Positions 1 through 64,000 of a stretch of DNA of 64,000 nt are shown one piece after another. Every line of letters starts with the position of its first letter. Positions within the stretch are counted from its first letter, which is position 1. Source of the DNA: an uncultured Actinomycetes bacterium. Its GTDB lineage: Bacteria > Actinomycetota > Acidimicrobiia > Acidimicrobiales > RAAP-2. The DNA is taken from NCBI GenBank assembly GCA_903893745.1, contig CAITNF010000004.1, forward strand, positions 124,001-188,000, given 5' to 3'. Position numbers and translations under genes: made by a program. The notes under the pieces were generated by a model. It saw only the letters and a list, made by a program, of their open reading frames with translations. It had not been told where the DNA came from and ran no database searches.

Positions 1-192
1 TAGCGGCATTGTCACGGAGAGCGCGTCCACGTCTCTACCCATGATGCCGGTGAGTTGGTTTGCTTCTTCAGCCTTTATCGATAGTCGCACCGAACTTCCG
101 CTCAGACCCGCCAGGGAGAGTCCAGCTTCGTGCAAAAGCGGTGAAAGCGAATGCTCGATCGGAAAACCAGCCACCCCGAGGCGCCAAATCAT
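1..192 (-). CDS. aroE: Shikimate dehydrogenase, N-terminal part (runs off window)
   Basis: The first 64 codons of AroE, which reduces 3-dehydroshikimate with NADPH in aromatic amino acid synthesis. The translation starts MIWRLGVAGFPIEHSLSPLL, the family's substrate-binding N-terminus with the SLSP motif, and reaches the conserved SVTMPL at the window edge. The catalytic Lys and the NADP domain lie outside. Its ATG overlaps the mltG stop in an ATGA tetranucleotide (189-192), so it is translationally coupled behind mltG. ruvX-mltG-aroE is a common actinobacterial order. Short, but the motif match is clear. Confidence 0.9.
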   Translation of the reverse strand, partial: MIWRLGVAGFPIEHSLSPLLHEAGLSLAGLSGSSVRLSIKAEEANQLTGIMGRDVDALSVTMPL

Positions 193-1199
193 CCAATCCC
201 CCTCGTTGCGGCGAGACGTTCGTTTGCCAACTGTTCGCTGAAGGTGGTCGCGAATGCCTCGTGACCACTCTGATCAATCACCGTAAAATAGAGCCACGGC
301 CCCGGTGGTGCGTGCAGCATCGCATTCAAGGCGAACGTCGATACCGTGCAAATGGGTGTGGGAGTAAGTCCATTAACTAAGTACGTGTTGTACGGACTCT
401 TTATCCTCAACATGGCGTGCGTCACGGCACCACCGTCTTTATTCAGCGCGTAGAGAATCGTGGAGTCCATTTGTAGCGAACCCTTTTTCTCCAATCGGTT
501 AAATATGACTCGGGCCACTTTTGGCAGATTGCTTGGGTAGTACCCCTCTTTTTCAACAATTGAGGCAGCGATTAGCAGTTGATATGCATTGAGCCCATTG
601 ATTCTGGTCGCCGAAGTGAACCCTACGGAGGCAGCTTCGACTGAAAACGCTTTCGTCATTGCCGCTACGAGTTCGGCGGGAGTCTCGCCGGGACGAAGAA
701 TGTAGTCGCCCGGAGCAATCAAACCCTCCAGCGAGCTGCCCGGCTTAAACGGAGACGCTGCGGCCGCTTTACGAGCTTCAAGTACGAATGAATTGGCGAA
801 CGTATTGTCTAAATCTCCAGCTACTCGTAGAGCAACTTCATGGAGAGTTAGTCCCGCGGTTACCGAAAGGATTGAAACGTTGGGACCAGCGCCCAGCAAA
901 GATTTCACGGTACTAAAGGAAGAGTTTTGCCGAATTTGATACGAGCCAGCCTGAATCGTCGGCGCCCCGAAAAGTAAAGTGTCAATGCGTAATGCCAGTG
1001 ATGATCCAACCACTCCCTTGGTTTGGAGTTTTCCGGCGATTACTCCAACTGAATCACCAGGTTTAACCGTAACAATCACCCAGTGCCCTGGCCCACCCAG
1101 CGGAACGACCTGAAGACAGAACCAGACCACGACAACTATCGCCAGACCACCGAGACCCAGCACCATGCGTCGGATTAATTTATTCAACGCGTTGCCCAT
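189..1199 (-). CDS. mltG: Endolytic murein transglycosylase MltG (YceG-like)
   Basis: 336 aa. MltG cuts nascent glycan strands at the inner membrane and sets peptidoglycan chain length. One membrane anchor is visible at about residues 12-34. A LysM-like subdomain follows (about 40-105, VTVKPGDSVGVIAGKL), then the YceG catalytic domain with ASIVEKEG at 212-219 (the catalytic Glu is in this motif), RVIFNRL and QMDSTILYAL. Length is normal. The gene overlaps ruvX by 20 bp upstream and aroE by 4 bp downstream, so it sits inside a tight operon. Confidence 0.93.
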   Translation of the reverse strand: MGNALNKLIRRMVLGLGGLAIVVVVWFCLQVVPLGGPGHWVIVTVKPGDSVGVIAGKLQTKGVVGSSLALRIDTLLFGAPTIQAGSYQIRQNSSFSTVKSLLGAGPNVSILSVTAGLTLHEVALRVAGDLDNTFANSFVLEARKAAAASPFKPGSSLEGLIAPGDYILRPGETPAELVAAMTKAFSVEAASVGFTSATRINGLNAYQLLIAASIVEKEGYYPSNLPKVARVIFNRLEKKGSLQMDSTILYALNKDGGAVTHAMLRIKSPYNTYLVNGLTPTPICTVSTFALNAMLHAPPGPWLYFTVIDQSGHEAFATTFSEQLANERLAATRGIG

Positions 1200-1596
1200 C
1201 CAAGTAGTTCTGCAGCATCACTACGGCCGCGGCGCTATCAATCTTCTGGCGATGTTGTCGGACCTTCAAACCAGCGTTGGTGAGCGAACGCTGTGCTTGA
1301 GTCGTTGTTAGACGTTCGTCCCACTGCAAAACCGGCAAAGGGCTTAGTTCAACGCAAAGCTGACGATAGAGTTCGTCGGCCGATATGGTGCTCGCGGTCT
1401 CATTTCCAGAAAGTGCCACGGGTCTACCCACCACAATGAGATCAACCGTTTCCTCTTCAAGAAATCTTCGCAGTTCAAAAATCAAGTCTTCATTCACGGC
1501 CAAAGCCGGTCGAGGAAACGCCATGGTGCGGCTGGAATCACTGATGGCAATTCCACACCGCTTCGTACCAGGGTCTAGCGCCATGATTCGTGCCAT
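1180..1596 (-). CDS. ruvX: RuvX/YqgF, Holliday-junction resolvase-like nuclease
   Basis: 138 aa, RNase H fold. Family members process the 5' end of pre-16S rRNA, and a resolvase role has also been proposed. The first acidic residue is in MALDPGTKRCGIAISD. The conserved VVGRPVALSGNE and WDERLTT segments follow, and the last acidic site is in KIDSAAAVVMLQNYL. It lies 5 bp downstream of alaS and overlaps mltG. The alaS-ruvX-mltG-aroE order is standard for actinobacteria. Confidence 0.93.
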   Translation of the reverse strand: MARIMALDPGTKRCGIAISDSSRTMAFPRPALAVNEDLIFELRRFLEEETVDLIVVGRPVALSGNETASTISADELYRQLCVELSPLPVLQWDERLTTTQAQRSLTNAGLKVRQHRQKIDSAAAVVMLQNYLDGQRVE

Positions 1597-1601
1597 AGGG
1601 G

Positions 1602-4160
1602 TTACAACTCGTTCGCGGCGGCGAGTGCGCGGTCCAGACCACTCGGGTCACGACCTCCCGCAATAGCCAGTCGCTCCGAACCACCACCACCACCACCGAT
1701 ATGGCTCGCCAATGACTTCACCACTACCTGGGCGTCCAGAGAACCGTCAGTAGCAACCACGATGGAGACCTTTTCCTCCGCAACGCCAGCGAGTATTACC
1801 AGGCGACGGCCTCGCTGCTGCAAGTTCTTTGCCACCGTGCGCAAATTATCCCCAGAGTAACCATCGACTCGTGCAACCACACGATCCCCGTCACTACTGC
1901 CGTCTATTTGTTCGGCAATAGTTGATAATTGCGCTTGTCGCATCGCAGTAACTTCTTTTTCGACTTCACGCTGACGATCGAGGAGTCGTTCGAGCGCGGG
2001 CACTACGTCGTCGGTCGAAGTCTTCAATATCCCAGCCACCAAATTCAGTGCGCTCTCCATTTCGTAGCTGCGTCGAAACGCACCCAGTGCGCTGACTCCT
2101 TCAATGCGCCGAGTATTGGAGCCAATTGAAGTCTCACTGACTAACTGAATCTGACCGATATCACCCAATCGATCAACGTGCGTGCCACCACAGAATTCGA
2201 GACTATGTGATCCGGCGCGCACCACACGCACCTTGTCGCCATACTTATCGCCGAAGAACGCGATGGCACCCATCGTCTCGGCCTTCTCCTTGGAGGTCTG
2301 AATCGTTTCAACGCCTTCGTTCGCCACGACGTCGGTATTAACCATCGTCATAATGGCGCTCGCCTCCTCAGGTGCCAGCCCTCCACCGTGTGAGAAGTCG
2401 AACCGAAGTCGATCGGGGCCCACGAACGATCCTTGCTGGCGAACATGATCGCCCAGCACACTTCGCAGACCCGCGTGCAAAAGATGCGTGGCGGTGTGGT
2501 TTCGCCTGATGGCTTCTCGGCGAATACCATCGATAGTTGCCAGCGCCAATTGTCCCGGTACTACTTCACCGGTCAGACGTCCACGATGGGCAATCAGTCC
2601 CCCGGCCACACTCTGTGTATCGAGAACTTCAAAGCGACCGGACTCGGTCACAATACTGCCCGTATCGCCGACCTGACCCCCTGATTCGGCGTAGAAGGGG
2701 GTGGTATCCAAGAACAACTCACTAATCCCATTGTCGCCGGCCAGCAGCGCCACCACAGAAGTCTCAATCGAGTAACGCGTGACGTCGCGACCCACGAATT
2801 CACTGAGTCCGTGGCGCTCGACAAGTTCGCGATAGTGAGCTTCATCAGCGAGGTTGAGCGTTTTAGCGGACGCGCGCGCTCTGGTACGTTGCGCTTCCAT
2901 TGCTGCGTCAAATTCATCTTGATCAATCACTACGCCAGACTCAGCCACAATTTCAGAGGTCATTTCGATTGGAAAGCCATGGGTGTCGTGTAATTTGAAG
3001 GCCACATCACCTGGGAACACCGTTCGACCACTTCGAACGACTTCGTCACGGGCCGTTTCTAAAAGGCTAAGACCCATACGTAATGTTCGGGCAAAGCCCG
3101 CTTCTTCACGTTCTAAAACTGAGACAATGACGTCTCGATCTTTACGAAGAATTGGGTAGGCCTCACCCATCTTTTCAATCGTTGCGTCGACGAGTGCTTC
3201 ACTCAGCAGTGCGTCAGAACCGGAACGTCGAGCCGCCAGAATTGCGCGACGAATAATGCGTCGCAGTACGTAGCCACGCCCTTCATTCGAAGGCAGGACA
3301 CCATCGGAAACCAGTAACGTCATCGCTCGTCCGTGCTCCGCAATTCGGCGAATCGAAATGTCCGTACTTTCATTAGCTCCGTAAGCAGTATTGAGCGCTC
3401 GAGAAGCTGTCTCAATCAAAGGGCTAAAGAGATCGGTGGCGAAGACCGATTCAACACCGTTCAAAATTGACAGCACTCGCTCGAAGCCCGCGCCAGTATC
3501 AATATTCTTGGTGGGTAACTCGGTCATTGAACCACCGGGACCTTTTTCGAATTGCATAAACACGAGGTTCCAGAATTCGATAAAGCGATCCTCGCCTCCA
3601 AATTCAGGCCCGCCATCGTGACCAAAGGAAGGACCCTTGTCAAAAAAGATTTCGGAGCATGGTCCGCAGGGGCCACTGTCACCCATGCCCCAAAAATTGT
3701 CTTCTCCCAGACGTTGAATTCGATCAGGGCGAACTCCAATCGCGTCGCGCCAAATCGCTTCGGCCTGATCATCCGACGTGTGCACGGTAATCCAAAGTCG
3801 CTCGGGATCAAGTCCAAACCCTTCGGTGATGAGTCCCCACGCGAACTTGATTGCACCTTCTTTGAAGTAATCACCAAATGAGAAATTCCCCATCATCTCG
3901 AAGAAGGTGAGATGACGTTGCGTCGTACCAATAATGTCAATATCGGGTGCGCGGAAGCACTTCTGAATCGACACTGCTCGGTTGTAGGGGGGAACTTCCT
4001 CTTGGAGGAAAAAAGGCTTGAAGGGCACCATGCCCGCAATAGTGAATAGCAACGATGGGTCGTGGGGAATCAGGCTCGCCGAGGGGACAATGGTGTGTCC
4101 ATTTTTGGCGAAATAGTTGAGAAATATCGAGCGAAGTTCAGCGGCTTCCACAGCCTTCAC
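1602..4160 (-). CDS. alaS: Alanyl-tRNA synthetase
   Basis: 852 aa class II synthetase that charges tRNA-Ala and edits Ser/Gly mischarges. The N-terminal catalytic core contains RSIFLNYFAKNGHTIVPSAS and a motif-2 region around FFEMMGNFSFGDYF. The editing domain has the zinc motif NHTATHLLHAGLR and the later CGGTH. The C-terminal region with GGGGGGSE is the C-Ala/DHHA1 part. I chose the GTG at 4158-4160 because it starts immediately before the conserved N-terminus and overlaps the rarA stop as GTGA. The frame is open further upstream to 4307, but that stretch looks non-conserved and lies inside rarA. Confidence 0.95.
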   Translation of the reverse strand: MKAVEAAELRSIFLNYFAKNGHTIVPSASLIPHDPSLLFTIAGMVPFKPFFLQEEVPPYNRAVSIQKCFRAPDIDIIGTTQRHLTFFEMMGNFSFGDYFKEGAIKFAWGLITEGFGLDPERLWITVHTSDDQAEAIWRDAIGVRPDRIQRLGEDNFWGMGDSGPCGPCSEIFFDKGPSFGHDGGPEFGGEDRFIEFWNLVFMQFEKGPGGSMTELPTKNIDTGAGFERVLSILNGVESVFATDLFSPLIETASRALNTAYGANESTDISIRRIAEHGRAMTLLVSDGVLPSNEGRGYVLRRIIRRAILAARRSGSDALLSEALVDATIEKMGEAYPILRKDRDVIVSVLEREEAGFARTLRMGLSLLETARDEVVRSGRTVFPGDVAFKLHDTHGFPIEMTSEIVAESGVVIDQDEFDAAMEAQRTRARASAKTLNLADEAHYRELVERHGLSEFVGRDVTRYSIETSVVALLAGDNGISELFLDTTPFYAESGGQVGDTGSIVTESGRFEVLDTQSVAGGLIAHRGRLTGEVVPGQLALATIDGIRREAIRRNHTATHLLHAGLRSVLGDHVRQQGSFVGPDRLRFDFSHGGGLAPEEASAIMTMVNTDVVANEGVETIQTSKEKAETMGAIAFFGDKYGDKVRVVRAGSHSLEFCGGTHVDRLGDIGQIQLVSETSIGSNTRRIEGVSALGAFRRSYEMESALNLVAGILKTSTDDVVPALERLLDRQREVEKEVTAMRQAQLSTIAEQIDGSSDGDRVVARVDGYSGDNLRTVAKNLQQRGRRLVILAGVAEEKVSIVVATDGSLDAQVVVKSLASHIGGGGGGSERLAIAGGRDPSGLDRALAAANEL

Positions 4161-5422
4161 TCTACTGGCGAGCCTGTATTGTTCTGGTCCTCGCCACGCT
4201 GACGAGAGCGCCACTTTGCAACGGTCGCTGGCTCGTTGCCATTGGCTGACGGGGAAAAGAACTCCTGACCCACCAGCGCCTCGGGGAGATACTCCTGTGC
4301 CACCCAACCATCCGCGTACTCATGCGGATACCGATAGTCGACGCCAAAACCCTCTCGGGCGGCACCCTGATAGTGACTATCGCGTAGGTGGTCGGGCACT
4401 TCAACTAGGCCTCCCGCCTGGACCGCTTGGGTAACCATGCCGAGCGCCCTGGTGATCGAATTACTCTTCGGTGCGAGGGCCAGGGCGACCGTCACGTGCG
4501 CCAACGTCAGACGAGCTTCGGGCAGTCCAACGAACTCCACCGCTCGAGCCGCAGCTTCGGCCAGCACCAGACTGGGTGAATCAGCCAGACCCACGTCTTC
4601 GCTCGCCAGAATAACGAGCCGACGTGCAAGAAATCGCGCACTTTCTCCACTCTCGAGCAAGGTCACGAGCCAGTAGAGCGCAGCATCGGGGTCAGAGCCA
4701 CGAACCGACTTAATCAGGGCGGAGACCTGATCGTAATGAGTATCGCGCGATTGGTGATACACGCGTCCGTCACGAGCCTGCGCGACGTGCGCTGTCGTCA
4801 CTTCGGCTCCGGCGTTGCCTTCGGCCCGGGCCAAAATAATTGCGGTGTCAAGAGTCGTGAGCGACGAGCGAGCATCCCCGTCACCATGTGCACACAACAG
4901 TTCCATCGCCTCGTCAGTTACTTTTGCCGCTCGAAGGCTTGCTCCACGTTGCACGAGTGTCGCCAAATCAGCGTCACTCAAACTGCGCAACCGCCACAGT
5001 GCGACACGACTCAGGAGCGCGGCGTTGACCTCGAAGTAGGGATTTTCAGTTGTGGCACCAATCAGTACCACTTGACCAGTTTCAGTCGCGGGCAAGAGTA
5101 AATCCTGTTGCGCCTTATTAAAACGGTGCACCTCATCAATGAACAACACCGTACGTTGCCCTTGTTCGCCCAGACGCTCTCGGGCTCGTGTCAAGACGTC
5201 GCGCACATCTTTGACACCGGCCGATACTGCCGAAAGATTCTCCGTGGCGTAACCAGCGGAGTTAGCCAGAATTCTCGCCAACGTCGTCTTGCCCGTCCCC
5301 GCCGGGCCCCACAAAATCATCGAGGTCAGCTGACGGGCCTCCACAAAGCGTCGAAGTGGTCCGGTGGGACCGATGAGATGACTTTGGCCCACAACTTCAT
5401 CAAGCGTCCGTGGTCGAAGCAA
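4157..5422 (-). CDS. rarA: Replication-associated recombination protein RarA (MgsA), AAA+ ATPase
   Basis: RarA is a clamp-loader-like AAA+ ATPase acting at stalled replication forks. Visible motifs: Walker A GPAGTGKTT, Walker B LFIDEVHRF, sensor-1 LIGATTENP, and the C-terminal MgsA tetramerisation region with DSHYQGA. The first standard start codon is TTG at 5422. The same frame continues upstream to the aspS stop (5486-5488) and reads TSLFDNAVDQRLKQAAPLAE, which resembles the normal RarA N-terminus, but contains no ATG, GTG or TTG. The true start is therefore unclear (CTG, another non-canonical codon, or a mutation). It overlaps alaS by 4 bp. Confidence 0.9.
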   Translation of the reverse strand: MLRPRTLDEVVGQSHLIGPTGPLRRFVEARQLTSMILWGPAGTGKTTLARILANSAGYATENLSAVSAGVKDVRDVLTRARERLGEQGQRTVLFIDEVHRFNKAQQDLLLPATETGQVVLIGATTENPYFEVNAALLSRVALWRLRSLSDADLATLVQRGASLRAAKVTDEAMELLCAHGDGDARSSLTTLDTAIILARAEGNAGAEVTTAHVAQARDGRVYHQSRDTHYDQVSALIKSVRGSDPDAALYWLVTLLESGESARFLARRLVILASEDVGLADSPSLVLAEAAARAVEFVGLPEARLTLAHVTVALALAPKSNSITRALGMVTQAVQAGGLVEVPDHLRDSHYQGAAREGFGVDYRYPHEYADGWVAQEYLPEALVGQEFFSPSANGNEPATVAKWRSRQRGEDQNNTGSPVE

Positions 5423-5485
5423 CTCGGCCAGTGGCGCCGCCTGCTTCAGACGTTGATCAACGGCATTGTCAAAGAGTGACGTAAC

Positions 5486-7228
5486 TCACGAACCCTTCGG
5501 TGAAATCTTTATTCGCAACTCACGAATCTGTCGCTCCGTAATACTTTTTGGAGCTCCGGTCATAAGGTCCGAGCCTGATTGCGTCTTGGGAAAAGCAATA
5601 ACTTCGCGAATATTCTCTTCACCCGCAAAGATTGCCACCAGCCGGTCAATGCCAAACGCGAATCCAGCGTGCGGCGGGGCGCCGTATTTAAACGCTCCCA
5701 ATAAAAACCCAAACCGACTCTGGGCCTCCTCATCGGTAACTCCGAGGGCCTTAAAGACTCTCGACTGGATATCGGCCCGGTGAATTCGCACCGAACCACT
5801 ACCCAACTCCCACCCATTCAGTACCAAGTCGTAGGCCTGGGAACGAACTTTCAGTGGATCGGTCTCGATGAGATCTAGATCATCAGCGTGAGGCATGGTA
5901 AATGGATGGTGTGCGGCCATCAGATGCCCCTCGTCATCGACCCCGTCGAACATGGGGAACTCCGTGACCCAGAGATAGCAATGTGGTCCCTGACTTACCG
6001 GTGGGGAGCCCAGGGCAACCCTCAACGCTCCCAGTACCCGACAGGCCAGTACGTACTCATCAGCCACTACGAGCACTAAATCGCCCACTTGAGCACCGTC
6101 AACGTTGGCCACCGCTGCGGCCTCTTCGCCACTGAGAAAGCGAGCCAGTGGCGAATCAAGGCCCTCTGGGGTGATGCGGAACCACGCGAGTCCCTTGGCC
6201 CCCAACGCCTTTGCCTGCTCGGTCAATTGATCGAGTCGGCTGCGAGTAAATGCCGCACCCTCACTCACCTTGATCGCCTTTACGGTCGGGGCTCCAAACG
6301 CCTTGACCTCTGTGGTTGCAAAGACTGCGGAAAGATCTTGCAGCGTCATCTCAAAACGAAGGTCCGGTTTGTCGGTTCCATAGTGATCGAGTGCTTCGGC
6401 CCAGGTCATTGAACTGATGGACTCGGGGCGCACGCCCGTTGCAGCCTCGGCCGCATTAAGGACGGCGTGCGAAACAAAAGCGAGAATGTCCTCTTGCGAC
6501 ACGAAACTTGCTTCGAGGTCCAACTGGGTAAATTCGAACTGACGATCCGCTCGAAGATCTTCATCCCTGAGGCATCGCGCAATCTGGTAGTAGCGATCGA
6601 ACCCACCGACCATGAGTAGCTGCTTGGCAATCTGAGGACTCTGGGGAAGGACGTAGAACTCACCGGGGTGCAGCCGGGAAGGCACGACAAACTCTCGCGC
6701 TCCCTCGGGCGTGGGCGCCCACAGCAGAGGCGTTTCGACCTCGCAGAATCCCTGCTCATCCATTGCGGCACGAAGTGACCGGTTAACTTTGGCCCGTAAC
6801 CGCAAATTGTCTTGTAGGGCCACGCGCCGTAGATCAAGAAATCGGTGGCGCAGGCGAACTTGTTCGTCAATATCGATTCGATCATCCAGTTGAAAAGGGG
6901 GCGCTTCGGCCGTCGCGAGTACCTCGACGACACACTCCGTTAATTCAATAGAGCCAGTGACTAAACGATCGTTGATAGTTCCCTCGGGACGTGGTGACAC
7001 CGTTCCCGTAATTCGAACTACGTACTCATTGCGTACGTCGACCGAACCGTCGACCACCGCCTGGAGAACACCCGATCGGTCACGAAGATCCAAAAATGCG
7101 AGATGTTCACCGTGTTCGCGGCGCTTGGCCACCCAGCCACAGACGGTAACTCGCGAACCAATTTCCGCCGAAGCAACGCTCGCACAGAGCGAATCACGCA
7201 GGCTGGTAGCTTCAAAATTCCTTGACAT
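5486..7228 (-). CDS. aspS: Aspartyl-tRNA synthetase
   Basis: 580 aa bacterial-type class II AspRS. The OB-fold anticodon-binding domain is at about 20-110 (VCGWVAKRREHG, FLDLRDRSG). The catalytic core has motif 2 in FRDEDLRADRQFEFTQLDLE-like sequence, the bacterial GAD insertion in the middle, and motif 3 near the end (GFAFGIDRLV). Start ATG at 7228. It lies 7 bp after hisS, a frequent pairing. Its stop codon is in frame with rarA, so readthrough would fuse the two proteins. Whether it is discriminating or also charges tRNA-Asn cannot be read with confidence. Confidence 0.95.
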   Translation of the reverse strand: MSRNFEATSLRDSLCASVASAEIGSRVTVCGWVAKRREHGEHLAFLDLRDRSGVLQAVVDGSVDVRNEYVVRITGTVSPRPEGTINDRLVTGSIELTECVVEVLATAEAPPFQLDDRIDIDEQVRLRHRFLDLRRVALQDNLRLRAKVNRSLRAAMDEQGFCEVETPLLWAPTPEGAREFVVPSRLHPGEFYVLPQSPQIAKQLLMVGGFDRYYQIARCLRDEDLRADRQFEFTQLDLEASFVSQEDILAFVSHAVLNAAEAATGVRPESISSMTWAEALDHYGTDKPDLRFEMTLQDLSAVFATTEVKAFGAPTVKAIKVSEGAAFTRSRLDQLTEQAKALGAKGLAWFRITPEGLDSPLARFLSGEEAAAVANVDGAQVGDLVLVVADEYVLACRVLGALRVALGSPPVSQGPHCYLWVTEFPMFDGVDDEGHLMAAHHPFTMPHADDLDLIETDPLKVRSQAYDLVLNGWELGSGSVRIHRADIQSRVFKALGVTDEEAQSRFGFLLGAFKYGAPPHAGFAFGIDRLVAIFAGEENIREVIAFPKTQSGSDLMTGAPKSITERQIRELRIKISPKGS

Positions 7229-7235
7229 TATTACT

Positions 7236-8519
7236 TCACTCTTCCAATTGTTTCGCGATGTTCGCTACGAGGTCACTTAGGTCAAAGGTTCGTTGCGAAT
7301 TCGAAAAATCATCATTTCGTAGGTCTTTCATCGTAATCTGTCCCCCCGCAAGTTCCTGGGGACCAAGTAACAAGGCCAGTCGCGCACCGGACTTGTCGGC
7401 AACCTTCATTTGCGCCTTCATCGAACGTCCATCGTAGGCGCGGTCCACCGCGTAACCCGCTCGACGAAGTTGGTCAACTATCGGTGTGGCGGCATCGACG
7501 CCAGTGGTGTCAACCACAAAAATATCGAGATCTCGTTTGAGCAGCACCTGCTGCACGCCCTCTGCCGTGCGAGCCAGTAGCAGTCGCTCTATACCGCTAC
7601 CAAACCCAATACCGCTCGCTGGTTTACCACCTAATTGCTCGGCCAGTTTGTCGTATCGACCACCGCCACCGATTGCATTTTGCGCACCATCGATTGAGTC
7701 GGACACGAATTCGAAAGTTGTGCGGGTGTAGTAGTCAAAACCCCGAACGAGGCGCGGGTCTCTCGTAGCCGAAATTCCCAAAGCGCTAAGGCCGTTCAAT
7801 ACTCGATCAAAATGTTCGCGGCACTCATCGCAGAGATGATCAGGTAACTGAGGACCCGAATCCGTTACTGCGCGACAAGCTTCCTTTTTACAGTCGAGAA
7901 CTCTCAATGGATTTTCGGACCAGAGTCGGCCGTGTTCGTCACACAATTTGCTCGCATTCGACGAAAGATGGTCCCGGAGGAGCTGTACAAAACCATCTCG
8001 ACAATCATCGTGGCCCATTGAGTTAATTAAGAGTCGGACTTTACGAAGGCCCAGTGCCTCGTAAAACCTCCACGCCAATGCAATTACTTCGACGTCGACA
8101 GCCGGATCATCGGTACCTAGTACCTCAACGCCTAATTGATGGTGTTGTCGGTAGCGTCCGGCCTGGGGCCTCTCATAGCGAAATGCCGGTGTTACGTACC
8201 ATGCTTTCCATGGGGTGTTGGGCTGATGTTGCACGAAGGCTCGCACTACCGACGCAGTTCCTTCGGGGCGCAGGGCGTACGTGCGATCACTCCGGTCGCT
8301 AAATACGTACATTTCTTTTTTCGCAACGTCACTCTGCTCACCGATGCCGCGATTGAACACCGCCACGTCCTCAAAGAGAGGTGAAATGATTAGTGAGAAT
8401 CCAAATCGGTAGGCGAACTGTGCGAACGTTGCAATCAGTCCTTCCCATTCAGCTGACGCTGGACCCAACACGTCGTGCGTCCCGATGGGAGCCTGCAGAG
8501 GCGCTCCGGAGGACGTCAT
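7236..8519 (-). CDS. hisS: Histidyl-tRNA synthetase
   Basis: 427 aa class II HisRS. The N-terminus GTHDVLGP, the LRPEGTASVVRAF segment, motif 2 in FRYERPQAGRYRQHHQLGVE and the HisA signature LVRGFDYYTRTTFE are present. The C-terminal anticodon-binding domain covers roughly residues 330-420. The ATG (8517-8519) overlaps the rel stop as ATGA, and aspS follows 7 bp later, giving a rel-hisS-aspS transcription unit. Confidence 0.95.
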   Translation of the reverse strand: MTSSGAPLQAPIGTHDVLGPASAEWEGLIATFAQFAYRFGFSLIISPLFEDVAVFNRGIGEQSDVAKKEMYVFSDRSDRTYALRPEGTASVVRAFVQHQPNTPWKAWYVTPAFRYERPQAGRYRQHHQLGVEVLGTDDPAVDVEVIALAWRFYEALGLRKVRLLINSMGHDDCRDGFVQLLRDHLSSNASKLCDEHGRLWSENPLRVLDCKKEACRAVTDSGPQLPDHLCDECREHFDRVLNGLSALGISATRDPRLVRGFDYYTRTTFEFVSDSIDGAQNAIGGGGRYDKLAEQLGGKPASGIGFGSGIERLLLARTAEGVQQVLLKRDLDIFVVDTTGVDAATPIVDQLRRAGYAVDRAYDGRSMKAQMKVADKSGARLALLLGPQELAGGQITMKDLRNDDFSNSQRTFDLSDLVANIAKQLEE

Positions 8520-10726
8520 GATGATTTATTCTGACCGGGCAGCTGACGGAAGGCGTCAAACACGCCGTCGATACCCTTCAGTGCCGCCAAGAGACTGGAC
8601 AGGTGAGCGGGGTCAGCAAGCTCAACATCAAAAATCATTCGCACAATGCGTGCTCCGGACGTGCTCGAACTACTCGAAATAATGCTGAGATGATGCTCAG
8701 CCACGATTTTTGAGACGTCGAGCAGTAGGCGTGAACGATCGAACGCCAATACTTCTAGTACCGCGCGGTACTGTCCGCCTCCCGATCCGTCCCACTCAAC
8801 GTCAATGATGCGCTCGCCCAAACGGTGCGCCAAAGCCACGGCGTTCGAACAGTCGTCACGGTGAACTGAAACACCTCGACCTTGAGTAATGAAACCCATA
8901 ATTGGGTCGCCGGGCACTGGAGAACAGCACCGCGCGAGGTGAATCATTACGTCGTCGAGTCCCTCTACGTACACCCCGGCCGTTCGGCGGTTTGTGCGCC
9001 CCGACCGAGGAACTTTAGAGAACGTGGTCGGTAACTGTTCGACGTCGCCACCGCGGAGCTCGCGGTCCAGGCGCTGGACTACCGCAAGGGCCGAAATTTG
9101 CCCACTATCGATGGCCATAAACAGGGCTTCACGATCCTCGAGGTTCATGGTGGTGATCACGGTGTCGAGCGCACCAGACGTTAGCGACGTCGCGATGGGT
9201 AGACCTTCACGCCGTAATGCCTTCGTTAATTCCTCTCGCCCACCTTCAATCGCGTCTTCTCGGCGCTCTCGCTGGAACCACTGACGAATTTTTGATTTTG
9301 CTCGCGACGATTTAGCCAGATTCAGCCAATCACGTGATGGTCCCGACGAATCCGATTTACTTGTAACAATCTCAACCACGTCGGCCGAGTGCAGCACTGT
9401 ATCAAGCGGCACTAGCCGTCCATTCACTTTCGCCCCCACACAATGGTGACCAACTTCGGTGTGCACGGCGTAGCCAAAGTCAATCGGCGTCGCTCCTTCC
9501 ACCAGAGGAATCACCCGACCCTTAGGTGTGAAGACGTACACCTCGTCTTGTCCGAGGTCCAATTTGAGCGCCTCGAGAAACGCTATCGGGTCGTTCTCTT
9601 CTTCTTCGACGTCGGTGAGGCGCTGCATCCAGGCAATTTCACGAGGTGACGCACCCTCTTTGTAGCCCCAGTGGGCGGCAATTCCGAATTCGGCACGACG
9701 ATGCATCTCTTGGGTCCGTACTTGAACTTCCACCGACTTGCCCCTAGGACCTATCACCGTAGTGTGCAGTGATTGGTAGAGGTTGAATTTCGGTGAATTG
9801 ATGTAGTCCTTAAATCGACCCTGCACCGGCGACCACAGCGCATGAATGGCGCCGAGGACAGCCCAGCAGTCGCGTTCATCTTCGACAATGACTCGTAGCC
9901 CTACGAGGTCAAAGATTTCATCGAACTCTTTGCCGCCAACGACCATCTTTTCGTAAATACTCCACAGATGTTTTGGCCGGCCACGGACGTCAGCAGCGAT
10001 ATTGAAACTCTTGAGTTTCTCCCGCAATGTACTCATCACTTCATTGAGGTAGCTTTCGCGTTCTGGCTGGCGAGTGGCCACCATCTGTTCAATCTCCGCG
10101 TACCTCTTAGGGTGAAGCGTGGCAAAACTGAGGTCTTCTAGCTGCCATTTAACTTGTTGCACACCCAATCGATGCGCCAGTGGTGCGTACACTTCGAGCG
10201 ACTCTTGGGCGATTGCGCGTTGGCGATCCATGGGCATGACCGAAATTGTCCGCATGTTATGAAGACGATCGGCCAGTTTAATAATCAGAACTCGCCAATC
10301 TTGGGCCATGGCGATAAACATTTTTCTGATTGTTGCCGCCTGCTGGGCTTCCTTCGAGTCAAACTCCAATCGATCGAGTTTGGTCACCCCATCGACGACC
10401 GCCGCCACACGATCGCCAAACTCCTCAGCCAACCATTGGTTGGTGATGCCAGTGTCCTCGACCGCATCGTGTAGTAGCGCCGCGACAATTGTGGGAGCGT
10501 CCAGCCCCAGATCGGCCACGATGTCCGCCACCGCGATTGGGTGGGTGACGTAGGGCTCACCAGTTCGCCGTAACTGCCCTTCATGGGCCGTAATGGCCGC
10601 CAGTCCAGCCTTTCGGATTAAGTCACCTTCACCATCGAGATGGTGTTCACCGTAGCGAGCGATGAGACGTTCGACGGAACTCGTCAGAGCCGATTCAGCC
10701 GTTGAGCGCGACGAGAGACTAACCAT
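8516..10726 (-). CDS. rel: Bifunctional (p)ppGpp synthetase/hydrolase Rel
   Basis: 736 aa long RelA/SpoT homologue controlling the stringent response. The N-terminal HD hydrolase domain shows VAALLHDAVEDT, so hydrolase activity is probably intact. The synthetase domain (about 230-350) contains GRPKHLWSIYEKM and LVGLRVIVED. The TGS domain begins near VYVFTPKGRVIPL, and the C-terminal ACT domain ends the protein. A TAGGCT hexamer lies exactly 6 bp before the ATG (10733-10738), so the mRNA may be leaderless. In many actinobacteria apt sits between secF and rel; here it is absent and the gap to secF is 20 bp. Confidence 0.95.
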   Translation of the reverse strand: MVSLSSRSTAESALTSSVERLIARYGEHHLDGEGDLIRKAGLAAITAHEGQLRRTGEPYVTHPIAVADIVADLGLDAPTIVAALLHDAVEDTGITNQWLAEEFGDRVAAVVDGVTKLDRLEFDSKEAQQAATIRKMFIAMAQDWRVLIIKLADRLHNMRTISVMPMDRQRAIAQESLEVYAPLAHRLGVQQVKWQLEDLSFATLHPKRYAEIEQMVATRQPERESYLNEVMSTLREKLKSFNIAADVRGRPKHLWSIYEKMVVGGKEFDEIFDLVGLRVIVEDERDCWAVLGAIHALWSPVQGRFKDYINSPKFNLYQSLHTTVIGPRGKSVEVQVRTQEMHRRAEFGIAAHWGYKEGASPREIAWMQRLTDVEEEENDPIAFLEALKLDLGQDEVYVFTPKGRVIPLVEGATPIDFGYAVHTEVGHHCVGAKVNGRLVPLDTVLHSADVVEIVTSKSDSSGPSRDWLNLAKSSRAKSKIRQWFQRERREDAIEGGREELTKALRREGLPIATSLTSGALDTVITTMNLEDREALFMAIDSGQISALAVVQRLDRELRGGDVEQLPTTFSKVPRSGRTNRRTAGVYVEGLDDVMIHLARCCSPVPGDPIMGFITQGRGVSVHRDDCSNAVALAHRLGERIIDVEWDGSGGGQYRAVLEVLAFDRSRLLLDVSKIVAEHHLSIISSSSSTSGARIVRMIFDVELADPAHLSSLLAALKGIDGVFDAFRQLPGQNKSS

Positions 10727-10732
10727 AGGGTC

Positions 10733-10738
10733 AGCCTA
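10733..10738 (-). promoter_or_regulatory. Predicted -10 element of a leaderless rel promoter
   Basis: TAGGCT (TAnnnT) occupies -12 to -7 relative to the rel ATG, so transcription would start at or next to the A of the start codon. No Shine-Dalgarno sequence fits between them. Inferred from spacing only. Confidence 0.45.
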
Positions 10739-10746
10739 CCGGTGCC

Positions 10747-11883
10747 CTAGCGACGTTTCTGCTTGCGTGCTCGAGCAGTGACCGAGGTTCCGGTGGCTCG
10801 GGCGCCCCTTGATTGGGAACCAGCCGAGCGTTGCACACCGTCACCCGCGAGCATTGCGGCGCTCGATGGCGTCAAGATCTGACGTTCGCTCCGGGCATTG
10901 ACCCGCGCGGCCAACTCTCGGAATCGTGGCTCACGCTCTTTCAATAGTGACAACAGCGGGCTCGCGATAAAGATCGAAGAATACGCTCCGCTCAAAAGCC
11001 CAACTACCAGAGCCAATCCGTAGTTTTCGAGCGTGGTCGCTCCGAGAATGTACGCGCCAACAATTAACACTGAGAACACGGGAAGGATTGCTACCAACGA
11101 TGTATTGATTGACCGAGCCAGGGTCTGGTTCATTGAAAGGTTGACCATCTCGGGGTAGTTCATGTCACCGCTCTTCAAGACGCCAGAGGTGTTGTCGCGA
11201 ACTCGGTCGAAGACCACCACCGTGTCATAGAGCGAATAACCCAAGATTGTCAAAATTGCGATAACGGTGTCTGGCGTGATCTGAAAGCCAAACAACGAGT
11301 ACACGCCCACCGTGACGAGAAGGTCGTGCACCATAGCGACAAATGCCGCGGCAGCCATTTTCGGCTCGAAGCGAATACTGATGTAGGCCACTACCGCAAT
11401 AAAGAAAACTATGAGTGCCTCGAGTGCACGATTAGTAATCTGACCACCCCAGGTGGGGCCCACGCTAGAGGTTGAAACCTGATTAGCCGTCACTCCGGCT
11501 ACTTTGGCCATCGCCGCCACTACGGCGTTCGTTTCGGCGAGCTGACGGTCGGTTGAGAGAGAGTTGAGATCGGCCGAAACTTGATAAGTATCTTTGCCCA
11601 GTTTCTGAACAATCGGTTGTCGAAGTCCCGCCTTTTCAACCGCACTCGTCATTGCGCCAATCGTGGTGTGCGGCGCCAGCACCTCCCAAGAGCTTCCACC
11701 CTTGAAGTCGATGCCGAGATTGAATCCACGAATCCCGAGTGATCCGAGACCCAAGATGATGATGACCGCCGAAACCGAAAACCAGATTTTGCGACGTCCC
11801 ACGAAGTCGATCGTGGTGAGGCCCTGATAGAGGCGACCAAAACGGCCGGGACGCTTAACTTCGATTTCGACTTCACTACTCAT
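10747..11883 (-). CDS. secF: Protein translocase subunit SecF
   Basis: 378 aa RND-family membrane subunit that with SecD uses the proton gradient to pull exported proteins through SecYEG. The first TM segment (about 32-50) is followed by NLGIDFKGGSSWEV, the conserved DFxGG motif. The periplasmic domain follows, then five TM segments with GYSLYDTVVVFDRVRDN. The C-terminus carries a basic tail (ARARKQKRR). It overlaps secD by 8 bp. Confidence 0.95.
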   Translation of the reverse strand: MSSEVEIEVKRPGRFGRLYQGLTTIDFVGRRKIWFSVSAVIIILGLGSLGIRGFNLGIDFKGGSSWEVLAPHTTIGAMTSAVEKAGLRQPIVQKLGKDTYQVSADLNSLSTDRQLAETNAVVAAMAKVAGVTANQVSTSSVGPTWGGQITNRALEALIVFFIAVVAYISIRFEPKMAAAAFVAMVHDLLVTVGVYSLFGFQITPDTVIAILTILGYSLYDTVVVFDRVRDNTSGVLKSGDMNYPEMVNLSMNQTLARSINTSLVAILPVFSVLIVGAYILGATTLENYGLALVVGLLSGAYSSIFIASPLLSLLKEREPRFRELAARVNARSERQILTPSSAAMLAGDGVQRSAGSQSRGARATGTSVTARARKQKRR

Positions 11884-13399
11884 GATTGGCTCCTTCTATG
11901 GCGAGCCCGGCAGCCATTGAAATCGCCGAATGCTTATTGGAACTTCGACGACCCAGGAGAATGACCAGTGGCCGGGTGAAGTACCAGGTGATGCCCACGT
12001 CCATCAGCGTTGAGAGTCCCAAGAAGAAGGCGAATCCTCGCACGTCGCCTACGGCGATGATGTAGAGCAAGACTGCCGCCAGGAGGCTGACAAAGTCAGC
12101 CGCCAAGACTGTGCGCCAGGCAGAGCGAAAACCACGGTCGACCGACGTACGTAAGGATCTGCCGGCTCGCGCTTCGTCTTTGAGACGCTCAAAATAAACA
12201 ATGTAACTATCGACCGTGATACCAATTGACACAATTAGGCCAGTGACACCCGCCAAGTTGAAGCTCGGTGCTAATGCCGTGTGGCCCAACGCCGAGATAA
12301 TCGCCCACAGCAGTGCGGCCGTCGCAACAAGACCGAGCACAATAACGAGACCGAGCGCTCGATAGTAAAGAATGGTGTAGAACAGAACGAGGATTAAACC
12401 GACGAGTCCAGCTCCCAGTCCAGCAACGAGCGAACTATGGCCGAGCGTTGGTGAGACCGTTTGTGTGGTCAGCGCGACCAGTCGCACCGGTAGTGAACCA
12501 AACTCCATGGCCAGGGCCAGATTCTTCGCTGACGTCTGAGTGAACGAACCGGAAATCTGTCCCGATCCAGAAAAACTGCTGAACGAAGCTTGGGTTGGTT
12601 GAATGATGGGTGCCGACTGGATTACGCCGTCAAGTTCGATGGCAACCAGTTGGTGGAAATTCGCTTGCGCAACTTTGTCCCACAGCGGACTTCCTGCAGA
12701 AGTCAAGGTGTAATTGACAACCCAGGCTCCGGCCTGGTCCTGTTGCGCGAATGCCTTACCAATTGACTGTCCAGTTAGCTGCGCGGGACCCAACACGTAA
12801 CGAGATCCAGGCTGTCCCAAAACGGGAAGAATCACACTCTTCGTCGGATCGTCGGCCGAAGGTGGTGTGGAAGCTGCTTTCGCGAACTGTGGGTCCGGCT
12901 GCACAGTGTTAATCGTGTAACCATTTACCGAATTTGGAGCCTGGACAACATTTAGGTTGGCCGCACTTAAGAGGTAGCTACTCCCACAGGCGGGCAGTGT
13001 CAACTTGCTCACGTCGTAGACCTTGGCGGCCTGGGTCACTTGGCAAAGTACCGGACGAAATAACAGCTGCGCAGTCTGTCCAACCGTTTGGAGAACCGCT
13101 CGAGCATCGGAGACGCCCGGGACACTTACTACGACGTTCTTATTTTGAAGGTTGACCTGCGCACCGGATACACCGAGTCCGTTCACTCGGTTAGTCAAAA
13201 CAGTGACCACCTCTTGCATATTGGCTTGGCTCGTTGGCACCGCTGGCTTGTACACCACCGAAAGGCCACCGGCCAGGTCGAGACCTAGTTTTGGTCCCCA
13301 ACCAAATGACATCGTAGTGAGCAGCGCACCAAACGAAATCACCAATGTGAGAAAGAGGCTGACGACGAGTGACCGGCGTGAACCAACCTTTGAGGCCAT
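11876..13399 (-). CDS. secD: Protein translocase subunit SecD
   Basis: 507 aa partner of SecF. One N-terminal TM segment is followed by LGLDLAGGLSVVYKP, the SecD DLxGG motif. A long extracytoplasmic domain includes LDGVIQSAPIIQ, and five C-terminal TM segments include VSIGITVDSYIVYFERLKDE. It starts at the base where yajC ends (1 bp overlap) and overlaps secF by 8 bp, so yajC-secD-secF is one unit. Confidence 0.95.
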   Translation of the reverse strand: MASKVGSRRSLVVSLFLTLVISFGALLTTMSFGWGPKLGLDLAGGLSVVYKPAVPTSQANMQEVVTVLTNRVNGLGVSGAQVNLQNKNVVVSVPGVSDARAVLQTVGQTAQLLFRPVLCQVTQAAKVYDVSKLTLPACGSSYLLSAANLNVVQAPNSVNGYTINTVQPDPQFAKAASTPPSADDPTKSVILPVLGQPGSRYVLGPAQLTGQSIGKAFAQQDQAGAWVVNYTLTSAGSPLWDKVAQANFHQLVAIELDGVIQSAPIIQPTQASFSSFSGSGQISGSFTQTSAKNLALAMEFGSLPVRLVALTTQTVSPTLGHSSLVAGLGAGLVGLILVLFYTILYYRALGLVIVLGLVATAALLWAIISALGHTALAPSFNLAGVTGLIVSIGITVDSYIVYFERLKDEARAGRSLRTSVDRGFRSAWRTVLAADFVSLLAAVLLYIIAVGDVRGFAFFLGLSTLMDVGITWYFTRPLVILLGRRSSNKHSAISMAAGLAIEGANHE

Positions 13400-13728
13400 T
13401 ACTTGCTGTCGCCTTCATGCGAGGAGTCATCCGTCGCCTCGGGCGTAACGACTGGATCAAACCGTCGCGCGATAGCGGAAGGGACAAAATCAAGCTCAAT
13501 ACCGCTAGCGCTACGCAGGGTAACTAGGTCATCGGCTTGCTTCACGATGGTGCCGACGAAGCCGCCGATTGTTTGGGCGCGCTCGCCCACTTCAACTTTT
13601 CGACCCTCTAGGCGAGCCGCTTTCTGCTTGCGACTACGAGGACGCAAGTAGAAAAAGTAGAGCGCCGCAAAGACCACGGCGTAGATAATGAGAATGGATG
13701 ATGAGCCGTGGCTCGCAGCTGCCAACAT
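13399..13728 (-). CDS. yajC: Preprotein translocase subunit YajC
   Basis: 109 aa accessory subunit of the SecDF complex. A single N-terminal TM segment (about 10-28, ending AALYFFYLRPRSRKQK) is followed by the YajC cytoplasmic domain with VGERAQTIGGFVGTIVKQ. A good Shine-Dalgarno (GGAGGAA) lies 7 bp before the ATG, making it the likely first gene of yajC-secD-secF. The C-terminal tail is acidic and not recognisable. Confidence 0.9.
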   Translation of the reverse strand: MLAAASHGSSSILIIYAVVFAALYFFYLRPRSRKQKAARLEGRKVEVGERAQTIGGFVGTIVKQADDLVTLRSASGIELDFVPSAIARRFDPVVTPEATDDSSHEGDSK

Positions 13729-13783
13729 GGTTAAATTCCTCCGTCAATAGACATAGAGACACTACTCGCTCACAGCCCCGTGG

Positions 13784-14824
13784 CTAGACCAGCCCGCCTC
13801 CACGAGGCTGAAGCCCCAAATGGTGAAATGCCTTTTCGGTCGCCACTCGACCACGGGGCGTCCGTGCCAAGAGCCCCGCACGCAATAGGAATGGCTCATA
13901 CGCATCCTCGATGGTTGACGGCTCCTCACCACACGCGTGGGCCAGCGTCGTGAGTCCAACCGGCTGCGACGAAAACTGGTCGCAAAGTAAGCCGAGAATT
14001 CGCCGGTCAATTTTGTCCAGACCAAAGTGGTCAACACCAAATAACGTCAAAGCGGTTTCAGCGATATCGCTCGTAACCATCGCGATTCCCTCGACGGCCG
14101 CATAGTCGCGAACCCGACGAAGCAATCGGTTGGCAATTCGCGGTGTTCCGCGACTTCGTCTGGCGATGACGCCCGCTGCTCCGGTGCCCAGCGAAACTTC
14201 CAGCAAAACTGCGGAACGCGCCACAATTATCTCCAGCTCCCCCGAGTCGTATAAATCAAGTTGCCCAATAAATCCGAAACGATCCCGAAGTGGTGCGGCC
14301 ACCAGGCCGGTCCGAGTTGTCGCTCCGACCAGAGTGAAGTTTGGAAGCTCCAGACGGATTGATCGAGCTGAGGGACCACGTCCGATCATGACATCGAGTC
14401 GATGGTCTTCCATGGCTGGGTAAAGAACCTCTTCAACGGCACGAGAGAGGCGGTGAATCTCGTCAATGAACAACACGTCTCCATCTTGCAAGTCCGTCAA
14501 GAGCGCGGCGATATCACCCGGTCGAGCCAACACCGGACCAGAGGTGATCCGCAGTCCGCTGCCCATTTCAGAAGCAACAATGCTCGCCAGCGATGTCTTG
14601 CCAAGACCTGGAGGGCCCGCAAAGAGTAAGTGATCCGAAACTTGACCTCTGGCGCGAGCTGAACCAAGAACAATCTCAAGGTGCTGGACGAGTTCGCGTT
14701 GACCAACAAATTCTTGCAGGCTATTTGGACGCAACGAGACTTCGGCTCGACGCTCGGACTCATTGGCGGTGGGCGTGACCACAGTCGCGCTAAGTCCCTC
14801 GAGGTCTATTTCCCGACGGCTCAC
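13784..14824 (-). CDS. ruvB: Holliday junction branch migration ATPase RuvB
   Basis: 346 aa AAA+ motor that drives branch migration with RuvA. SLRPNSLQEFVGQ begins the core. Walker A is GPPGLGKT, Walker B LFIDEIHRLSRAVEEVLYPA, sensor 1 LVGATTRTG, and the C-terminal winged helix ends in GRVATEKAFHHLG. The start overlaps the ruvA stop by 4 bp. The ruvC-ruvA-ruvB order is intact. Confidence 0.96.
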   Translation of the reverse strand: MSRREIDLEGLSATVVTPTANESERRAEVSLRPNSLQEFVGQRELVQHLEIVLGSARARGQVSDHLLFAGPPGLGKTSLASIVASEMGSGLRITSGPVLARPGDIAALLTDLQDGDVLFIDEIHRLSRAVEEVLYPAMEDHRLDVMIGRGPSARSIRLELPNFTLVGATTRTGLVAAPLRDRFGFIGQLDLYDSGELEIIVARSAVLLEVSLGTGAAGVIARRSRGTPRIANRLLRRVRDYAAVEGIAMVTSDIAETALTLFGVDHFGLDKIDRRILGLLCDQFSSQPVGLTTLAHACGEEPSTIEDAYEPFLLRAGLLARTPRGRVATEKAFHHLGLQPRGGGLV

Positions 14825-15393
14825 TGGCGCCCCAATAGGTGCAGCGCGGTACGAAGTGCGGACGCCTCATCAGAGGGTAGATCAACGTCATCCAACGCAG
14901 CACGGATCTCCGCAATGCTGTAGCCAAGCGCCTTTAAGGCTTCGTGAATGTCGCTCGATGACTTGTCGGGAGCACGCACCGGACCGGCATTGGCGTCAAT
15001 CGCGACCTTTCCCTTCAATTCGAGGACTATTCGATTAGCCGTTTTAAGACCAACTCCAGGAATCTCCGCGATGCGCTTGGCGTCATCGTGTTCAATAGCG
15101 GCAACCATTTCATTAATTGAAAAAGTACGAAGGGCCGCCAACGCGGTGGACGGTCCAACTCCCGGCGTGGCGAGCAATAACGTGAAAAAAGAACGTTCAC
15201 GTATCGAGTTGAATCCGTACAACACGATTGCGTCGTCGCGAACGACTGTGTAGATGAAGAGATCGGTCTCATCGCCGAGGATCATATGATTGGGCGACGC
15301 CACGTACACTTCGTATCCGACGTCTTGCACATTCATGACGATCGATCCGCTGTCAAGTACTTCGAGTGGCACTCCGCGTAGCCAGGCAATCAT
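14821..15393 (-). CDS. ruvA: Holliday junction DNA-binding protein RuvA
   Basis: 190 aa. The N-terminal OB fold starts MIAWLRGVPLEV. Two helix-hairpin-helix segments follow (TLLLATPGVGPSTALAAL and EIPGVGLKTANRIVLELK). The C-terminal domain III, which contacts RuvB, ends ALRTALHLLGRQ. It overlaps both ruvC and ruvB by 4 bp. Confidence 0.95.
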   Translation of the reverse strand: MIAWLRGVPLEVLDSGSIVMNVQDVGYEVYVASPNHMILGDETDLFIYTVVRDDAIVLYGFNSIRERSFFTLLLATPGVGPSTALAALRTFSINEMVAAIEHDDAKRIAEIPGVGLKTANRIVLELKGKVAIDANAGPVRAPDKSSSDIHEALKALGYSIAEIRAALDDVDLPSDEASALRTALHLLGRQ

Positions 15394-15902
15394 CCGGGGC
15401 GTCCCAATGCCAGACGACGTTCGGTGCGCGACGTCATGAAGTAGGTAATAGCCAAGGCCAGAGCGTCGGCGGCGTCGGCGGGTTTTGGGATCTCACTCAG
15501 CGAACAGAGTCGCGTCACCATGCCCTGGACTTGAATCTTGCTCGCCGCCCCGTAGCCCGTCACCGCCAGCTTCACTTCTTGAGCAGTGAATTGGCGCACG
15601 GGCAGATCGAGCGCTCCCGCCAGCGCCACCGCTACTCCACTGGCTTGAGCCACGGGAATTGCAGTTTTAGCATTTCGTTGGAAAAAAACTCTTTCGACGA
15701 CGACCGCGTCAGGCTGGGTTTCACTCAACAGGGCGCGCAGTTCCACAAGGAGTTGACCCAGGCGTTTTTCAACTTCCATCCCAGGGTCGGTCTCGATGAC
15801 CCCCGCCCTCAGCGCCTTAAATGACTCCAGGCCATCGAAAGAACCCTCCACCAACCCAAAGCCACAACGGGTCAACCCGGGGTCGATTCCTAGTACGAAC
15901 AT
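15390..15902 (-). CDS. ruvC: Crossover junction endodeoxyribonuclease RuvC
   Basis: 170 aa Holliday-junction resolvase. Catalytic acids are visible in FVLGIDPGLTRCGFG (first Asp), VVVERVFFQRN (Glu) and KPADAADALALAI (two Asp). A TACTAT hexamer lies 7 bp before the ATG (15910-15915), so a near-leaderless promoter for ruvCAB is possible in the 38-bp gap after yebC. Confidence 0.95.
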   Translation of the reverse strand: MFVLGIDPGLTRCGFGLVEGSFDGLESFKALRAGVIETDPGMEVEKRLGQLLVELRALLSETQPDAVVVERVFFQRNAKTAIPVAQASGVAVALAGALDLPVRQFTAQEVKLAVTGYGAASKIQVQGMVTRLCSLSEIPKPADAADALALAITYFMTSRTERRLALGRPG

Positions 15903-15940
15903 ACGTTCGATAGTACCTCGTCGTAGGCCAGCAATGGGGT

Positions 15941-16690
15941 TTAGCCCTCGAAAGTTGCCATTATTTCATCGGAAATATCAAAATTTGAGAAGACATTCTG
16001 GACGTCATCGTGTTCGTCGATCGCGTCCATGAGTCGAAGAACCTTTTTGGCCTCCCCCTCTTCGTCGACCGGAATTGAAGTCTGCGCCACGAGCGTCAAA
16101 TCGGCACTGAGCACCTTTAGGCCAAATGCCTCTAAGGCATCGCGAACCAACGCCACATCATGGGGTTCGGTCGTCACGGTAAAGTTCGATCCGTTGGCCT
16201 CAAAATTCTCGCCACCAGCCTCAAGAACCCACTCGAGTAATTGTTCTTCGTCAAGGGGCCCTTGAATTTCTAGTATTCCCTTGCGGTCAAACTGCCACGA
16301 CACTGCACCCGGCTCAGCAATGGTGCCGCCATTTTTCGAGAAGAGGTGCTTTACTTCGGCACTGGTGCGATTGCGATTGTCAGTGAGAGTTTCGACAATC
16401 ATGGCAATGCCCCCTGGCGCGTAACCCTCGTACGTGACAGCTTCGTAGCGCACGCCCTCGAGCTCACCGGTTCCGCGCTTGATGGCGCGTTCGATGGTGT
16501 CGATTGGCACCGACGCCTCTCGAGCCTTTTGATACATGGTTCGCAGGCTCGCGTTCGACGCGGGGTCCCCCCCACCTTCACGGGCTGCTACTTCAACCTG
16601 GCGAATTATTTTCGCAAAAACTTTGGCTCGGGCGCTGTCTTTGGCACCTTTACGGTGCTTGGTCGTTGCCCACTTCGAATGGCCGGACAT
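15941..16690 (-). CDS. yebC: YebC/PmpR family protein
   Basis: 249 aa. The family is annotated as a transcriptional regulator; a role in relieving ribosome stalling on proline-rich stretches has also been reported for it. The hallmark start MSGHSKWATTKHRKGAKD is intact, as is GYAPGGIAMIVETLTDNRNRT. A strong Shine-Dalgarno (AGGAGG) lies 6 bp before the ATG. It sits between pdxT and ruvC, the usual actinobacterial position. Confidence 0.94.
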   Translation of the reverse strand: MSGHSKWATTKHRKGAKDSARAKVFAKIIRQVEVAAREGGGDPASNASLRTMYQKAREASVPIDTIERAIKRGTGELEGVRYEAVTYEGYAPGGIAMIVETLTDNRNRTSAEVKHLFSKNGGTIAEPGAVSWQFDRKGILEIQGPLDEEQLLEWVLEAGGENFEANGSNFTVTTEPHDVALVRDALEAFGLKVLSADLTLVAQTSIPVDEEGEAKKVLRLMDAIDEHDDVQNVFSNFDISDEIMATFEG

Positions 16691-16732
16691 GGTTCCTCCT
16701 GCCCCGAGGGGCGACGCAATGCTATCGGTAAA

Positions 16733-17317
16733 TTAAAGACTGGACGTAAACATCTGGTGGAGCCATGAATCGTTGGTCAGTTCGGGGTGAAACGAGCAGC
16801 CCCAAATAGCGCCCTGTCGAACCAGAACTGGATGTGGGCCGTCACCATGATCAAGTTTCGCTAGTACTTCCACATCCTTGCCCCACGCCTCGATTCGGGG
16901 TGCTCGGATAAATACACCAGGCACGACGCCGACTCCCTTCACGTCAACTGGCGATTCAAAACTGGCAATTTGGCGGCCGTATCCGTTTCGTCGAACGATA
17001 ACGTCGAGAGCCCGCAAGCTCCATTGCTGATCGCGACCGTCCAACACTTTGTGGCTGAGCAGAATCAGTCCGGCACAGGTACCTAGTACGGGAAGTCCAT
17101 TGGCTACTCGCTCTTCTAGAGCCAATTGCAGACCCGACGTCGCGAGTAAATGCGCCATCGTCGTCGATTCGCCACCGGGAAAAATAATTCCGTCGAGTCC
17201 CTCGAGCTGTTCGGGACGTTTAATTAACTCCCCCGTTACGCCAATGGCGTGCAGCATCGCGACGTGTTCGCGTACGTCACCCTGGAGGGCCAGCACGCCA
17301 ACGCGTGGCACTACCAA
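16733..17317 (-). CDS. pdxT: Pyridoxal 5'-phosphate synthase glutaminase PdxT
   Basis: 194 aa class I glutaminase that supplies ammonia to PdxS. The nucleophile Cys is in [23 protein letters not shown] and the C-terminal His/Glu of the triad (SFHPEL) are present. It overlaps the pdxS end by 7 bp, so the two subunits are co-translated. Confidence 0.95.
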
Positions 17318-18207
17318 CCGCGCTCGGCCAGACGCATTTCCAACGTCGAAGTCTCCGCACCACGCATGGCCGCGCCCAGACCGGTCGAGACTTTTGCCAC
17401 GACGGCGGCGTCTTCGAAGTGCGTGGTCGCCTCGACTATGGCGCGCGCCATCCGATTGGGGTCTTCGCTCTTGAAGATGCCAGAACCAACAAAGACTGCT
17501 TCGGCACCCAACTGCAGCACCAACGCCGCGTCCGCTGGAGTAGATATGCCACCGGCACAGAACATTGGAACGGGTAGGCGTCCCGTCGCGGCGACTTCTT
17601 GCACTAAGGGCAGCGGTGCTTGAAGATCTTTGGCCAGCGAAAAGAGCTCTGAAGCGTCGGCGCTAACTAACCGACGAATTTGAGCATTGATCGTGCGCAG
17701 ATGACGCACTGCCTCAACCACATTGCCAGTACCGGCTTCGCCCTTCGAACGAATCAGGCAAGCACCCTCACCAATCCGTCGGAGGGCTTCACCCAAATTG
17801 GTCGCGCCGCAGACGAAGGGAACGGTAAAGCCCCACTTGTCGATATGGTTCTCCTCGTCAGCTGGGGTCAAGACCTCGGACTCGTCGATGTAGTCAACGT
17901 CGAGTGCTTGGAGAATCTGTGCTTCGGCAAAATGCCCAATCCGAGCTTTGGCCATAACGGGGATGGTCACGATTGCTTGGATTTCTTGAATCATCTGCGG
18001 GTCACTCATTCGCGCAACCCCACCGTCACGACGAATATCCGACGGCACTCGCTCGAGCGCCATTACGGCGACCGCTCCAGCATCTTCAGCAATCTTTGCC
18101 TGTTCGGGATTGACCACGTCCATGATGACGCCACCGCGCAACATGTCGGCTAGTCCCCGCTTGACGAGTGCTGATCCAATTATTGATGAAGAAGGGTTCG
18201 AACTCAT
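17311..18207 (-). CDS. pdxS: Pyridoxal 5'-phosphate synthase lyase subunit PdxS
   Basis: 298 aa TIM barrel that builds PLP from ribose 5-phosphate, glyceraldehyde 3-phosphate and ammonia. [35 protein letters not shown] (catalytic Lys), [15 protein letters not shown] and [10 protein letters not shown] are all present. TAGGCT sits exactly 6 bp before the ATG (18214-18219), suggesting its own leaderless promoter. Confidence 0.96.
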
Positions 18208-18213
18208 GCTCGT

Positions 18214-18219
18214 AGCCTA
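18214..18219 (-). promoter_or_regulatory. Predicted -10 element of a leaderless pdxST promoter
   Basis: TAGGCT at -12 to -7 from the pdxS ATG, the same arrangement as rel, murT and trpG in this window. It lies in the 23-bp gap after the M48-like gene. Confidence 0.45.
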
Positions 18220-18230
18220 ATGGGAGATCT

Positions 18231-19133
18231 TTACCACTCTTCGAGCGCCATGGCTCGTAGTTCCACATCGTCCAAATCGCCTAAGTCCGATGAGGGACGA
18301 TCACTCCACTGATTGAACCAAATCCAGCGCCAACCGGCGTACGGCGACGTGAGGAAGAACGAGTCTTTCGGGGTTACTTGACGGGCGCAGCGACGTAGCG
18401 CCCCGGCCAGTCCCAGGGGATAGCGAATCGCGGCGGCGGCGACTTCATCGGCCCGGTAGGCCGTGCCGCTTCCCGCTAATACTTTTCGATTCTCGAGCGA
18501 CGTTGACACCACTGATGCCACACACTCTCGCGTCAACAGACCCAGACGCTGACGAGCGAGACAGTGAGCCACCATGCCCTCGAGCTCGATTAATTCAAAA
18601 TCACTCATGACGGCGCTGGTCACGAAGAAGGAGTACGCCGAACCGTTCGGAACTAGAGCGGCGTTATAACAGCCATCATCGATAATGAAGGCACTAATTC
18701 CGTCAACGCCAAACGTGGCCGCTAGTCGGTCCAGCACCGTGATGAGGCGTTGACGATCGGTGCTGCTTCCACCCGGGCGAAACGAATCCAGCACGAGTCC
18801 GGCTAATTGTGTTCCCTGCTGCTCAAATCGAACCAGCGAACGACGTAAGTCCCATCCGTAGAGACCCGCCATCACCACTCCCACAGCGGGGAGCCACGGA
18901 ACAACCACCACCGCAACAATCAGGCCCAGAGAGACCACGGCCACCGCCAACGTCACGGGTAGTTTGCGTCGCAGAGCGAATCGGCGAACCACGTGTTGAT
19001 TGGCTTCACGCTCTTGCGTCGTTGGCGCATAAGGACTTTGCCATGTCGGATCGAGAACTGGCTCTACGTAGCGTGGACCTCGGTCACGTGACGACTGATT
19101 CTTTCGAGTCCGGGACCGCTGCTTAGTTGCCAC
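18231..19133 (-). CDS. M48 (HtpX-like) membrane protein lacking the zinc-binding motif
   Basis: 300 aa. A basic N-terminus is followed by two TM segments (about 58-90), then a domain that resembles M48 peptidases in order: LDRLAATFGVDGISAFIIDD, YNAALVPNGSAYSFFVTSAV, a helix ELIELEGMVAHCLARQR, and YRADEVAAAAIRYPLGLAGA. In active M48 enzymes the helix is AHExxH and a Glu precedes the AD. Here these positions read H-C-L-A-R and YRAD, so two or three zinc ligands and the catalytic Glu appear lost. It is probably a non-catalytic scaffold or binding protein. GTG start, with TAGCCT 6 bp upstream overlapping the pimA stop. The unnamed gene between pimA and pdxS is common in actinobacteria. Confidence 0.7.
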   Translation of the reverse strand: MATKQRSRTRKNQSSRDRGPRYVEPVLDPTWQSPYAPTTQEREANQHVVRRFALRRKLPVTLAVAVVSLGLIVAVVVVPWLPAVGVVMAGLYGWDLRRSLVRFEQQGTQLAGLVLDSFRPGGSSTDRQRLITVLDRLAATFGVDGISAFIIDDGCYNAALVPNGSAYSFFVTSAVMSDFELIELEGMVAHCLARQRLGLLTRECVASVVSTSLENRKVLAGSGTAYRADEVAAAAIRYPLGLAGALRRCARQVTPKDSFFLTSPYAGWRWIWFNQWSDRPSSDLGDLDDVELRAMALEEW

Positions 19134-19139
19134 CAGACA

Positions 19140-19145
19140 AGGCTA
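19140..19145 (-). promoter_or_regulatory. Predicted -10 element before the M48-like gene
   Basis: TAGCCT at -12 to -7 from the GTG at 19133, sharing bases with the pimA TAG stop (19143-19145). Predicts a leaderless transcript for the M48-like gene. Confidence 0.4.
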
Positions 19146-20243
19146 CCGTGTGCCAGTGAAGCCAGCGCGTGCCTTGTCGTAGAGGACTTCATACTTATCC
19201 ATCAGCGACTGCATCGACCAGTTCTCGGCGTAGGCGCGAGCCGCAGCTATTCGACCAATGGTCTCGCTCGCGAGCGACTGTTCAATGGCTAACTCCAGTG
19301 CCGACGCATCACCCGGAGCAAATAACGCAGCGTGTGGGCCTGCGGCGTCGCGATAGCCCGCAATATCGCTCGCCACGATATTTGACTCACTCGCCATGGC
19401 CTCAAGAAGTACGAGACCAAAACTCTCTCCTCGTGTCGACGGAGCGATAACGGCGTTAGCTCGTCGTAACCACCGGCGTTTCTCGCTGTCGCTCACCGCT
19501 CCCTCGAAAGTGATGCACTCATCGTGCGCCGCCAACGCCTCGAGCATCGCTCGCTCGGGTCCATCTCCCACCAACACCAGTTTCCACTTTTGGCTCGATC
19601 GGTCGTTGTGGGTTCGCACGGCATTAATCGCGTGGGCCATCCCCTTGCGCGATTCGAGACGACCAAGGGCCACGAGCAGCACCCCATCATCGCGAATACG
19701 AGGTTCCGCTACAAACCGTGCGCTTTCAAAGCCGTTAAAGAGAAGCTCAGCCTTAACGCCTGCCGCCGTCTCAATGGTGGTGGTGGCTTCACTACTCACG
19801 CCAGCGGCAACGTCAATCTTTGCGGCGAGAGCGCGCAGCAGTGGTCCGGTCCATTTCAGTGCGGGACCATCGCCGCTGCGGTGGAACGTCGCCACTGCGG
19901 GGAAACGGTGAGCCCACAGTGTGGCCCAGCCGATTAGGGGGGCAAATGGCTCGTGGAAGTGCACAACCGATGGAGAGAAGTTGCTGACGGCACGCAGAGC
20001 TTGCGACGAAGCTCGTGGCGAAAGGGTAAGTGGAGCTCGTGATCCATTGGCGGGAAGTGACAGGAGGTGTCCCAGTCGGACGACTGTGGCCGGAGTGTCG
20101 TAGGACGAGTGGTCACTGGAGTCGGGCGCGATAATCAATACGTCGTGGCCGCGACCGGCCAGTTCACGGCTCATGGCCAAAACCTGTTCTTGTACGCCAC
20201 CGTGCACGCTCAGGGCGTACGGTGACACGAGGGCGACGCGCAC
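19143..20243 (-). CDS. pimA: Phosphatidylinositol alpha-mannosyltransferase PimA (GT4)
   Basis: 366 aa from the GTG at 20243. PimA transfers mannose from GDP-mannose to phosphatidylinositol, the first step of PIM synthesis at the inner face of the membrane. VRVALVSPYALSVHGGVQEQ gives the GGVQ acceptor loop. The C-terminal GT-B domain carries PSTRGESFGLVLLEAMAS, the Ex7E nucleotide-sugar motif. I chose GTG 20243 because it starts 2 bp after the acyltransferase stop and matches the family N-terminus. An in-frame start at 20282 would add 13 unconserved residues. The upstream genes make up the classic PIM operon. Confidence 0.9.
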   Translation of the reverse strand: MRVALVSPYALSVHGGVQEQVLAMSRELAGRGHDVLIIAPDSSDHSSYDTPATVVRLGHLLSLPANGSRAPLTLSPRASSQALRAVSNFSPSVVHFHEPFAPLIGWATLWAHRFPAVATFHRSGDGPALKWTGPLLRALAAKIDVAAGVSSEATTTIETAAGVKAELLFNGFESARFVAEPRIRDDGVLLVALGRLESRKGMAHAINAVRTHNDRSSQKWKLVLVGDGPERAMLEALAAHDECITFEGAVSDSEKRRWLRRANAVIAPSTRGESFGLVLLEAMASESNIVASDIAGYRDAAGPHAALFAPGDASALELAIEQSLASETIGRIAAARAYAENWSMQSLMDKYEVLYDKARAGFTGTR

Positions 20244-20245
20244 GA

Positions 20246-21133
20246 CTACGGGTTCGTGAAACGTGGCTGCAAAACGTGCCACTGTTCGGGCGCACGGCGA
20301 ATCAAGCCCTCGAGTTCATGCGCGATTACCTGAGTGATTCGTGTGACGTCGTCTCGTAGTCGCCCCAAGCGCACGGCCTCAATTGGTGGCGTCACGACGA
20401 CGAAGTGATCTGACCCGGGACCGGCGTACGCAGCTCCCGCGAGCAGCGTGGCTCCCGTGCGAAGCGCCAAGGTCGCGGGACCGGCCGGCATAGTGACTCG
20501 CTCACCAAAGAACTCGACCTCGACCCCGTTTCCTTGAAGATCTCGATCGCAAAGGAGTCCAATCAGTTCACCAGCTCGAAGTGTCCTCAATAAGACTCCG
20601 CTCGCTTGGTCGTTGAGCGGTTCAATCAGAATTCCCATGGCCTCGCGCTTTTTTTTAAACCATCGAAAGAGGGCCGGAGGGTCCAACTCTTCGGCCACGG
20701 CGGTCATCGGCATGCCCAACTGCTCGACATACGAGCCGCCCCATTCCCAACTTCCGACGTGCGGTATTGCCAGGATTGTGCCCTTGCCCCTCGCCTTCGA
20801 ATCTTCGAGGTGCTCAACCCCCTCGGAAAAAATACAACGATCCGCTACTACGGCTTTGCTGAGTGATGGGAGTTTCGCACCTTCGGCCCAGTACTGTCCG
20901 TAACTCGCAAAGGCTCGATTAACGAAACGTTCAACAAATTGATCGCTCGGCACCGAACCAACTGGCCCCAGTGCGTGACGAAGGTTTTCCCTCAAGTTTT
21001 GCCGCGCTCCACTCAAACGGCGTCCGTACAAGCTGGCCAAATATCGACCGAGGGTAACGTCGAAGCGTTCGGGTAAAAGCTCTGCCGCACCACCCAGCGT
21101 CTTAAAGAGCGCGACTCGAAATTTACCGGACAT
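20246..21133 (-). CDS. Phosphatidylinositol mannoside acyltransferase (LpxL/HtrB family)
   Basis: 295 aa. Members between pgsA and pimA (mycobacterial PatA, Rv2611c) acylate the mannose of PIM. The HX4(D/E) catalytic motif is HVGSWEWGG, followed by LLCDRDLQGNGVEVEFFGER. The N-terminal hydrophobic anchor lies in KFRVALFKTLGGAAELLP. ATG 21133 is 2 bp after the pgsA stop; an open frame to 21295 lies inside pgsA and is not conserved. Assignment to PIM rather than another glycolipid rests on gene context. Confidence 0.88.
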   Translation of the reverse strand: MSGKFRVALFKTLGGAAELLPERFDVTLGRYLASLYGRRLSGARQNLRENLRHALGPVGSVPSDQFVERFVNRAFASYGQYWAEGAKLPSLSKAVVADRCIFSEGVEHLEDSKARGKGTILAIPHVGSWEWGGSYVEQLGMPMTAVAEELDPPALFRWFKKKREAMGILIEPLNDQASGVLLRTLRAGELIGLLCDRDLQGNGVEVEFFGERVTMPAGPATLALRTGATLLAGAAYAGPGSDHFVVVTPPIEAVRLGRLRDDVTRITQVIAHELEGLIRRAPEQWHVLQPRFTNP

Positions 21134-21135
21134 GC

Positions 21136-21801
21136 TCAGTGTCGTGAGGTTCGGCTGACGCTTCGGCGGAGTCGGCCAATGTGCCGCGGGGCAGCGGGTG
21201 TTGGCTGCGGTGGCGCTTCGGGAGCGGCGGCAATCTGCCAAACACGCCAAAAACGTCCAGCCGCAGTCATTGCCGTGAGAACAAGTAACACCCACAGGAC
21301 AGGAATAAATATTGACTTCGCCAAGAGTCCAATGCCGAACAGAATCATTCGCTCCGCACGCTCCATCAAACCACCCTTAGCCGTGAGTCCCAGACTCTCC
21401 GCCTTCGAGCGCTGGTAGGAGATCATGAAGGTTGTCGTCATGATGGCGAACGGCAGAAGCGCCAACTGTCCGTGGCCGTGCGCCGTTAGGTAGAACGCCG
21501 AGCCACCCAACAACAGCGCATCAGAAAGACGGTCCACGACTGAATCAAAGAAACTTCCACGTTGACTCGCACGGTGCGACGCTTTCGCCACCGGACCATC
21601 AAAAAGGTCATGAAAGCCGGTGAGAGTCAGGAGCAGGGCGGCCCATAGGTGATAGCCGGTGGCGATTGCCCACGCTGTCGCGCAGGCGAACACCAATCCC
21701 GAGGCGGTGAGCACATCAGCGGAGCAACCTCGGCGAACGAGCCAACGTCCGATTGGGGCTGTGGTCGCATCGACCGACTTACGAAACTTTCCGTCGAACA
21801 T
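21136..21801 (-). CDS. pgsA: CDP-alcohol phosphatidyltransferase, probable phosphatidylinositol phosphate synthase
   Basis: 221 aa membrane protein with about six TM segments. The CDP-alcohol motif is HDLFDGPVAKAS...GSFFDSVVD, with all four Asp residues present. The usual Arg after Ala (DGxxAR) is Lys here. In actinobacteria the gene in this position makes phosphatidylinositol phosphate from CDP-diacylglycerol and inositol phosphate, feeding the acyltransferase and PimA downstream. The C-terminal 40 residues are Pro/Arg-rich and cytoplasmic-looking. Confidence 0.88.
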   Translation of the reverse strand: MFDGKFRKSVDATTAPIGRWLVRRGCSADVLTASGLVFACATAWAIATGYHLWAALLLTLTGFHDLFDGPVAKASHRASQRGSFFDSVVDRLSDALLLGGSAFYLTAHGHGQLALLPFAIMTTTFMISYQRSKAESLGLTAKGGLMERAERMILFGIGLLAKSIFIPVLWVLLVLTAMTAAGRFWRVWQIAAAPEAPPQPTPAAPRHIGRLRRSVSRTSRH

Positions 21802-21849
21802 TGATCCTCCGGATCCTTATGACAAGTCTACCGACCGAGTGCTGATGAC

Positions 21850-22353
21850 TTAAGAAGCAAAGTGGGCCCGGACCTTATGCCAAGTTGACTCTAGAGATTC
21901 CGGCAGAACTCGTGTTTCTCCAATGGTGGTCATGAAATTGGTATCGCCGCTCCATCGAGGCAACACGTGTCCGTGAAGATGCTGGGGAATGCCGGCGCCG
22001 GCGGCTTGGCCCAAATTAAGGCCAACGTTTAAACCATCCGCGCCATACGCCTTCTCAATGGCCAGTACCGTTTTTCTGATTAAGAGAAAGAAATCGGAAT
22101 ATTCGTCATCATCGAGATCGCTGAGCGGCGCCACGTGTCGTCGCGGCAGCACCAGCAAGTGACCCGATCCGTACGGAAATGCGTTGAGGGTAACGAACGA
22201 CTTTGGAGTGTGCCAGATGACACCCGACTCGACGCTCGGTTCGAGCTCAGCGAGCTGACAAAAGACGCAGGGCGCTGACATGCCACTCTCTTTGCTGCTC
22301 GCAGTAGTGACGTAACCTTCGCGCCATGCCGCGGAGAAACGCTCGAGTGGCAC
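21850..22353 (-). CDS. HIT domain protein (Ap4A phosphorylase-like, Rv2613c family)
   Basis: 167 aa nucleotide hydrolase/transferase of the histidine-triad superfamily. The triad is in HLHGHVLPRW. SGHLLVLPRRHV and GLNVGLNLGQAAGAG match the actinobacterial members found between thrS and pgsA, some of which are Ap4A phosphorylases. CVFC near residue 30 may bind a metal. GTG start at 22353 overlaps the thrS stop by 1 bp (TAGTG). Confidence 0.9.
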   Translation of the reverse strand: MPLERFSAAWREGYVTTASSKESGMSAPCVFCQLAELEPSVESGVIWHTPKSFVTLNAFPYGSGHLLVLPRRHVAPLSDLDDDEYSDFFLLIRKTVLAIEKAYGADGLNVGLNLGQAAGAGIPQHLHGHVLPRWSGDTNFMTTIGETRVLPESLESTWHKVRAHFAS

Positions 22354-24332
22354 TACGGTGCCTCAGGCGATCCGTGGCTGGCTATTTCGTCGCGCAGCCG
22401 TAAGCGAAACGCCGCCAATTGCACGCCACGCTCCGGATCGTTCGATCCACGGGCATTGATTCCTAGCGTGCCAAGTTTCACGTCGTCATCCCCGACGACC
22501 ACGATGTAGGGAATCTTTTCTAACTTCGCCTTGCGAATGCGCGCGCCCAGGGGCTCGTTGGCCGGTTCCACGGCTACGCGCACGCCGTCTCCTTTGAGGG
22601 CGGCGGCGACTTGGTAGGCGTAGTCATCGTGATCATCACGAACTCCAAGCACGCGAACCTGCTCGGGGCTCAACCAGGTGGGCATATTGCCGGCATAGTG
22701 CTCAATCAAAATTGCAATAAATCGCTCCACGGAGCCAAAGAGCGCTCGGTGAATCATGATGGGCTGGTGACGAGCGTTGTCGCCCGCCACGTACGTCGCT
22801 TCGAAGCGCTGGGGCAACTGGAAGTCCAATTGAATAGTTGACATTTGGTGCGTTCGGCCAATCGCGTCACGGGCCTGCACCGAAATCTTCGGACCGTAAA
22901 ATGCTCCCCCGCCTTCGTCACGAACGAGTTCGAGTCCAGCCGCAGTCGCCACTGTGGCCAAGGTTGCTTCAGCCTCACTCCACTCCGCGTCAGTTCCAAC
23001 CGCCTTTCCTTCCGGGCGTGTCGAAAGTTCGAGGTAGAAATCGTTCAACCCGAAATCTCGCAAGAGGCCCAGTACGAAGGTCAATAGATTCGCTAACTCT
23101 TCGCCCATCTGCTCACGGGTGCAGAAAATATGCGCATCATCTTGGGTCATGCCCCGGACTCGAGTCAGACCGTGCACCACACCTGACTTCTCGTAGCGGT
23201 AGACCGTGCCGAACTCGAACATTCGCAGTGGTAGCTCTCGATAGCTCCGCTGACGCGCCTTGAAGATCAGTACGTGGAATGGACAGTTCATGGGTTTGAG
23301 GTAGTAACGCTGACCCTCATCGAGCTCCATGGGCGGATACATACCATCGGCGAACCACTGAAGGTGCCCCGAAGTTTCAAACAGTTCCGCTTTGGTGATG
23401 TGCGGAGAGTACACAAACTCGTAGCCGCCTTCCACGTGGCGTTGGCGTGAGTACTCCTCCATCACTCTGCGAATTATTCCTCCGCGGGGGTGAAAGACCG
23501 CGAGGCCCGGACCCAGTTCACTCGGGAACGAGAAGAGATCAAGTTCTTGACCTAAGCGACGATGGTCGCGCCGTTCAGCCTCCTCAAGTTGCACTAGGTG
23601 CGCCGCCAATGCATCCTTTGACTCCCATGCGGTGCCGTAGATGCGCTGGAGCTGTTGATTCTTCTCGTCGCCACGCCAGTAGGCGCCCGCGACGCGCATC
23701 AAACGAAAATGGCCCAGACGTCCAGTGGAGGGCACGTGGGGACCCCGGCAGAGATCGCGGAAGTTCGGTGTGTTTTCGTACGCGGACACCACTGACGCAC
23801 TCGCGACTTCGGCCAGGTCGTCTTCGCTACCAGCTTTGACCGCTTCAATAATCTCAACTTTGAATGGCTGGTCCTTGAATAATTCAAGTCCATCGGCAAT
23901 AGAGTATTCGGATCGCACGAAGGGCTGATCTTCGGCCATGATCGCGCGCATCTCGGCGTCAATGCGGTCTAAGTCATCATCACTGAAGCGGCCATCGCCC
24001 GGAAGCGCAAAATCGTAATAAAAACCATCGCGAATCGCTGGTCCAATCGCGTAGTGGGCACCGGGCCACAGACGCGTCACGGCCTGGGCTAGCACGTGTG
24101 CGGTCGAGTGACGAAGTACTTCCCGGCCTAAATCGCTAGCCGGAGTCACGATGGCAACCGTTGACTTCGTCGGCAACGGAGAACTGAGGTCGGTCAGTTC
24201 GCCATCAACTACCGCCGCCAGGGCATCTTTCGCTAAGCGAGACCCTATTGCTCCAGCGAGATCGTGGGCGGTCGAGTTACCAGGCAGCGTCCGTTCGCTG
24301 CCATCGGGAAGAACTACTTCTACATCCGCCAT
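22353..24332 (-). CDS. thrS: Threonyl-tRNA synthetase
   Basis: 659 aa class II ThrRS. TGS domain (1-60), editing domain with HSTAHVLAQAVTRLWPGA, catalytic core with MNCPFHVLIFKARQRSYREL, motif 2 GTVYRYEKSGVVHGLTRVRG, and motif 3 around HRALFGSVERFIAILIEH, then the anticodon-binding domain. Shine-Dalgarno AAAGG lies 6 bp before the ATG. It heads the thrS-HIT-pgsA-acyltransferase-pimA series. Confidence 0.96.
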   Translation of the reverse strand: MADVEVVLPDGSERTLPGNSTAHDLAGAIGSRLAKDALAAVVDGELTDLSSPLPTKSTVAIVTPASDLGREVLRHSTAHVLAQAVTRLWPGAHYAIGPAIRDGFYYDFALPGDGRFSDDDLDRIDAEMRAIMAEDQPFVRSEYSIADGLELFKDQPFKVEIIEAVKAGSEDDLAEVASASVVSAYENTPNFRDLCRGPHVPSTGRLGHFRLMRVAGAYWRGDEKNQQLQRIYGTAWESKDALAAHLVQLEEAERRDHRRLGQELDLFSFPSELGPGLAVFHPRGGIIRRVMEEYSRQRHVEGGYEFVYSPHITKAELFETSGHLQWFADGMYPPMELDEGQRYYLKPMNCPFHVLIFKARQRSYRELPLRMFEFGTVYRYEKSGVVHGLTRVRGMTQDDAHIFCTREQMGEELANLLTFVLGLLRDFGLNDFYLELSTRPEGKAVGTDAEWSEAEATLATVATAAGLELVRDEGGGAFYGPKISVQARDAIGRTHQMSTIQLDFQLPQRFEATYVAGDNARHQPIMIHRALFGSVERFIAILIEHYAGNMPTWLSPEQVRVLGVRDDHDDYAYQVAAALKGDGVRVAVEPANEPLGARIRKAKLEKIPYIVVVGDDDVKLGTLGINARGSNDPERGVQLAAFRLRLRDEIASHGSPEAP

Positions 24333-24348
24333 TATGACCTTTCGTCAC

Positions 24349-25470
24349 CTACAGCGTAATACCGAGCAACGCCGCGGGAGTGGCGACGTTAAAGCCCGCT
24401 TGGGCGGCTTCATCGATCGCCGCAATGGCCCCTGGGGTGTTGAGATCGTCGTCTAACGCTTCACGAACGTCGTCTAGGACGGTGCTCGCTCGCGCACACG
24501 TCAATGTTGATCGCCAAGTGGCGAGACGCGACTGCGCCAGCGACAAGAGTTCGCCGTGCCACTCCCAATCTTGTCGATAGTGCTGATCCAAAAGAGCCAG
24601 ACGCACGGCGGCCGGCTCGGCTTGGGCCGCCAACTTGTCCACGAATACCAGGTTGCCGAGCGACTTGGACATCTTCGTGCCGTCAAGGCCAACGAGTCCC
24701 ACGTGAAGCCAGTGGCGAACAAAAGGGGCACCGGTGACTGATTCACTCTGCGCCGCCTCACATTCGTGATGGGGAAAGGCTAGATCTCGACCTCCACCGT
24801 GTACGTCCAACGTCTCACCCAGGTCGCGCAGAGCGAGCGCCGAGCACTCAATGTGCCAGCCGGGTCGACCCGCACCCCATCGAGACTCCCACGATGGTTC
24901 ATCCGCGAGTGACGGCTGCCAGAGCACGAAGTCCAAGGGATCGCGGCGACGTGGATCGGAGGGGTTACCTCCGTGAATTTCTGCGAGTTCGAGCATGCTC
25001 GCCCGGCTTTCGTGGCTCACCTGACCGAAGCGCGGAAACTTCGAGACCTCGAAGTAGACCCACCCGTCAACTTCATACGCGAGACCTTCGTCGAATGTTT
25101 GACCGATCAGTGTCAAAATTTCAGCGATTGCGCCTGTGGCGCGAGGTTCACTAAAAACTGGTAAAAGATTGATTAACTGCATATCGCGATCAAACTTCGC
25201 CATTTCTTGAGCCGCCAAGTCGAGGTAGTTAACCCCAAGTTGACGCGCCTTCTTCAAAATATCGTCATCGACGTCAGTGACGTTGCGCACACAGTGTGTC
25301 TGGTGGCCGGCATCACGAAGTCGTCGCTGCAGTACGTCAAAGGTTAGATAGACGAAAGCGTGACCTAAGTGGGCAGAATCATACGGAGTGATTCCGCAGC
25401 TGTACATCGTGACAAGAGGTCCCAGTTCCATTGGAAAGATTCCCTGACGCGCACTGTCGTACAGTTTCAT
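24349..25470 (-). CDS. mshC: MshC-like cysteine:glucosaminyl-inositol ligase (short CysRS homologue)
   Basis: 373 aa class I CysRS-fold protein. MYSCGITPYDSAHLGH is the MshC form of the N-terminal motif (CysRS usually has CGPTVYD), with zinc ligand Cys25. RNVTDVDDDILKKA, GRPGWHIECSAL, FPHHECE and KMSKSLGN follow. MshC joins cysteine to GlcN-inositol in mycothiol synthesis. The length is shorter than usual CysRS and lacks its C-terminal anticodon domain. Start ATG 25470 fits the conserved MKLYDSA; the frame is open to 25536. It lies 5 bp after npdG. A short true CysRS cannot be fully excluded without finding another cysS in the genome. Confidence 0.75.
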   Translation of the reverse strand: MKLYDSARQGIFPMELGPLVTMYSCGITPYDSAHLGHAFVYLTFDVLQRRLRDAGHQTHCVRNVTDVDDDILKKARQLGVNYLDLAAQEMAKFDRDMQLINLLPVFSEPRATGAIAEILTLIGQTFDEGLAYEVDGWVYFEVSKFPRFGQVSHESRASMLELAEIHGGNPSDPRRRDPLDFVLWQPSLADEPSWESRWGAGRPGWHIECSALALRDLGETLDVHGGGRDLAFPHHECEAAQSESVTGAPFVRHWLHVGLVGLDGTKMSKSLGNLVFVDKLAAQAEPAAVRLALLDQHYRQDWEWHGELLSLAQSRLATWRSTLTCARASTVLDDVREALDDDLNTPGAIAAIDEAAQAGFNVATPAALLGITL

Positions 25471-25475
25471 CGCAA

Positions 25476-26120
25476 TTACAGTCCCGCGAGTTTCACGTAA
25501 CTGTGTGCTTTGTGTCGGATATTCACCGAGATGCACACTGCCGTAAAGGCTTCAACTGCACTAGCCAGCGACATCGAACCAGCCACTACGGCGCGCAGAC
25601 CAGGCATGGCGTTCACGAGTACTGCGACCTCTTCACGAGCTTGGTTGTGATCAGAAAATATGACCACGTCAGCTTCGAGACCACTGTCTAAATTCTCCAT
25701 CTGCTGTGCGGGTAAGTGGTGAAACGCACCAACGACCAGACTTTCAGGCAAGGCAAACGCGATCTGTGCTGCCATTGAACCCCGAGGTGGGTAGAGCGGG
25801 ATTAGTTCCTTACCCTCACGTTGCAGCGCGTTCACCATTGAAATGACCACTTTGTTCGCCAGCAATTCTTTCAGTCCACGTACGGTCGCCACCGCCGAGT
25901 CCCACGGTGTCGCCACCACAATCACGTCACACTGAGCGACCTCTTCGTTACTTGCGCCACCCACCGTGCCAGTGCCTCGAACTACGATTTCGGCGGCGGT
26001 TGACGTCGCGCGTTGCGCGTCTCGGGACCCGAGCACCACGTCATAGCCCGCGCTCGCTAATCGAACCGCTACCCCGCGTCCTGCCGGACCGGTACCTCCG
26101 AGAATGCCTACTGTTCCCAT
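25476..26120 (-). CDS. npdG: NADPH-dependent F420 reductase-like protein
   Basis: 214 aa. The Rossmann start MGTVGILGGTGPAGRGVAVR and VVLGSRDAQRA match NpdG/Fno, which moves hydride between NADPH and cofactor F420. DVIVVATPWDSAVATVRGL and the C-terminal RAVVAGSMSLASAVEAFTAVC also fit. ATG 26120 is preceded by GAGGA at 5-6 bp, so it is preferred over the GTG at 26132. It is divergent from the inhA-like gene across a 43-bp gap. Some homologues have other substrates, so F420 use is inferred. Confidence 0.8.
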   Translation of the reverse strand: MGTVGILGGTGPAGRGVAVRLASAGYDVVLGSRDAQRATSTAAEIVVRGTGTVGGASNEEVAQCDVIVVATPWDSAVATVRGLKELLANKVVISMVNALQREGKELIPLYPPRGSMAAQIAFALPESLVVGAFHHLPAQQMENLDSGLEADVVIFSDHNQAREEVAVLVNAMPGLRAVVAGSMSLASAVEAFTAVCISVNIRHKAHSYVKLAGL

Positions 26121-26151
26121 TTGCGTCCTCACTTAATTTGATGTCGACAAG

Positions 26152-26157
26152 TACGCT
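26152..26157 (+). promoter_or_regulatory. Predicted -10 element of a leaderless inhA-like promoter
   Basis: TACGCT at -12 to -7 from the ATG at 26164. The 43-bp spacer to npdG must hold both divergent promoters. Confidence 0.4.
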
Positions 26158-26163
26158 AACAAC

Positions 26164-26943
26164 ATGGGACTACTGACCAATCACTGCATCCTGATTACTG
26201 GAGTTTTAACTGATGAGTCGTTGGCCTTTGGGATAGCCCAGCGGGCTCTGGCCGAAGGGGCCACCGTCGCCCTCTCCGGGGCCGGGCGGGGGGCCTCCCT
26301 AACGCGACGTACAGCCCGCAAATTAGGCGAGGTCGGCGAGATTGTCGAATTGGACGTGACGGAGCCCACTCAGATAGCTGAAGCAGTTAAAGAGATCGAA
26401 CGGCGCTTTGGCCGCCTCGACGGCCTCGTCCACGCCATTGGCTACGCCCCCGCTTCGTGCCTGGGTAGCGGCATGTTCACGGCGCCGTGGGAGGACGTGG
26501 CGACGGCGATGCAGATATCGACGTATTCGCTCGGCGCCCTAGTCGGCGCCTTTCGCCCCTTGCTCCAGCGAAGTACCGCGCTCGGCGGGGCTTCAGTCAT
26601 CGCGCTCGATTTTGATGGATCACGCGCGTACCCAATGTACGACTGGATGGGTGTGATGAAGGCCGGTCTTGAATCACTCGGGCGCTACCTCGCGCGTGAA
26701 GTAGGAAAGGACCACATTCGGGTCAATATGTTGGCCGCCGGTCCGATCCGTACGATGGCGGCCAAATCCATTCCCGGTTTTTCTCAGTTTGAGGACACGT
26801 GGAGCGATCGAGCCCCACTTGGTTGGGACGTGCACGACGCCAGCGCCGTTGCGGACACCGCGGTGGCCCTCTTGTCACCCCTACTGCGTGGAACAACAGG
26901 GTCGATAATCCACGTGGACGGTGGCGCCCACGCAATGGGTTAA
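26164..26943 (+). CDS. fabI: Enoyl-[acyl-carrier-protein] reductase, InhA/FabI type
   Basis: 259 aa SDR-fold enzyme performing the last reduction in each fatty acid elongation cycle. LITGVLTDESLAFGIAQRAL is the FabI-type cofactor site. The Tyr/Lys pair is in YDWMGVMKAGLES, and AAGPIRTMAAKSIPGF plus DGGAHAMG resemble InhA. The TAA stop interlocks with the TAA stop of the convergent ABC gene in TTAA (26940-26943). Confidence 0.93.
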   Translation: MGLLTNHCILITGVLTDESLAFGIAQRALAEGATVALSGAGRGASLTRRTARKLGEVGEIVELDVTEPTQIAEAVKEIERRFGRLDGLVHAIGYAPASCLGSGMFTAPWEDVATAMQISTYSLGALVGAFRPLLQRSTALGGASVIALDFDGSRAYPMYDWMGVMKAGLESLGRYLAREVGKDHIRVNMLAAGPIRTMAAKSIPGFSQFEDTWSDRAPLGWDVHDASAVADTAVALLSPLLRGTTGSIIHVDGGAHAMG

Positions 26944-28826
26944 CGCTCTTGGCCCGCGAACTGGGTGTTGTAGAGATCGCGGTACAGCCCACCCGCCACC
27001 AATAACTCATCATGGGTTCCGCGTTGCACAATCATTCCCTTGTCAATGACGAGAATCTGATCCGCGCGTCGAATTGTTGAAAGTCGGTGAGCAATGACTA
27101 GTGACGTGCGTGAGGACATGGTCTCTTCGAGCGCTCGCTGCACCGCAGCCTCACTTTCGTTGTCTAAGTGAGCGGTCGCCTCGTCGAGCACCACGAGACG
27201 CGGTGACTTCAATAGCAATCGGGCCAGCGCCACTCGCTGTTTTTCGCCACCCGAAAGTCGATAGCCACGCTCACCCACCACCGTGTCAAGGCCGAGCGGT
27301 AGTGAAGCAACTAGCTCCCAGATTTGAGCTGCTCGTAACGCCACTTCCAAGTCGGCTTCAGTCGCGTGAGGTTTTGCGAATAAGAGGTTCGCGCGTAGTG
27401 AGTCGTGAAATAAGTGGGGATCTTGCGTGACGACACCCACGGTGTCGCTCAGCGACGCGTTCGTGGCGAGTCGTACGTTCAGACCATTAATGGTCACCTC
27501 ACCGTGCTCAACGTCGTAGAGGCGTGAGACGAGCAGAGAAATTGTCGTCTTCCCAGCGCCGCTCGGGCCAACGAGTGCGGTCATTGTGCCCGGTTGAACG
27601 CTAAAGGTGATGTCGTGGAGCACGGCGGTGCGTGGGCTGTCGTCAAGTACGGCCACTGCCTCGAGCGACGCCAGTGATACTTCTTCGGCCCCGGGATAGG
27701 AGAAATCGACACCCCTAAATTGCAGTTCGGCTGGCCCCCCGGGAATGGTCTGGGCGTCCGGGCTCTCTTGAATCATTGGCTCGAGGTCGAGCACTTCGAA
27801 GAGTCGCTCAAAACTCACCATCGCGGACATGTAATCGATATTCAGATTGGAGAGCTGTGTGAGAGGTCCATACAGGCGCCCCAGGTAGGCCGTCAGCGCG
27901 ACCACCGTACCGATCGCGAGTGTGCCGTGCAGTACCTGAACTCCGCCGAATCCGTACGCGAAGGCCGTTGCCAACGACGCGGTGAGTGATAGGGCCACGA
28001 TGAAGAATCGCTGATACGACGCCTGTCGAACACCCATATCGCGAACCTGACCGGCCCTTGATTCGAAGCGTTCAAGTTCATCATTTGGACGTCCGAACAG
28101 TTTCACCAACATCGCACCGGCGACGTTAAATCGCTCGCTCATCACCATATTCATTTCGGCGTTTAATTGCATACCCTGCTGGAAGAGCGTGCCGAGTCGA
28201 CGGCCAACGTACCGCGCGGGTAGCAGAAAGATTGGCAGCAAGACGAGCGCCACCAACGTCACTGGCCAGCTCAGTACGAACATGGTGGCCAGAATCAACA
28301 CGACTAAAATTATGTTGCCCACTACGTTAGAAAAGAGGTCAGTGAATGCCTGTTGGGCACCGATGACGTCATTATTCAAACGACTAATCAGCGCGCCAGT
28401 CTGCGTTCGTGAAAAAAACGCAATGGGCATCTGCTGAATATGTGCGTAGACCTTGGCTCGTAAATCGTAAATTAAACCCTCACCGATTAGCGCCGAAATT
28501 CGCCGTTGTGCGAGAGAGAGCACGGCGTCGAATATTGCCAGGGCGGCCGTAAGTAGCGACAGTCCAATGATGAGACTTTCACGACGATGTGCAATACCGC
28601 GATCAATAATTGCGCGAAGTACTAATGGAGCAACAGAACTCACCACCGCGTCGAGGACTACCGCCACCAAGAAAATTATGAGCATTTTCCGATACGATCG
28701 CGCGAACTTGAGTATTCGTGGCAACGTGCCCTTTTTCACGCGATGCTCCAGCAAGGTGCGATCACGCTTCATTGATCGAACACTCGATCGTCCGTGCATG
28801 GCTCCGGTCGACCCGTGCATACTCAT
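26940..28826 (-). CDS. ABC exporter, fused permease and ATPase
   Basis: 628 aa half-transporter of the MsbA/MDR type that should work as a dimer. Six TM segments lie in about residues 45-330. The ATPase has Walker A GPSGAGKTT, Q-loop VVTQDPHLF, signature LSGGEKQR, Walker B RLVVLDEAT and the H-loop VIAHRLSTIRRAD. The substrate cannot be told from sequence; lipid, peptide or drug are all possible. The upstream gap holds an inverted repeat (28877-28897). Confidence 0.9.
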   Translation of the reverse strand: MSMHGSTGAMHGRSSVRSMKRDRTLLEHRVKKGTLPRILKFARSYRKMLIIFLVAVVLDAVVSSVAPLVLRAIIDRGIAHRRESLIIGLSLLTAALAIFDAVLSLAQRRISALIGEGLIYDLRAKVYAHIQQMPIAFFSRTQTGALISRLNNDVIGAQQAFTDLFSNVVGNIILVVLILATMFVLSWPVTLVALVLLPIFLLPARYVGRRLGTLFQQGMQLNAEMNMVMSERFNVAGAMLVKLFGRPNDELERFESRAGQVRDMGVRQASYQRFFIVALSLTASLATAFAYGFGGVQVLHGTLAIGTVVALTAYLGRLYGPLTQLSNLNIDYMSAMVSFERLFEVLDLEPMIQESPDAQTIPGGPAELQFRGVDFSYPGAEEVSLASLEAVAVLDDSPRTAVLHDITFSVQPGTMTALVGPSGAGKTTISLLVSRLYDVEHGEVTINGLNVRLATNASLSDTVGVVTQDPHLFHDSLRANLLFAKPHATEADLEVALRAAQIWELVASLPLGLDTVVGERGYRLSGGEKQRVALARLLLKSPRLVVLDEATAHLDNESEAAVQRALEETMSSRTSLVIAHRLSTIRRADQILVIDKGMIVQRGTHDELLVAGGLYRDLYNTQFAGQER

Positions 28827-28876
28827 GTTGGCTTCCCCACAACTTCAAGTGTAGGAATCTTCACCACGACCTCAAA

Positions 28877-28897
28877 CAACCTAGGGACTCTAGGTTG
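28877..28897. promoter_or_regulatory. Inverted repeat CAACCTAG-N5-CTAGGTTG between lysE and the ABC exporter
   Basis: Perfect 8-bp arms with a 5-bp spacer, 51 bp upstream of the ABC gene start. It could be an operator for the exporter promoter, or a weak terminator for the LysE gene: on the minus strand it is followed by only three T residues, and the stem is not GC-rich. I favour an operator, without proof. Confidence 0.4.
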
Positions 28898-28951
28898 AGA
28901 GTACTAACTAACTGGGCCGATCGACAATGCAGATTGCAGCGGCAAAGAGAG

Positions 28952-29593
28952 TTACGAAGCAATCGCACTCTCAAGAATGAGGACTCCTAATGCGCACATC
29001 ACTACTCCCCCAATGGTGCGCAGCATCTCCAAGCGCTTAGGTGAGTCAGCCAGCCACTCTCGAGCAGTACCCGCAATTAAACCCCACGTGGCGTCACTCA
29101 CGAATCCCATTACAGTGAAAATGGCGCCTAAAAGAAGCAGCTGCGCCGTCACGCTTCCGTGACTTCGGTCGACGAAGTGGGGGAAGACCGCACCGAAAAA
29201 CACCAGCGACTTCGGATTAAGTATGCCCACCACGAAACCCTGACGAACGATCATCAGATTAGTGGGACGCTGCGGTTCTCGCTTGGTCATGGCCTGCGCG
29301 TGCTCTTTTCTATGGCGCAGCGCATCGACACCCAACCACAACAAGTACGCGCCACCAGCTACCTGCAGCACAATTGAAAGCGGTTTGGAGCGCTGCAAGA
29401 GTGGTCCAAGTCCAACTGCCATCATCTCCGCTAGCAAGATCGTGCCCAAACTATTTCCGAGGACGGTCAACACTGCGACCACCCTCCCCCACGCCACTCC
29501 GCGGGCCAACGTAAATAAGACGCTCGGACCCGGTACCAGGATTATCAGGGCTGACGAGATGAAGAACGCTGCGAGTCGACTGCCGCTAATCAT
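28952..29593 (-). CDS. LysE/RhtB family amino acid exporter
   Basis: 213 aa, about six TM segments. The family signature VPGPSVLFTLARGVAWGR is near the N-terminus, GGAYLLWLGVDALRHRK at about 75-95, and FVVGILNPKSLVFFGAVFPHF in the middle. Exports amino acids or related small molecules by proton exchange; the substrate is not readable. It overlaps the end of the YczE-like gene by 8 bp, so the two are co-expressed. Confidence 0.88.
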   Translation of the reverse strand: MISGSRLAAFFISSALIILVPGPSVLFTLARGVAWGRVVAVLTVLGNSLGTILLAEMMAVGLGPLLQRSKPLSIVLQVAGGAYLLWLGVDALRHRKEHAQAMTKREPQRPTNLMIVRQGFVVGILNPKSLVFFGAVFPHFVDRSHGSVTAQLLLLGAIFTVMGFVSDATWGLIAGTAREWLADSPKRLEMLRTIGGVVMCALGVLILESAIAS

Positions 29594-30239
29594 GAGCGAC
29601 GAACTTCAGAACTTTGCTTAGAAGATTCAGAGATAGTCCGATACTAAATCCAATAGTGGTGGCGAACACAACCGTGCCAATTCCCACCGTACCGCCGAGT
29701 GACCATCCCACTGCCAGCACTATCACTTCGATTCCTAAACGCACGTAGACAACGCTCACACCAAAGTGACGATGGAGGCTCGTCATGAGACCGTCTCGGG
29801 GGCCCGGTCCTAAAGCCGTGGTCAAGTAGAGAGCGCTGCCAATACCAATGACCACGACTGCGGCGACGATGTAGAGACATTTAATTGCCGGGTTGGTCGG
29901 CAGTGGAAGCCACGCCGCGGTGAGATCGAGAAAAGTCGCGATGATGACGAGATTGGCAATCGTTCCCAGTCCTGGTCGCTCACGCAGCGGGAACCATAGC
30001 AACAGCACCACTGCGCTAATTGCGGCGGTAGACCAGCCAATTGAGATGTGAGCGTGTTTGGAAATGCCTTCGGCAAAGACTGTCCAAGGTGTCGCTCCCC
30101 AGCGTGAGTCAACTAAAAGACCCTCGCCAAAACCAAAGAGGCTGAGTCCGAAGACCAGTGGAATGAACATTCGCGGTCGAAACGACCAAGTCGACGTTGC
30201 GCGCCATGGTGTACGAGGAATTGCGTGACTCAGTTTCAC
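29586..30239 (-). CDS. YczE/YyaS/YitT-like integral membrane protein
   Basis: 217 aa with about five TM segments. GLLVDSRWGATPWTVFAEG near residue 40 and LTTALGPGPRDGLMTSLHRH near 140 match the YczE group, whose function is unknown. GTG start at 30239, with TAGCCT 7 bp upstream, which suggests an almost leaderless mRNA. The coupled LysE gene hints at a transport-related role, but this is only context. Confidence 0.75.
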   Translation of the reverse strand: MKLSHAIPRTPWRATSTWSFRPRMFIPLVFGLSLFGFGEGLLVDSRWGATPWTVFAEGISKHAHISIGWSTAAISAVVLLLWFPLRERPGLGTIANLVIIATFLDLTAAWLPLPTNPAIKCLYIVAAVVVIGIGSALYLTTALGPGPRDGLMTSLHRHFGVSVVYVRLGIEVIVLAVGWSLGGTVGIGTVVFATTIGFSIGLSLNLLSKVLKFVAHD

Positions 30240-30309
30240 CAGGCGAAGGCTACTGGCTTATCACGCACATGCGGAAGCCGCTTGCGACGACCTGTGGTTG
30301 GCGCGGCCG

Positions 30310-33300
30310 CTAGCGAGCTTTCGCACTCACCTCAGTTGATTGCGGACCAGTACCGATGCTATTCACCGCAGCAATTTTGTAGTAGTACGTCGTACCCGAA
30401 ACAGTCGATGTCGAATTCGAGTAATTACACGTATTCGATGAGCACGTCACCGTCGCGAAGCTCACTTCGTTCCCGCTCGTCGTTGAGCGGTACACCACGT
30501 AAGAAGTAACCGAAGATCCACCATTTGAGGTCGGCGTTGTCCACGTCAGTCGAACACCGCTCCCCGACGTCGCGGTAGTGGCCGTTGGTGAATTGGGTGC
30601 CCCAGGAACATTCGCTGGTTTCGCCGAAAGCTGTGCGGACGCCGGCGAACTTCCAACAACGTTGAGCGCTTTGACCGTGAAGTAGTAGGTCGTCGAGTTG
30701 GTCAGCGCGGTGGCGGTGTAGGTGAGCGTTGTCGATGAGAGCGGCGTTAACCCGTTCAGTGGTGTGGCCGACTGACCACCCGATGTCGTGCCCATAAAGA
30801 CGTTGTAGCCAGTAATTAGCGACCCACCAATGTTGGTCGGTGCCGTCCAAGTCAGCGTCACCTGCGTGTTACCCGCAACTGCGCTCTTTAGGGTTGGAGA
30901 TCCGGGAACGGTCGCGGGTAGAGCGCTCACTTCGTTAGAAGCGAGCGAGAGTCCAATAGAGTTTTTTGCCTTCACGACGAAGTAATACGTTGTGCCATTC
31001 GTAAGCCCAGTCGCCGAATACGTCGTGGTGGTCACCGCGGACGAGTTAAGGGCCGTGGCCGACTCGCCACCTGCACTCGTGCCTCGGTAGATGTAGTAGC
31101 CCGACGTCGCCGTTCCTCCGGCAATGGGCACGGTCCACGTCAGTTGCACGGAAGTATTTCCCGCGGTCGCGGTCGTGATGACCGGAGAGCCCGGTACCGC
31201 GCCGGGAGTGGCGGACTTCTCGGACGACAATGGTGACTGACCGGCTAGATTCACCGCGGCAACTTTGAAAAAGTAAGCCGTACCATTCGTCAAACTCGTA
31301 GCGGTGTAGGTCAGTGTCGAACTCGACAGTGGTGTTCCACCATTGAGAGGGGTGGGTGATTCGCCACCAGAAGTCGTGCCCATGTATACGTTGTAGCCAC
31401 TGATTGTGAGCCCACCATTGACCGAAGGGGCGGTCCACGCCAGGGTCACGGACGTATTCCCGGCCGTAGCACTCGACAGGGTGGGCGCAGCTGGAACACC
31501 GGGGGTCTTGGCTGATACTTCTGTCGACCATGGTGAGGGACCAGCCGCGTTGACGGTTCGAACTCTGAAGTAGTAGGTGGTGTTACTCGACAAACTTGAT
31601 GCGGTGTACGACGTTGTGCCAATCAAGGCTGAACCATTGCTAGGTGTCGCCCCTTCGCCACCGGCCGATGTTCCGATGTACACGTTGTAGCCAAGAATGG
31701 GCGATCCACCGGTAGTCGCTGATGCCGTCCACGAAAGTTGCACGGAGCTGGCCGCGGGGGTCGGCGAGGCAACCGTCGGGGCTGCAGGAATAGTGATTGA
31801 GTTGGTTGACAATTCATTCGATGCAACAGAAGTTGCGGCCGAGTTGATCTCTTTCACGGTGAAGTAGTACGACGTTCCATTCGTCAAGCCACCAGTTGTG
31901 TAGGTCGTGGACGATATTGGCGTCGTGCCGTTCAGCGCAGAACTCGATTCGCCTCCCGCCGAGGTACCTCGATAGACGTTGTAGCCAGTTATTGTTCCAC
32001 CGCCAGTATTGGTTCCGTGGGTCCACGTCAATACCGCCACTCCATTTTTGGAAGTGATTGAAGCAAGCGTGGGAGCACTAGGCGCTGAAGCTGTCGCACT
32101 CGGCGCTACAAAAAGTTCATTCGAGAGCGGAGATTCAATGGTGCTGGCGTTAAGGGCGCTCACCTTGAAGAAGTAGGTCGTTGCGTTCGTTAGAGAACTA
32201 ATCGTGCAGGTTGTCACGGCAATGTTTGCGCAGCCGGTAACTGGAGGTCCCGATTCACCGCCCGAACTCGTCCCCTGATAGACGTTGTAGCCCGTTACTG
32301 GCGCATTGCCAAGATTCAGCGGTGGCGACCACGTCAACGTCACCGCGTTATTTGCTGGACTGACTGTCGTGAGTATTGGCGCACTGGTCGCGACTGCTGA
32401 TCCGGGGGTCACCGAAACTTCAGTGGAGAATGCTGATTCACCGACACTATTGAGGGCGCTCAACTTGAAGTAGTAGGTCGTTGCGTTCGTTAGAGAACTA
32501 ATCGTGCAGGTCGTCACGGCAATATTTGCGCAGCCGATAACCGCAGTTCCCGATTCACCGCCCGAACTCGTCCCCTGATAGACGTTGTAGCCCGTTACCT
32601 TGGATCCATTATTAGTGGATGGCATTGTCCAACTTAGAGTTGCCGCCCCGTCAAAAGGCACAACACTTACGCTGTTGGGTGGAGTCGTCGGGGCTGCTGG
32701 GGTACTAAACGCTGCCATGCTGTCGGGTGACGCTCCGGGGGTGCCCAGTCCAGCCGGTCCGTTGTAGCCACCCGGCAAGCTCTTCGATGCATCACAGAGA
32801 TACGCCGCTGTAGCGCTGCAGGTACCGTCAGTTCCCGCAGTAACGGGCACGAGCGAACTCGTGGCGTTATAGAGATCGGCCGCCGGGTAAGGAGCGTTGC
32901 CCGATGGTCGCCCCGCCAGGGCAAAGAGGGCGCCAATTATTGGTGACGCGACACTGGTGCCACCGATGATGCTGAGTGCGGCACTTGTACCGTAGGTGTC
33001 ATAGACCCAGACTCCCGTCGCGGGGTCCGCCACCGCCGAGACATCCGCAACCGTCCGACGCGAGCAGCCGGCGTCGTGTTGCCAGGTGGGCTTTGGCTCG
33101 AAAGCACTGCAACCAGCTCCAGCACCGCTCCACACTGTTTCGCTACCGTCACGAATAGTCGTTCCGGTCTGGGTCAAGCTCGTGCCACCAACAGCCACGA
33201 CGTTCGGCGACGCCGCTGGATACTCAACGCCGTAACCGCTGTCACCCGATGCCGCCACAATGGCGACTCCTGGGTGGTTGTAGTAGCTCGAGTCGTACGT

Positions 33301-34041
33301 AGTCTCACCCGAAGACTCGCCACCACCGTAACTATTCGAGACCACCGTGGCCCCAAGGGCTACAGCTTCATTCACTGCAGTGCCTAAATCTGCAAATGAG
33401 GCACTAGTGGCTTCAACGACGAGAATCTGACAGTTCGGACAGATTGCGCTGACCATCTCGACGTCGAGCGACGTCTCTAGCGCCCAACCTGAATTCGCCG
33501 CAGGCAGCGCCGTCGTCGAACCCGTTTGACCAACCTTTTCAAAGACACACCCCGAATTAACCGGCGACACTGTTCCAGTGGCACAGGGCGTTAGTCCAAA
33601 GTAGTTTCGGTAGTAGGCCAGATCGGCAGCCAAATTCGGAGCGTCGTACGCATCGACAATTCCGACAATCTGGCCAACGCCACCGTTGAATTCCGCTGAA
33701 GCCGATGCCACGTTGTAGGCAGCTTGCAGATAGGCCGGTGAGTAGGCACCGTTATTCCCGATGGCCGCCTTCAATCCCTGGACTCGCCCCGGTTGGGGAA
33801 TCGAATTTTTCGCAGAGCTATCAGTGCGAATCTGCGCATTGCAGTGAGCCGTCCCAACGCTTACCGCATAGGAGCAGACGTTGACGCTGCTCAACCCTCC
33901 AGGAAGTGTCGTGGTGTGGAACGCGGTGGGCAGCGATGACGCGTTCGCTGGCACCAACGGTAAAAGTGAACCAAGAAGAGTAACGACCGCAATCGTTACC
34001 CCACGCCGAGACAACACTCGTAACATCGGGGAAATCGTCAT
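30310..34041 (-). CDS. Secreted S53 (sedolisin/kumamolisin-type) serine-carboxyl peptidase with eight FN3 repeats
   Basis: 1243 aa. Signal peptide 1-34 ending PANA. The peptidase domain spans about 88-450. The catalytic set is Glu189 and Asp193 (WALETSLDVEM), oxyanion Asp267 (ASGDSG) and Ser363 (GGTSVASP). The C-terminal calcium-site region resembles YNGPAGLGTP. Eight fibronectin type III units of about 95-100 aa fill 454-1243, each with TGYNVYxGTSxGGES near its centre. The usual long S53 prodomain is missing: only about 50 residues separate the signal peptide from the domain. No sorting motif or C-terminal TM is seen, so it is likely released or held through FN3 contacts. It is active at acid pH in characterised relatives. 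Confidence 0.9.
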   Translation of the reverse strand: MTISPMLRVLSRRGVTIAVVTLLGSLLPLVPANASSLPTAFHTTTLPGGLSSVNVCSYAVSVGTAHCNAQIRTDSSAKNSIPQPGRVQGLKAAIGNNGAYSPAYLQAAYNVASASAEFNGGVGQIVGIVDAYDAPNLAADLAYYRNYFGLTPCATGTVSPVNSGCVFEKVGQTGSTTALPAANSGWALETSLDVEMVSAICPNCQILVVEATSASFADLGTAVNEAVALGATVVSNSYGGGESSGETTYDSSYYNHPGVAIVAASGDSGYGVEYPAASPNVVAVGGTSLTQTGTTIRDGSETVWSGAGAGCSAFEPKPTWQHDAGCSRRTVADVSAVADPATGVWVYDTYGTSAALSIIGGTSVASPIIGALFALAGRPSGNAPYPAADLYNATSSLVPVTAGTDGTCSATAAYLCDASKSLPGGYNGPAGLGTPGASPDSMAAFSTPAAPTTPPNSVSVVPFDGAATLSWTMPSTNNGSKVTGYNVYQGTSSGGESGTAVIGCANIAVTTCTISSLTNATTYYFKLSALNSVGESAFSTEVSVTPGSAVATSAPILTTVSPANNAVTLTWSPPLNLGNAPVTGYNVYQGTSSGGESGPPVTGCANIAVTTCTISSLTNATTYFFKVSALNASTIESPLSNELFVAPSATASAPSAPTLASITSKNGVAVLTWTHGTNTGGGTITGYNVYRGTSAGGESSSALNGTTPISSTTYTTGGLTNGTSYYFTVKEINSAATSVASNELSTNSITIPAAPTVASPTPAASSVQLSWTASATTGGSPILGYNVYIGTSAGGEGATPSNGSALIGTTSYTASSLSSNTTYYFRVRTVNAAGPSPWSTEVSAKTPGVPAAPTLSSATAGNTSVTLAWTAPSVNGGLTISGYNVYMGTTSGGESPTPLNGGTPLSSSTLTYTATSLTNGTAYFFKVAAVNLAGQSPLSSEKSATPGAVPGSPVITTATAGNTSVQLTWTVPIAGGTATSGYYIYRGTSAGGESATALNSSAVTTTTYSATGLTNGTTYYFVVKAKNSIGLSLASNEVSALPATVPGSPTLKSAVAGNTQVTLTWTAPTNIGGSLITGYNVFMGTTSGGQSATPLNGLTPLSSTTLTYTATALTNSTTYYFTVKALNVVGSSPASAQLSAKPANVPGAPNSPTATTATSGSGVRLTWTTPTSNGGSSVTSYVVYRSTTSGNEVSFATVTCSSNTCNYSNSTSTVSGTTYYYKIAAVNSIGTGPQSTEVSAKAR
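32161..32599 (-). repeat. 300-bp-period near-identical repeat inside two FN3 units
   Basis: Bases 32161-32299 and 32461-32599 are almost identical, offset by exactly 300 bp (100 codons). They encode the same second half of FN3 units 1 and 2 of the S53 peptidase. The other FN3 units are far more diverged, so this points to a recent duplication or gene conversion. Confidence 0.85.
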
Positions 34042-34207
34042 CGAAGCAGAGTCTATGACCGATGTCGGTTAAAAAAAGTCGCCAATCTTTCTGGAGCCCC
34101 AAAACAATTGAACTCTTGGCAAATGCACAGATACCGTCAATCGATTGCACAAAATCAGCGGCAAAATGACTAAGAGCAAAGTTGCTTCGTTCGAAAAAAT
34201 GGGAAAC

Positions 34208-34284
34208 TGGTGGGCGCTGGGGGACTCGAACCCTCGACCTCAGCCGTGTGAAGGCTGCGCTCTAACCAACTGAGCTAAGCGCCC
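34208..34284 (-). tRNA. tRNA-Val (anticodon CAC)
   Basis: Full cloverleaf on the minus strand: acceptor GGGCGCT/AGCGCCC, D-arm with GCTCAGTTGGTTAGAGC, anticodon stem CAGCC/GGCTG around loop TTCACAC (anticodon CAC, reads GUG), T-arm GTTCGAGTC. Discriminator A73 and an encoded CCA (34208-34210). Confidence 0.95.
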
Positions 34285-34335
34285 GACCAGGCAATCCTAA
34301 TGCCTCAAGGTTGCCTTCACCTTGCACGAGCGTTG

Positions 34336-34341
34336 TAGCCT
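34336..34341 (+). promoter_or_regulatory. Predicted -10 element before the membrane protein at 34348
   Basis: TAGCCT at -12 to -7 from the GTG at 34348, with a possible -35 TTGCCT at 34311-34316 (19-bp spacer). Supports the GTG as start of a leaderless mRNA. Confidence 0.45.
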
Positions 34342-34347
34342 TCACCT

Positions 34348-34995
34348 GTGCCAGAAAATCCCGACACACCGCCAACTTCTAATCGTCGCGGCCGACGACG
34401 AGTTTCCGCAGTACCTCGCGAAGTAGTAATGGGCCTCGACTCAATTGAGCGCGGCATCAGCCTCTTTGCTGGGGCCATCGCCATGATCCTCGCGGCCGTC
34501 CTAAGCCCTCACCTCTTGAAGGCGACCTGGGTAACTGACAGCGCGAAACCATCGAAACTTAAAACCTGCGCTGCGGGCTTTCACCTCGTGCTCAGCCTCT
34601 GTGAGCGTCATCGTCTGACGCACCCCTCCGACTGGCTTCCACAGTTTCTCGAGATCTTGATTGTTGGACTGGCCATCATCTTCTTTGCCCTCCGTCGCAA
34701 GCGTGCGGGTGTCGCGGTTGGTGGCCTCCTATTAGGACTAGCACTTGGCTCCGTTGGTTTGCCCTTTCTCTTCGTTGGCGGTTGGCTCATCATTCGAGCA
34801 CTTCGACTTCAAAAATACGGTGACGCCAGTTTTCGAGGCTCCTCAATTAAGGCTCGAGAAGTGGCGAAAGCTCGGCGCGAAGGTCGAACGGTTGATACTT
34901 CTCCACCGGGAAATTCAATCACCACAAAAAGTGCGAGCGCCCCGGCACCCTCAAAGCGCTACACGCCCAAGAAGCGAACGCGCAAGACCAGGTAA
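34348..34995 (+). CDS. Hypothetical membrane protein, basic C-terminus
   Basis: 215 aa. I do not recognise a family. A basic N-terminal 25 residues precedes a TM segment at about 34-55, then a Cys-containing loop (KTCAAGFHLVLSLC), two or three TM segments at about 98-150 (LEILIVGLAIIFFALRRKRA and the Gly-rich run after it), and a Lys/Arg-rich tail. The tail resembles the ends of small actinobacterial integral membrane proteins. It overlaps plsC by 1 bp (TAATG), so both are co-transcribed. Confidence 0.7.
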   Translation: MPENPDTPPTSNRRGRRRVSAVPREVVMGLDSIERGISLFAGAIAMILAAVLSPHLLKATWVTDSAKPSKLKTCAAGFHLVLSLCERHRLTHPSDWLPQFLEILIVGLAIIFFALRRKRAGVAVGGLLLGLALGSVGLPFLFVGGWLIIRALRLQKYGDASFRGSSIKAREVAKARREGRTVDTSPPGNSITTKSASAPAPSKRYTPKKRTRKTR

Positions 34996-35732
34996 TGGCT
35001 CAACTCGGTCTTGACTTCCCTACCAAATGGGGTCGTGGTTACAGCGCGCGAATTGTTCGAAACTTAATTCAGGGTTACATGCTCGCACCGTTCGTGCGTT
35101 ACATGTCCTCGCTCGAGGTCCAGGGCCTTGAGCATCTGAGTGGTCCGGGGCCATTCATTTTTGCAGCGAATCACACCAGCCATCTCGATACCCCACTCGT
35201 ACTCACTGCGCTACCTGATTCGCAACGCAAGCGAACCGTTGTTGCCGCCGCAATGGATAATTTCTTTATGAGCGCGTCCAAGGGTTTCCCAACAGTGTTG
35301 ATCTTCAACGCAATCCCGATTGACCGTCACAAGATAAATCGACGTAGCGCGCAGCTCGCTTTGGAACTAGTAGAAGATAAGTGGAATCTTTTGATTTATC
35401 CAGAAGGTGGGCGAACCCCCGACGGAGCACTCCAAGATTTCAAGGGGGGTGCTGCCTATCTCGCGCAACGCGCGAACGCCACCGTGATTCCCGTTTACAT
35501 TCATGGTGCCGGCGAAATCCAGGGCCCGAAATTTGCGAAGGCCCCGCAGTACACCACGGCGAAAAACAACCAGCGCCATCACGTCGTTGTGGCTTTTGGG
35601 CCGGGTCTGCAAGCAGATGATAATGAGAATCTGCGCCACTTGAGTGGCCGAATTGAAGAGGCGGTAATCAAACTCGGTCGCGAAGTCAGCGGCGACACTG
35701 AGTTTGGTGCCCCGCGACCAAGCGCTTCTTAA
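34995..35732 (+). CDS. plsC: 1-acyl-sn-glycerol-3-phosphate acyltransferase (PlsC family)
   Basis: 245 aa. PlsC adds the second acyl chain to make phosphatidic acid. The catalytic HX4D is NHTSHLDTPLV, and the glycerol-phosphate binding motif is YPEGGRTPDGAL. Length is normal. TTAA at 35729-35732 contains its stop and that of gatD on the other strand. Family members can acylate other lipids, so the exact substrate is inferred. Confidence 0.88.
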   Translation: MAQLGLDFPTKWGRGYSARIVRNLIQGYMLAPFVRYMSSLEVQGLEHLSGPGPFIFAANHTSHLDTPLVLTALPDSQRKRTVVAAAMDNFFMSASKGFPTVLIFNAIPIDRHKINRRSAQLALELVEDKWNLLIYPEGGRTPDGALQDFKGGAAYLAQRANATVIPVYIHGAGEIQGPKFAKAPQYTTAKNNQRHHVVVAFGPGLQADDNENLRHLSGRIEEAVIKLGREVSGDTEFGAPRPSAS

Positions 35733-36409
35733 CCCCTCAACAACGTTTGACACCTCTCGGCGTAGAGCCGATCGGCCATAGTGACGAGTGGCTCAAGCGG
35801 ACGCGCCAGCACGGCCGCCAGCACGGTGTCCGCAAACCACGGATTTAAGGCCATGACCGGGCCGTGTGCGTACGTCGCCCAAATCCGATCGACACAGTAA
35901 CCATCAACCGATCCATCGTTACCGCGACCCAGCCGTAATGCTCCGAGAGGTTCCACACCCTCACCCAACATCGTCACACCACCATGATTCTCAAAACCCA
36001 CTAGAAGATGATCGCCAACCGAGACCAGCAGATCACCAACGGATCGCGAAGAACCCCTTCGCGTCGTGACATCAACAATCCCGAGTCCGGGAACAACGGC
36101 GTCACCCTCAATACTGAAGGACTGACCCAGTAGTTGCAGTCCCGCACAGACCGCCACGACGTAGGCGCCGTCAGCCACCCGTGGCGCAAATTCCTGACCG
36201 GCTAACAACTCACAAGCCAAGCGTTGCGGTCCATCCTCACCACCGCCCAGTAAATAGAGATCAGCTTCTGGAATCTGATCAGTCATCTCAACCATGGTGA
36301 GAGACACGTCAATCCCGCGGCGCTCAGCGCGTTGCGCCACCACGAGTCCATTGCCTGCGTCGCCGTAGGTCCCGAGCAGATCTGGGTAAAGAACGGCGAT
36401 CTTCAACAC
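35729..36409 (-). CDS. gatD: Lipid II isoglutaminyl synthase, glutaminase subunit GatD
   Basis: 226 aa CobB/CobQ-type glutaminase. With MurT it amidates the D-Glu of the lipid II stem peptide to D-isoGln. The nucleophile is Cys88 (VCAGLQLLG) and the His is His182 (YAHGPVMALNPW). GFENHGG is typical of the family. It overlaps murT by 7 bp. Confidence 0.93.
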   Translation of the reverse strand: MLKIAVLYPDLLGTYGDAGNGLVVAQRAERRGIDVSLTMVEMTDQIPEADLYLLGGGEDGPQRLACELLAGQEFAPRVADGAYVVAVCAGLQLLGQSFSIEGDAVVPGLGIVDVTTRRGSSRSVGDLLVSVGDHLLVGFENHGGVTMLGEGVEPLGALRLGRGNDGSVDGYCVDRIWATYAHGPVMALNPWFADTVLAAVLARPLEPLVTMADRLYAERCQTLLRG

Positions 36410-37620
36410 GACTGACTTTTCGCGAGGAAATCACTAAATGCGGTGTAGTTCGCCAGCAACGTAACTACCCCAGAGCTCACGGGGACGTCACGCTCATCGT
36501 CGACAACTCGAACGTCAACTCCTCCGTAATCAAGTCGAGCCGCCAGATCGAGTCGACGATCGCCCCAACACCAGACGCGGTGTCCCTTTAGTAGTTCAAA
36601 GGGAACGTCATACAGCCACGAGGGGTCACGCCCATCGGCGCCGCGAGCATTAATCGCGACCCATACGTCAGAACCGGTGTTCCCAATAGTCGAGAGTGCC
36701 GCCGTAAACCCGGCTGGGTTTTTAGCCAAGAACAGGCGGATGCGATGTTCTTTCCATCGACGCGTCTCAAAACGTCCGGCAATTCTTTCTAGTGTCGAAA
36801 TTCGTTGGGCGGCATTGCCAAGGTCCACGTGAAGAACATCCAGAGCGCTAAGCGCCATTGCCGCATTCGCTCGGTTAAAGAGGCCAGGTAGAGAGAGATC
36901 AAGCTTGACCTCGCGCCCGCCAACAGTGAGCTCATCGCGCAAGATCGTCGTCGCTGTCGTCGGCTTAGTAAATCCGCACGAACATCCGTATGAAGAACTG
37001 TCACGGGCTAGAGGTTTGGTGCAGTTAGGACACGACGTTGCGTCGCTCAACCATGGCGTCGGTACGTCACACCACTGCACCGCAGCATTCGCTGTTGCAA
37101 AAACTACTAACGGATCGTTGGCGTTCGCGATGACCGTCACGTCTCGTTGTCCACGAAGCGAGAAGACTGCCCGCCACCGTTGTGCCAACTGGCGCACTTC
37201 ATTGGCCCGGTCGAGTTGATCACGAGAGAGGTTTAACAAGATGACGACCGCGGGTTGTACCGCTTCAACTACTTGGCCCAGCCACGCTTCATCAACTTCC
37301 AGCACTGCTCGTAAGGAGCGTGAATTGACCAGGGCGGCCACGTGACCGGCGGGCATGTTGGCACCCGTCGCATTGGTCGCGACTTCGCCGCCCCAACCGG
37401 CAGCGACCATGGCAGTGGTCGTTGTTTTGCCATTCGTACCACTGACCAGAACGATCTCGCGACCCCGAGCCAGTTGCTGAAGGAGTGTCGGGCAGATCGC
37501 TAAGCCGACCCTCCCACCGGCAACGGTGCCCTCACCACGACCGCTCAGCCGCGACAGCCAATTTACGGCTCTGGTTGCGATTGCTCCACCGTGGGCACGC
37601 AGTGAGAGGCGAGTAACCAT
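36403..37620 (-). CDS. murT: Lipid II isoglutaminyl synthase, Mur ligase-like subunit MurT
   Basis: 405 aa. The central Mur ligase domain has the ATP loop VSGTNGKTTTT. The MurT-specific zinc ribbon CPNCTKPLARDSSSYGCSCG lies at about 195-215, followed by the Mur C-terminal domain. The pair gatD-murT is essential for peptidoglycan crosslinking in several Gram-positives. TAGCGT sits exactly 6 bp before the ATG, so it may have its own leaderless promoter, just downstream of the 6C RNA terminator. Confidence 0.94.
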   Translation of the reverse strand: MVTRLSLRAHGGAIATRAVNWLSRLSGRGEGTVAGGRVGLAICPTLLQQLARGREIVLVSGTNGKTTTTAMVAAGWGGEVATNATGANMPAGHVAALVNSRSLRAVLEVDEAWLGQVVEAVQPAVVILLNLSRDQLDRANEVRQLAQRWRAVFSLRGQRDVTVIANANDPLVVFATANAAVQWCDVPTPWLSDATSCPNCTKPLARDSSSYGCSCGFTKPTTATTILRDELTVGGREVKLDLSLPGLFNRANAAMALSALDVLHVDLGNAAQRISTLERIAGRFETRRWKEHRIRLFLAKNPAGFTAALSTIGNTGSDVWVAINARGADGRDPSWLYDVPFELLKGHRVWCWGDRRLDLAARLDYGGVDVRVVDDERDVPVSSGVVTLLANYTAFSDFLAKSQSC

Positions 37621-37626
37621 GGCAGT

Positions 37627-37632
37627 ACGCTA
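37627..37632 (-). promoter_or_regulatory. Predicted -10 element of a leaderless murT promoter
   Basis: TAGCGT at -12 to -7 from the murT ATG. It lies between the 6C RNA terminator and murT, so murT-gatD would be expressed without readthrough. Confidence 0.4.
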
Positions 37633-37644
37633 ACGCCCTAGAAA

Positions 37645-37728
37645 ACACAAAAGGGCCAACCGGGGGGGTGGTTGGCCCTTTTGCAAAACCTACGTGGTGA
37701 CCAGTGGGGGGACCGGTCACAACAGGCT
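37645..37728 (-). ncRNA. 6C-type small RNA (two stem-loops with C-rich loops)
   Basis: On the minus strand, hairpin 1 is GTGACC/GGTCAC (37697-37720) with a loop carrying exactly six C. Hairpin 2 is a perfect 13-bp stem (37649-37682, core GGGCCAACC/GGTTGGCCC) with seven C in its loop, followed by TTTTGTGTTTT, an intrinsic terminator. Two hairpins with runs of six or more C define the actinobacterial 6C sRNA family (B11 in mycobacteria), which acts by pairing its C-rich loops to G-rich mRNA sites. A TAATAC -10 lies at 37736-37741. The 5' end (about 37728) is estimated. The murT-LysR divergent gap has no other reason to contain a terminator. Confidence 0.82.
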
Positions 37729-37735
37729 GAAACCA

Positions 37736-37741
37736 GTATTA
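37736..37741 (-). promoter_or_regulatory. Predicted -10 element of the 6C RNA promoter
   Basis: TAATAC on the minus strand, with a possible -35 TTGCTA 16 bp upstream. Places the RNA 5' end near 37728 and gives a transcript of about 85 nt. Confidence 0.45.
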
Positions 37742-37783
37742 CGTAGCTCTCAGCATCTAGCAAGTAAATATGATTGATATCTT

Positions 37784-37802
37784 CTATCTGTATACTAGAT
37801 AG
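37784..37802 (+). promoter_or_regulatory. LysR promoter: -10 TATACT inside the dyad CTATCT-N7-AGATAG
   Basis: The dyad ends at the base before the LysR ATG, and TATACT (37791-37796) is at -12 to -7. The mRNA would be leaderless, and a dimer bound to the dyad would cover the promoter, which fits autorepression. Confidence 0.45.
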
Positions 37803-38729
37803 ATGGAGATTCGCCAACTAGAAGCCCTGGTGAGCATTGCCGATCACGGATCGTTCTCGGGGGCTGGCGACGCCCTAGGAACGGTGCAGTCCAATATCTC
37901 CACTCGTATTGCTCGGCTCGAGAGCGAACTCGGCACCGAACTCATTGAGCGATCGACGGGAACGATTACCGAGTCTGGTCGCGTCGTTGTGCAACGAGCC
38001 CGACGTATTTTAAGTGAATTAAACGCCATCGCTTCGGACGTCTTTGAGCTGAAATCAGATGTGCGAGGACGGGTCGCCCTAGGCATGATTGGTACCGCCG
38101 GAAGGTGGATTGTTCCACTGTTACTCAAAGCTCAGCGTGAGGTCTACCCCAACATCGCACTCCACATCATTGAAGGAACGAACAGCACGCTCGAACCGCA
38201 ACTCGTCCACGGACAACTCGACCTCTCGGTACTCGCTTGGCCCGTGTCAGCACCGGAGCTCGTGGAATCTGATCTCTTCACTGAAGACTTAGTACTAATC
38301 GCCGCCAAGGACCATCCGCTCGCCAACCTACTTGGACCAGTGACGTTTGCCACTTTGGCGAACTACGAACTACTGCTGCCGCTTTCGGGTACGCCCATTC
38401 GACGAGAGATTGATGAGGCGAGTTTGGCTCAGGGCGTCACGCTGCGTCCATTAATTGAACTCGACGGGCTACGCACCATTGCATCATTGACCTTCGATGG
38501 ACACGGGCCCTCAATCCTTCCCGCAACGATGCTCTCACAGCACTTACGCGACTCCTTTCGCGCGATACAAATTGAAGGAGTCCCCCGCCGACGAGTTAGT
38601 TTGGTTAGTCGACGATTCGGTTTTCCGCCAGCACCAGTGCGAGCTATCCAGGCGCTGCTTCACGAGGTGGTCCAGACCGCACATCACGTACCGGAGGGCG
38701 TCTACCTACCTACGCAGCCAACCGACTAG
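37803..38729 (+). CDS. LysR-family transcriptional regulator
   Basis: 308 aa. N-terminal winged helix-turn-helix MEIRQLEALVSIADHGSFSG with ALGTVQSNISTRIARLESEL; effector-binding domain from about 90 (GRVALGMIGTAGRWIVPLLL). The ligand is unknown. Its likely targets are itself and the downstream genes alkA, M20 peptidase, DsbA-like and hydrolase, which follow on the same strand with short gaps. Confidence 0.9.
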   Translation: MEIRQLEALVSIADHGSFSGAGDALGTVQSNISTRIARLESELGTELIERSTGTITESGRVVVQRARRILSELNAIASDVFELKSDVRGRVALGMIGTAGRWIVPLLLKAQREVYPNIALHIIEGTNSTLEPQLVHGQLDLSVLAWPVSAPELVESDLFTEDLVLIAAKDHPLANLLGPVTFATLANYELLLPLSGTPIRREIDEASLAQGVTLRPLIELDGLRTIASLTFDGHGPSILPATMLSQHLRDSFRAIQIEGVPRRRVSLVSRRFGFPPAPVRAIQALLHEVVQTAHHVPEGVYLPTQPTD

Positions 38730-38738
38730 AACTAGTCA

Positions 38739-39368
38739 ATGGCCGCCACGACTCCCGGTGAAATTGCCAAGTTCATCGCGCAACGAGACCGCGCCTTTCA
38801 ACCCCTCATTGCGTCCGTAGGTCCCCCACCAGTTCGCCGCAGCATTCCCGTTGACGACCGCTTTGCGTCGCTCGTGCGCTGTATTACTTTCCAGCTCTTA
38901 GCGACGAGCGCGGCCAACACAATTCACACTCGAGTTATTGCAGCCTGCAACGGCGAGGTCACGGTCTCCTCGGTGTTGAAGGCTGGTTCTGAGCGACTGC
39001 GCCAAGCGGGACTTTCCCAAACCAAATCATCGGCCATGCTCGAGTTAGCCAACAGCGTCGCCAACGGCCAAGTCAGTCTGGGTCGACACGGTCGAATGAG
39101 CAATGACGAGATCACTGCTGACGTCACGGCAGTGCGAGGCATTGGCCCGTGGACGGCCCACATGTACCTCATGCACTCGTTGGCGCGAGGTGACGTGTGG
39201 CCGGCTGGTGACTACGGAGTTCGAAATGGGTGGTCGATTCTGCATCACGATGACGAGATGATTAGCGAATCCGCATTAAAGAACGCTGGTGAGCCATTTA
39301 TCGGGGTTCGCTCATCGGTGGCGTGGTACTGCTGGCAGGCTGTGCACCAACATCGACTCGCCCACTAA
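38739..39368 (+). CDS. alkA: DNA-3-methyladenine glycosylase, AlkA-type (HhH-GPD)
   Basis: 209 aa base-excision glycosylase removing alkylated purines. The helix-hairpin-helix is VTAVRGIGPWTAHMYLM, and the catalytic Asp is in WPAGDYGVRNGW. FQLLATSAANTIHTRV is the usual helix before it. It lacks the N-terminal mixed alpha/beta domain of E. coli AlkA, which is common in actinobacteria. Start ATG 38739 is 9 bp after the LysR stop. Confidence 0.88.
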   Translation: MAATTPGEIAKFIAQRDRAFQPLIASVGPPPVRRSIPVDDRFASLVRCITFQLLATSAANTIHTRVIAACNGEVTVSSVLKAGSERLRQAGLSQTKSSAMLELANSVANGQVSLGRHGRMSNDEITADVTAVRGIGPWTAHMYLMHSLARGDVWPAGDYGVRNGWSILHHDDEMISESALKNAGEPFIGVRSSVAWYCWQAVHQHRLAH

Positions 39369-39378
39369 CCTCGACGCC

Positions 39379-40785
39379 GTGGCTCTTTCGCTAAGTGATT
39401 TTGAATCTGACGCGCTCTCGACGCTGATGTCGTATGGTGAAATTCCCTGTCTTTCACCGATGTTCGATAGCCAATGGATCGAGCACGGCTACCTCGACAT
39501 CGCGATCAACCTTCTCGCTGATTGGGCCAAGTCGCGCCGTTTCGCCCAATCTCAAGTAACGATTCACCGCCTCGAGGGCCGTACGCCAGTGCTCACGGTA
39601 ACGATTGAGGCCACGGGTCCGGTTGACGGCACCGTGGTGCTCTACGGACACCTTGACAAACAACCACCCCTGGGCGACTGGTCACCCGGTCTCGAACCAT
39701 TCCGCCCCTCGCGCCAGGGTGATCGACTCTTTGCTCGGGGATTAGCCGACGATGGCTACTCCACGTTTAGCGCCCTCCTCGCTCTCGAGCAACTTGAGGC
39801 CGATGGGATTGAACACGGGCGATGTGTCGTATTGATTGAGGCGAGCGAAGAGAGCGGTAGCCCCGACCTTGACGCACACCTCGATGCACTCAGCGATCTG
39901 TTGGGCCAGGTGGAACTCTTGATCTGCCTTGATTCTGGAGCACTTACCTACGACCGACTTTGGGTCACGACGTCACTTCGTGGGGTTATCAACGTCGAAG
40001 TAACGGTGCGCGTACTCGAACAGGGCCAGCACAGTGGTTCAGCTAGTGGTGTAGTGCCTTCTTCATTTCGAATTCTCCGACAGCTGCTCGACCGCGTCGA
40101 AGACGCCTCCACTGGTGAAATACTCGTTGAAGAACTGCGTGCCATCATCCCTGACGAACACGTTCGAGCGGCCCACGACATTGCTGAGGAGTTCGGCGAT
40201 ATCGTCGCGCGAGAACTGCCCGTATTACCAGGAGTGAATCTCATGGGTGACTCAAGCGCCGATCGAATACTTCGTCGCTCGTGGTCCCCAACTCTTTCGA
40301 TTGTGGGAATGAGCGGTGTACCTGATTCATCCATTGCGGGTAACGTCTTGCGCCCATTCACTACCGCAGTGCTTTCCTTCCGCTTACCGCCTTCGGTAAA
40401 CGCTGAATTAGCGTGCGAGGCTCTTATGCGCGTTCTCTCGAATGACATTCCGTCCTCGGCCATTGTTGAGCTGAGCAGTCACGCGGCCGATGGATGGGTA
40501 GCCCCCGTGCTGGCACCGTGGTTAGACCAGGCACTGAGTGAAGCCTCGATCGGTGCCTTCGGACACGACGTGGGCTTTACCGGCGAGGGCGGATCGATTC
40601 CCTTCCTCGCTTCGCTGGGCAAGCGTTATCCCGACGTGCAGTTCGTAGCGACGGGAGTCTTGGGTCCCGGTTCGAACGCCCATGGGATAGACGAAATGTT
40701 AGATCTGCCAATGATGATAGGAGTTACCAACGCCGTGAGCAGCGTGGTGGCCGCTTTCGCGCGACACAAAAGGGAGTCTGCATGA
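39379..40785 (+). CDS. M20 family metallopeptidase (dipeptidase-like)
   Basis: 468 aa. Di-zinc exopeptidase fold: first His/Asp in VVLYGHLDKQPP, bridging Asp in FARGLADDGYSTF, Glu pair in IEASEESGSPD, later His in EQGQHSGSASG (dimerisation domain) and near the C-terminus GSNAHGIDE. Closest by layout to the CNDP/PepV-like group. GTG 39379 is 10 bp after the alkA stop. The open frame extends to 39289 inside alkA but is not family-like there. Overlaps the DsbA-like gene by 4 bp. Confidence 0.85.
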   Translation: MALSLSDFESDALSTLMSYGEIPCLSPMFDSQWIEHGYLDIAINLLADWAKSRRFAQSQVTIHRLEGRTPVLTVTIEATGPVDGTVVLYGHLDKQPPLGDWSPGLEPFRPSRQGDRLFARGLADDGYSTFSALLALEQLEADGIEHGRCVVLIEASEESGSPDLDAHLDALSDLLGQVELLICLDSGALTYDRLWVTTSLRGVINVEVTVRVLEQGQHSGSASGVVPSSFRILRQLLDRVEDASTGEILVEELRAIIPDEHVRAAHDIAEEFGDIVARELPVLPGVNLMGDSSADRILRRSWSPTLSIVGMSGVPDSSIAGNVLRPFTTAVLSFRLPPSVNAELACEALMRVLSNDIPSSAIVELSSHAADGWVAPVLAPWLDQALSEASIGAFGHDVGFTGEGGSIPFLASLGKRYPDVQFVATGVLGPGSNAHGIDEMLDLPMMIGVTNAVSSVVAAFARHKRESA

Positions 40786-41384
40786 AACAACAAGTTGACC
40801 TCTGGGTAGATCCGGCCTGTCCGTGGGCGTGGCTCACTTCTCGTTGGTTACTCGAAGCCTCGAAGGTTCGCGACCTCGACGTGCATTTTCACGTCATGAG
40901 CCTCTCGGTCTTAAACGAAGGCCGCGAATTGCCCGACGAGTACGTTGCATTGCTCGAAAAGGCGTGGGGGCCGGTTCGAGTACTGATTGCCGCTGAGGAG
41001 GCCCACGGAAATCAAATTGTTGAACCCCTGTACTCAGCAATGGGTCATCGATATCACGTCAAGGGCGAAAAGGATCTCGATGAACTAGTTCGCCACGCTC
41101 TAGCCGACGTGGAACTCGAAGCCGAATTAGCCGATGCCGCCCACGTCACCACCCACGATGAGGCTTTGCGCGCCAGTCACCACCGAGGAATGGACCCAGT
41201 GGGATTCGAAGTGGGCACTCCCGTCATTCACGTGGGGGACGTTGCATTCTTTGGTCCCGTTGTGACGCCCGCACCCCAGGGTGAAGATGCGGGACGACTC
41301 TACGACGGCGTAGTGACGGTCGCGAGTTTTCCAGGTTTCTACGAAATTAAGCGCACTCGAACTTCGGGACCAATTTTCGAATGA
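40782..41384 (+). CDS. DsbA-family thioredoxin-fold protein, Rv2466c-like (mycothiol-dependent type)
   Basis: 200 aa. Strongly resembles the mycobacterial mycothiol-dependent nitroreductase Rv2466c along its length: LTSRWLLEASKVRDLDVHFH, VMSLSVLNEGR, KAWGPVRVLIAAEEAHGNQI, ASHHRGMDPVGF, GTPVIHVGDVAFFGPV and FYEIKRTRT. The active site, CPWC in that enzyme, is CPWA here, so it is monothiol. Such proteins reduce substrates through a mixed disulfide with mycothiol. Overlaps both neighbours by 4 bp. Confidence 0.85.
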   Translation: MKQQVDLWVDPACPWAWLTSRWLLEASKVRDLDVHFHVMSLSVLNEGRELPDEYVALLEKAWGPVRVLIAAEEAHGNQIVEPLYSAMGHRYHVKGEKDLDELVRHALADVELEAELADAAHVTTHDEALRASHHRGMDPVGFEVGTPVIHVGDVAFFGPVVTPAPQGEDAGRLYDGVVTVASFPGFYEIKRTRTSGPIFE

Positions 41385-42085
41385 CCGAACGCATCCTCAC
41401 CAGTAGCGGAACCCCGCTCGCGGTTGCCGGTCAGCCCGATTCCCCGTATGCACTACTTGTGCTGCAAGAGGCCTTTGGTGTGAACGACCACATTCGCGCA
41501 GTCACCGACTTCTACGCCACGCAAGGTTTCTACGCCGTAGCTCCCGAACTTTTTCACCGAGTGGGATCACCCGAAGTTGCGTACGATGATTTTCCCGCCG
41601 CAATGGAGGCTCTCGCTACGTTGAGCGCCGCGGGACTTCACGACGACCTCGAAGCGGCGGCCACGTTCTGTCAACAGTCCGGCTACACCACCGCGTCAAT
41701 CGGGGTCGTCGGATTCTGTATGGGTGGTGCAGTCGCGCTCTACACGGCAACCTTGGGTTTAGTGGGCGCGGCGAGTACGTTCTACGGCGGTGGTGTCGAA
41801 CACGGACGCTTCGGACTTCCTCCGCTACTCGAGTTGGCGCCCCAACTTCGCTGCCCGTGGCTCGGACTGTACGGCGACCTCGACAAGGGAATACCGGTAG
41901 AGCAAGTAGAGGCACTGCGTCTCGCCACCGCCACTGCGTTACCTCATACGGAACTTGTTCGCTACGCTGACGCGGATCACGGTTTCAACTGCACCGAACG
42001 ACCGACCGTCTACAACGAGGCGGCCGCCCGTAACGCCACTGAACGAACGCTGGCGTTTTTCGCAACTACTCTCCAAGCGCGCTAG
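41381..42085 (+). CDS. Dienelactone hydrolase family protein
   Basis: 234 aa alpha/beta hydrolase. The Cys nucleophile is in GVVGFCMGGAVALYTA, the Asp in LYGDLDKGIP and the His in ADADHGFNC. LLVLQEAFGVNDHIRAVTDFYA gives the family's oxyanion region with Glu. Family members open lactones in ring-cleavage routes, but many have other esterase roles. Stop interlocks with the acyl-CoA dehydrogenase stop in CTAG (42082-42085). Confidence 0.87.
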   Translation: MTERILTSSGTPLAVAGQPDSPYALLVLQEAFGVNDHIRAVTDFYATQGFYAVAPELFHRVGSPEVAYDDFPAAMEALATLSAAGLHDDLEAAATFCQQSGYTTASIGVVGFCMGGAVALYTATLGLVGAASTFYGGGVEHGRFGLPPLLELAPQLRCPWLGLYGDLDKGIPVEQVEALRLATATALPHTELVRYADADHGFNCTERPTVYNEAAARNATERTLAFFATTLQAR

Positions 42086-43278
42086 CTGCGCGGAACATCC
42101 TTCCAGGCAACGTCCTTGTCCTTACGGGGTTCACCCGCCAGGCCCAGTACGCGCTCGCCAATGATGTTGCGCATTACTTCACTCGTGCCACCCTCGATGG
42201 AGTTCGCGCGCATGCGGATAAAGGCCTTTCGCATGTCTCCGCCACTCATTGCCGATTCGGTGGGACGCACCTGAGGGTAGTTCGAACCGTACAGCATGCC
42301 CTCGGCACCCATGAGGTCAACGCAGAGCTCGCTCGTTCGCTGATTCTCTTCAGCAAACGCAAGTTTTGCGACGGAACCTTCCGGTCCTGGGGTTCCGGCT
42401 TGGCGAAGATCATTGGCACGCCAATTCGTAAGCCGAGCGACTTCATTGCGTACCATGGCCTGCAGTAGTTCACTACGAATCGCAATGGCGTGAGCGTCAT
42501 TACGACCAGACCACTTCTGTCGCCAAATCTTCATGGCCTCGCCAATCAGTCCCGATCCGCGTGGCGGCACCGTGCCACCAATCGAAACGCGCTCATTCAT
42601 TAACGTAGTAAGCGAAACCGGCCAGCCCTCGCCGACGCCGCCGAGTCGGCGACTATCGGGTACTCGGACTTCGTGAAAGAAGCATTCGTTAAATTCGGCT
42701 TCACCGGTTGCCTGATACAGGGGTCGCACATCAACGCCGGGCGCGTGCATATCCACGAGATAGGCCGTCATCCCCTTGTGCTTGGCGACGTCGGGATTAG
42801 TCCGGGCAATCAATAGTCCAAACGCGGCTTCGTGGGCCAGGGTGGTCCAGACCTTTTGGCCCGTGAGAACCCATTCTTCACCATCGAGATCAGCTCGCAT
42901 GGCGAGAGCGGCGAAGTCGGATCCGGCCCCCGGCTCGGAAAAGAGTTGACACCAAATCTCTTCTCCCGTAAAGAGAGGTCGCAAGAAACGCCGGCGTTGT
43001 TCATCCGAGCCGTGCGTCGCGATTGTGGGAGCCACCATGCCGTAGCCAATGACGTTTCGCCCGGCGGCTGACGGGGCGTTGAGCTGCGCCATCCGACGAA
43101 GGACGTGCAGCTGGTCAGTGGGTGTGCCACCAAGTCCACCCAGTCCAACTGGAAAATGGGCCCACGCGAGTCCTCGGTCAAACTGCTCTCCAAGAAACAC
43201 CACGGGGTCAGTCTGCTGAGGTGGAAAGTCCTTGACCAAACCATCGATTAATTCGTCGATGACTGATGAAGTCGTCAT
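42082..43278 (-). CDS. Acyl-CoA dehydrogenase family protein
   Basis: 398 aa FAD enzyme that desaturates acyl-CoA esters. The middle domain has CQLFSEPGAGSDFAALAMRA and WVLTGQKVWTTLAHEAAFG. The C-terminal domain ends with SIEGGTSEVMRNIIGERVLGL, typical of actinobacterial paralogues of unknown chain specificity. Shine-Dalgarno AAGGAG is present 6 bp before the ATG. Single gene between two convergent/divergent neighbours. Confidence 0.9.
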   Translation of the reverse strand: MTTSSVIDELIDGLVKDFPPQQTDPVVFLGEQFDRGLAWAHFPVGLGGLGGTPTDQLHVLRRMAQLNAPSAAGRNVIGYGMVAPTIATHGSDEQRRRFLRPLFTGEEIWCQLFSEPGAGSDFAALAMRADLDGEEWVLTGQKVWTTLAHEAAFGLLIARTNPDVAKHKGMTAYLVDMHAPGVDVRPLYQATGEAEFNECFFHEVRVPDSRRLGGVGEGWPVSLTTLMNERVSIGGTVPPRGSGLIGEAMKIWRQKWSGRNDAHAIAIRSELLQAMVRNEVARLTNWRANDLRQAGTPGPEGSVAKLAFAEENQRTSELCVDLMGAEGMLYGSNYPQVRPTESAMSGGDMRKAFIRMRANSIEGGTSEVMRNIIGERVLGLAGEPRKDKDVAWKDVPRS

Positions 43279-43363
43279 AGTGGCTCCTTGGCAATTAACT
43301 CACTACGCGAATACTACGCTCGGCATGCTGGACTCGCGCACCGACTTCGGGCAACATAGGGGC

Positions 43364-44101
43364 ATGACCACTCCACGAATTCTGGCGACTTCGGGCGGAT
43401 TTATCGCCGGCCCTGTCCAGCAGACCGCGCGGCTGGGTTCGATGTTGCTCGAAGCGCTCGAGCTCACGAAAAAGACCCGTCCACGAGTCTGCCTAGTTTT
43501 GACTGCCGCCGGTGACCCGGCCGACTACTACGCACTTTGCTATGAGGCCTTTAGCGCCGCTGGATGCGACGTGACCGAGCTCAAGCTCTTTCCCCAACCT
43601 TCCGCCTCGCCAACTGAGCGCCTCGTGGGCAGTGACCTGGTCTGGGTGGGCGGCGGTTCGGTAGCTAATCTTTTGGCGCTTTGGAAGCTTCACGGCGTCG
43701 ACGACGCAATGCGCGAAGCCTGGCACGCTGGAGTAATTCTTGGTGGCGTGTCGGCGGGAAGCCTTTGCTGGCACGTTGGGGGAACCACCGACTCATTTGG
43801 ACCACAGCTGGCCGCCGTGACGAACGGACTGGGAATACTCCCCTACGCCAACGGGGTGCACTACGACTCTGAAGAGCAGCGGCGACCGCTTCTGCACGAT
43901 CTGATGCAACGCGACGTGTTGGGTCCAATTGCCTTTGCGACCGATGACCACGTAGGCATCTGGTACGAAGGTATCGAGGCAACTCGAGTCGTCGGTGATG
44001 GTTCAGTGCACGCAGCGGGCCCCGCCGCGGCCTACCGAGTTGAACGTCTCGGCGACCAGATTAATGAAACTCGCGTTGAGGTGGGAAGTGTTTTTTCTTA
44101 G
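43364..44101 (+). CDS. Peptidase E-like S51 family protein
   Basis: 245 aa. The nucleophile Ser is in GGVSAGSLCWHVGGTTDS, and WVGGGSVANLLALWKLHGVD is typical of the S51 PepE group (Asp-X dipeptidase or cyanophycinase-like). Start ATG 43364 matches MTTPRILATSGGFI. The frame is open to 43232 inside the divergent dehydrogenase but is not conserved. The stop overlaps trpG in TTAG (44098-44101). Confidence 0.85.
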   Translation: MTTPRILATSGGFIAGPVQQTARLGSMLLEALELTKKTRPRVCLVLTAAGDPADYYALCYEAFSAAGCDVTELKLFPQPSASPTERLVGSDLVWVGGGSVANLLALWKLHGVDDAMREAWHAGVILGGVSAGSLCWHVGGTTDSFGPQLAAVTNGLGILPYANGVHYDSEEQRRPLLHDLMQRDVLGPIAFATDDHVGIWYEGIEATRVVGDGSVHAAGPAAAYRVERLGDQINETRVEVGSVFS

Positions 44102-44772
44102 TGGGAATGATTCGAAGGTTCTGGCAGTAACGCACGCAAGGAATTAGCCCGCTCACTGAGGGACCTGGATCTCTCGACTGCTCCACTGGCGCCACATCGC
44201 TCTAACCAATTCGCAAGCAGTAGATAGCCATCTTCGGTGAGAACCGATTCAGGATGGAATTGGACTCCCTCAATCGGGAGTACTCGGTGGCGAAGTCCCA
44301 TAATCAGTTCACCCGATGTAGCGGTTACCTCTAGAACTTCGGGCAATGTTGTCGCATCGACAATCAGTGAGTGGTAGCGACCGGCGATCAATGGTTGTGG
44401 GGCACCCGAGAAAATCCCCTCGCCGTTATGGTTAATAAAGCTGGCTCGACCGTGTACTAGTTCGGGGGCGGGGACAATCTGCGCTCCGAAGGCTTCGCCG
44501 ATTGCTTGATGACCGAGACACACCCCAAGTAGCGGCTGGGACCGCTCGGCGCAAAAGTGAATAATTTCCAAACACTTTCCGGCACTGCGAGGATGACCTG
44601 GTCCCGGCGAGATCAATACGCCATCGGCACCAAACAAAGCCACGTCGTCGAGGGTCACCTCGTCATTTCGTCGGACCGTGACGGAGGCGCCCAGTTCAGC
44701 TAGGTACTGGACGAGGTTGTAGACGAAAGAGTCGTAGTTATCGATTACCAATATTGCGGGACCCTGCGCCAT
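44098..44772 (-). CDS. trpG: Anthranilate/aminodeoxychorismate synthase glutaminase component
   Basis: 224 aa class I glutaminase. VIDNYDSFVYNLVQYLAELG, SPGPGHPRSAG, the nucleophile Cys in LLGVCLGHQAIGEAFGA and the FHPES triad end are all present. It gives ammonia to TrpE, and may also serve PabB for folate. It is divergent from trpE with only 46 bp between the starts. The last about 25 residues are non-conserved. Confidence 0.92.
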   Translation of the reverse strand: MAQGPAILVIDNYDSFVYNLVQYLAELGASVTVRRNDEVTLDDVALFGADGVLISPGPGHPRSAGKCLEIIHFCAERSQPLLGVCLGHQAIGEAFGAQIVPAPELVHGRASFINHNGEGIFSGAPQPLIAGRYHSLIVDATTLPEVLEVTATSGELIMGLRHRVLPIEGVQFHPESVLTEDGYLLLANWLERCGASGAVERSRSLSERANSLRALLPEPSNHSH

Positions 44773-44778
44773 GGTGGC

Positions 44779-44784
44779 ATTCTA
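44779..44784 (-). promoter_or_regulatory. Predicted -10 element of a leaderless trpG promoter
   Basis: TAGAAT at -12 to -7 from the trpG ATG (44772). The 46-bp spacer holds this and the trpE element back to back, leaving no room for a leader peptide or T-box. Confidence 0.45.
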
Positions 44785-44806
44785 CGAGGCGCTGCGCCAG
44801 ATTCAC

Positions 44807-44812
44807 TAACCT
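44807..44812 (+). promoter_or_regulatory. Predicted -10 element of a leaderless trpE promoter
   Basis: TAACCT at -12 to -7 from the trpE ATG (44819). Confidence 0.4.
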
Positions 44813-44818
44813 TTCGCC

Positions 44819-46333
44819 ATGGCGTCCACCACACTTGGCGAATTCCGTTCACTGGTCGAGGCGGGCTACAACGTCGTTCCACTCCACACCACGCTCCAGC
44901 TGGATCGCGAGACTCCCGTCTCGCTCTACCAACGCTTTCACAGTGGTCGAGCCATTTTTCTGCTCGAAAGTGCCGCACTCGGTGACGACACTGGTCGTTA
45001 TTCATTTATTGGCCTGGACCGTGTCTGGCGAGTAACGACTCGAGCGGGCGCCACGGTCTGCGAGGGTATCGACCCTCCCCTGCAGGGGGACTTGCAACCA
45101 CTCGCGCTGTTGCGATCACTCCTGGCGCGCTACCGGACCTATTCGCCAGCGGACTTGCCGGATTTTTTTGGCGGAGCCGTTGGTTTTGTCACTTACGACT
45201 ACGTTCGACGTTTGGAGCGACTTCCCCGAACTCTCGATGCTGAAGGATGGCCCGAGATTGATTTCTCGTTCCCGAGCGCCGTACTGATCTGCGACCACCT
45301 TCGTCACTCGACCACCGTGGTCGTTAACGCTCTGGTGGAGGACGGGCCCGATGCCGAGAGTGCCTACACGAGTGCCACCGAGCGATTGGCCGAGATCGTC
45401 GCCACGCTCCTCAGTGTGGCTCCACCAAGTGATCCACTTGCCGAACAGATAGTCGCCACCGCCCCCAACGCGCGAACGACGATTGACATTCGATCCATCG
45501 CGGCCGAACTGTCTAACTTCAGCGCGAACGACTATGGCGACGTCGTCAATCGAGCTAAGCAGTACGTCTATGCCGGCGATATTTTCCAAGTGGTACCCAG
45601 TCAACAGTTTCAGCGTCCCACCTCAGTTGATCCGTTGACCCTGTACCGAGTACTTCGTTCCCTTAATCCGTCGCCCTACATGTACTTATTAGATTCCGGT
45701 GAAAACCAAATCGTGGGGGCCTCGCCCGAAATGCTTATTCGAGTTCACGACCGTGAAGTAACCACTCGTCCAATTGCTGGTACCCGCCCTCGCGGGGTGA
45801 ACGAAGCAGAAGATGCCGCCCTCGAATACGAAATACTGCACGACGAAAAAGAGATCGCCGAGCACGTGATGCTGGTCGACCTGGGCCGAAACGACGTCGG
45901 TCGCGTGGCAGTTCCCGGCACCGTTCGAGTCGAGCGACTGGCTCGGGTTGAACGTTTTTCTCATCTGATGCATCTCGTCTCCCAAGTGACTGGTCATCTA
46001 CGCGATGACCTTGACGCCTTTGACGCCTTTGATGCCCTCTTCCCGGCTGGCACGTTGACCGGTGCGCCCAAGGTGCGCGCGATGGAGTTGATTGATGAGT
46101 TTGAGTCTGTCGCCCGAGGTCCCTACGGGGGTGCCGTGGGCTACTTTGCTCTCAGCGGAAACGCCGACTTCGCGATCACAATTCGTACGATTTCCATTCG
46201 CCAGGGTCTCGCGACAGTGCAAGCCGGCGGCGGCGTCGTGGTCGATAGTCAGCCACAGATGGAGTATCTCGAGTGCATTAATAAGGCCTCTGCGCCTTTA
46301 CTCGCACTCGAAATCGCCGATCCTCGTAAGTAG
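44819..46333 (+). CDS. trpE: Anthranilate synthase component I
   Basis: 504 aa. Converts chorismate to anthranilate with TrpG. IFLLESAALGDDTGRYSFIG contains the LLES element used for tryptophan feedback inhibition. The chorismate-binding domain has DIFQVVPSQQF, NPSPYMYLL, RPIAGTRPRG, LVDLGRNDVGRV, GTLTGAPKVRAMELI and IQAGGGVV-like VQAGGGVVVDS near the end. Full length. Confidence 0.93.
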   Translation: MASTTLGEFRSLVEAGYNVVPLHTTLQLDRETPVSLYQRFHSGRAIFLLESAALGDDTGRYSFIGLDRVWRVTTRAGATVCEGIDPPLQGDLQPLALLRSLLARYRTYSPADLPDFFGGAVGFVTYDYVRRLERLPRTLDAEGWPEIDFSFPSAVLICDHLRHSTTVVVNALVEDGPDAESAYTSATERLAEIVATLLSVAPPSDPLAEQIVATAPNARTTIDIRSIAAELSNFSANDYGDVVNRAKQYVYAGDIFQVVPSQQFQRPTSVDPLTLYRVLRSLNPSPYMYLLDSGENQIVGASPEMLIRVHDREVTTRPIAGTRPRGVNEAEDAALEYEILHDEKEIAEHVMLVDLGRNDVGRVAVPGTVRVERLARVERFSHLMHLVSQVTGHLRDDLDAFDAFDALFPAGTLTGAPKVRAMELIDEFESVARGPYGGAVGYFALSGNADFAITIRTISIRQGLATVQAGGGVVVDSQPQMEYLECINKASAPLLALEIADPRK

Positions 46334-46346
46334 CAAGGTCGCCAAT

Positions 46347-46364
46347 GTCCGCGACATTGCGGAC
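46347..46364. terminator. Weak hairpin between convergent trpE and tnaA
   Basis: GTCCGC-GACATT-GCGGAC, a 6-bp stem with a 6-nt loop in the 61-bp gap after trpE. No clear T tract, so activity as a terminator is uncertain. It is the only convergent pair here with such a gap. Confidence 0.3.
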
Positions 46365-46394
46365 CGTGATCGGGCCCTTTCGTACTTATCCTCG

Positions 46395-47774
46395 TTAAAG
46401 AATCGCCTCAAATTTGGCCGTGAAGTGTCGAAGCGCCTTGGGTTCGTAGACCATTCGATAGCCCGGTAGCGACCTGGACCGTGAAGCTACGTCGGTGACC
46501 ACCTCGATGACGTAATCGATGTGGCTTTGGGTGTAGGTCCGTCGAGGAATTGCGAGTCGCACCAACTCCATCGCGGCGGGCTGTTCGCTCCCATCGGGCT
46601 GGCGACCAAACATCACCGTGCCAATCTCGCAGCTACGGATACCTCCGGCCTGATACAGCGCGATGGCGAGCGACTGTCCCGGGTATTCGAGAGGGTCGAG
46701 GTGCGAAAGTAACGTCTTGGCGTCCAAATACACCGCGTGTCCCCCAATGGGTTTCACCACGGGCACTCCGGCCTTATCGAGCGCCTCGCCCAGGTAGGCC
46801 GTGGAGCGAATTCGGTAGCGAAGATAGTCCGGTTGCACCGACTCACTGAGGCCCTGCGCGAGAGCTTCGAGGTCGCGTCCCGCGAGCCCCCCGTAGGTGG
46901 GAAAACCCTCAGTCAAGATCAGCACGTTCCGGCACTGCTCTGCTATCTGATCATCGTTCAACGCCAACCAGCCACCAATATTGCCAAACGGATCTTTCTT
47001 GGCGGACATCGTCATGCCGTCCGCCAATGAGGCAATCTCGCGCACGATGTCGGCAATCTCGCGGCCGGACTGGCCCTCTTCACGTTCGTGGATAAACCAC
47101 GCATTTTCGGCAAAACGACAAGCATCGAGAAAAAACAGCACGCCGTATCGCCGACAGATCTCACTAACTCCTCGAATATTGGCCAGTGAAACTGGCTGGC
47201 CGCCACCAGAGTTATTCGTGATCGTCACGACCACTACTGGTATGTCGTCACGATTCGTTTCGAGCAAGGCTTCGAGAGCGCCGAGGTCCATATTTCCCTT
47301 AAAGGGATGCACGGTCGCGGCGTCAAGCCCTTCGGCGATGACGAGGTCTCTTGCCTCGGCACCCGATGCTTCAACGTTCGCTCTCGTTGTGTCGAAGTGC
47401 GTGTTGTTGGGAATAATCTTGCCCGCCCCGCCCACGACGGAGAACAGGATTTTCTCCGCGGCTCGACCCTGATGCGTAGGAATTACGTGCTTAAAGGGGA
47501 AGAGATTCTTGACGGCCGCCTCAAAGCGAAACCACGATGGCGAACCCGCGTAACTCTCGTCACCGTGTTGTATCGCCGCCCACTGATCACGCGACATTGC
47601 CCCCGTGCCCGAGTCGGTCAACAGGTCAACCAGGACGTCCTCGGCGTGCAGATTAAAGAGATTATTTCCCGCCTTATCAATTGCGCCAACCCGTTCTTCT
47701 TCGGTGGTCATTCGAAGTGGCTCAACCGAGTGAATGCGGAAAGGTTCGATAATTGTGCGATAGGTGGTACCCAC
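46395..47774 (-). CDS. tnaA: Tryptophanase
   Basis: 459 aa PLP enzyme splitting tryptophan into indole, pyruvate and ammonia. PLP Lys is in MTMSAKKDPFGNIGG, and GFPTYGGLAGRDLEALAQGL follows. It ends EPKALRHFTAKFEAIL. The His in LRHFTAK is characteristic of tryptophanase, where tyrosine phenol-lyase has Phe. GIRSCEIGTVMFGR also fits tryptophanase. GTG 47774 lies 5 bp after the korB stop; the open frame to 47828 is inside korB. It is the last gene of the korA-korB series. Confidence 0.88.
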   Translation of the reverse strand: MGTTYRTIIEPFRIHSVEPLRMTTEEERVGAIDKAGNNLFNLHAEDVLVDLLTDSGTGAMSRDQWAAIQHGDESYAGSPSWFRFEAAVKNLFPFKHVIPTHQGRAAEKILFSVVGGAGKIIPNNTHFDTTRANVEASGAEARDLVIAEGLDAATVHPFKGNMDLGALEALLETNRDDIPVVVVTITNNSGGGQPVSLANIRGVSEICRRYGVLFFLDACRFAENAWFIHEREEGQSGREIADIVREIASLADGMTMSAKKDPFGNIGGWLALNDDQIAEQCRNVLILTEGFPTYGGLAGRDLEALAQGLSESVQPDYLRYRIRSTAYLGEALDKAGVPVVKPIGGHAVYLDAKTLLSHLDPLEYPGQSLAIALYQAGGIRSCEIGTVMFGRQPDGSEQPAAMELVRLAIPRRTYTQSHIDYVIEVVTDVASRSRSLPGYRMVYEPKALRHFTAKFEAIL

Positions 47775-47779
47775 CGTAC

Positions 47780-48835
47780 TTACCGGAAGTCCTTTTGTAA
47801 CTCGTCGAGTTCGAGCGAGCCCGGGCACAGTTTGCTAAACGGCAACTTGTTAAGCCCAAGAGTCGGCGTGTGGTGGAGATCGTGTAGGTCTGGAGGTGAC
47901 TCGTTCATGTAGAGAAGTCCCGTCGCCACTTCCCCGCGGCTCTGGCGGTCGCGAATGTACTCCTCAACTTTTCCCCGATCGCTCGGGTCGTAGTTCTTGG
48001 GCACTGAGCGAAAACGTACGACGCTACCGTCGTGCATCACGACTTCACGAGACGCACTCGCCCCTATCGACACTTTGATTTCATCGCGTACTGGCACGTA
48101 ATCGGTCTGAATTTCTTTGACTTCGTGTTCGCGGATGTAGCGGTAACTCTTGGTCGAGCCCTCGTGGTCGTTAAAGGTCACGCAGGGCGAAATCACGTCA
48201 ATGAGCGCTAAGCCATTGTGGGCGACGCCGGCCTTGAGCAAAGGAATGAGCTGCTCTTTGTCACCAGAAAAGCCTCGGGCCAAGAACGTTGCCCCCATGG
48301 TGAGGCCGAGCAGCATTGGATCAATGGGAGCAACCGCATTGGGCTCACCACGCTTAGGGCGCGTACCAATATCGGCCGAGGGTGACACCTGACCCTTCGT
48401 AAGTCCGTACACCCCATTGTTCTCAATTAAATAGACCATGTTGACGTTGCGGCGAATCGCGTGCGCTAGGTGTCCCAGCCCAATCGACAGGGAGTCGCCG
48501 TCACCCGAGATTCCGATGTACGTCAATTCTCGGTTGGCCGCGTTGGCGCCCGTCGCGATTGTGGCCATCCGACCGTGGGCCGAGTTAAAACCGTGGGCCC
48601 CGCGCACGAAGTACGTCGGAGTCTTCGACGAGCATCCGATACCGCTTAATTTCGCAATTTGGTGTGGGGGGGTTGAAAGCTCCCAAAACGTATGGACTAT
48701 CGCCGCAGTGATTGAGTCGTGACCACAACCCGCGCACAGGGTCGACATCGCCCCTTCGTAGTCGTGGATAGTGAGGCCAATCTCGTTTACTTGCTGGACC
48801 GCCAGAGGAATGCGGGGTTTGGTTATTGAGGGCAT
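47780..48835 (-). CDS. korB: 2-oxoacid:ferredoxin oxidoreductase beta subunit
   Basis: 351 aa TPP-binding subunit. STLCAGCGHDSITAAI (TPP and Cys region), GISGDGDSLSIGLGHLAHAI (TPP/Mg site GDGD) and IENNGVYGLTKGQVSPSAD match KorB-type beta subunits. No internal ferredoxin cluster beyond the Cys that bind the single Fe-S. It works with the fused subunit encoded 2 bp upstream. Oxidises pyruvate or 2-oxoglutarate; the substrate cannot be set from motifs alone. Confidence 0.9.
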   Translation of the reverse strand: MPSITKPRIPLAVQQVNEIGLTIHDYEGAMSTLCAGCGHDSITAAIVHTFWELSTPPHQIAKLSGIGCSSKTPTYFVRGAHGFNSAHGRMATIATGANAANRELTYIGISGDGDSLSIGLGHLAHAIRRNVNMVYLIENNGVYGLTKGQVSPSADIGTRPKRGEPNAVAPIDPMLLGLTMGATFLARGFSGDKEQLIPLLKAGVAHNGLALIDVISPCVTFNDHEGSTKSYRYIREHEVKEIQTDYVPVRDEIKVSIGASASREVVMHDGSVVRFRSVPKNYDPSDRGKVEEYIRDRQSRGEVATGLLYMNESPPDLHDLHHTPTLGLNKLPFSKLCPGSLELDELQKDFR

Positions 48836-48837
48836 GA

Positions 48838-50679
48838 CTACTTCTCCAACTCGCTCAGTACCGCTTCAACTACTTGTTTGGCGCTTAAAGGAAATCCACC
48901 GTACGCCAACACGGCATGCATCGATTCAATGCCCACCCCTGTTTCAATGGCGATCAAGGAACGCAGCTGGGCATCACGATTCTGCTCAACCACGAAGCAG
49001 TGTTCGTGTGATTCCACAAATTCTCGCACTGCACCCACAAAGGGGAAACCTCGAACGCGCATGAAGTCCGCCACGACACCCAGCTCGGCCAACTGTTCAA
49101 TGGCCTCACGAACCGCGAGATCGCAGCTACCTAAGGTGACTACGCCAATAACTGCGCCCTCGTGACGTTCGATAATTGGTGCCGGCACGTGCGCCGCCGA
49201 GGCGCCGTGCTTCTTTTTGAGTCGATCGACCACTTCTTGATACTCCGCCGGGCGCTCGGTATAGACGCCGAACTTGTTGTGACCCGAACCACGCACGAAA
49301 TACGCGCCCTTTTCGTCAGAACCGGGCAACGTTCGCGGAGTGACAAACTCATCGTCCTCGTTGGTGTAGCGAAAGAATTCTGTCGCCGTCCGCAGATCTT
49401 CATCATTCAGCACGCGACCTCGATCGGGCTGATACGCGTCATCCCAGGTTAACTTCGGCACGACCCAGTCATTCATACCAATGTCGAGATCGCTCAACAA
49501 AAAGACTGGAGTTTGAAATCGTTCCGCAATATCAAACGACTGCACCGCGAACTCGAAGCACTCAGCGGGATTAGCGGGCAGTAACAAAATATGCTTTGTG
49601 TCCCCGTGTGATGCGTACGCACAAAGCAAGATGTCCCCCTGTTGGGTGCGCGTGGGCATGCCCGTCGATGGTCCAGTGCGCTGCACGTCGACAATGACGG
49701 CGGGAATTTCGGTGTAGTACGCCAATCCCAGTAACTCATTCATCAGCGATATGCCAGGACCCGACGTCGACGTAAAGGCGCGAGCTCCACTCCACGACGC
49801 CCCCAGAACCATTCCAATGGCCGCAATTTCATCTTCGGCCTGCAAAATTAGATAGTTATTTCTAAAGTTGGCTTCATGCTCTGCGGGGTTCTCCACCGGC
49901 TCTCGTCGGTACCGAGCACAGAGTGCGCTGAAGTGGTCCATAACTGCCGTAGCCGGAGTAATCGGATACCAAGCCGCCACCGTCACTCCGGCGTAGAGAC
50001 AGCCCAGTGCTGTCGCCGTATTGCCGTCAATCAGGATTGATTCACTCGTCGCATCCATAGCCGTAACGTGAAACGGCAGGGGGCAACTGAAGTTTTCTAG
50101 TGCGAAGTCGTAGCCGAGCCGCAACGCAGTCTGATTAGATGCTCGTAACTTTTCATTTCGCGCAAACGTCTCGTCAACGAGTGACGCGACCAGATCAACA
50201 TCGATTCCCAGCAACGCCACAATGGTGCCCGCGTACACAATGTTCTTCATCAAAATTCGCTCACGGGGTTGCGCAAAGTGCTCAATGCACATACGAGCAA
50301 ACGGCACGCCCAAGAATGTAACGTCGTCTCGTTCAAGCGACGATTCGAGCGGCCACGAAGAGTCGTACAGGACGTAGCCGCCAAAACGAACATCAGCGAT
50401 GTCCTCTTCGTAGGTCTGGGCGTTCATGGCGACCATTAGGTCATAGTCGAGAGCCCGGGCCGTGTGGCCGAGGTGATTGACCCGAATTTCGTACCACGTA
50501 GGTAGACCTTGAATATTGGACGGAAACAGGTTTTTGCCCGATACCGGAATCCCCATGCGAAAAATTGCCTGCATTAGAAGGCTGTTTGCACTGGCTGAAC
50601 CAGTCCCGTTGACGTTGGCCAACTTCATGGCAAAGTCGTTGACTCGATTGGTCACTTCGGTGTCGATAGCAAGGGGCAT
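48838..50679 (-). CDS. korA: 2-oxoacid:acceptor oxidoreductase alpha subunit (gamma-alpha fusion)
   Basis: 613 aa. The N-terminal gamma domain (about 1-190) starts after NGTGSASANSLLMQAIFRMG. The alpha domain begins near residue 217 with GNTATALGCLYAGVTVAAWY and has YPITPATAVMDHF, SGPGISLMNELLGLAYYTEIPAVIVDVQRTGPSTGMPT. The gamma-alpha fusion is the KorA layout seen in actinobacteria and aerobes. Shine-Dalgarno GGGAG lies before the ATG. Sits 3 bp after the flavoprotein stop. Confidence 0.9.
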   Translation of the reverse strand: MPLAIDTEVTNRVNDFAMKLANVNGTGSASANSLLMQAIFRMGIPVSGKNLFPSNIQGLPTWYEIRVNHLGHTARALDYDLMVAMNAQTYEEDIADVRFGGYVLYDSSWPLESSLERDDVTFLGVPFARMCIEHFAQPRERILMKNIVYAGTIVALLGIDVDLVASLVDETFARNEKLRASNQTALRLGYDFALENFSCPLPFHVTAMDATSESILIDGNTATALGCLYAGVTVAAWYPITPATAVMDHFSALCARYRREPVENPAEHEANFRNNYLILQAEDEIAAIGMVLGASWSGARAFTSTSGPGISLMNELLGLAYYTEIPAVIVDVQRTGPSTGMPTRTQQGDILLCAYASHGDTKHILLLPANPAECFEFAVQSFDIAERFQTPVFLLSDLDIGMNDWVVPKLTWDDAYQPDRGRVLNDEDLRTATEFFRYTNEDDEFVTPRTLPGSDEKGAYFVRGSGHNKFGVYTERPAEYQEVVDRLKKKHGASAAHVPAPIIERHEGAVIGVVTLGSCDLAVREAIEQLAELGVVADFMRVRGFPFVGAVREFVESHEHCFVVEQNRDAQLRSLIAIETGVGIESMHAVLAYGGFPLSAKQVVEAVLSELEK

Positions 50680-50682
50680 CGA

Positions 50683-52503
50683 TTAACTCCCGACCTGGGA
50701 CGTAGCGGCTCCCGATCGCACGGGAATTCGCAAAATCGTCGTGTTCGACGCGTACGGGATATCAAGGGTGAACTCCTCCATATCCCACGCCGCAGTGGGA
50801 CAACGTTCGGCGCAGAGACCACAGTGCACGCAGACATCCTCATCTTTGACCATCACTCGTCCAGTCTGAGGTAACGGTGCAGAGACGTAAAGCGCTTGGT
50901 CGACATTCAGCGACGGCGCCGATAACCGGGTTCGTAGGTCGCTCTCTTGGCCGTTACCAGTGATTGTGAGGCACTGCACGGGGCAGATATCGATGCAGGC
51001 GTCGCACTCGATGCACAGTGGTGCTCGAAAGGCCGTCTGGACGTCACAGTTGAGGCAGCGTTGCACCTCACGCACCGTTTGCTCAACCGTAAAGCCAAGC
51101 TCGACCTCCAAATTGAGTGACGAAAATCGCTTCGTCAGTTCCACGTGCGTCATCTGTTGACGCGATGCTGGGTTGTAGTCATTGTGATAGCTCCACTGAC
51201 TCATTCCCATTTTTTGACTAACCAGATTCATCCCCACTGGAGGTCGTTCGTGCACCGACACGTCAGAGCAGTAATTATTAATTGAGATCGCCGCTTCGTG
51301 ACCGTGGGCAACTGCCCAAATGATGTTCTTAGGGCCAAAGGCGGCGTCACCTCCAAAGAAGACCCCGGGCAGCGTGGATTCCATGGTCGCCGAATCGACA
51401 ACCGGGACGTTCCACTCGTCAAACTCGACTCCGAGGTCTCGTTCAATCCAAGGAAACGCATTCTCTTGACCAATGGCCAAAATGACGTCATCGCACTCAA
51501 TGATGATGGTCTCGACCACTTTCGAGTGCTGGGCCCCTTCGTCCCATTCCAGAACGTCAAATTCCATACCGACCAACCGACCATCATCAATGACGAACCG
51601 CTTAGGTGCGTGATTAACGATGATTTCAATACCCTCTTCTTCGGCGTCGTCCAACTCCCACGGTGAGGCCTTGAAATACTCTCGAGGGCGACGAGCCATC
51701 ACCTTTATCTGCTCGCCACCGAGACGTAGTGACGTGCGACAGCAGTCCATGGCGGTATTGCCCACCCCAATGATGAGGACCCGGCTCCCAATTGACTCAA
51801 TGTGACCAAACGAGACGGACTCGAGCCAATCAATACCGATATAGATGTGCGACTCAATCTCATCGTGGCGGCCAGGTAGGTCCAGCTCTTTGCCTCGAGG
51901 AGCACCGACACCAACAAAAATTGCATCAAAACCTTCTTTAAGAAGATCTCGAAGGCTGGTGATGGGTGAGTCGTAGCGGATATCAACACCCATATCGAGA
52001 ATTACTTGCGTCTCTTCATTCAAGACATTGTCGGGTAGACGAAATTCTGGAATGTTCGTCCGCATCAGGCCGCCGGGGCGCGAGAACTGTTCAAACATCA
52101 CGATTTCATAGCCAAGTGGCATTAGGTCGTTGGCGACCGTAAGAGCTGACGGCCCCGCGCCAATGCAGGCCACCCGTTTTCCATTTTTCTCTGCGGGCGC
52201 TTTGGGGATTCGATCGCTCACGTCACCCTTTAGGTCCGACGTCACTCGCTTGAGGCGACAGATTGCTACTGGCTCACCGTCGACTCGGCCACGACGACAG
52301 GCCGGCTCACAGGGTCGGTCACAGGTTCGTCCAAGAATTCCAGGAAAGACGTTTGACTCGCGATTCAAGAGGTACGCATCGTCAAATTGACCTTGCGCAA
52401 TTAGACGGATGTAACTTGGCACGTCGGTATGGGCCGGACAGGCCCACTGACAGTCAACGACCTTGTGGTAGTAGTTCGGGTCTTGATCATTCGTCGGATC
52501 CAT
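50683..52503 (-). CDS. Iron-sulfur flavoprotein, glutamate synthase small-subunit-like with C-terminal 2x[4Fe-4S]
   Basis: 606 aa. N-terminal Fe-S-binding helical domain (WACPAHTDVPSYIRLIAQGQ, TCDRPCEPACRRG). Then the FAD and NAD(P) domains: GKRVACIGAGPSALTVANDL and RVLIIGVGNTAMDCC, with FFGGDAAFGPKNIIWAVAHG. The C-terminal ferredoxin domain has CIECDACIDICPVQC and CVHCGLCAERCPTAAW, two 4Fe-4S sites. Directly upstream of korA-korB it probably links reduced ferredoxin or Kor electrons to NAD(P), similar to the KorC role in KorABC enzymes. ATG 52503 has GGGGAG 4 bp upstream. Confidence 0.82.
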   Translation of the reverse strand: MDPTNDQDPNYYHKVVDCQWACPAHTDVPSYIRLIAQGQFDDAYLLNRESNVFPGILGRTCDRPCEPACRRGRVDGEPVAICRLKRVTSDLKGDVSDRIPKAPAEKNGKRVACIGAGPSALTVANDLMPLGYEIVMFEQFSRPGGLMRTNIPEFRLPDNVLNEETQVILDMGVDIRYDSPITSLRDLLKEGFDAIFVGVGAPRGKELDLPGRHDEIESHIYIGIDWLESVSFGHIESIGSRVLIIGVGNTAMDCCRTSLRLGGEQIKVMARRPREYFKASPWELDDAEEEGIEIIVNHAPKRFVIDDGRLVGMEFDVLEWDEGAQHSKVVETIIIECDDVILAIGQENAFPWIERDLGVEFDEWNVPVVDSATMESTLPGVFFGGDAAFGPKNIIWAVAHGHEAAISINNYCSDVSVHERPPVGMNLVSQKMGMSQWSYHNDYNPASRQQMTHVELTKRFSSLNLEVELGFTVEQTVREVQRCLNCDVQTAFRAPLCIECDACIDICPVQCLTITGNGQESDLRTRLSAPSLNVDQALYVSAPLPQTGRVMVKDEDVCVHCGLCAERCPTAAWDMEEFTLDIPYASNTTILRIPVRSGAATSQVGS

Positions 52504-52694
52504 CAAACTCCCCTGTTAAACACCGCTAGTCACAGCTCGGACCGCCGAGCCGCGACGGTCGCGCCTCATTCACTGTACCGGCTGAGCGAGCCCAGGGTGG
52601 ATGGGTTGCGACCGGTAGTGACTGAAGAAGAACATCCCTCTACCCACTCCAACTGGTGTGCGGTCGAGCCCGAGCAGCAGCGAAGCGTGACACC

Positions 52695-53462
52695 CTACTG
52701 CGAGGTCATCCCGCCATCGACCGCCAGCACGCTACCCGTCATGAAACTCGCTTCGTCTGATGCCAAAAAGAGCACGACGTTGGCAATTTCCCGGGGTTCA
52801 CCGGGTCGCCCAATTGGCTGAAACGTGTCAATCGTTTCGTAAACGTGATCGAGTCCACCCAGCATTTCGGCGTGAGCGTAATTAATGGGCGTGTCGACCC
52901 AACCGGGACAAATGACGTTGCAGCGAATTCCCTGTTTGGCGTAGTCGAGGGCGACCCCTTTCGTCAGCATCACCGAAGCGCCCTTGGACGCTGAATATAC
53001 CGCCAGGAAGGGTTCCGAAACGATTCCGTTCACACTCGACATATTGATAATCGATCCGCCGCCGCGTTGCAGCATGTGCGGGATGACTGCACGACATCCG
53101 TAAATCTGCCCCTTGACGTTCACGGCCAACGTCCGGTCGATCACCTCGTCAGTAACTTCGTGGAGTACTCCGGGAATGTTGACGCCCGCATTATTAACCA
53201 ACACGTCCACGCCACCCCATCGAGCGACCGCGTCGTCGATCATGGAATCAACCGCCTGTGGATCACTGACGTCGACTTCGCGCGACTCGGCGATGCCGCC
53301 GGCCTCTGTAATCAATGCCACGGTTTGCATCGCCGAGATTTTGTTGACATCAGCACAAAGAACTCGACCGCCTTCTTCGGCGAGGCGTATCGCACTCGCG
53401 CGACCAATTCCCGATCCCGCACCAGTGACGACACAGACCTTTCCCTCAATTCGCTTACTCAT
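52695..53462 (-). CDS. Short-chain dehydrogenase/reductase (FabG-like fold)
   Basis: 255 aa. Cofactor site VTGAGSGIGRASA, NNAG (VLVNNAGVNIP), catalytic Ser in MSSVNG, YSASK, and C-terminal DGGMTSQ. FADVNK-like Asp after beta-2 (LCADVNK) suggests NAD(H) preference. Substrate unknown. The 188-bp gap to the flavoprotein upstream-reading gene shows nothing I can assign. Confidence 0.88.
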   Translation of the reverse strand: MSKRIEGKVCVVTGAGSGIGRASAIRLAEEGGRVLCADVNKISAMQTVALITEAGGIAESREVDVSDPQAVDSMIDDAVARWGGVDVLVNNAGVNIPGVLHEVTDEVIDRTLAVNVKGQIYGCRAVIPHMLQRGGGSIINMSSVNGIVSEPFLAVYSASKGASVMLTKGVALDYAKQGIRCNVICPGWVDTPINYAHAEMLGGLDHVYETIDTFQPIGRPGEPREIANVVLFLASDEASFMTGSVLAVDGGMTSQ

Positions 53463-53542
53463 GCTTCTTTCCTACCTCAACAGACACCCTCGCAACTATC
53501 CCCCACCTGACTGCAACACCTTTTGCTCCCAAGCGCGAGACA

Positions 53543-53575
53543 ACGGCCTTCGCTCAACGTCGGAGCGAAGGCCGT
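53543..53575 (-). terminator. Strong hairpin downstream of the gene at 53591
   Basis: A perfect 13-bp stem (ACGGCCTTCGCTC and complement) with a 7-nt loop, 16 bp after the stop of the 111-aa gene. No real T tract on either side, as often in actinobacteria. Confidence 0.6.
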
Positions 53576-53590
53576 GAATCACCACCATTG

Positions 53591-53926
53591 TTAGTTGGCC
53601 TTGACGAGCGCCTCAATATTTTCCCAGAGGGCTTCGTTGTTCATTTTGGTTCGATGAGCCAGTGCGAACGGTCCACACTTTTGCCAAAGTCCCTCTACCC
53701 ACATGAGGTCGTGCACCAGTCGTGAGCTAATAGCGCCACTCTTGACGAAGGTGCCAATAGTCTCGCCGTAGTAAAGCAAGGTGCGAACTGCACCACTGTG
53801 AGCACCTGGATCTTCTGGGTTGAAATCATCCGCCCAAATCTCATCCATTGCCTGGGTTACCCCAATTTCATTTCCAAATCGCATGATGTCAATCATGACC
53901 CGGGCTTCTTTATGCGCTGATGCCAT
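53591..53926 (-). CDS. Hypothetical protein, 111 aa
   Basis: I do not recognise the family with certainty. Predicted all-helical and soluble: MIDIMRFGNEIGVTQAMDEIWA, RTLLYYGETIGTFVKSGAIS, LVHDLMWVEGLWQKCGPFAL. The LLYYGETIGTFVKSGAISSRLVHD stretch is loosely like DUF4760-type proteins (helix, GLID-like turn, helix). GAGGGGAAG precedes the ATG as Shine-Dalgarno. Flanked by an own hairpin terminator, so probably monocistronic. Confidence 0.7.
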   Translation of the reverse strand: MASAHKEARVMIDIMRFGNEIGVTQAMDEIWADDFNPEDPGAHSGAVRTLLYYGETIGTFVKSGAISSRLVHDLMWVEGLWQKCGPFALAHRTKMNNEALWENIEALVKAN

Positions 53927-54043
53927 CTTCCCCTCAATTCAATAGTGTGCAATGATTTTCAATCATTTACCACACCCTATAGAAGATTTGATTCGCCAAC
54001 AATGGAAATCAAGTGGTGGCAATCAAGACACGAGAAAAAGAGA

Positions 54044-54077
54044 AAGGACCCCAACTCGCGAACGAGGAGGGGTCCTT
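54044..54077 (-). terminator. Rho-independent terminator downstream of the cold-shock gene
   Basis: AAGGACCCC/GGGGTCCTT stem (9 bp, 16-nt loop), followed on the minus strand by a T-rich tail. It ends a 3' untranslated region of about 145 nt after the csp stop, long enough to matter for regulation. Confidence 0.6.
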
Positions 54078-54222
54078 CATCAAAGACTGCGACGATCGAA
54101 ATCTTGCTTCGAGTCGTCAAACCAGTTGGCATGCGCCAATTGGTGCATTACGTCAACATTCGAGCAGGAAAACTGACTTGCTCGAATCTCCAAGATAGCG
54201 ACACGCGCGGTGTCGCCGAATC

Positions 54223-54423
54223 TCAGACGACGCGGACGTTCTGTGCTTCTTCGCCCTTTTTGCCCGGCACTACGTCGAACTCGACAAGCTGTCCTTCGTC
54301 GAGGCTCTTGTAGCCATCGCTCTGGATGCTGGAGAAGTGTACGAATACGTCATCACCCTGCTCGCGCGAGATGAAACCGAAACCTTTTTCTGCATTAAAA
54401 AACTTAACTGTACCTTGTGCCAC
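54223..54423 (-). CDS. csp: Cold-shock protein (CspA family)
   Basis: 66 aa single cold-shock domain, an RNA chaperone. [17 protein letters not shown] (RNP1 KGFGFI) and DVFVHFSSI (RNP2) are complete. GTG 54423 gives the normal family N-terminus. The frame is open to 54483 but the extra 20 residues are not conserved. The 3' untranslated region runs to a terminator at 54044-54077. Confidence 0.93.
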
Positions 54424-54635
54424 GACAACTCGATTCTCAGGGCGCCAGACCGACCAGTTCGGTCTATTCGCTTCTGATAACACTAGTCGCCAGTATCTTG
54501 CCCCATCGAAGGCCGCTGAATGTCACCTTGGCCATTGCGCACTGACCGGGCGTAAAATGTGCCTAATACTCCCTAAATTACTCCATGTTGGGGGAAGAAA
54601 CCACCGCGTTGTCAGTAGATATTCTTCAGAATTAG

Positions 54636-54767
54636 TCACTTTTTCGCGACGCGAGCCGCTGGTATCGGGACGGCTTGATCACCTTCAAGGCTGGCAAGAC
54701 CTACATTGTGTACGCGATTGGCAGCCTGACTGCCATGACCCTCACGGTCGCCCTGCAGTCGTACTAG
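54636..54767 (+). pseudogene. C-terminal remnant of a DUF4397-like surface protein gene
   Basis: In frame from just after a TAG at 54633-54635 to the TAG at 54765-54767. Bases 54672-54764 encode GLITFKAGKTYIVYAIGSLT followed by AMTLTVALQSY, which resembles the C-terminal strands of DUF4397 domains (Gly-Lys-x-Tyr-x-Val-x-Ala-x-Gly). No start codon, signal peptide or first half of the domain is found upstream. Two hairpins, one a full terminator, follow 11 and 43 bp after the stop, as expected for a former gene end. The match is by eye. Confidence 0.45.
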
Positions 54768-54777
54768 AGGTACCCCA

Positions 54778-54804
54778 AGCCCGACATCGTTACGGTGTCG
54801 GGCT
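54778..54804 (+). terminator. Stem-loop after the DUF4397-like remnant
   Basis: AGCCCGACA/TGTCGGGCT, 9 bp with further pairing inside the loop. First of two hairpins after the remnant stop. Confidence 0.45.
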
Positions 54805-54809
54805 CGGTG

Positions 54810-54851
54810 AAACGAGGCCACCACACTTTTCTAAGTGTGGTGGCCTCGTTT
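54810..54851 (+). terminator. Long Rho-independent terminator
   Basis: A perfect 19-bp stem around a TTCT loop, followed by six T on the plus strand (54849-54854). Strong and in the orientation of the remnant gene, although no intact plus-strand gene precedes it. Confidence 0.85.
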
Positions 54852-54854
54852 TTT

Positions 54855-55034
54855 CGTAGTTCGCGATGAAAGTTTTCACGAGTGCGGCCGGATGCTCAAT
54901 AATCAGTCGGTAGCGCCCCGAGCCCGTTCCCAATCTGTGTTGGATCACCTAACGGGGACGCCTTCCATCGAGCGGTGCGGTATCCGTCGAGGCAGATGGG
55001 GGACGACACGTCACGCGTATCAACGACGAACTAA
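54855..55034. other. Intergenic stretch between the terminator and tRNA-Val(GAC)
   Basis: No supported gene or RNA seen in these 180 bases. The whole gap from 54424 to 55034 (611 bp) otherwise holds the csp upstream region, the DUF4397-like remnant and two hairpins. Confidence 0.6.
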
Positions 55035-55111
55035 TGGTGGGCCGTACAGGACTTGAACCTGTGACCCCTTGCGTGTCATGCAAGTGCGCTACCAGACTGC
55101 GCCAACGGCCC
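55035..55111 (-). tRNA. tRNA-Val (anticodon GAC)
   Basis: Acceptor GGGCCGT/ACGGCCC, anticodon stem CTTGC/GCAAG around loop ATGACAC (anticodon GAC, reads GUC and GUU), T-arm GTTCAAGTC, discriminator A73 and an encoded CCA (55035-55037). Confidence 0.95.
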
Positions 55112-55147
55112 CTCGAGCGTCAACTCTACCATCACGGCGAGACACTC

Positions 55148-55822
55148 TTAGCTCAGTGAAGGAAGCGTGGCTGCGACGTCATCTGCCGGGGTCATTAATT
55201 GAAGCATCATTTGGCCATCATTATTAGTGATTACCTGTTGAAAAAATACTTCCACCGACGCGCGAGCATCGCCGAGCGCGTCGTGACCGCCCGACGCGAC
55301 GCCGTAGTGCTGACAAAGGTGCTCGAGGCCTCGACGTGGTCGAAGCGTTCGGTCTGGTTCAATCGCTAAATCATGATCGCGCACGTCAATTGTGCGTAGC
55401 AGCGAAAAGTCGAGGTACCGATCATCGAGGGCGGAGCCCAAGACGGACTGGGCACTATGGCGAAGCATCGCAAAGTCAAAATTGAATATGTTGGCCCCGA
55501 CAAAGAAGGCCCCTCGCGAGTGATAATCACGAACGAGCGCCAGCGCGCGCAATAGGCCAGCCTCGACGCTCAACACGGTTGCGCTCGAGCGTTTGGCTTC
55601 GATATCGTCAACGCTTAAGCCGTGCACTCGTCGAGCAGCATCGGCAATTGGTCGATCGGGCAGCACATAAAACTCTTCGTCACGAACTGGTTGACCGTAT
55701 CGATACTCACAAAATCCGTACGAGATTGCCCGCTCGGTTCGAACATCGAGACCGGTGGTTTCGGTGTCAAAACCCACAATGAGCTCGGGGACCCGGAAAA
55801 TCTTTTTGGGCTTACTCACCAC
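55148..55822 (-). CDS. DEDDh 3'-5' exonuclease (DnaQ/RNase T family)
   Basis: 224 aa from the GTG at 55822; an in-frame TTG at 55855 would add 11 residues. Motif I is VGFDTETTGLD, motif II NIFNFDFAML, and motif III with the His is GGHDALGDARASVE. Asp/Glu ligands are complete, so it should be catalytic. It lacks polymerase or BRCT domains, so it is a stand-alone trimming exonuclease or proofreader. Just downstream of tRNA-Val in the opposite reading order, with no shared promoter implied. Confidence 0.85.
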   Translation of the reverse strand: MVSKPKKIFRVPELIVGFDTETTGLDVRTERAISYGFCEYRYGQPVRDEEFYVLPDRPIADAARRVHGLSVDDIEAKRSSATVLSVEAGLLRALALVRDYHSRGAFFVGANIFNFDFAMLRHSAQSVLGSALDDRYLDFSLLRTIDVRDHDLAIEPDRTLRPRRGLEHLCQHYGVASGGHDALGDARASVEVFFQQVITNNDGQMMLQLMTPADDVAATLPSLS

Positions 55823-55920
55823 CGTATCTTGGCAGTCAACTGTCACATCTTTCAAATGGAGCCGGTCATCACTGGACCGGTCAATTTGACGAACGGCGCA
55901 CTATCGGCCAGAGTTGCGTC

Positions 55921-56730
55921 ATGAGCAAAGGAATTGTGCTGGTGACCGGAGCATCATCGGGTATTGGCGAAGCGTGCGCCGATCTTCTGGCCCGAGGTGG
56001 ATGGACCGTCGTTGGACTGAACCGCCGTAGCGTCTCGGGCCGTGGTTGGACGTCACTCGTGGTGGACGTCGACAGTGATGAGTCCGTCCTTAAGGGTATT
56101 AGCGGCCTGATTAGCGAGTACGGCCGAATTGATGCGGTGGTGGCCTGTGCCGGTTGGGGGCTCGCCGGGGCCGTTGAACAGACCTCGCTTCTTGACGCCA
56201 AGGCCCAGTTCGAAACTAATTTTTGGGGCTGCGTGAGAGTTGTGCAACCCGTGCTGGGCCAAATGCGCCAGCAGGGGCGCGGCCAGATCGTTCTCATGAG
56301 TTCAATCGGCGGGATTATTGGTATTCCGTTTCAGGCCTTTTACAGCGCCAGTAAGTTTGCTCTCGAAGGTTACGCTGAAGCGCTGGCGTACGAAGTCGAG
56401 CCATTCAACATTTCGATCACGTTGGTCGAACCCGGTAACTTCAAAACGGGTTTCACCAACGATCGTCGCACCTCGTTGGTACACGCGAGCGAGCACGATG
56501 ATCCCTACTACGCCGCTCGCACCAAGGCCGTCAACGTAATGGAGCGCGACGAGCTGCAGGGCGCGGACCCCGCGGCCGTCGCACGCTCGGTGCTGAAGAT
56601 TCTGTCGTCCACCAATCCTCGCCGACGAGTGTCGGTAGGAAAGTTTGATGAGCGCATTGGCCTCATGGCCAAGCGACTTTTGCCCTTCAAACTATTTTCA
56701 AAGGCCGCGCGTTCCAGCCTGGGCGTCTAG
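55921..56730 (+). CDS. Short-chain dehydrogenase/reductase
   Basis: 269 aa. LVTGASSGIGEACADLLARGG, catalytic MSSIGGIIG, YSASKFALEGYAEALAYE, EPGNFKTGFTND. GlyAsn-type C-terminal region with MAKRLLPFKLF. GLNRRS after beta-2 suggests NADP(H). Substrate unknown. Its TAG interlocks with the stop of the next SDR in CTAG (56727-56730). Confidence 0.87.
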   Translation: MSKGIVLVTGASSGIGEACADLLARGGWTVVGLNRRSVSGRGWTSLVVDVDSDESVLKGISGLISEYGRIDAVVACAGWGLAGAVEQTSLLDAKAQFETNFWGCVRVVQPVLGQMRQQGRGQIVLMSSIGGIIGIPFQAFYSASKFALEGYAEALAYEVEPFNISITLVEPGNFKTGFTNDRRTSLVHASEHDDPYYAARTKAVNVMERDELQGADPAAVARSVLKILSSTNPRRRVSVGKFDERIGLMAKRLLPFKLFSKAARSSLGV

Positions 56731-57530
56731 TCCCTCGTGGTGTGACGAGACCGCTCCTCATCAATAGAGTTGCCCCCATCAAGAATTAAACACTGACCAG
56801 TCATATAGGAAGAGCCCGGCGACGCCAACCAGCCAATCAACGACGCGACTTCGTCGGGTGTACCACTTCGACCTACTGGCGACAATGCTCCCTCACTCGC
56901 TTCGAAAGCTGTCTGCGAGCCAGTGGCAATCCATCCGGGAGCAACCGCGTTCACGGTGACCCCACTACCGGCGGTATCGAGGGCTAGTGCTTTGGTCAGC
57001 CCGACCAACCCCGCCTTCGCGGCACCGTAGACCGGCTGAGCTCGCATCGCCATTACCGGTCCGGTCACGCTCGCGACAAAGATAAGTCGCCCCCACCCAT
57101 TGGCCAGTAGCGCCGGCATGGCCGCCTTCGCCACCAGAAAACTCGAGTCAAGATTGCGCGCGAGACCCGCGTGCCATTCGTCAAGATCTATGGACTCGAG
57201 TAGGCTCTGCGCCAGAGTTGGGTCACTCTGGGACACCATTCCCGCGTTGGCGACCACGACGTCGAGCCGCGCCCACTGTTCGAGGGCCGAGGCCACCAAC
57301 TTAGGAGCGCTCGTGGGATCAGTGAGATCGCCCACCAAGCCCAGCGCGTCTATTCCCAAGTCGCGTAGTTCGCTCACGCGTTGGTCGACTCGAGAAGTAG
57401 TCGAACCCAGCACCACCTTGGCCCCCATCGCACCGAGCAGTCGGGCAGTGGCCATGCCAATGCCACTCGGACTTCCGGCACCGGTTACGAGGGCTACTCG
57501 CTCGTGTAGTGATGCCGACGTCAAGATCAT
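56727..57530 (-). CDS. Short-chain dehydrogenase/reductase
   Basis: 267 aa. VALVTGAGSPSGIGMATARLL, VVVANAGMVSQ, YGAAKAGLVGLTKALALD and LILDGGNSIDEERS. The active-site Ser lies in FVASVTGPV. Start ATG 57530 fits the SDR N-terminus; an ATG at 57557 would add nine residues. The longer open frame to 57668 runs into the tRNA-Cys gene and cannot be used. Substrate unknown. Confidence 0.85.
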   Translation of the reverse strand: MILTSASLHERVALVTGAGSPSGIGMATARLLGAMGAKVVLGSTTSRVDQRVSELRDLGIDALGLVGDLTDPTSAPKLVASALEQWARLDVVVANAGMVSQSDPTLAQSLLESIDLDEWHAGLARNLDSSFLVAKAAMPALLANGWGRLIFVASVTGPVMAMRAQPVYGAAKAGLVGLTKALALDTAGSGVTVNAVAPGWIATGSQTAFEASEGALSPVGRSGTPDEVASLIGWLASPGSSYMTGQCLILDGGNSIDEERSRHTTRD

Positions 57531-57608
57531 CGACGCTTCGGGTGGCTGACGGTCCATTACCTGCACGTTAACGGCTGGCCAAAATGGGCGGCCGCCACGA
57601 CAGTGCTC

Positions 57609-57682
57609 TGGAGGCGGCGTCCGGATTCGAACCGGAGTACGGGGCTTTGCAGGCCCCTGCCTAACCACTCGGCCACGCCGCC
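57609..57682 (-). tRNA. tRNA-Cys (anticodon GCA)
   Basis: Acceptor GGCGGCG/CGCCGCC, anticodon stem GGGGC/GCCCC around loop CTGCAAA (anticodon GCA), T-arm GTTCGAATC, discriminator U73 as expected for tRNA-Cys, and an encoded CCA (57609-57611). Confidence 0.95.
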
Positions 57683-57716
57683 AGAAGGGTCAATCCTACT
57701 GCACTCATTAGGGTCT

Positions 57717-57818
57717 TCAGTCACGCCCGATCGACTTCTGTCGCGAGCGCAGGGCCCAGCCGAGCGCGTCAGCGTCCATCACCAGGGCCCACCAAGCATC
57801 GTGGTGGCACCAGTACAT
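57717..57818 (-). CDS. Possible small protein, 33 aa, after dinB
   Basis: ATG 57818 lies one base after the dinB TGA. The product is Trp-rich (MYWCHHDAWWALVMDADALG then WALRSRQKSIGRD) and ends 35 bp before tRNA-Cys. Unknown function, no homologue recognised. The tight spacing to dinB is the main support; it could also be chance. Confidence 0.3.
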   Translation of the reverse strand: MYWCHHDAWWALVMDADALGWALRSRQKSIGRD

Positions 57819-57819
57819 T

Positions 57820-59121
57820 TCAATCAGTGACGTAACCAGAGGGCTCGGGCCCAAACGCCGCTCGTCCTTGTTGTGTCGCCGGGTCTACTCCTGTTGGACC
57901 TAAATCACTGAGCGAACCCAGCGCCGTCCGACCAAAACGTTGGCGCACCTCATCAATGGCGTCACGCAGCGCCTCGTGCCCAGCCTGACGAGCCCCAGAA
58001 ATTGCCGAGGCCGCAACTCGGGCATTGGTCGAGGGGGTTTCGATACCAAAGCTCAATTGCACTTGATTTTGCGACCGCTCGAGGAAATTCGAGGCGTGAA
58101 TTCCGAGTAGTCGAACGGCTTGTTCGATGTGGATTGACGAAACTAGTGCTTCGCCGATCGACGCAATCGCCACGTCATCGTCCACGCCAAAAGCCAAAGT
58201 CTGCGAACGAGACACTGAAGTGAGATCATCAAATCGCACCACGACCGAAATCGTGCGTGCCACGTAGTGGCGTTCACGCAACGCACGAGCGACGACGCCA
58301 GCGTGCCCGCGAAGTTCGCTCACTATCTCATCGTGGCCCCGCAGTGAACGTGCAAACGTTTGATCGTGGCCCACCGACTTGGCCCCCCGATCAACGACAA
58401 CTTCTCGGGCGTCTTCACCCCTCGCGTACGCGGCGAGGGTCATCGCCATTGCCGGACCCAGGTGGCGCGCGAGTGACGCTTCATCGATTCGCGCAAGATC
58501 GCGCACCCAGGGAAGACCGAGATGACGTAGTTTGGCTGCCGTCGCGGGCCCCACCCCCCACAGAGCCTCGACGGGCATCTCATTTATCCAACGCTCTTCA
58601 GTTGCCCGGTTGACCCAGTAGACCCCTCGAGCATCGACCAATTGCCCGTCGACCACTCGAGGTTTGGCCTTTTTTGAGGCAAGTTTGGCGAAGAGTTTAT
58701 TGCGTCCGAGTCCAATACCGCATTCGAGCTTCAGTTCATCACGAATGCGTTCGCGTAATGCCCGCGCTCCACTTATCGGACGGACGTTCAAACGACGCAG
58801 ACTGCGTAAATCGGCGAATACCTCATCGAGCCCCAACGGTTCGAAGTCCGGCGTCAGGTCACTGACCACTCGGTGAAATGCTCTCGAATACTCTTCGTAA
58901 CGGTCAAAACGCCCCGGCAACATAATGAGGTCAGGGCACAAGCGTCGCGCCATCACACTGGGCATTGCACTACGAACACCAAAACGACGGGCTTCGTAGC
59001 TCGCGCTCGCCACGACACCACGATCACCAGATCCACCGACCGCGACCGGCTTTCCTACAAGCGAGGGATCGTCAAGTATCTCTACGGACGCAAAAAAGGC
59101 GTCCAGGTCCACGTGCAGCAT
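57820..59121 (-). CDS. dinB: DNA polymerase IV (DinB, Y family)
   Basis: 433 aa translesion polymerase. LHVDLDAFFASVEIL (first metal Asp), VVASASYEARRFGVRSAMP, and the second metal site in PLGLDEVFADLRSL, where Ser of the common SxDE is Gly-Leu. The thumb and little-finger domains follow. I chose ATG 59121 because GAGG lies 6 bp before it; an ATG at 59184 would overlap the PIG-L gene by 38 bp and add 21 poor residues. No clear beta-clamp motif at the C-terminus. It is the last named gene of the SOS-box operon at 60,8xx. Confidence 0.9.
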   Translation of the reverse strand: MLHVDLDAFFASVEILDDPSLVGKPVAVGGSGDRGVVASASYEARRFGVRSAMPSVMARRLCPDLIMLPGRFDRYEEYSRAFHRVVSDLTPDFEPLGLDEVFADLRSLRRLNVRPISGARALRERIRDELKLECGIGLGRNKLFAKLASKKAKPRVVDGQLVDARGVYWVNRATEERWINEMPVEALWGVGPATAAKLRHLGLPWVRDLARIDEASLARHLGPAMAMTLAAYARGEDAREVVVDRGAKSVGHDQTFARSLRGHDEIVSELRGHAGVVARALRERHYVARTISVVVRFDDLTSVSRSQTLAFGVDDDVAIASIGEALVSSIHIEQAVRLLGIHASNFLERSQNQVQLSFGIETPSTNARVAASAISGARQAGHEALRDAIDEVRQRFGRTALGSLSDLGPTGVDPATQQGRAAFGPEPSGYVTD

Positions 59122-59146
59122 TGGGGCCTCATCGACCGAGGGATCC

Positions 59147-59854
59147 TCAGAAGGCAAGTTCAACGAGTCGGAAGGCTTCACCAAAAGCCACCCCCACCGG
59201 ACGTCCCGCCTGCTCAGCGCGTTCGTAGACGACTTGGCGAATGGCGTCCGCGTCGCCAGCTAACTGCGACGCGTGCGCAAGGACCGCTTTAACCTTGACG
59301 TCAATTGTGGACGTAACATCGGCCACCACGTCTGGTTCGTGCGTGCCGCTAAGTAACAGGTGGTCGACTTGGTGAGCGGGCCCTTGCTCTGGGAAGTAGA
59401 GCGGCATGGCGGCGGCGGGAGCTACCGCGTCAAGGGCCGCCCAACCGGTCTCTCGATGATCACGGTGATTGACGTAGACACCACCAAAAAACGTCGCGGT
59501 TGGATCAGGGGCTATCACGACGTTCGGTCGATGTTGGCGGATCAGTCCCACCAGTGCTGAGCGAAGTTCTTCGTCGTTCGTCACACCACCGTCTGGGCGG
59601 TCCAGCGTGGTGACCGTCGCCACCCCCATCAAGTCGGCCGCCAACTGCAGCTCGGCGCGCCGTGTGGCGCGCAGCGAGCTTGAATTAGTCGATTCAGCGT
59701 GCGCACCCTTGCCGCCATCACAGACCACCACGAGATGCACGGCACCGCCCTCACTCGCCCACTGGGCCAGCAGTCCCCCCGCAGCGACGTCCGCGTCGTC
59801 GGGATGCGCATAGATAGCCAGTGCGGAAGCGGGCCGCAAGTTAAGTCGCTGCAC
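59147..59854 (-). CDS. PIG-L (LmbE-like) family deacetylase
   Basis: 235 aa zinc-dependent N-acetyl sugar deacetylase family. Zinc ligands are in AHPDDADVAAGG and VNHRDHRETGW. Actinobacterial relatives include MshB and Mca (mycothiol synthesis and detoxification), but this one is shorter and the general LmbE type. It lies 2 bp after nrdR and just before dinB, so it is part of the SOS operon. A mycothiol role is only suggested. Confidence 0.8.
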   Translation of the reverse strand: MQRLNLRPASALAIYAHPDDADVAAGGLLAQWASEGGAVHLVVVCDGGKGAHAESTNSSSLRATRRAELQLAADLMGVATVTTLDRPDGGVTNDEELRSALVGLIRQHRPNVVIAPDPTATFFGGVYVNHRDHRETGWAALDAVAPAAAMPLYFPEQGPAHQVDHLLLSGTHEPDVVADVTSTIDVKVKAVLAHASQLAGDADAIRQVVYERAEQAGRPVGVAFGEAFRLVELAF

Positions 59855-59856
59855 CG

Positions 59857-60327
59857 CTAACCCCTCAATTTGGGTGCCGTAGTCTTCACCAGCATGCCGA
59901 TTTCACGAGCAAAGTCCTCAGTATCCTCAAATCCCTTATAGACCGAAGCGAAGCGCACGTAGGCCACGTCGTCAACCAGTCGCAACGCTTCGAGCGTTGC
60001 CAGCCCCACTTCTTCACTGGTCACGTCCCGGTTAAGCAGTCGCATGGACTCTTCAACCCCGAGCGCGAGCGCCATCTGAACTTCTTCATCGACTGGACGG
60101 TTCTTGCAGGCAGCCCGGACACCACCGAGAATTTTTAGACGATCAAAGGGCTCGCGTTCACCAGAACGCTTGATCAGGTACAGTCCCACCTCCTCGATTC
60201 GTTCAAAAGTGGTGAAGCGATGCTGACAGGCCGCACACTCTCGCCGGCGGCGAATAGCTACGCCATCTTCGGCGAGTCGCGAATCAACCACCCGGTCGTC
60301 ATCTGCCGCACAGAATGGACACCGCAT
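59857..60327 (-). CDS. nrdR: Transcriptional repressor NrdR
   Basis: 156 aa. N-terminal zinc ribbon MRCPFCAADDDRVVDSR...CAACQHRFTTFE, and an ATP-cone (EPFDRLKILGGVRAACKNRP to KGFED). NrdR represses ribonucleotide reductase genes in response to nucleotide levels. It lies between a LysM gene and a PIG-L gene. In mycobacteria it also sits beside the SOS-controlled LysM gene chiZ and lexA. Confidence 0.94.
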   Translation of the reverse strand: MRCPFCAADDDRVVDSRLAEDGVAIRRRRECAACQHRFTTFERIEEVGLYLIKRSGEREPFDRLKILGGVRAACKNRPVDEEVQMALALGVEESMRLLNRDVTSEEVGLATLEALRLVDDVAYVRFASVYKGFEDTEDFAREIGMLVKTTAPKLRG

Positions 60328-60358
60328 CTACCCAGAATACACATAAAAGCCCAAAATA

Positions 60359-60796
60359 TTAGGGAATAAGGATGTGCTCACCAGTTACCACCACTGATGA
60401 GTGCAGAGCACGTACGAGGACCAAACGTGCTGCGTGGGGATTTAGGGGATTCATCAGAGTCGCGATTGATGCAACAGTGTCGCCCGGTTGGACAACGTAC
60501 TCAATCCCCGATCCGAGAGTCGAACTCGATGCGAGGTCAGTCGGTAGACCAGCTCCCGTAGCTCCACCAAATGCCGCACCGGGCCAGGCGAGTACCACTA
60601 CCGCGCACACACCAGCGAACAACACCAGCGTTCGGCGTCGGCGTTGGAGCATCCGCGCTCTCGAAGCTCGGCGCAGAGCCAGCGTGTCGCCCACGGGCCA
60701 CCGAGTGGCCGAGGTATCGAGCGTGACGAGCCGTAACTTAGGGCGTGGACTCTCTTCACCAAGTTCTTGCGGGACGAACACTTCAACTGCAGACAT
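60359..60796 (-). CDS. SOS-controlled LysM protein, ChiZ/YneA-like
   Basis: 145 aa. A cytoplasmic basic N-terminus, one TM at about 57-77 (RTLVLFAGVCAVVVLAWPGA), then a single LysM domain (IEYVVQPGDTVASIATLMNP to EHILIP). YneA, ChiZ (Rv2719c) and DivS have this layout and block cell division during the SOS response. ATG 60796 has AAGGAG 8 bp upstream, better than the GTG at 60805. Twin LexA boxes at 60816-60829 and 60841-60854 lie 20-58 bp before the start. lexA itself is not next to it in this window. Confidence 0.82.
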   Translation of the reverse strand: MSAVEVFVPQELGEESPRPKLRLVTLDTSATRWPVGDTLALRRASRARMLQRRRRTLVLFAGVCAVVVLAWPGAAFGGATGAGLPTDLASSSTLGSGIEYVVQPGDTVASIATLMNPLNPHAARLVLVRALHSSVVVTGEHILIP

Positions 60797-60815
60797 TGCC
60801 GACACTCCTTCTTAA

Positions 60816-60829
60816 CGAACACCTGTTCG
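60816..60829 (-). promoter_or_regulatory. LexA (SOS) box 1
   Basis: CGAACACCTGTTCG on the plus strand, a perfect CGAAC-N4-GTTCG actinobacterial LexA operator. It covers the predicted transcription start. Confidence 0.9.
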
Positions 60830-60831
60830 TA

Positions 60832-60837
60832 AGTATA
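60832..60837 (-). promoter_or_regulatory. Predicted -10 element between the two LexA boxes
   Basis: TATACT on the minus strand, centred between the boxes. LexA bound to both operators would block the promoter of LysM-nrdR-PIG-L-dinB. Confidence 0.6.
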
Positions 60838-60840
60838 GAG

Positions 60841-60854
60841 CGAACAGGTGTTCG
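60841..60854 (-). promoter_or_regulatory. LexA (SOS) box 2
   Basis: CGAACAGGTGTTCG, a second perfect operator, 25 bp centre to centre from the first. Confidence 0.9.
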
Positions 60855-60877
60855 TTACAAGTGGTTTTTAACGAATT

Positions 60878-62236
60878 TTAGGCTCGAATATCCCGGAATT
60901 CTCTTATTTTGCGACCAACACGGCCGAAATCTTCGATTTTTGCTGAGTTCACGAGTCGGTTCGGCCCCAAAGCCTTCGTTGCTTCGCTCAGCGTGCGGAC
61001 CATTCTGATTTGGTGACTCATCACTAGCTTCGCGCAGTGTGCACTCAAGTGCTCATCGGGATGATCGTGGGAGTCGGTCACTTGACCATCGGTCACCCAC
61101 ACGATTGGCTCTTTGCCCCGGCGACTGTGAATCGCCCACTCCAAAATGGGTCCATCAATGCCATTGCCAATATTGCCGGTGGGGCAGGTTTGCACCACTC
61201 CTCGCTCATTGGCCAACAGCCACGCGTTAGGTGTCGTTGCCCATTCACCCGGGTGGTGACTGTATCCGACAATTACTGCATTAGGAGCCAGCGCGACCAG
61301 CGATGCCAACTGCGTCATCGCAATGTCCATCGAACCTGATTGATCAACAACTACTACTCCACCGTGACGGTGATGTCGAATGGCAAAGGCCCGCCGATGG
61401 GGATCAACGAGCAGGCTCCCGGGGTAACGCATCGCCACGCCGCTCGTCGACCTTCGTGACGCGGCGATACCGGACTGGCGAGGGCGTCGAACCAGCAGTG
61501 GCGAATCAGCAAACACCAGCTTCGCAAATCTTCCCGTCGGCGCACGCCGACCCCCCGGTTCGAGGGAGCGACGAAACTTTCGAAGCGCTTCGGATCCTGA
61601 CGGAATCTGTGCCGACATTGCCCCCGACACGAGGCGAGCAATGGGAATGGTCACGTTTCGGTAGCCAGCCGGTACCAGGTCATCTTCGACTGAGGTGCTA
61701 CCCAATTCTTGCGTCGACGCCGCGTCGACAACTTGCAGCGCACGTTTGCGCACGGCCCGTAGCGCCGGGAGCCACGAAGCGTTGCCCGCTCGAATGCCCG
61801 ACAAGTACTCACGCTCTGCTCCGGTTCCTAGTACCGCGAGTAAGAAACAGACTGCTTCACTCCACGAATTACTCTCGGCTAGCCGTCGACCTCCGGTCTT
61901 CTCCGAACCGTCGGTCAATAACATCGTCGCGAAACCCAAACGCGACACCAGAGAATTGACTCTCAGTTCTTCCGCACACTCGAGCGCTCTCGGATGAACG
62001 TCGCTAATACTCTCTAGTCCTTCGTACGAATGGGGGCTCACCCGTACGTGCATGAGTTCGTGCGCACGAACCGCTCGGGCGCGCGGCTCGAGTTCCAGTG
62101 GCACATGTAAAATGCGATCACGCAAATCACAACTCGCTTGACCACGCATTGTCGAGCCTCGCTCAACCCTCCACGTCCGAGACTCAAATCCATCGAGGCG
62201 ACCGGTAACTAGTTCCGGAAAGATTGCCGAACTCAC
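60878..62236 (-). CDS. VWA-domain protein with HELMH zincin-like motif
   Basis: 452 aa. An N-terminal domain has HELMH at 59-63 (zinc-peptidase HExxH) and, 26 residues later, ALECAEELRVN, whose Glu residues could be the third ligand as in CobT-like proteins. The C-terminal VWA domain carries the MIDAS DQSGSM (Asp298, Ser300, Ser302) and VTDGQ. The middle (200-270) is Arg-rich and uncharacterised. It overlaps its MoxR partner by 4 bp. Similar MoxR-VWA pairs assemble or insert metals into protein complexes, but I recognise no described system with this exact set. Confidence 0.8.
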   Translation of the reverse strand: MSSAIFPELVTGRLDGFESRTWRVERGSTMRGQASCDLRDRILHVPLELEPRARAVRAHELMHVRVSPHSYEGLESISDVHPRALECAEELRVNSLVSRLGFATMLLTDGSEKTGGRRLAESNSWSEAVCFLLAVLGTGAEREYLSGIRAGNASWLPALRAVRKRALQVVDAASTQELGSTSVEDDLVPAGYRNVTIPIARLVSGAMSAQIPSGSEALRKFRRSLEPGGRRAPTGRFAKLVFADSPLLVRRPRQSGIAASRRSTSGVAMRYPGSLLVDPHRRAFAIRHHRHGGVVVVDQSGSMDIAMTQLASLVALAPNAVIVGYSHHPGEWATTPNAWLLANERGVVQTCPTGNIGNGIDGPILEWAIHSRRGKEPIVWVTDGQVTDSHDHPDEHLSAHCAKLVMSHQIRMVRTLSEATKALGPNRLVNSAKIEDFGRVGRKIREFRDIRA

Positions 62237-62976
62237 CGCAGGGCACCAATGGAAAGTGCGTCAAGCACCGCCTCCGCATTTAACGGTCCGAAGGCCAGTT
62301 TGGCGGCTCGCTCTGGCCCAAGGACCCTTCGCAAGCGGTCGTACGCGTAAAAGCTTCGCAGCGAGACCCGACGCGACTCGTCGCCGAGTGAACCAGCCAA
62401 CGCCGCCCCTCGCAAGTCACTGCTGAGTTGGGCCAATGCCGATGGGTGAGGTTGATCAATTCGAATGCAGACCGCGAATCGATCGCGTAGGGCCGGTGGT
62501 AGATCATCAATATTCTCAAGATTGGTGGTCATCACGGCAGAAAAATCAGGTCCTGAGCTGATCCATTCGCCACTTTGAGGATTACGCCAGCGAGCCGACT
62601 CCTGGGTATCGGTAATCCCGAGCAGCGTACTGAGTGCGTCGCCCGAGGCCCGGTCAATCTCGTCAACTACCAAACGACCTCCCCGCCCCCCTTCGCCACG
62701 CCACGCACGAATTCCGGGGCCCTCGAGCCACTCCCAGCGCCCCTCGCCAGTCGGCATCCAGGTACCGGTGATCTCTCCAGTGGTTAAGTCCTCCGTACAG
62801 ACGAGTCGTTCCGCGGGCGATCCCGTAGTGCCAAAACGTAGCGCGGCGTAAGTCTTGCCCGTACCCGGTGGCCCGTAGAGGACAATCCGGTTCACTCCAG
62901 ATCGAAGAACGTCATCAAAATCTCGCCAGCACTGCCCAATTTCGTGCTCATCGTCACCTAACACCATTGCTCCCAT
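62233..62976 (-). CDS. MoxR-family AAA+ ATPase
   Basis: 247 aa. Walker A GPPGTGKTY (35-43), a pre-sensor loop region GTWMPTGEGRWEWLEGPGIR, Walker B RLVVDEID (101-108), sensor 1 VMTTNLEN and Arg finger ALRDRF. MoxR ATPases act as chaperones for a VWA partner, here encoded next to it with a 4-bp overlap. It lacks a long C-terminal lid compared with larger members. Genes for its client complex are not obvious nearby. Confidence 0.88.
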   Translation of the reverse strand: MGAMVLGDDEHEIGQCWRDFDDVLRSGVNRIVLYGPPGTGKTYAALRFGTTGSPAERLVCTEDLTTGEITGTWMPTGEGRWEWLEGPGIRAWRGEGGRGGRLVVDEIDRASGDALSTLLGITDTQESARWRNPQSGEWISSGPDFSAVMTTNLENIDDLPPALRDRFAVCIRIDQPHPSALAQLSSDLRGAALAGSLGDESRRVSLRSFYAYDRLRRVLGPERAAKLAFGPLNAEAVLDALSIGALR

Positions 62977-63069
62977 CGTCGGCGACGCAACGGTCGGGTT
63001 CAGGTGCGACAGTGATGGAAGATTGGAAAAGTATTATTTGGCGTCGAAAAAAACTTCCCGATGTTCGCC

Positions 63070-63774
63070 TTAGACACCTTCGCCGAGGTAGACCGCTCGA
63101 ACTCGCTCATCATGGAGAAGGTTCTCGGCGGTGTCGCTCAAGACAATTCGGCCATTTTCCATAACGTAGCCACGGTCAGCCAGACGCAGCGCCTGAGCAG
63201 CATTTTGTTCCACAAGCAGAACCGTGGTCCCTTGCTCACGAATTTCCCCGATGATTTCAAAAATCTGCTGAATAATTTTTGGCGCAAGCCCCATTGACGG
63301 CTCGTCGAGCAATATGAGACGCGGTTTGCTCATCAAAGCTCGCCCAATCGCCAGCATTTGTTGTTCACCGCCGGATAAATTGCTGCCTAGTTGTTTGCGA
63401 CGATCTCGCAAAATAGGAAACGAGCTGTAAATCTGATCAACATCGTCGTCAAACGATCCCTTGCGAACAAAACCACCCATCTCGAGGTTTTCTTCTACGG
63501 TCATCTGCGGGAAAATACGTCGACCTTCTGGAACGTGACTAATACCAAGGCGAGTAAATTCGTGAGCTCGAACTTGCGTGAGGTCTTTACCTTCGAATGA
63601 GATGGTGCCGCTTTCTGGAGCGTGCAGTCCAGAGAGCATTCGCAGCGTGGTCGACTTGCCCGCACCATTAGCACCGAGAAGCGTGACAATCTCGCCTTTC
63701 TCGACGTTGAAGGAAATTCCATGGAGAGCGGTGATCGCGCCGTAACGCACAATGGTGTCAGTAACTTGCAGCAT
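63070..63774 (-). CDS. livF: Branched-chain amino acid ABC transporter ATPase LivF
   Basis: 234 aa. Walker A LLGANGAGKSTT, signature LSGGEQQM, Walker B LILLDEPSMGLAPKI, H-loop VLLVEQNAAQAL. It works with LivG on the inner face of the high-affinity amino acid or amide importer. Its ATG overlaps the livG stop by 1 bp (TGATG at 63772-63776). Confidence 0.93.
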   Translation of the reverse strand: MLQVTDTIVRYGAITALHGISFNVEKGEIVTLLGANGAGKSTTLRMLSGLHAPESGTISFEGKDLTQVRAHEFTRLGISHVPEGRRIFPQMTVEENLEMGGFVRKGSFDDDVDQIYSSFPILRDRRKQLGSNLSGGEQQMLAIGRALMSKPRLILLDEPSMGLAPKIIQQIFEIIGEIREQGTTVLLVEQNAAQALRLADRGYVMENGRIVLSDTAENLLHDERVRAVYLGEGV

Positions 63775-64000
63775 CAGGCATCCTCCGCCGTCGTACCCAA
63801 ATATGCCGATATGACAGCCTCATTGGCGCGAATCTCATCCGGCGTGCCTTCAGCAATGACCGAACCGAAGTTCAATACGTAGAGCCGTTCGGCCAGCGAC
63901 ATTACGAGTTTCATGTCATGTTCAATCAGCAGAATTGAGACACCCATGACATCACGAACTTTACGAATTAAATCAGCGAGCGCCAACTTTTCTGAAGGGT
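63774..64000 (-). CDS. livG: Branched-chain amino acid ABC transporter ATPase LivG, C-terminal part
   Basis: Last 75 codons of LivG, the partner ATPase of LivF. Ends with [38 protein letters not shown] (H-loop) and [16 protein letters not shown]. The Walker motifs lie outside the window. TGA overlaps the livF start. Confidence 0.92.

Follow-up and report, generated by a model that had tools for sequence, protein, structure and literature searches.

A putative two-promoter SOS operon links dinB to a LysM-nrdR unit in an uncultured actinobacterial family

The closest described counterpart of the locus reported here is lexA / Rv2719c(chiZ)-nrdR-Rv2717c of Mycobacterium tuberculosis, in which a LysM-type division inhibitor is followed by nrdR under LexA (PMC4181829; for ChiZ, PMC3989709); the entire Rv2719c-nrdR-Rv2717c operon was assigned to LexA control by network inference (PMC4181829). 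The third gene there is Rv2717c, and neither PIG-L nor dinB is among the genes named in the accessible part of that account. Corynebacterium glutamicum carries an SOS-induced division suppressor, DivS, near lexA, and Bacillus subtilis likewise encodes near lexA an inhibitor, YneA, that is SOS-induced and bears an extracellular LysM domain; the portion of PMC3989709 available shows no link of lexA-divS to dinB, and does not mention nrdR, PIG-L or dinB alongside lexA-yneA. In Streptomyces venezuelae the LexA regulon includes dinP, which encodes a Y-family polymerase, together with dnaE2; dinP is grouped there with dnaE2 and not with a LysM-nrdR operon (PMC9380542). A literature search, judged by titles and the beginnings of abstracts, returned no account of a LexA-linked LysM/nrdR/dinB operon, and divS, nrdR and LexA were not found treated together. 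In C. glutamicum, divS is presumably linked to nrdR.

Within the window, the stretch of 64,000 nucleotides that was analysed, LysM, nrdR, PIG-L and dinB follow one another in that order on one strand. The operon layout proposed by the first-pass annotation is thus borne out by the gene coordinates, and the homologies it assigned to the four parts are supported as well. The features are, from the promoter onward:

60832..60860, minus strand: putative promoter P1, with -35 TTGTAA at 60860-60855, a 17-nt spacer and -10 TATACT at 60837-60832; same geometry in relatives
60841-60854: LexA box 1, CGAACAGGTGTTCG, exact match, filling the P1 spacer
60816-60829: LexA box 2, CGAACACCTGTTCG, exact match, just 3' of the -10 and 25 nt from box 1
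60805-60359, minus strand: LysM gene by the first mechanical start; the likelier ATG start is at 60796 (60359..60796)
60334..60339, minus strand: putative promoter P2, of the leaderless type; its -10, TATTCT, precedes the ATG of nrdR by 12 nt; without LexA box
60327-59857, minus strand: nrdR (zinc ribbon and ATP cone; TIGR00244)
59854-59147, minus strand: PIG-L/LmbE-family deacetylase gene (PF02585, HPDD and NHxDH motifs)
from at most 59184 to 57820, minus strand: dinB (DNA polymerase IV), true start between 59184 and 59121

The genes had been described as separated by gaps or overlaps of a few bases. The gap between nrdR and PIG-L is 2 nt, and PIG-L and dinB overlap by 38 nt when counted from the first dinB start codon, the dinB start being uncertain; the description does not hold for LysM and nrdR, whose 31-nt gap is the widest of the operon and contains the putative P2. 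The LysM-nrdR core under LexA has already been reported from M. tuberculosis, and the special feature of the present locus is the presence of PIG-L and dinB directly after nrdR. The contrast drawn earlier with mycobacteria stands to that extent, dinB not being named with the LexA-controlled Rv2719c-nrdR-Rv2717c in the accessible part of PMC4181829.

The two LexA boxes are located where blocking of a promoter is expected, one in the -35/-10 spacer and one just past the -10. Both are exact, in agreement with the earlier description of two perfect boxes around a TATACT -10 before LysM, and they support an SOS-type promoter. P1 was the sole sigma-70-type match in a simple scan of 57000-63100, a count that is not above chance (1 found versus 1.7 in shuffles), so the case for P1 rests on the boxes and their conservation. 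A box pair with TANNNT in between was retained in 74 of 76 named relatives with the promoter region on the contig (4 of the 80 named loci were not scorable), the named relatives being close kin, so that their counts are not independent. The exceptions are L259, which lacks a box where one is expected, and L248, with a single exact box; for L048, the genome from f13, the contig begins inside LysM, leaving P1 outside the sequence.

The same LexA motif marks lexA and recA as well as further core SOS genes in this genome (recA and ruvC being identified by eye). Exact CGAACNNNNGTTCG sites number 8 in the 1.66-Mb genome versus 2 for the reversed control pattern; six of them accompany genes recognisable as part of the SOS response (LysM with two, and lexA, recA, ruvC and imuA'/SRAP with one each), and the remaining two are intragenic (assignments partly by eye). 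The box at lexA is situated outside the window, 7.6 kb past the promoter of the operon, and LexA itself has the Ala-Gly site and the Ser and Lys residues (by eye). A second box in the lexA promoter at the 25-nt spacing of P1 was rejected, the imperfect box there being 41 nt from the exact one.

The LysM product is a small protein with one hydrophobic segment (by eye) and a C-terminal LysM-like segment scoring 15.0 bits, under the Pfam cut-off of 20.9; AAGGAG is found ahead of its gene at 60810-60805 on the minus strand. By position and layout this protein is likely DivS/ChiZ/YneA-like, a candidate division brake. NrdR exceeded the curated cut-offs for both zinc ribbon and ATP cone, and TIGR00244 gave 158.3 bits against a cut-off of 124.65. 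NrdR boxes have a known consensus, and two 16-bp boxes of this type, 31 nt apart, precede nrdJ; the genome has no further exact site for the pattern, which was drawn from these two. Of 10 family loci, 8 showed such a pair before nrdJ (31-32 nt apart), and 2 were not scorable by script. Through these boxes NrdR most likely represses nrdJ, the gene for the B12-dependent reductase.

The PIG-L protein (PF02585, 95.4 bits) retains the HPDD and NHxDH motifs, with H17, D19, D20, H130 and H133 invariant in 12 aligned rows, and its best solved relatives are diacetylchitobiose deacetylases. Its scores were under the equivalog cut-offs for BshB1 (103 of 182.5), Mca (39.1 of 277.15) and MshB (36.5 of 224.35). 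Two MshB/Mca-like paralogues, adjacent to each other and both under the cut-offs, are encoded elsewhere in the genome, as is an MshC-like protein (428.1 bits, cut-off 485.1); given these genes and the scores of PIG-L, far under both cut-offs, a role as mycothiol deacetylase (MshB) or Mca was rejected. A role in detoxifying genotoxin-thiol conjugates, also considered, found no support here. DinB scored 280.1 bits with NF002677 (cut-off 256) and below the cut-offs of the other eight Pol IV models listed; the catalytic residues D5, D7, D99 and E100 are invariant in 12 rows (alignments A1 and A2 omit L016, and A2 also omits L048). As for the beta-clamp motif expected at the C-terminus of a Pol IV, a QLSF-like stretch is present in many rows and degenerate in others. 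The genome search with PF00817 gave one gene; DinB is not claimed as the only translesion polymerase, an ImuB-like frame being seen by eye after ImuA' in L007.

The first-pass annotation had one LexA promoter starting all functions together and named an internal promoter as evidence that would count against this. TANNNT roughly 12 bp upstream of the start codon has been described as a leaderless signal (PMC3160421). At nrdR, TANNNT is located at -12/-13 of the start codon in all 12 genomes of the host's own family (f1), in all 77 distinct named relatives and, among the other loci of the class, in 53 of 72; a start of nrdR could be assigned for these 72 out of 88 loci, and for 79 of the 80 named loci, of which 77 are distinct. 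At the same offset it was found in 0 of 78 cases before PIG-L and 0 of 75 before LysM. P2 has no recognisable -35 and is absent from the output of the simple promoter scan. TANNNT at this place is what a leaderless promoter would show, and its conservation before nrdR strongly indicates that the cluster contains a second promoter, and speaks against a joint start from P1 only; on this sequence evidence the cluster appears not to be an operon free of internal promoters. With P2 conserved, nrdR, PIG-L and dinB are probably also transcribed independently of LexA.

The usual arrangement in the class Acidimicrobiia is lexA<-boxes->LysM-nrdR. The comparison covered 101 loci, the own locus and those of 100 other genomes, drawn from 147 genomes with nrdR (46 were left out, many of them of family f18), and a lexA match fell within the fetched region of 91. 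An exact box was present in the lexA..nrdR interval of 60 of 84 loci outside f1 and f13, with 118 boxes versus 0 of the control pattern. The core of lexA, boxes, LysM, nrdR and putative P2 is probably old in the class.

We favour, with a probability of roughly 0.7, a two-promoter SOS operon, in which a LexA-controlled P1 would serve all four genes and a LexA-free P2 would serve nrdR-PIG-L-dinB. LexA would bind the spacer box and the box past the -10 and so shut P1; upon DNA damage P1 would be induced and would transcribe LysM, nrdR, PIG-L and dinB jointly. P2, predicted to be active as a leaderless promoter devoid of LexA boxes, would transcribe nrdR, PIG-L and dinB without damage. The LysM division brake, if it does arrest division, would then be the only SOS-specific product, the basal levels of NrdR, deacetylase and Pol IV being raised.

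Across the 101 loci, the nrdR-PIG-L-dinB order was detected in 13, namely all 12 of f1 and one of f13, so that the comparison of related genomes proposed earlier finds the order kept throughout f1. It was absent from the other 88 loci, in 3 of which the contig ends less than 0.8 kb from nrdR. The host lineage is an uncultured soil and freshwater actinobacterial family, in which dinB was probably added to an old DNA-damage operon. A quick DinB tree gave too little support (15) to establish a single origin of the joined state. Elsewhere, a LexA box was found within 500 nt upstream of dinB in 2 of 57 cases; the test took 58 loci, mainly the top-ranked of 124 genomes with a DinB match, one of which had less than 400 nt upstream (the regions of G075 and G087, without DinB, are outside this count). 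Since dinB elsewhere is so rarely preceded by a LexA box, SOS control of dinB was probably acquired in this lineage. In the f4 genome L152 a canonical box lies 34 nt before the DinB match, by which a DinB outside f1 and f13 may also be under SOS control.

The alternative that survives best, although we hold it rather unlikely, is that PIG-L and dinB, already close together, came to lie behind nrdR by genome shrinkage, with no selected regulatory meaning. It is consistent with the small genomes of f1 (1.5-2.2 Mb), with PIG-L preceding dinB on the same strand in 16 of the 58 loci from elsewhere (a LexA box being present at 0 of these 16 PIG-L genes, 15 with the full stretch), and with G079 of family f7, where dinB follows nrdR on its strand at a distance of 10.4 kb, in a comparison over a subset of places. 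Passive compaction is opposed, however, by the retention of the order in every f1 genome and in all 80 named loci (the best 80 of 438 PIG-L relatives; loci L012-L022 and L181-L260 share some genomes, so that the sets are not independent). It is also opposed by nrdR/PIG-L gaps of -4 to 3 nt in 71 of these 80 (mechanical starts), and by DinB identities falling to 42% inside f1, which argue for a long-lasting joined unit.

Quite improbable, in our judgement, is SOS control that ends at LysM, with minor read-through from P1 and with nrdR-PIG-L-dinB as a housekeeping operon of P2 in which dinB lacks a real damage response. The conserved P2 and the wide LysM/nrdR gap are in agreement with such a division, as is an NrdR-type box 36 nt before nrdR in the two g3 genomes, a hint that P2 is controlled separately. 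Short inverted repeats (exact, with arms of at least 6) are also commoner in the gap (14 of 84 versus 14 of 420 shuffles). A terminator or attenuator formed by the AT-rich near-palindromes around the LysM stop was rejected, however, since folding was not significant overall (mean z -0.26 against mononucleotide shuffles for 84 distinct sequences, 23% under -1). A terminator splitting off dinB, the other counter-evidence named earlier, was not convincingly found either by the terminator scan of the region or by folding of the gap; the only terminator-like site, 59203-59189, lies outside the LysM/nrdR gap and is weak (1 found versus 6.2 in shuffles). The M. tuberculosis operon, reported as wholly LexA-controlled in the accessible part of PMC4181829, also argues against an end of SOS control at LysM. 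The first-pass model of the LexA promoter alone, with all four products made together and only upon damage, would fit the double-box promoter, the tight packing and the lack of terminator-like sites above chance, but it is very improbable given TANNNT before nrdR in all scored f1 loci and in most others of the class, and its lack at that offset before PIG-L and LysM.

Within the two-promoter operon, the evolutionary order would be that PIG-L and dinB, which in some other families are near neighbours lacking LexA boxes, were attached behind nrdR here, whereby dinB became SOS-controlled. We tentatively consider it possible, but doubtful, that this represents SOS rewiring by gene joining, Pol IV being moved under LexA, with the stacked promoters fixing the resting ratio of NrdR to Pol IV transcripts and damage raising both together with the division brake. 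If so, the repressor of dNTP synthesis would rise jointly with the translesion polymerase, a built-in limit on dNTPs in mutagenic synthesis instead of a general dNTP rise. The suggested class-wide leaderless promoter of nrdR would explain how a housekeeping regulator resides inside a damage operon, and the family would offer a clean comparative case of an error-prone polymerase entering a stress regulon, apparently via operon joining in one lineage.

The genes LysM, nrdR, PIG-L and dinB and their promoter sites are arranged in the window as follows.

60841-60854 and 60816-60829: two exact LexA boxes
60796 or 60805 (two options for the start) to 60359, minus strand: LysM, a small LysM-like protein
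60339-60334: TATTCT, putative -10 before nrdR
60327-59857, minus strand: nrdR
59854-59147, minus strand: PIG-L
end at 57820, minus strand: dinB
57682-57609: tRNA-Cys, downstream of dinB

Pfam and NCBIfam confirmed NrdR, PIG-L and Pol IV, and the LysM domain match was sub-threshold in the profile search. The motifs of PIG-L place it within its family, while the curated cut-offs do not identify it as a BshB, MshB or Mca. The two LexA boxes frame a sigma-70-type match, TTGTAA and TATACT at 17-nt spacing, bearing out the claim of the first-pass annotation that two perfect boxes surround TATACT before LysM. Its description of one-strand genes with gaps or overlaps of a few bases holds for the strand, the order and the 2-nt gap between nrdR and PIG-L, but not for LysM and nrdR, which are 31 nt apart; PIG-L and dinB overlap. 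CCC...GGG near-palindromes recur around the LysM stop codon (window about 60355-60370) and in relatives; longer exact inverted repeats were enriched in this region versus shuffles, but no significant hairpin was detected overall.

Exact CGAACNNNNGTTCG sites number 8 in the genome of the window (1.66 Mb, 96.4% complete), versus 2 for the reversed pattern. By neighbourhoods and family searches, one is located before lexA, one before recA, two before LysM and two within genes; another (window 15896-15909) overlaps the start codon of ruvC, a minus-strand gene followed by ruvA and a frame resembling ruvB, and one lies between the divergent imuA' (NF058630, over cut-off) and SRAP genes (L007 1501-1514; G000:C9:24750), a possible case of shared SOS control. 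The genes recA, ruvC, ruvA and ruvB were identified by eye in the box neighbourhoods. A second, imperfect box lies 41 nt upstream of the exact box of lexA, and LexA carries what we take to be the Ala-Gly site, Ser and Lys for self-cleavage. Based on the box count against the control, the SOS-gene neighbourhoods and these residues, the motif is the SOS motif of this genome.

Across the class, nrdR is present in 147 of 178 genomes. Regions from 100 other genomes and our own locus were mapped with profiles built up from the proteins of the window. In 91 of these 101 loci the region includes a lexA match, which in most cases is encoded opposite to LysM-nrdR, the boxes lying between them. Outside the group in which PIG-L and dinB directly follow nrdR, 60 of 84 scorable lexA-to-nrdR intervals contained at least one exact box, the 84 together giving 118 exact boxes in 68.9 kb versus 0 for the control pattern. 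Between LysM and lexA, the minus strand of the window (60878-62976) encodes a MoxR-like AAA ATPase as well as a VWA-like protein that carries an HELMH motif. Matches to this pair were confined, among the 101 loci, to genus g1, where both are present in 8 of 9 genomes including our own; the contig of the g1 locus L019 begins inside VWA. Several g1 genomes have LexA boxes in the interval from lexA to the AAA gene, so the two genes may have an SOS link of their own; the closest site resembling a box ahead of the AAA gene in the window is imperfect and 0.9 kb off, at 63861.

PIG-L and dinB directly follow nrdR in 13 of the 101 loci, namely all 12 of the window's family f1 (three genera) and that of G169 (family f13), on a contig that begins within LysM and so lacks the promoter region. 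Of the other 88 loci, three have a contig end less than 0.8 kb from nrdR, and in L041, where dinB is missing, a PIG-L lies 2.9 kb past the start of nrdR. Comparison across relatives, as proposed at first pass, showed the order nrdR-PIG-L-dinB to be kept in 12/12 f1 loci (dinB being cut by the contig end in L016) and in all 80 named loci, the best 80 of 438 relatives from a PIG-L alignment scan of named genomes. These 80 are mostly labelled Acidimicrobiaceae, Acidimicrobiales, Actinomycetes or uncultured actinobacterium, and isolate names such as palsa, bog and fen indicate habitats in peat and permafrost. Seven contigs titled Saccharibacteria or Acidobacteria(ota) (L203, L209, L217, L245, L250, L252 and L257) carry the same operon as Acidimicrobiales MAGs and are perhaps mislabelled records. 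The LysM promoter region is on the contig in 76 of the 80; two exact boxes 22-26 nt apart were found in 74, each with TANNNT between them, and one exact plus one imperfect box in L248. Only L259 lacked a LexA box at the expected place; its sequence before nrdR differs, perhaps reflecting another gene or a chimeric contig.

Across f1, the gap upstream of nrdR showed a recurrent TANNNT at a constant distance from the start codon. Among loci with a placeable nrdR start, it begins at -12 or -13 in 12/12 f1 genomes, 77/77 distinct named relatives and the f13 locus L048, and in 53 of 72 other class loci (69 if -12 to -16 is allowed), against a background of 0.002 to 0.018 per position at other offsets. 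It was absent at the same offset before PIG-L (0/78) and LysM (0/75), and in the f1 sets the 120 nt leading up to nrdR contained no exact LexA box. TATTCT of the window was not listed by a simple promoter scan because the scan requires a -35. In PMC3160421, TANNNT at a distance of about 12 bp ahead of the start codon is described as the mark by which leaderless genes are known, and PMC3898074 maps TANNNT as the predominant -10 in M. tuberculosis. The site is thus probably a promoter that drives nrdR, PIG-L and dinB independently of LexA. The proposal that one LexA promoter starts everything together stands insofar as all four genes lie behind it, but the expected lack of a second promoter inside the cluster would be contradicted by this conserved putative one. 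The two g3 genomes (L021 and L022) have the NrdR-type palindromes CCACAATATGTTGTGG and CCACAAGATGTTGTGG at the putative promoter, 36 nt before nrdR, so NrdR may control its own gene there.

DinB matches occur in 124 of the 178 genomes. Of 60 DinB regions requested, 58 contained DinB and 57 had at least 400 nt upstream; an exact LexA box was found there in two (control pattern, 0), L118 with a poor centre and L152 with a canonical box that lies 34 nt ahead of a DinB with a lower score. A same-strand PIG-L of this kind starts 1.5-2.8 kb before dinB in 16/58 regions, none of the 16 with a LexA box; in L147 a NUDIX-like gene was seen by eye between the two. In a subset of genomes, 12 nrdR/dinB pairs were found on one contig: seven share a strand, with 9-140 kb between the genes and dinB downstream in six, and five lie on opposite strands, 128-1064 kb apart. 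The nearest same-strand pairs are those of G083 (9.2 kb, a second, weaker DinB match) and G079 of family f7 (10.4 kb). A quick DinB tree has the joined loci to one side of a branch, with f7 and f10 as neighbours; the support is low (15). We infer that PIG-L and dinB were already neighbours at an earlier stage and became attached to the SOS operon in one or a few events.

A single gene for a reductase large subunit was found in the genome, nrdJ (class II, B12-dependent), preceded by two NrdR-type boxes 31 nt apart. Of 10 family loci, 8 show such a pair with a spacing of 31-32 nt and two were not scorable by script. In the genome of the window, the two boxes are the only exact matches to their pattern, which was taken from these boxes themselves. 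NrdR in its repressing state lowers target transcription. Judging from the boxes, inducing nrdR in the SOS response should, with NrdR in that state, bring nrdJ transcription down rather than up.

The LysM-nrdR core of M. tuberculosis is reported, from network inference, to be under LexA (PMC4181829). Division inhibitors are reported to be coded beside lexA in Corynebacterium and Bacillus (PMC3989709), and a dinP gene of Streptomyces to be under LexA control (PMC9380542). No description of PIG-L or dinB within a LysM-nrdR SOS operon was found in the literature searched. Since the LexA-run core is known and these additions were not found described, the operon is a variation on a known arrangement. 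In this variation the LexA promoter probably heads all four genes, and a conserved internal promoter probably also gives nrdR, PIG-L and dinB damage-independent expression.
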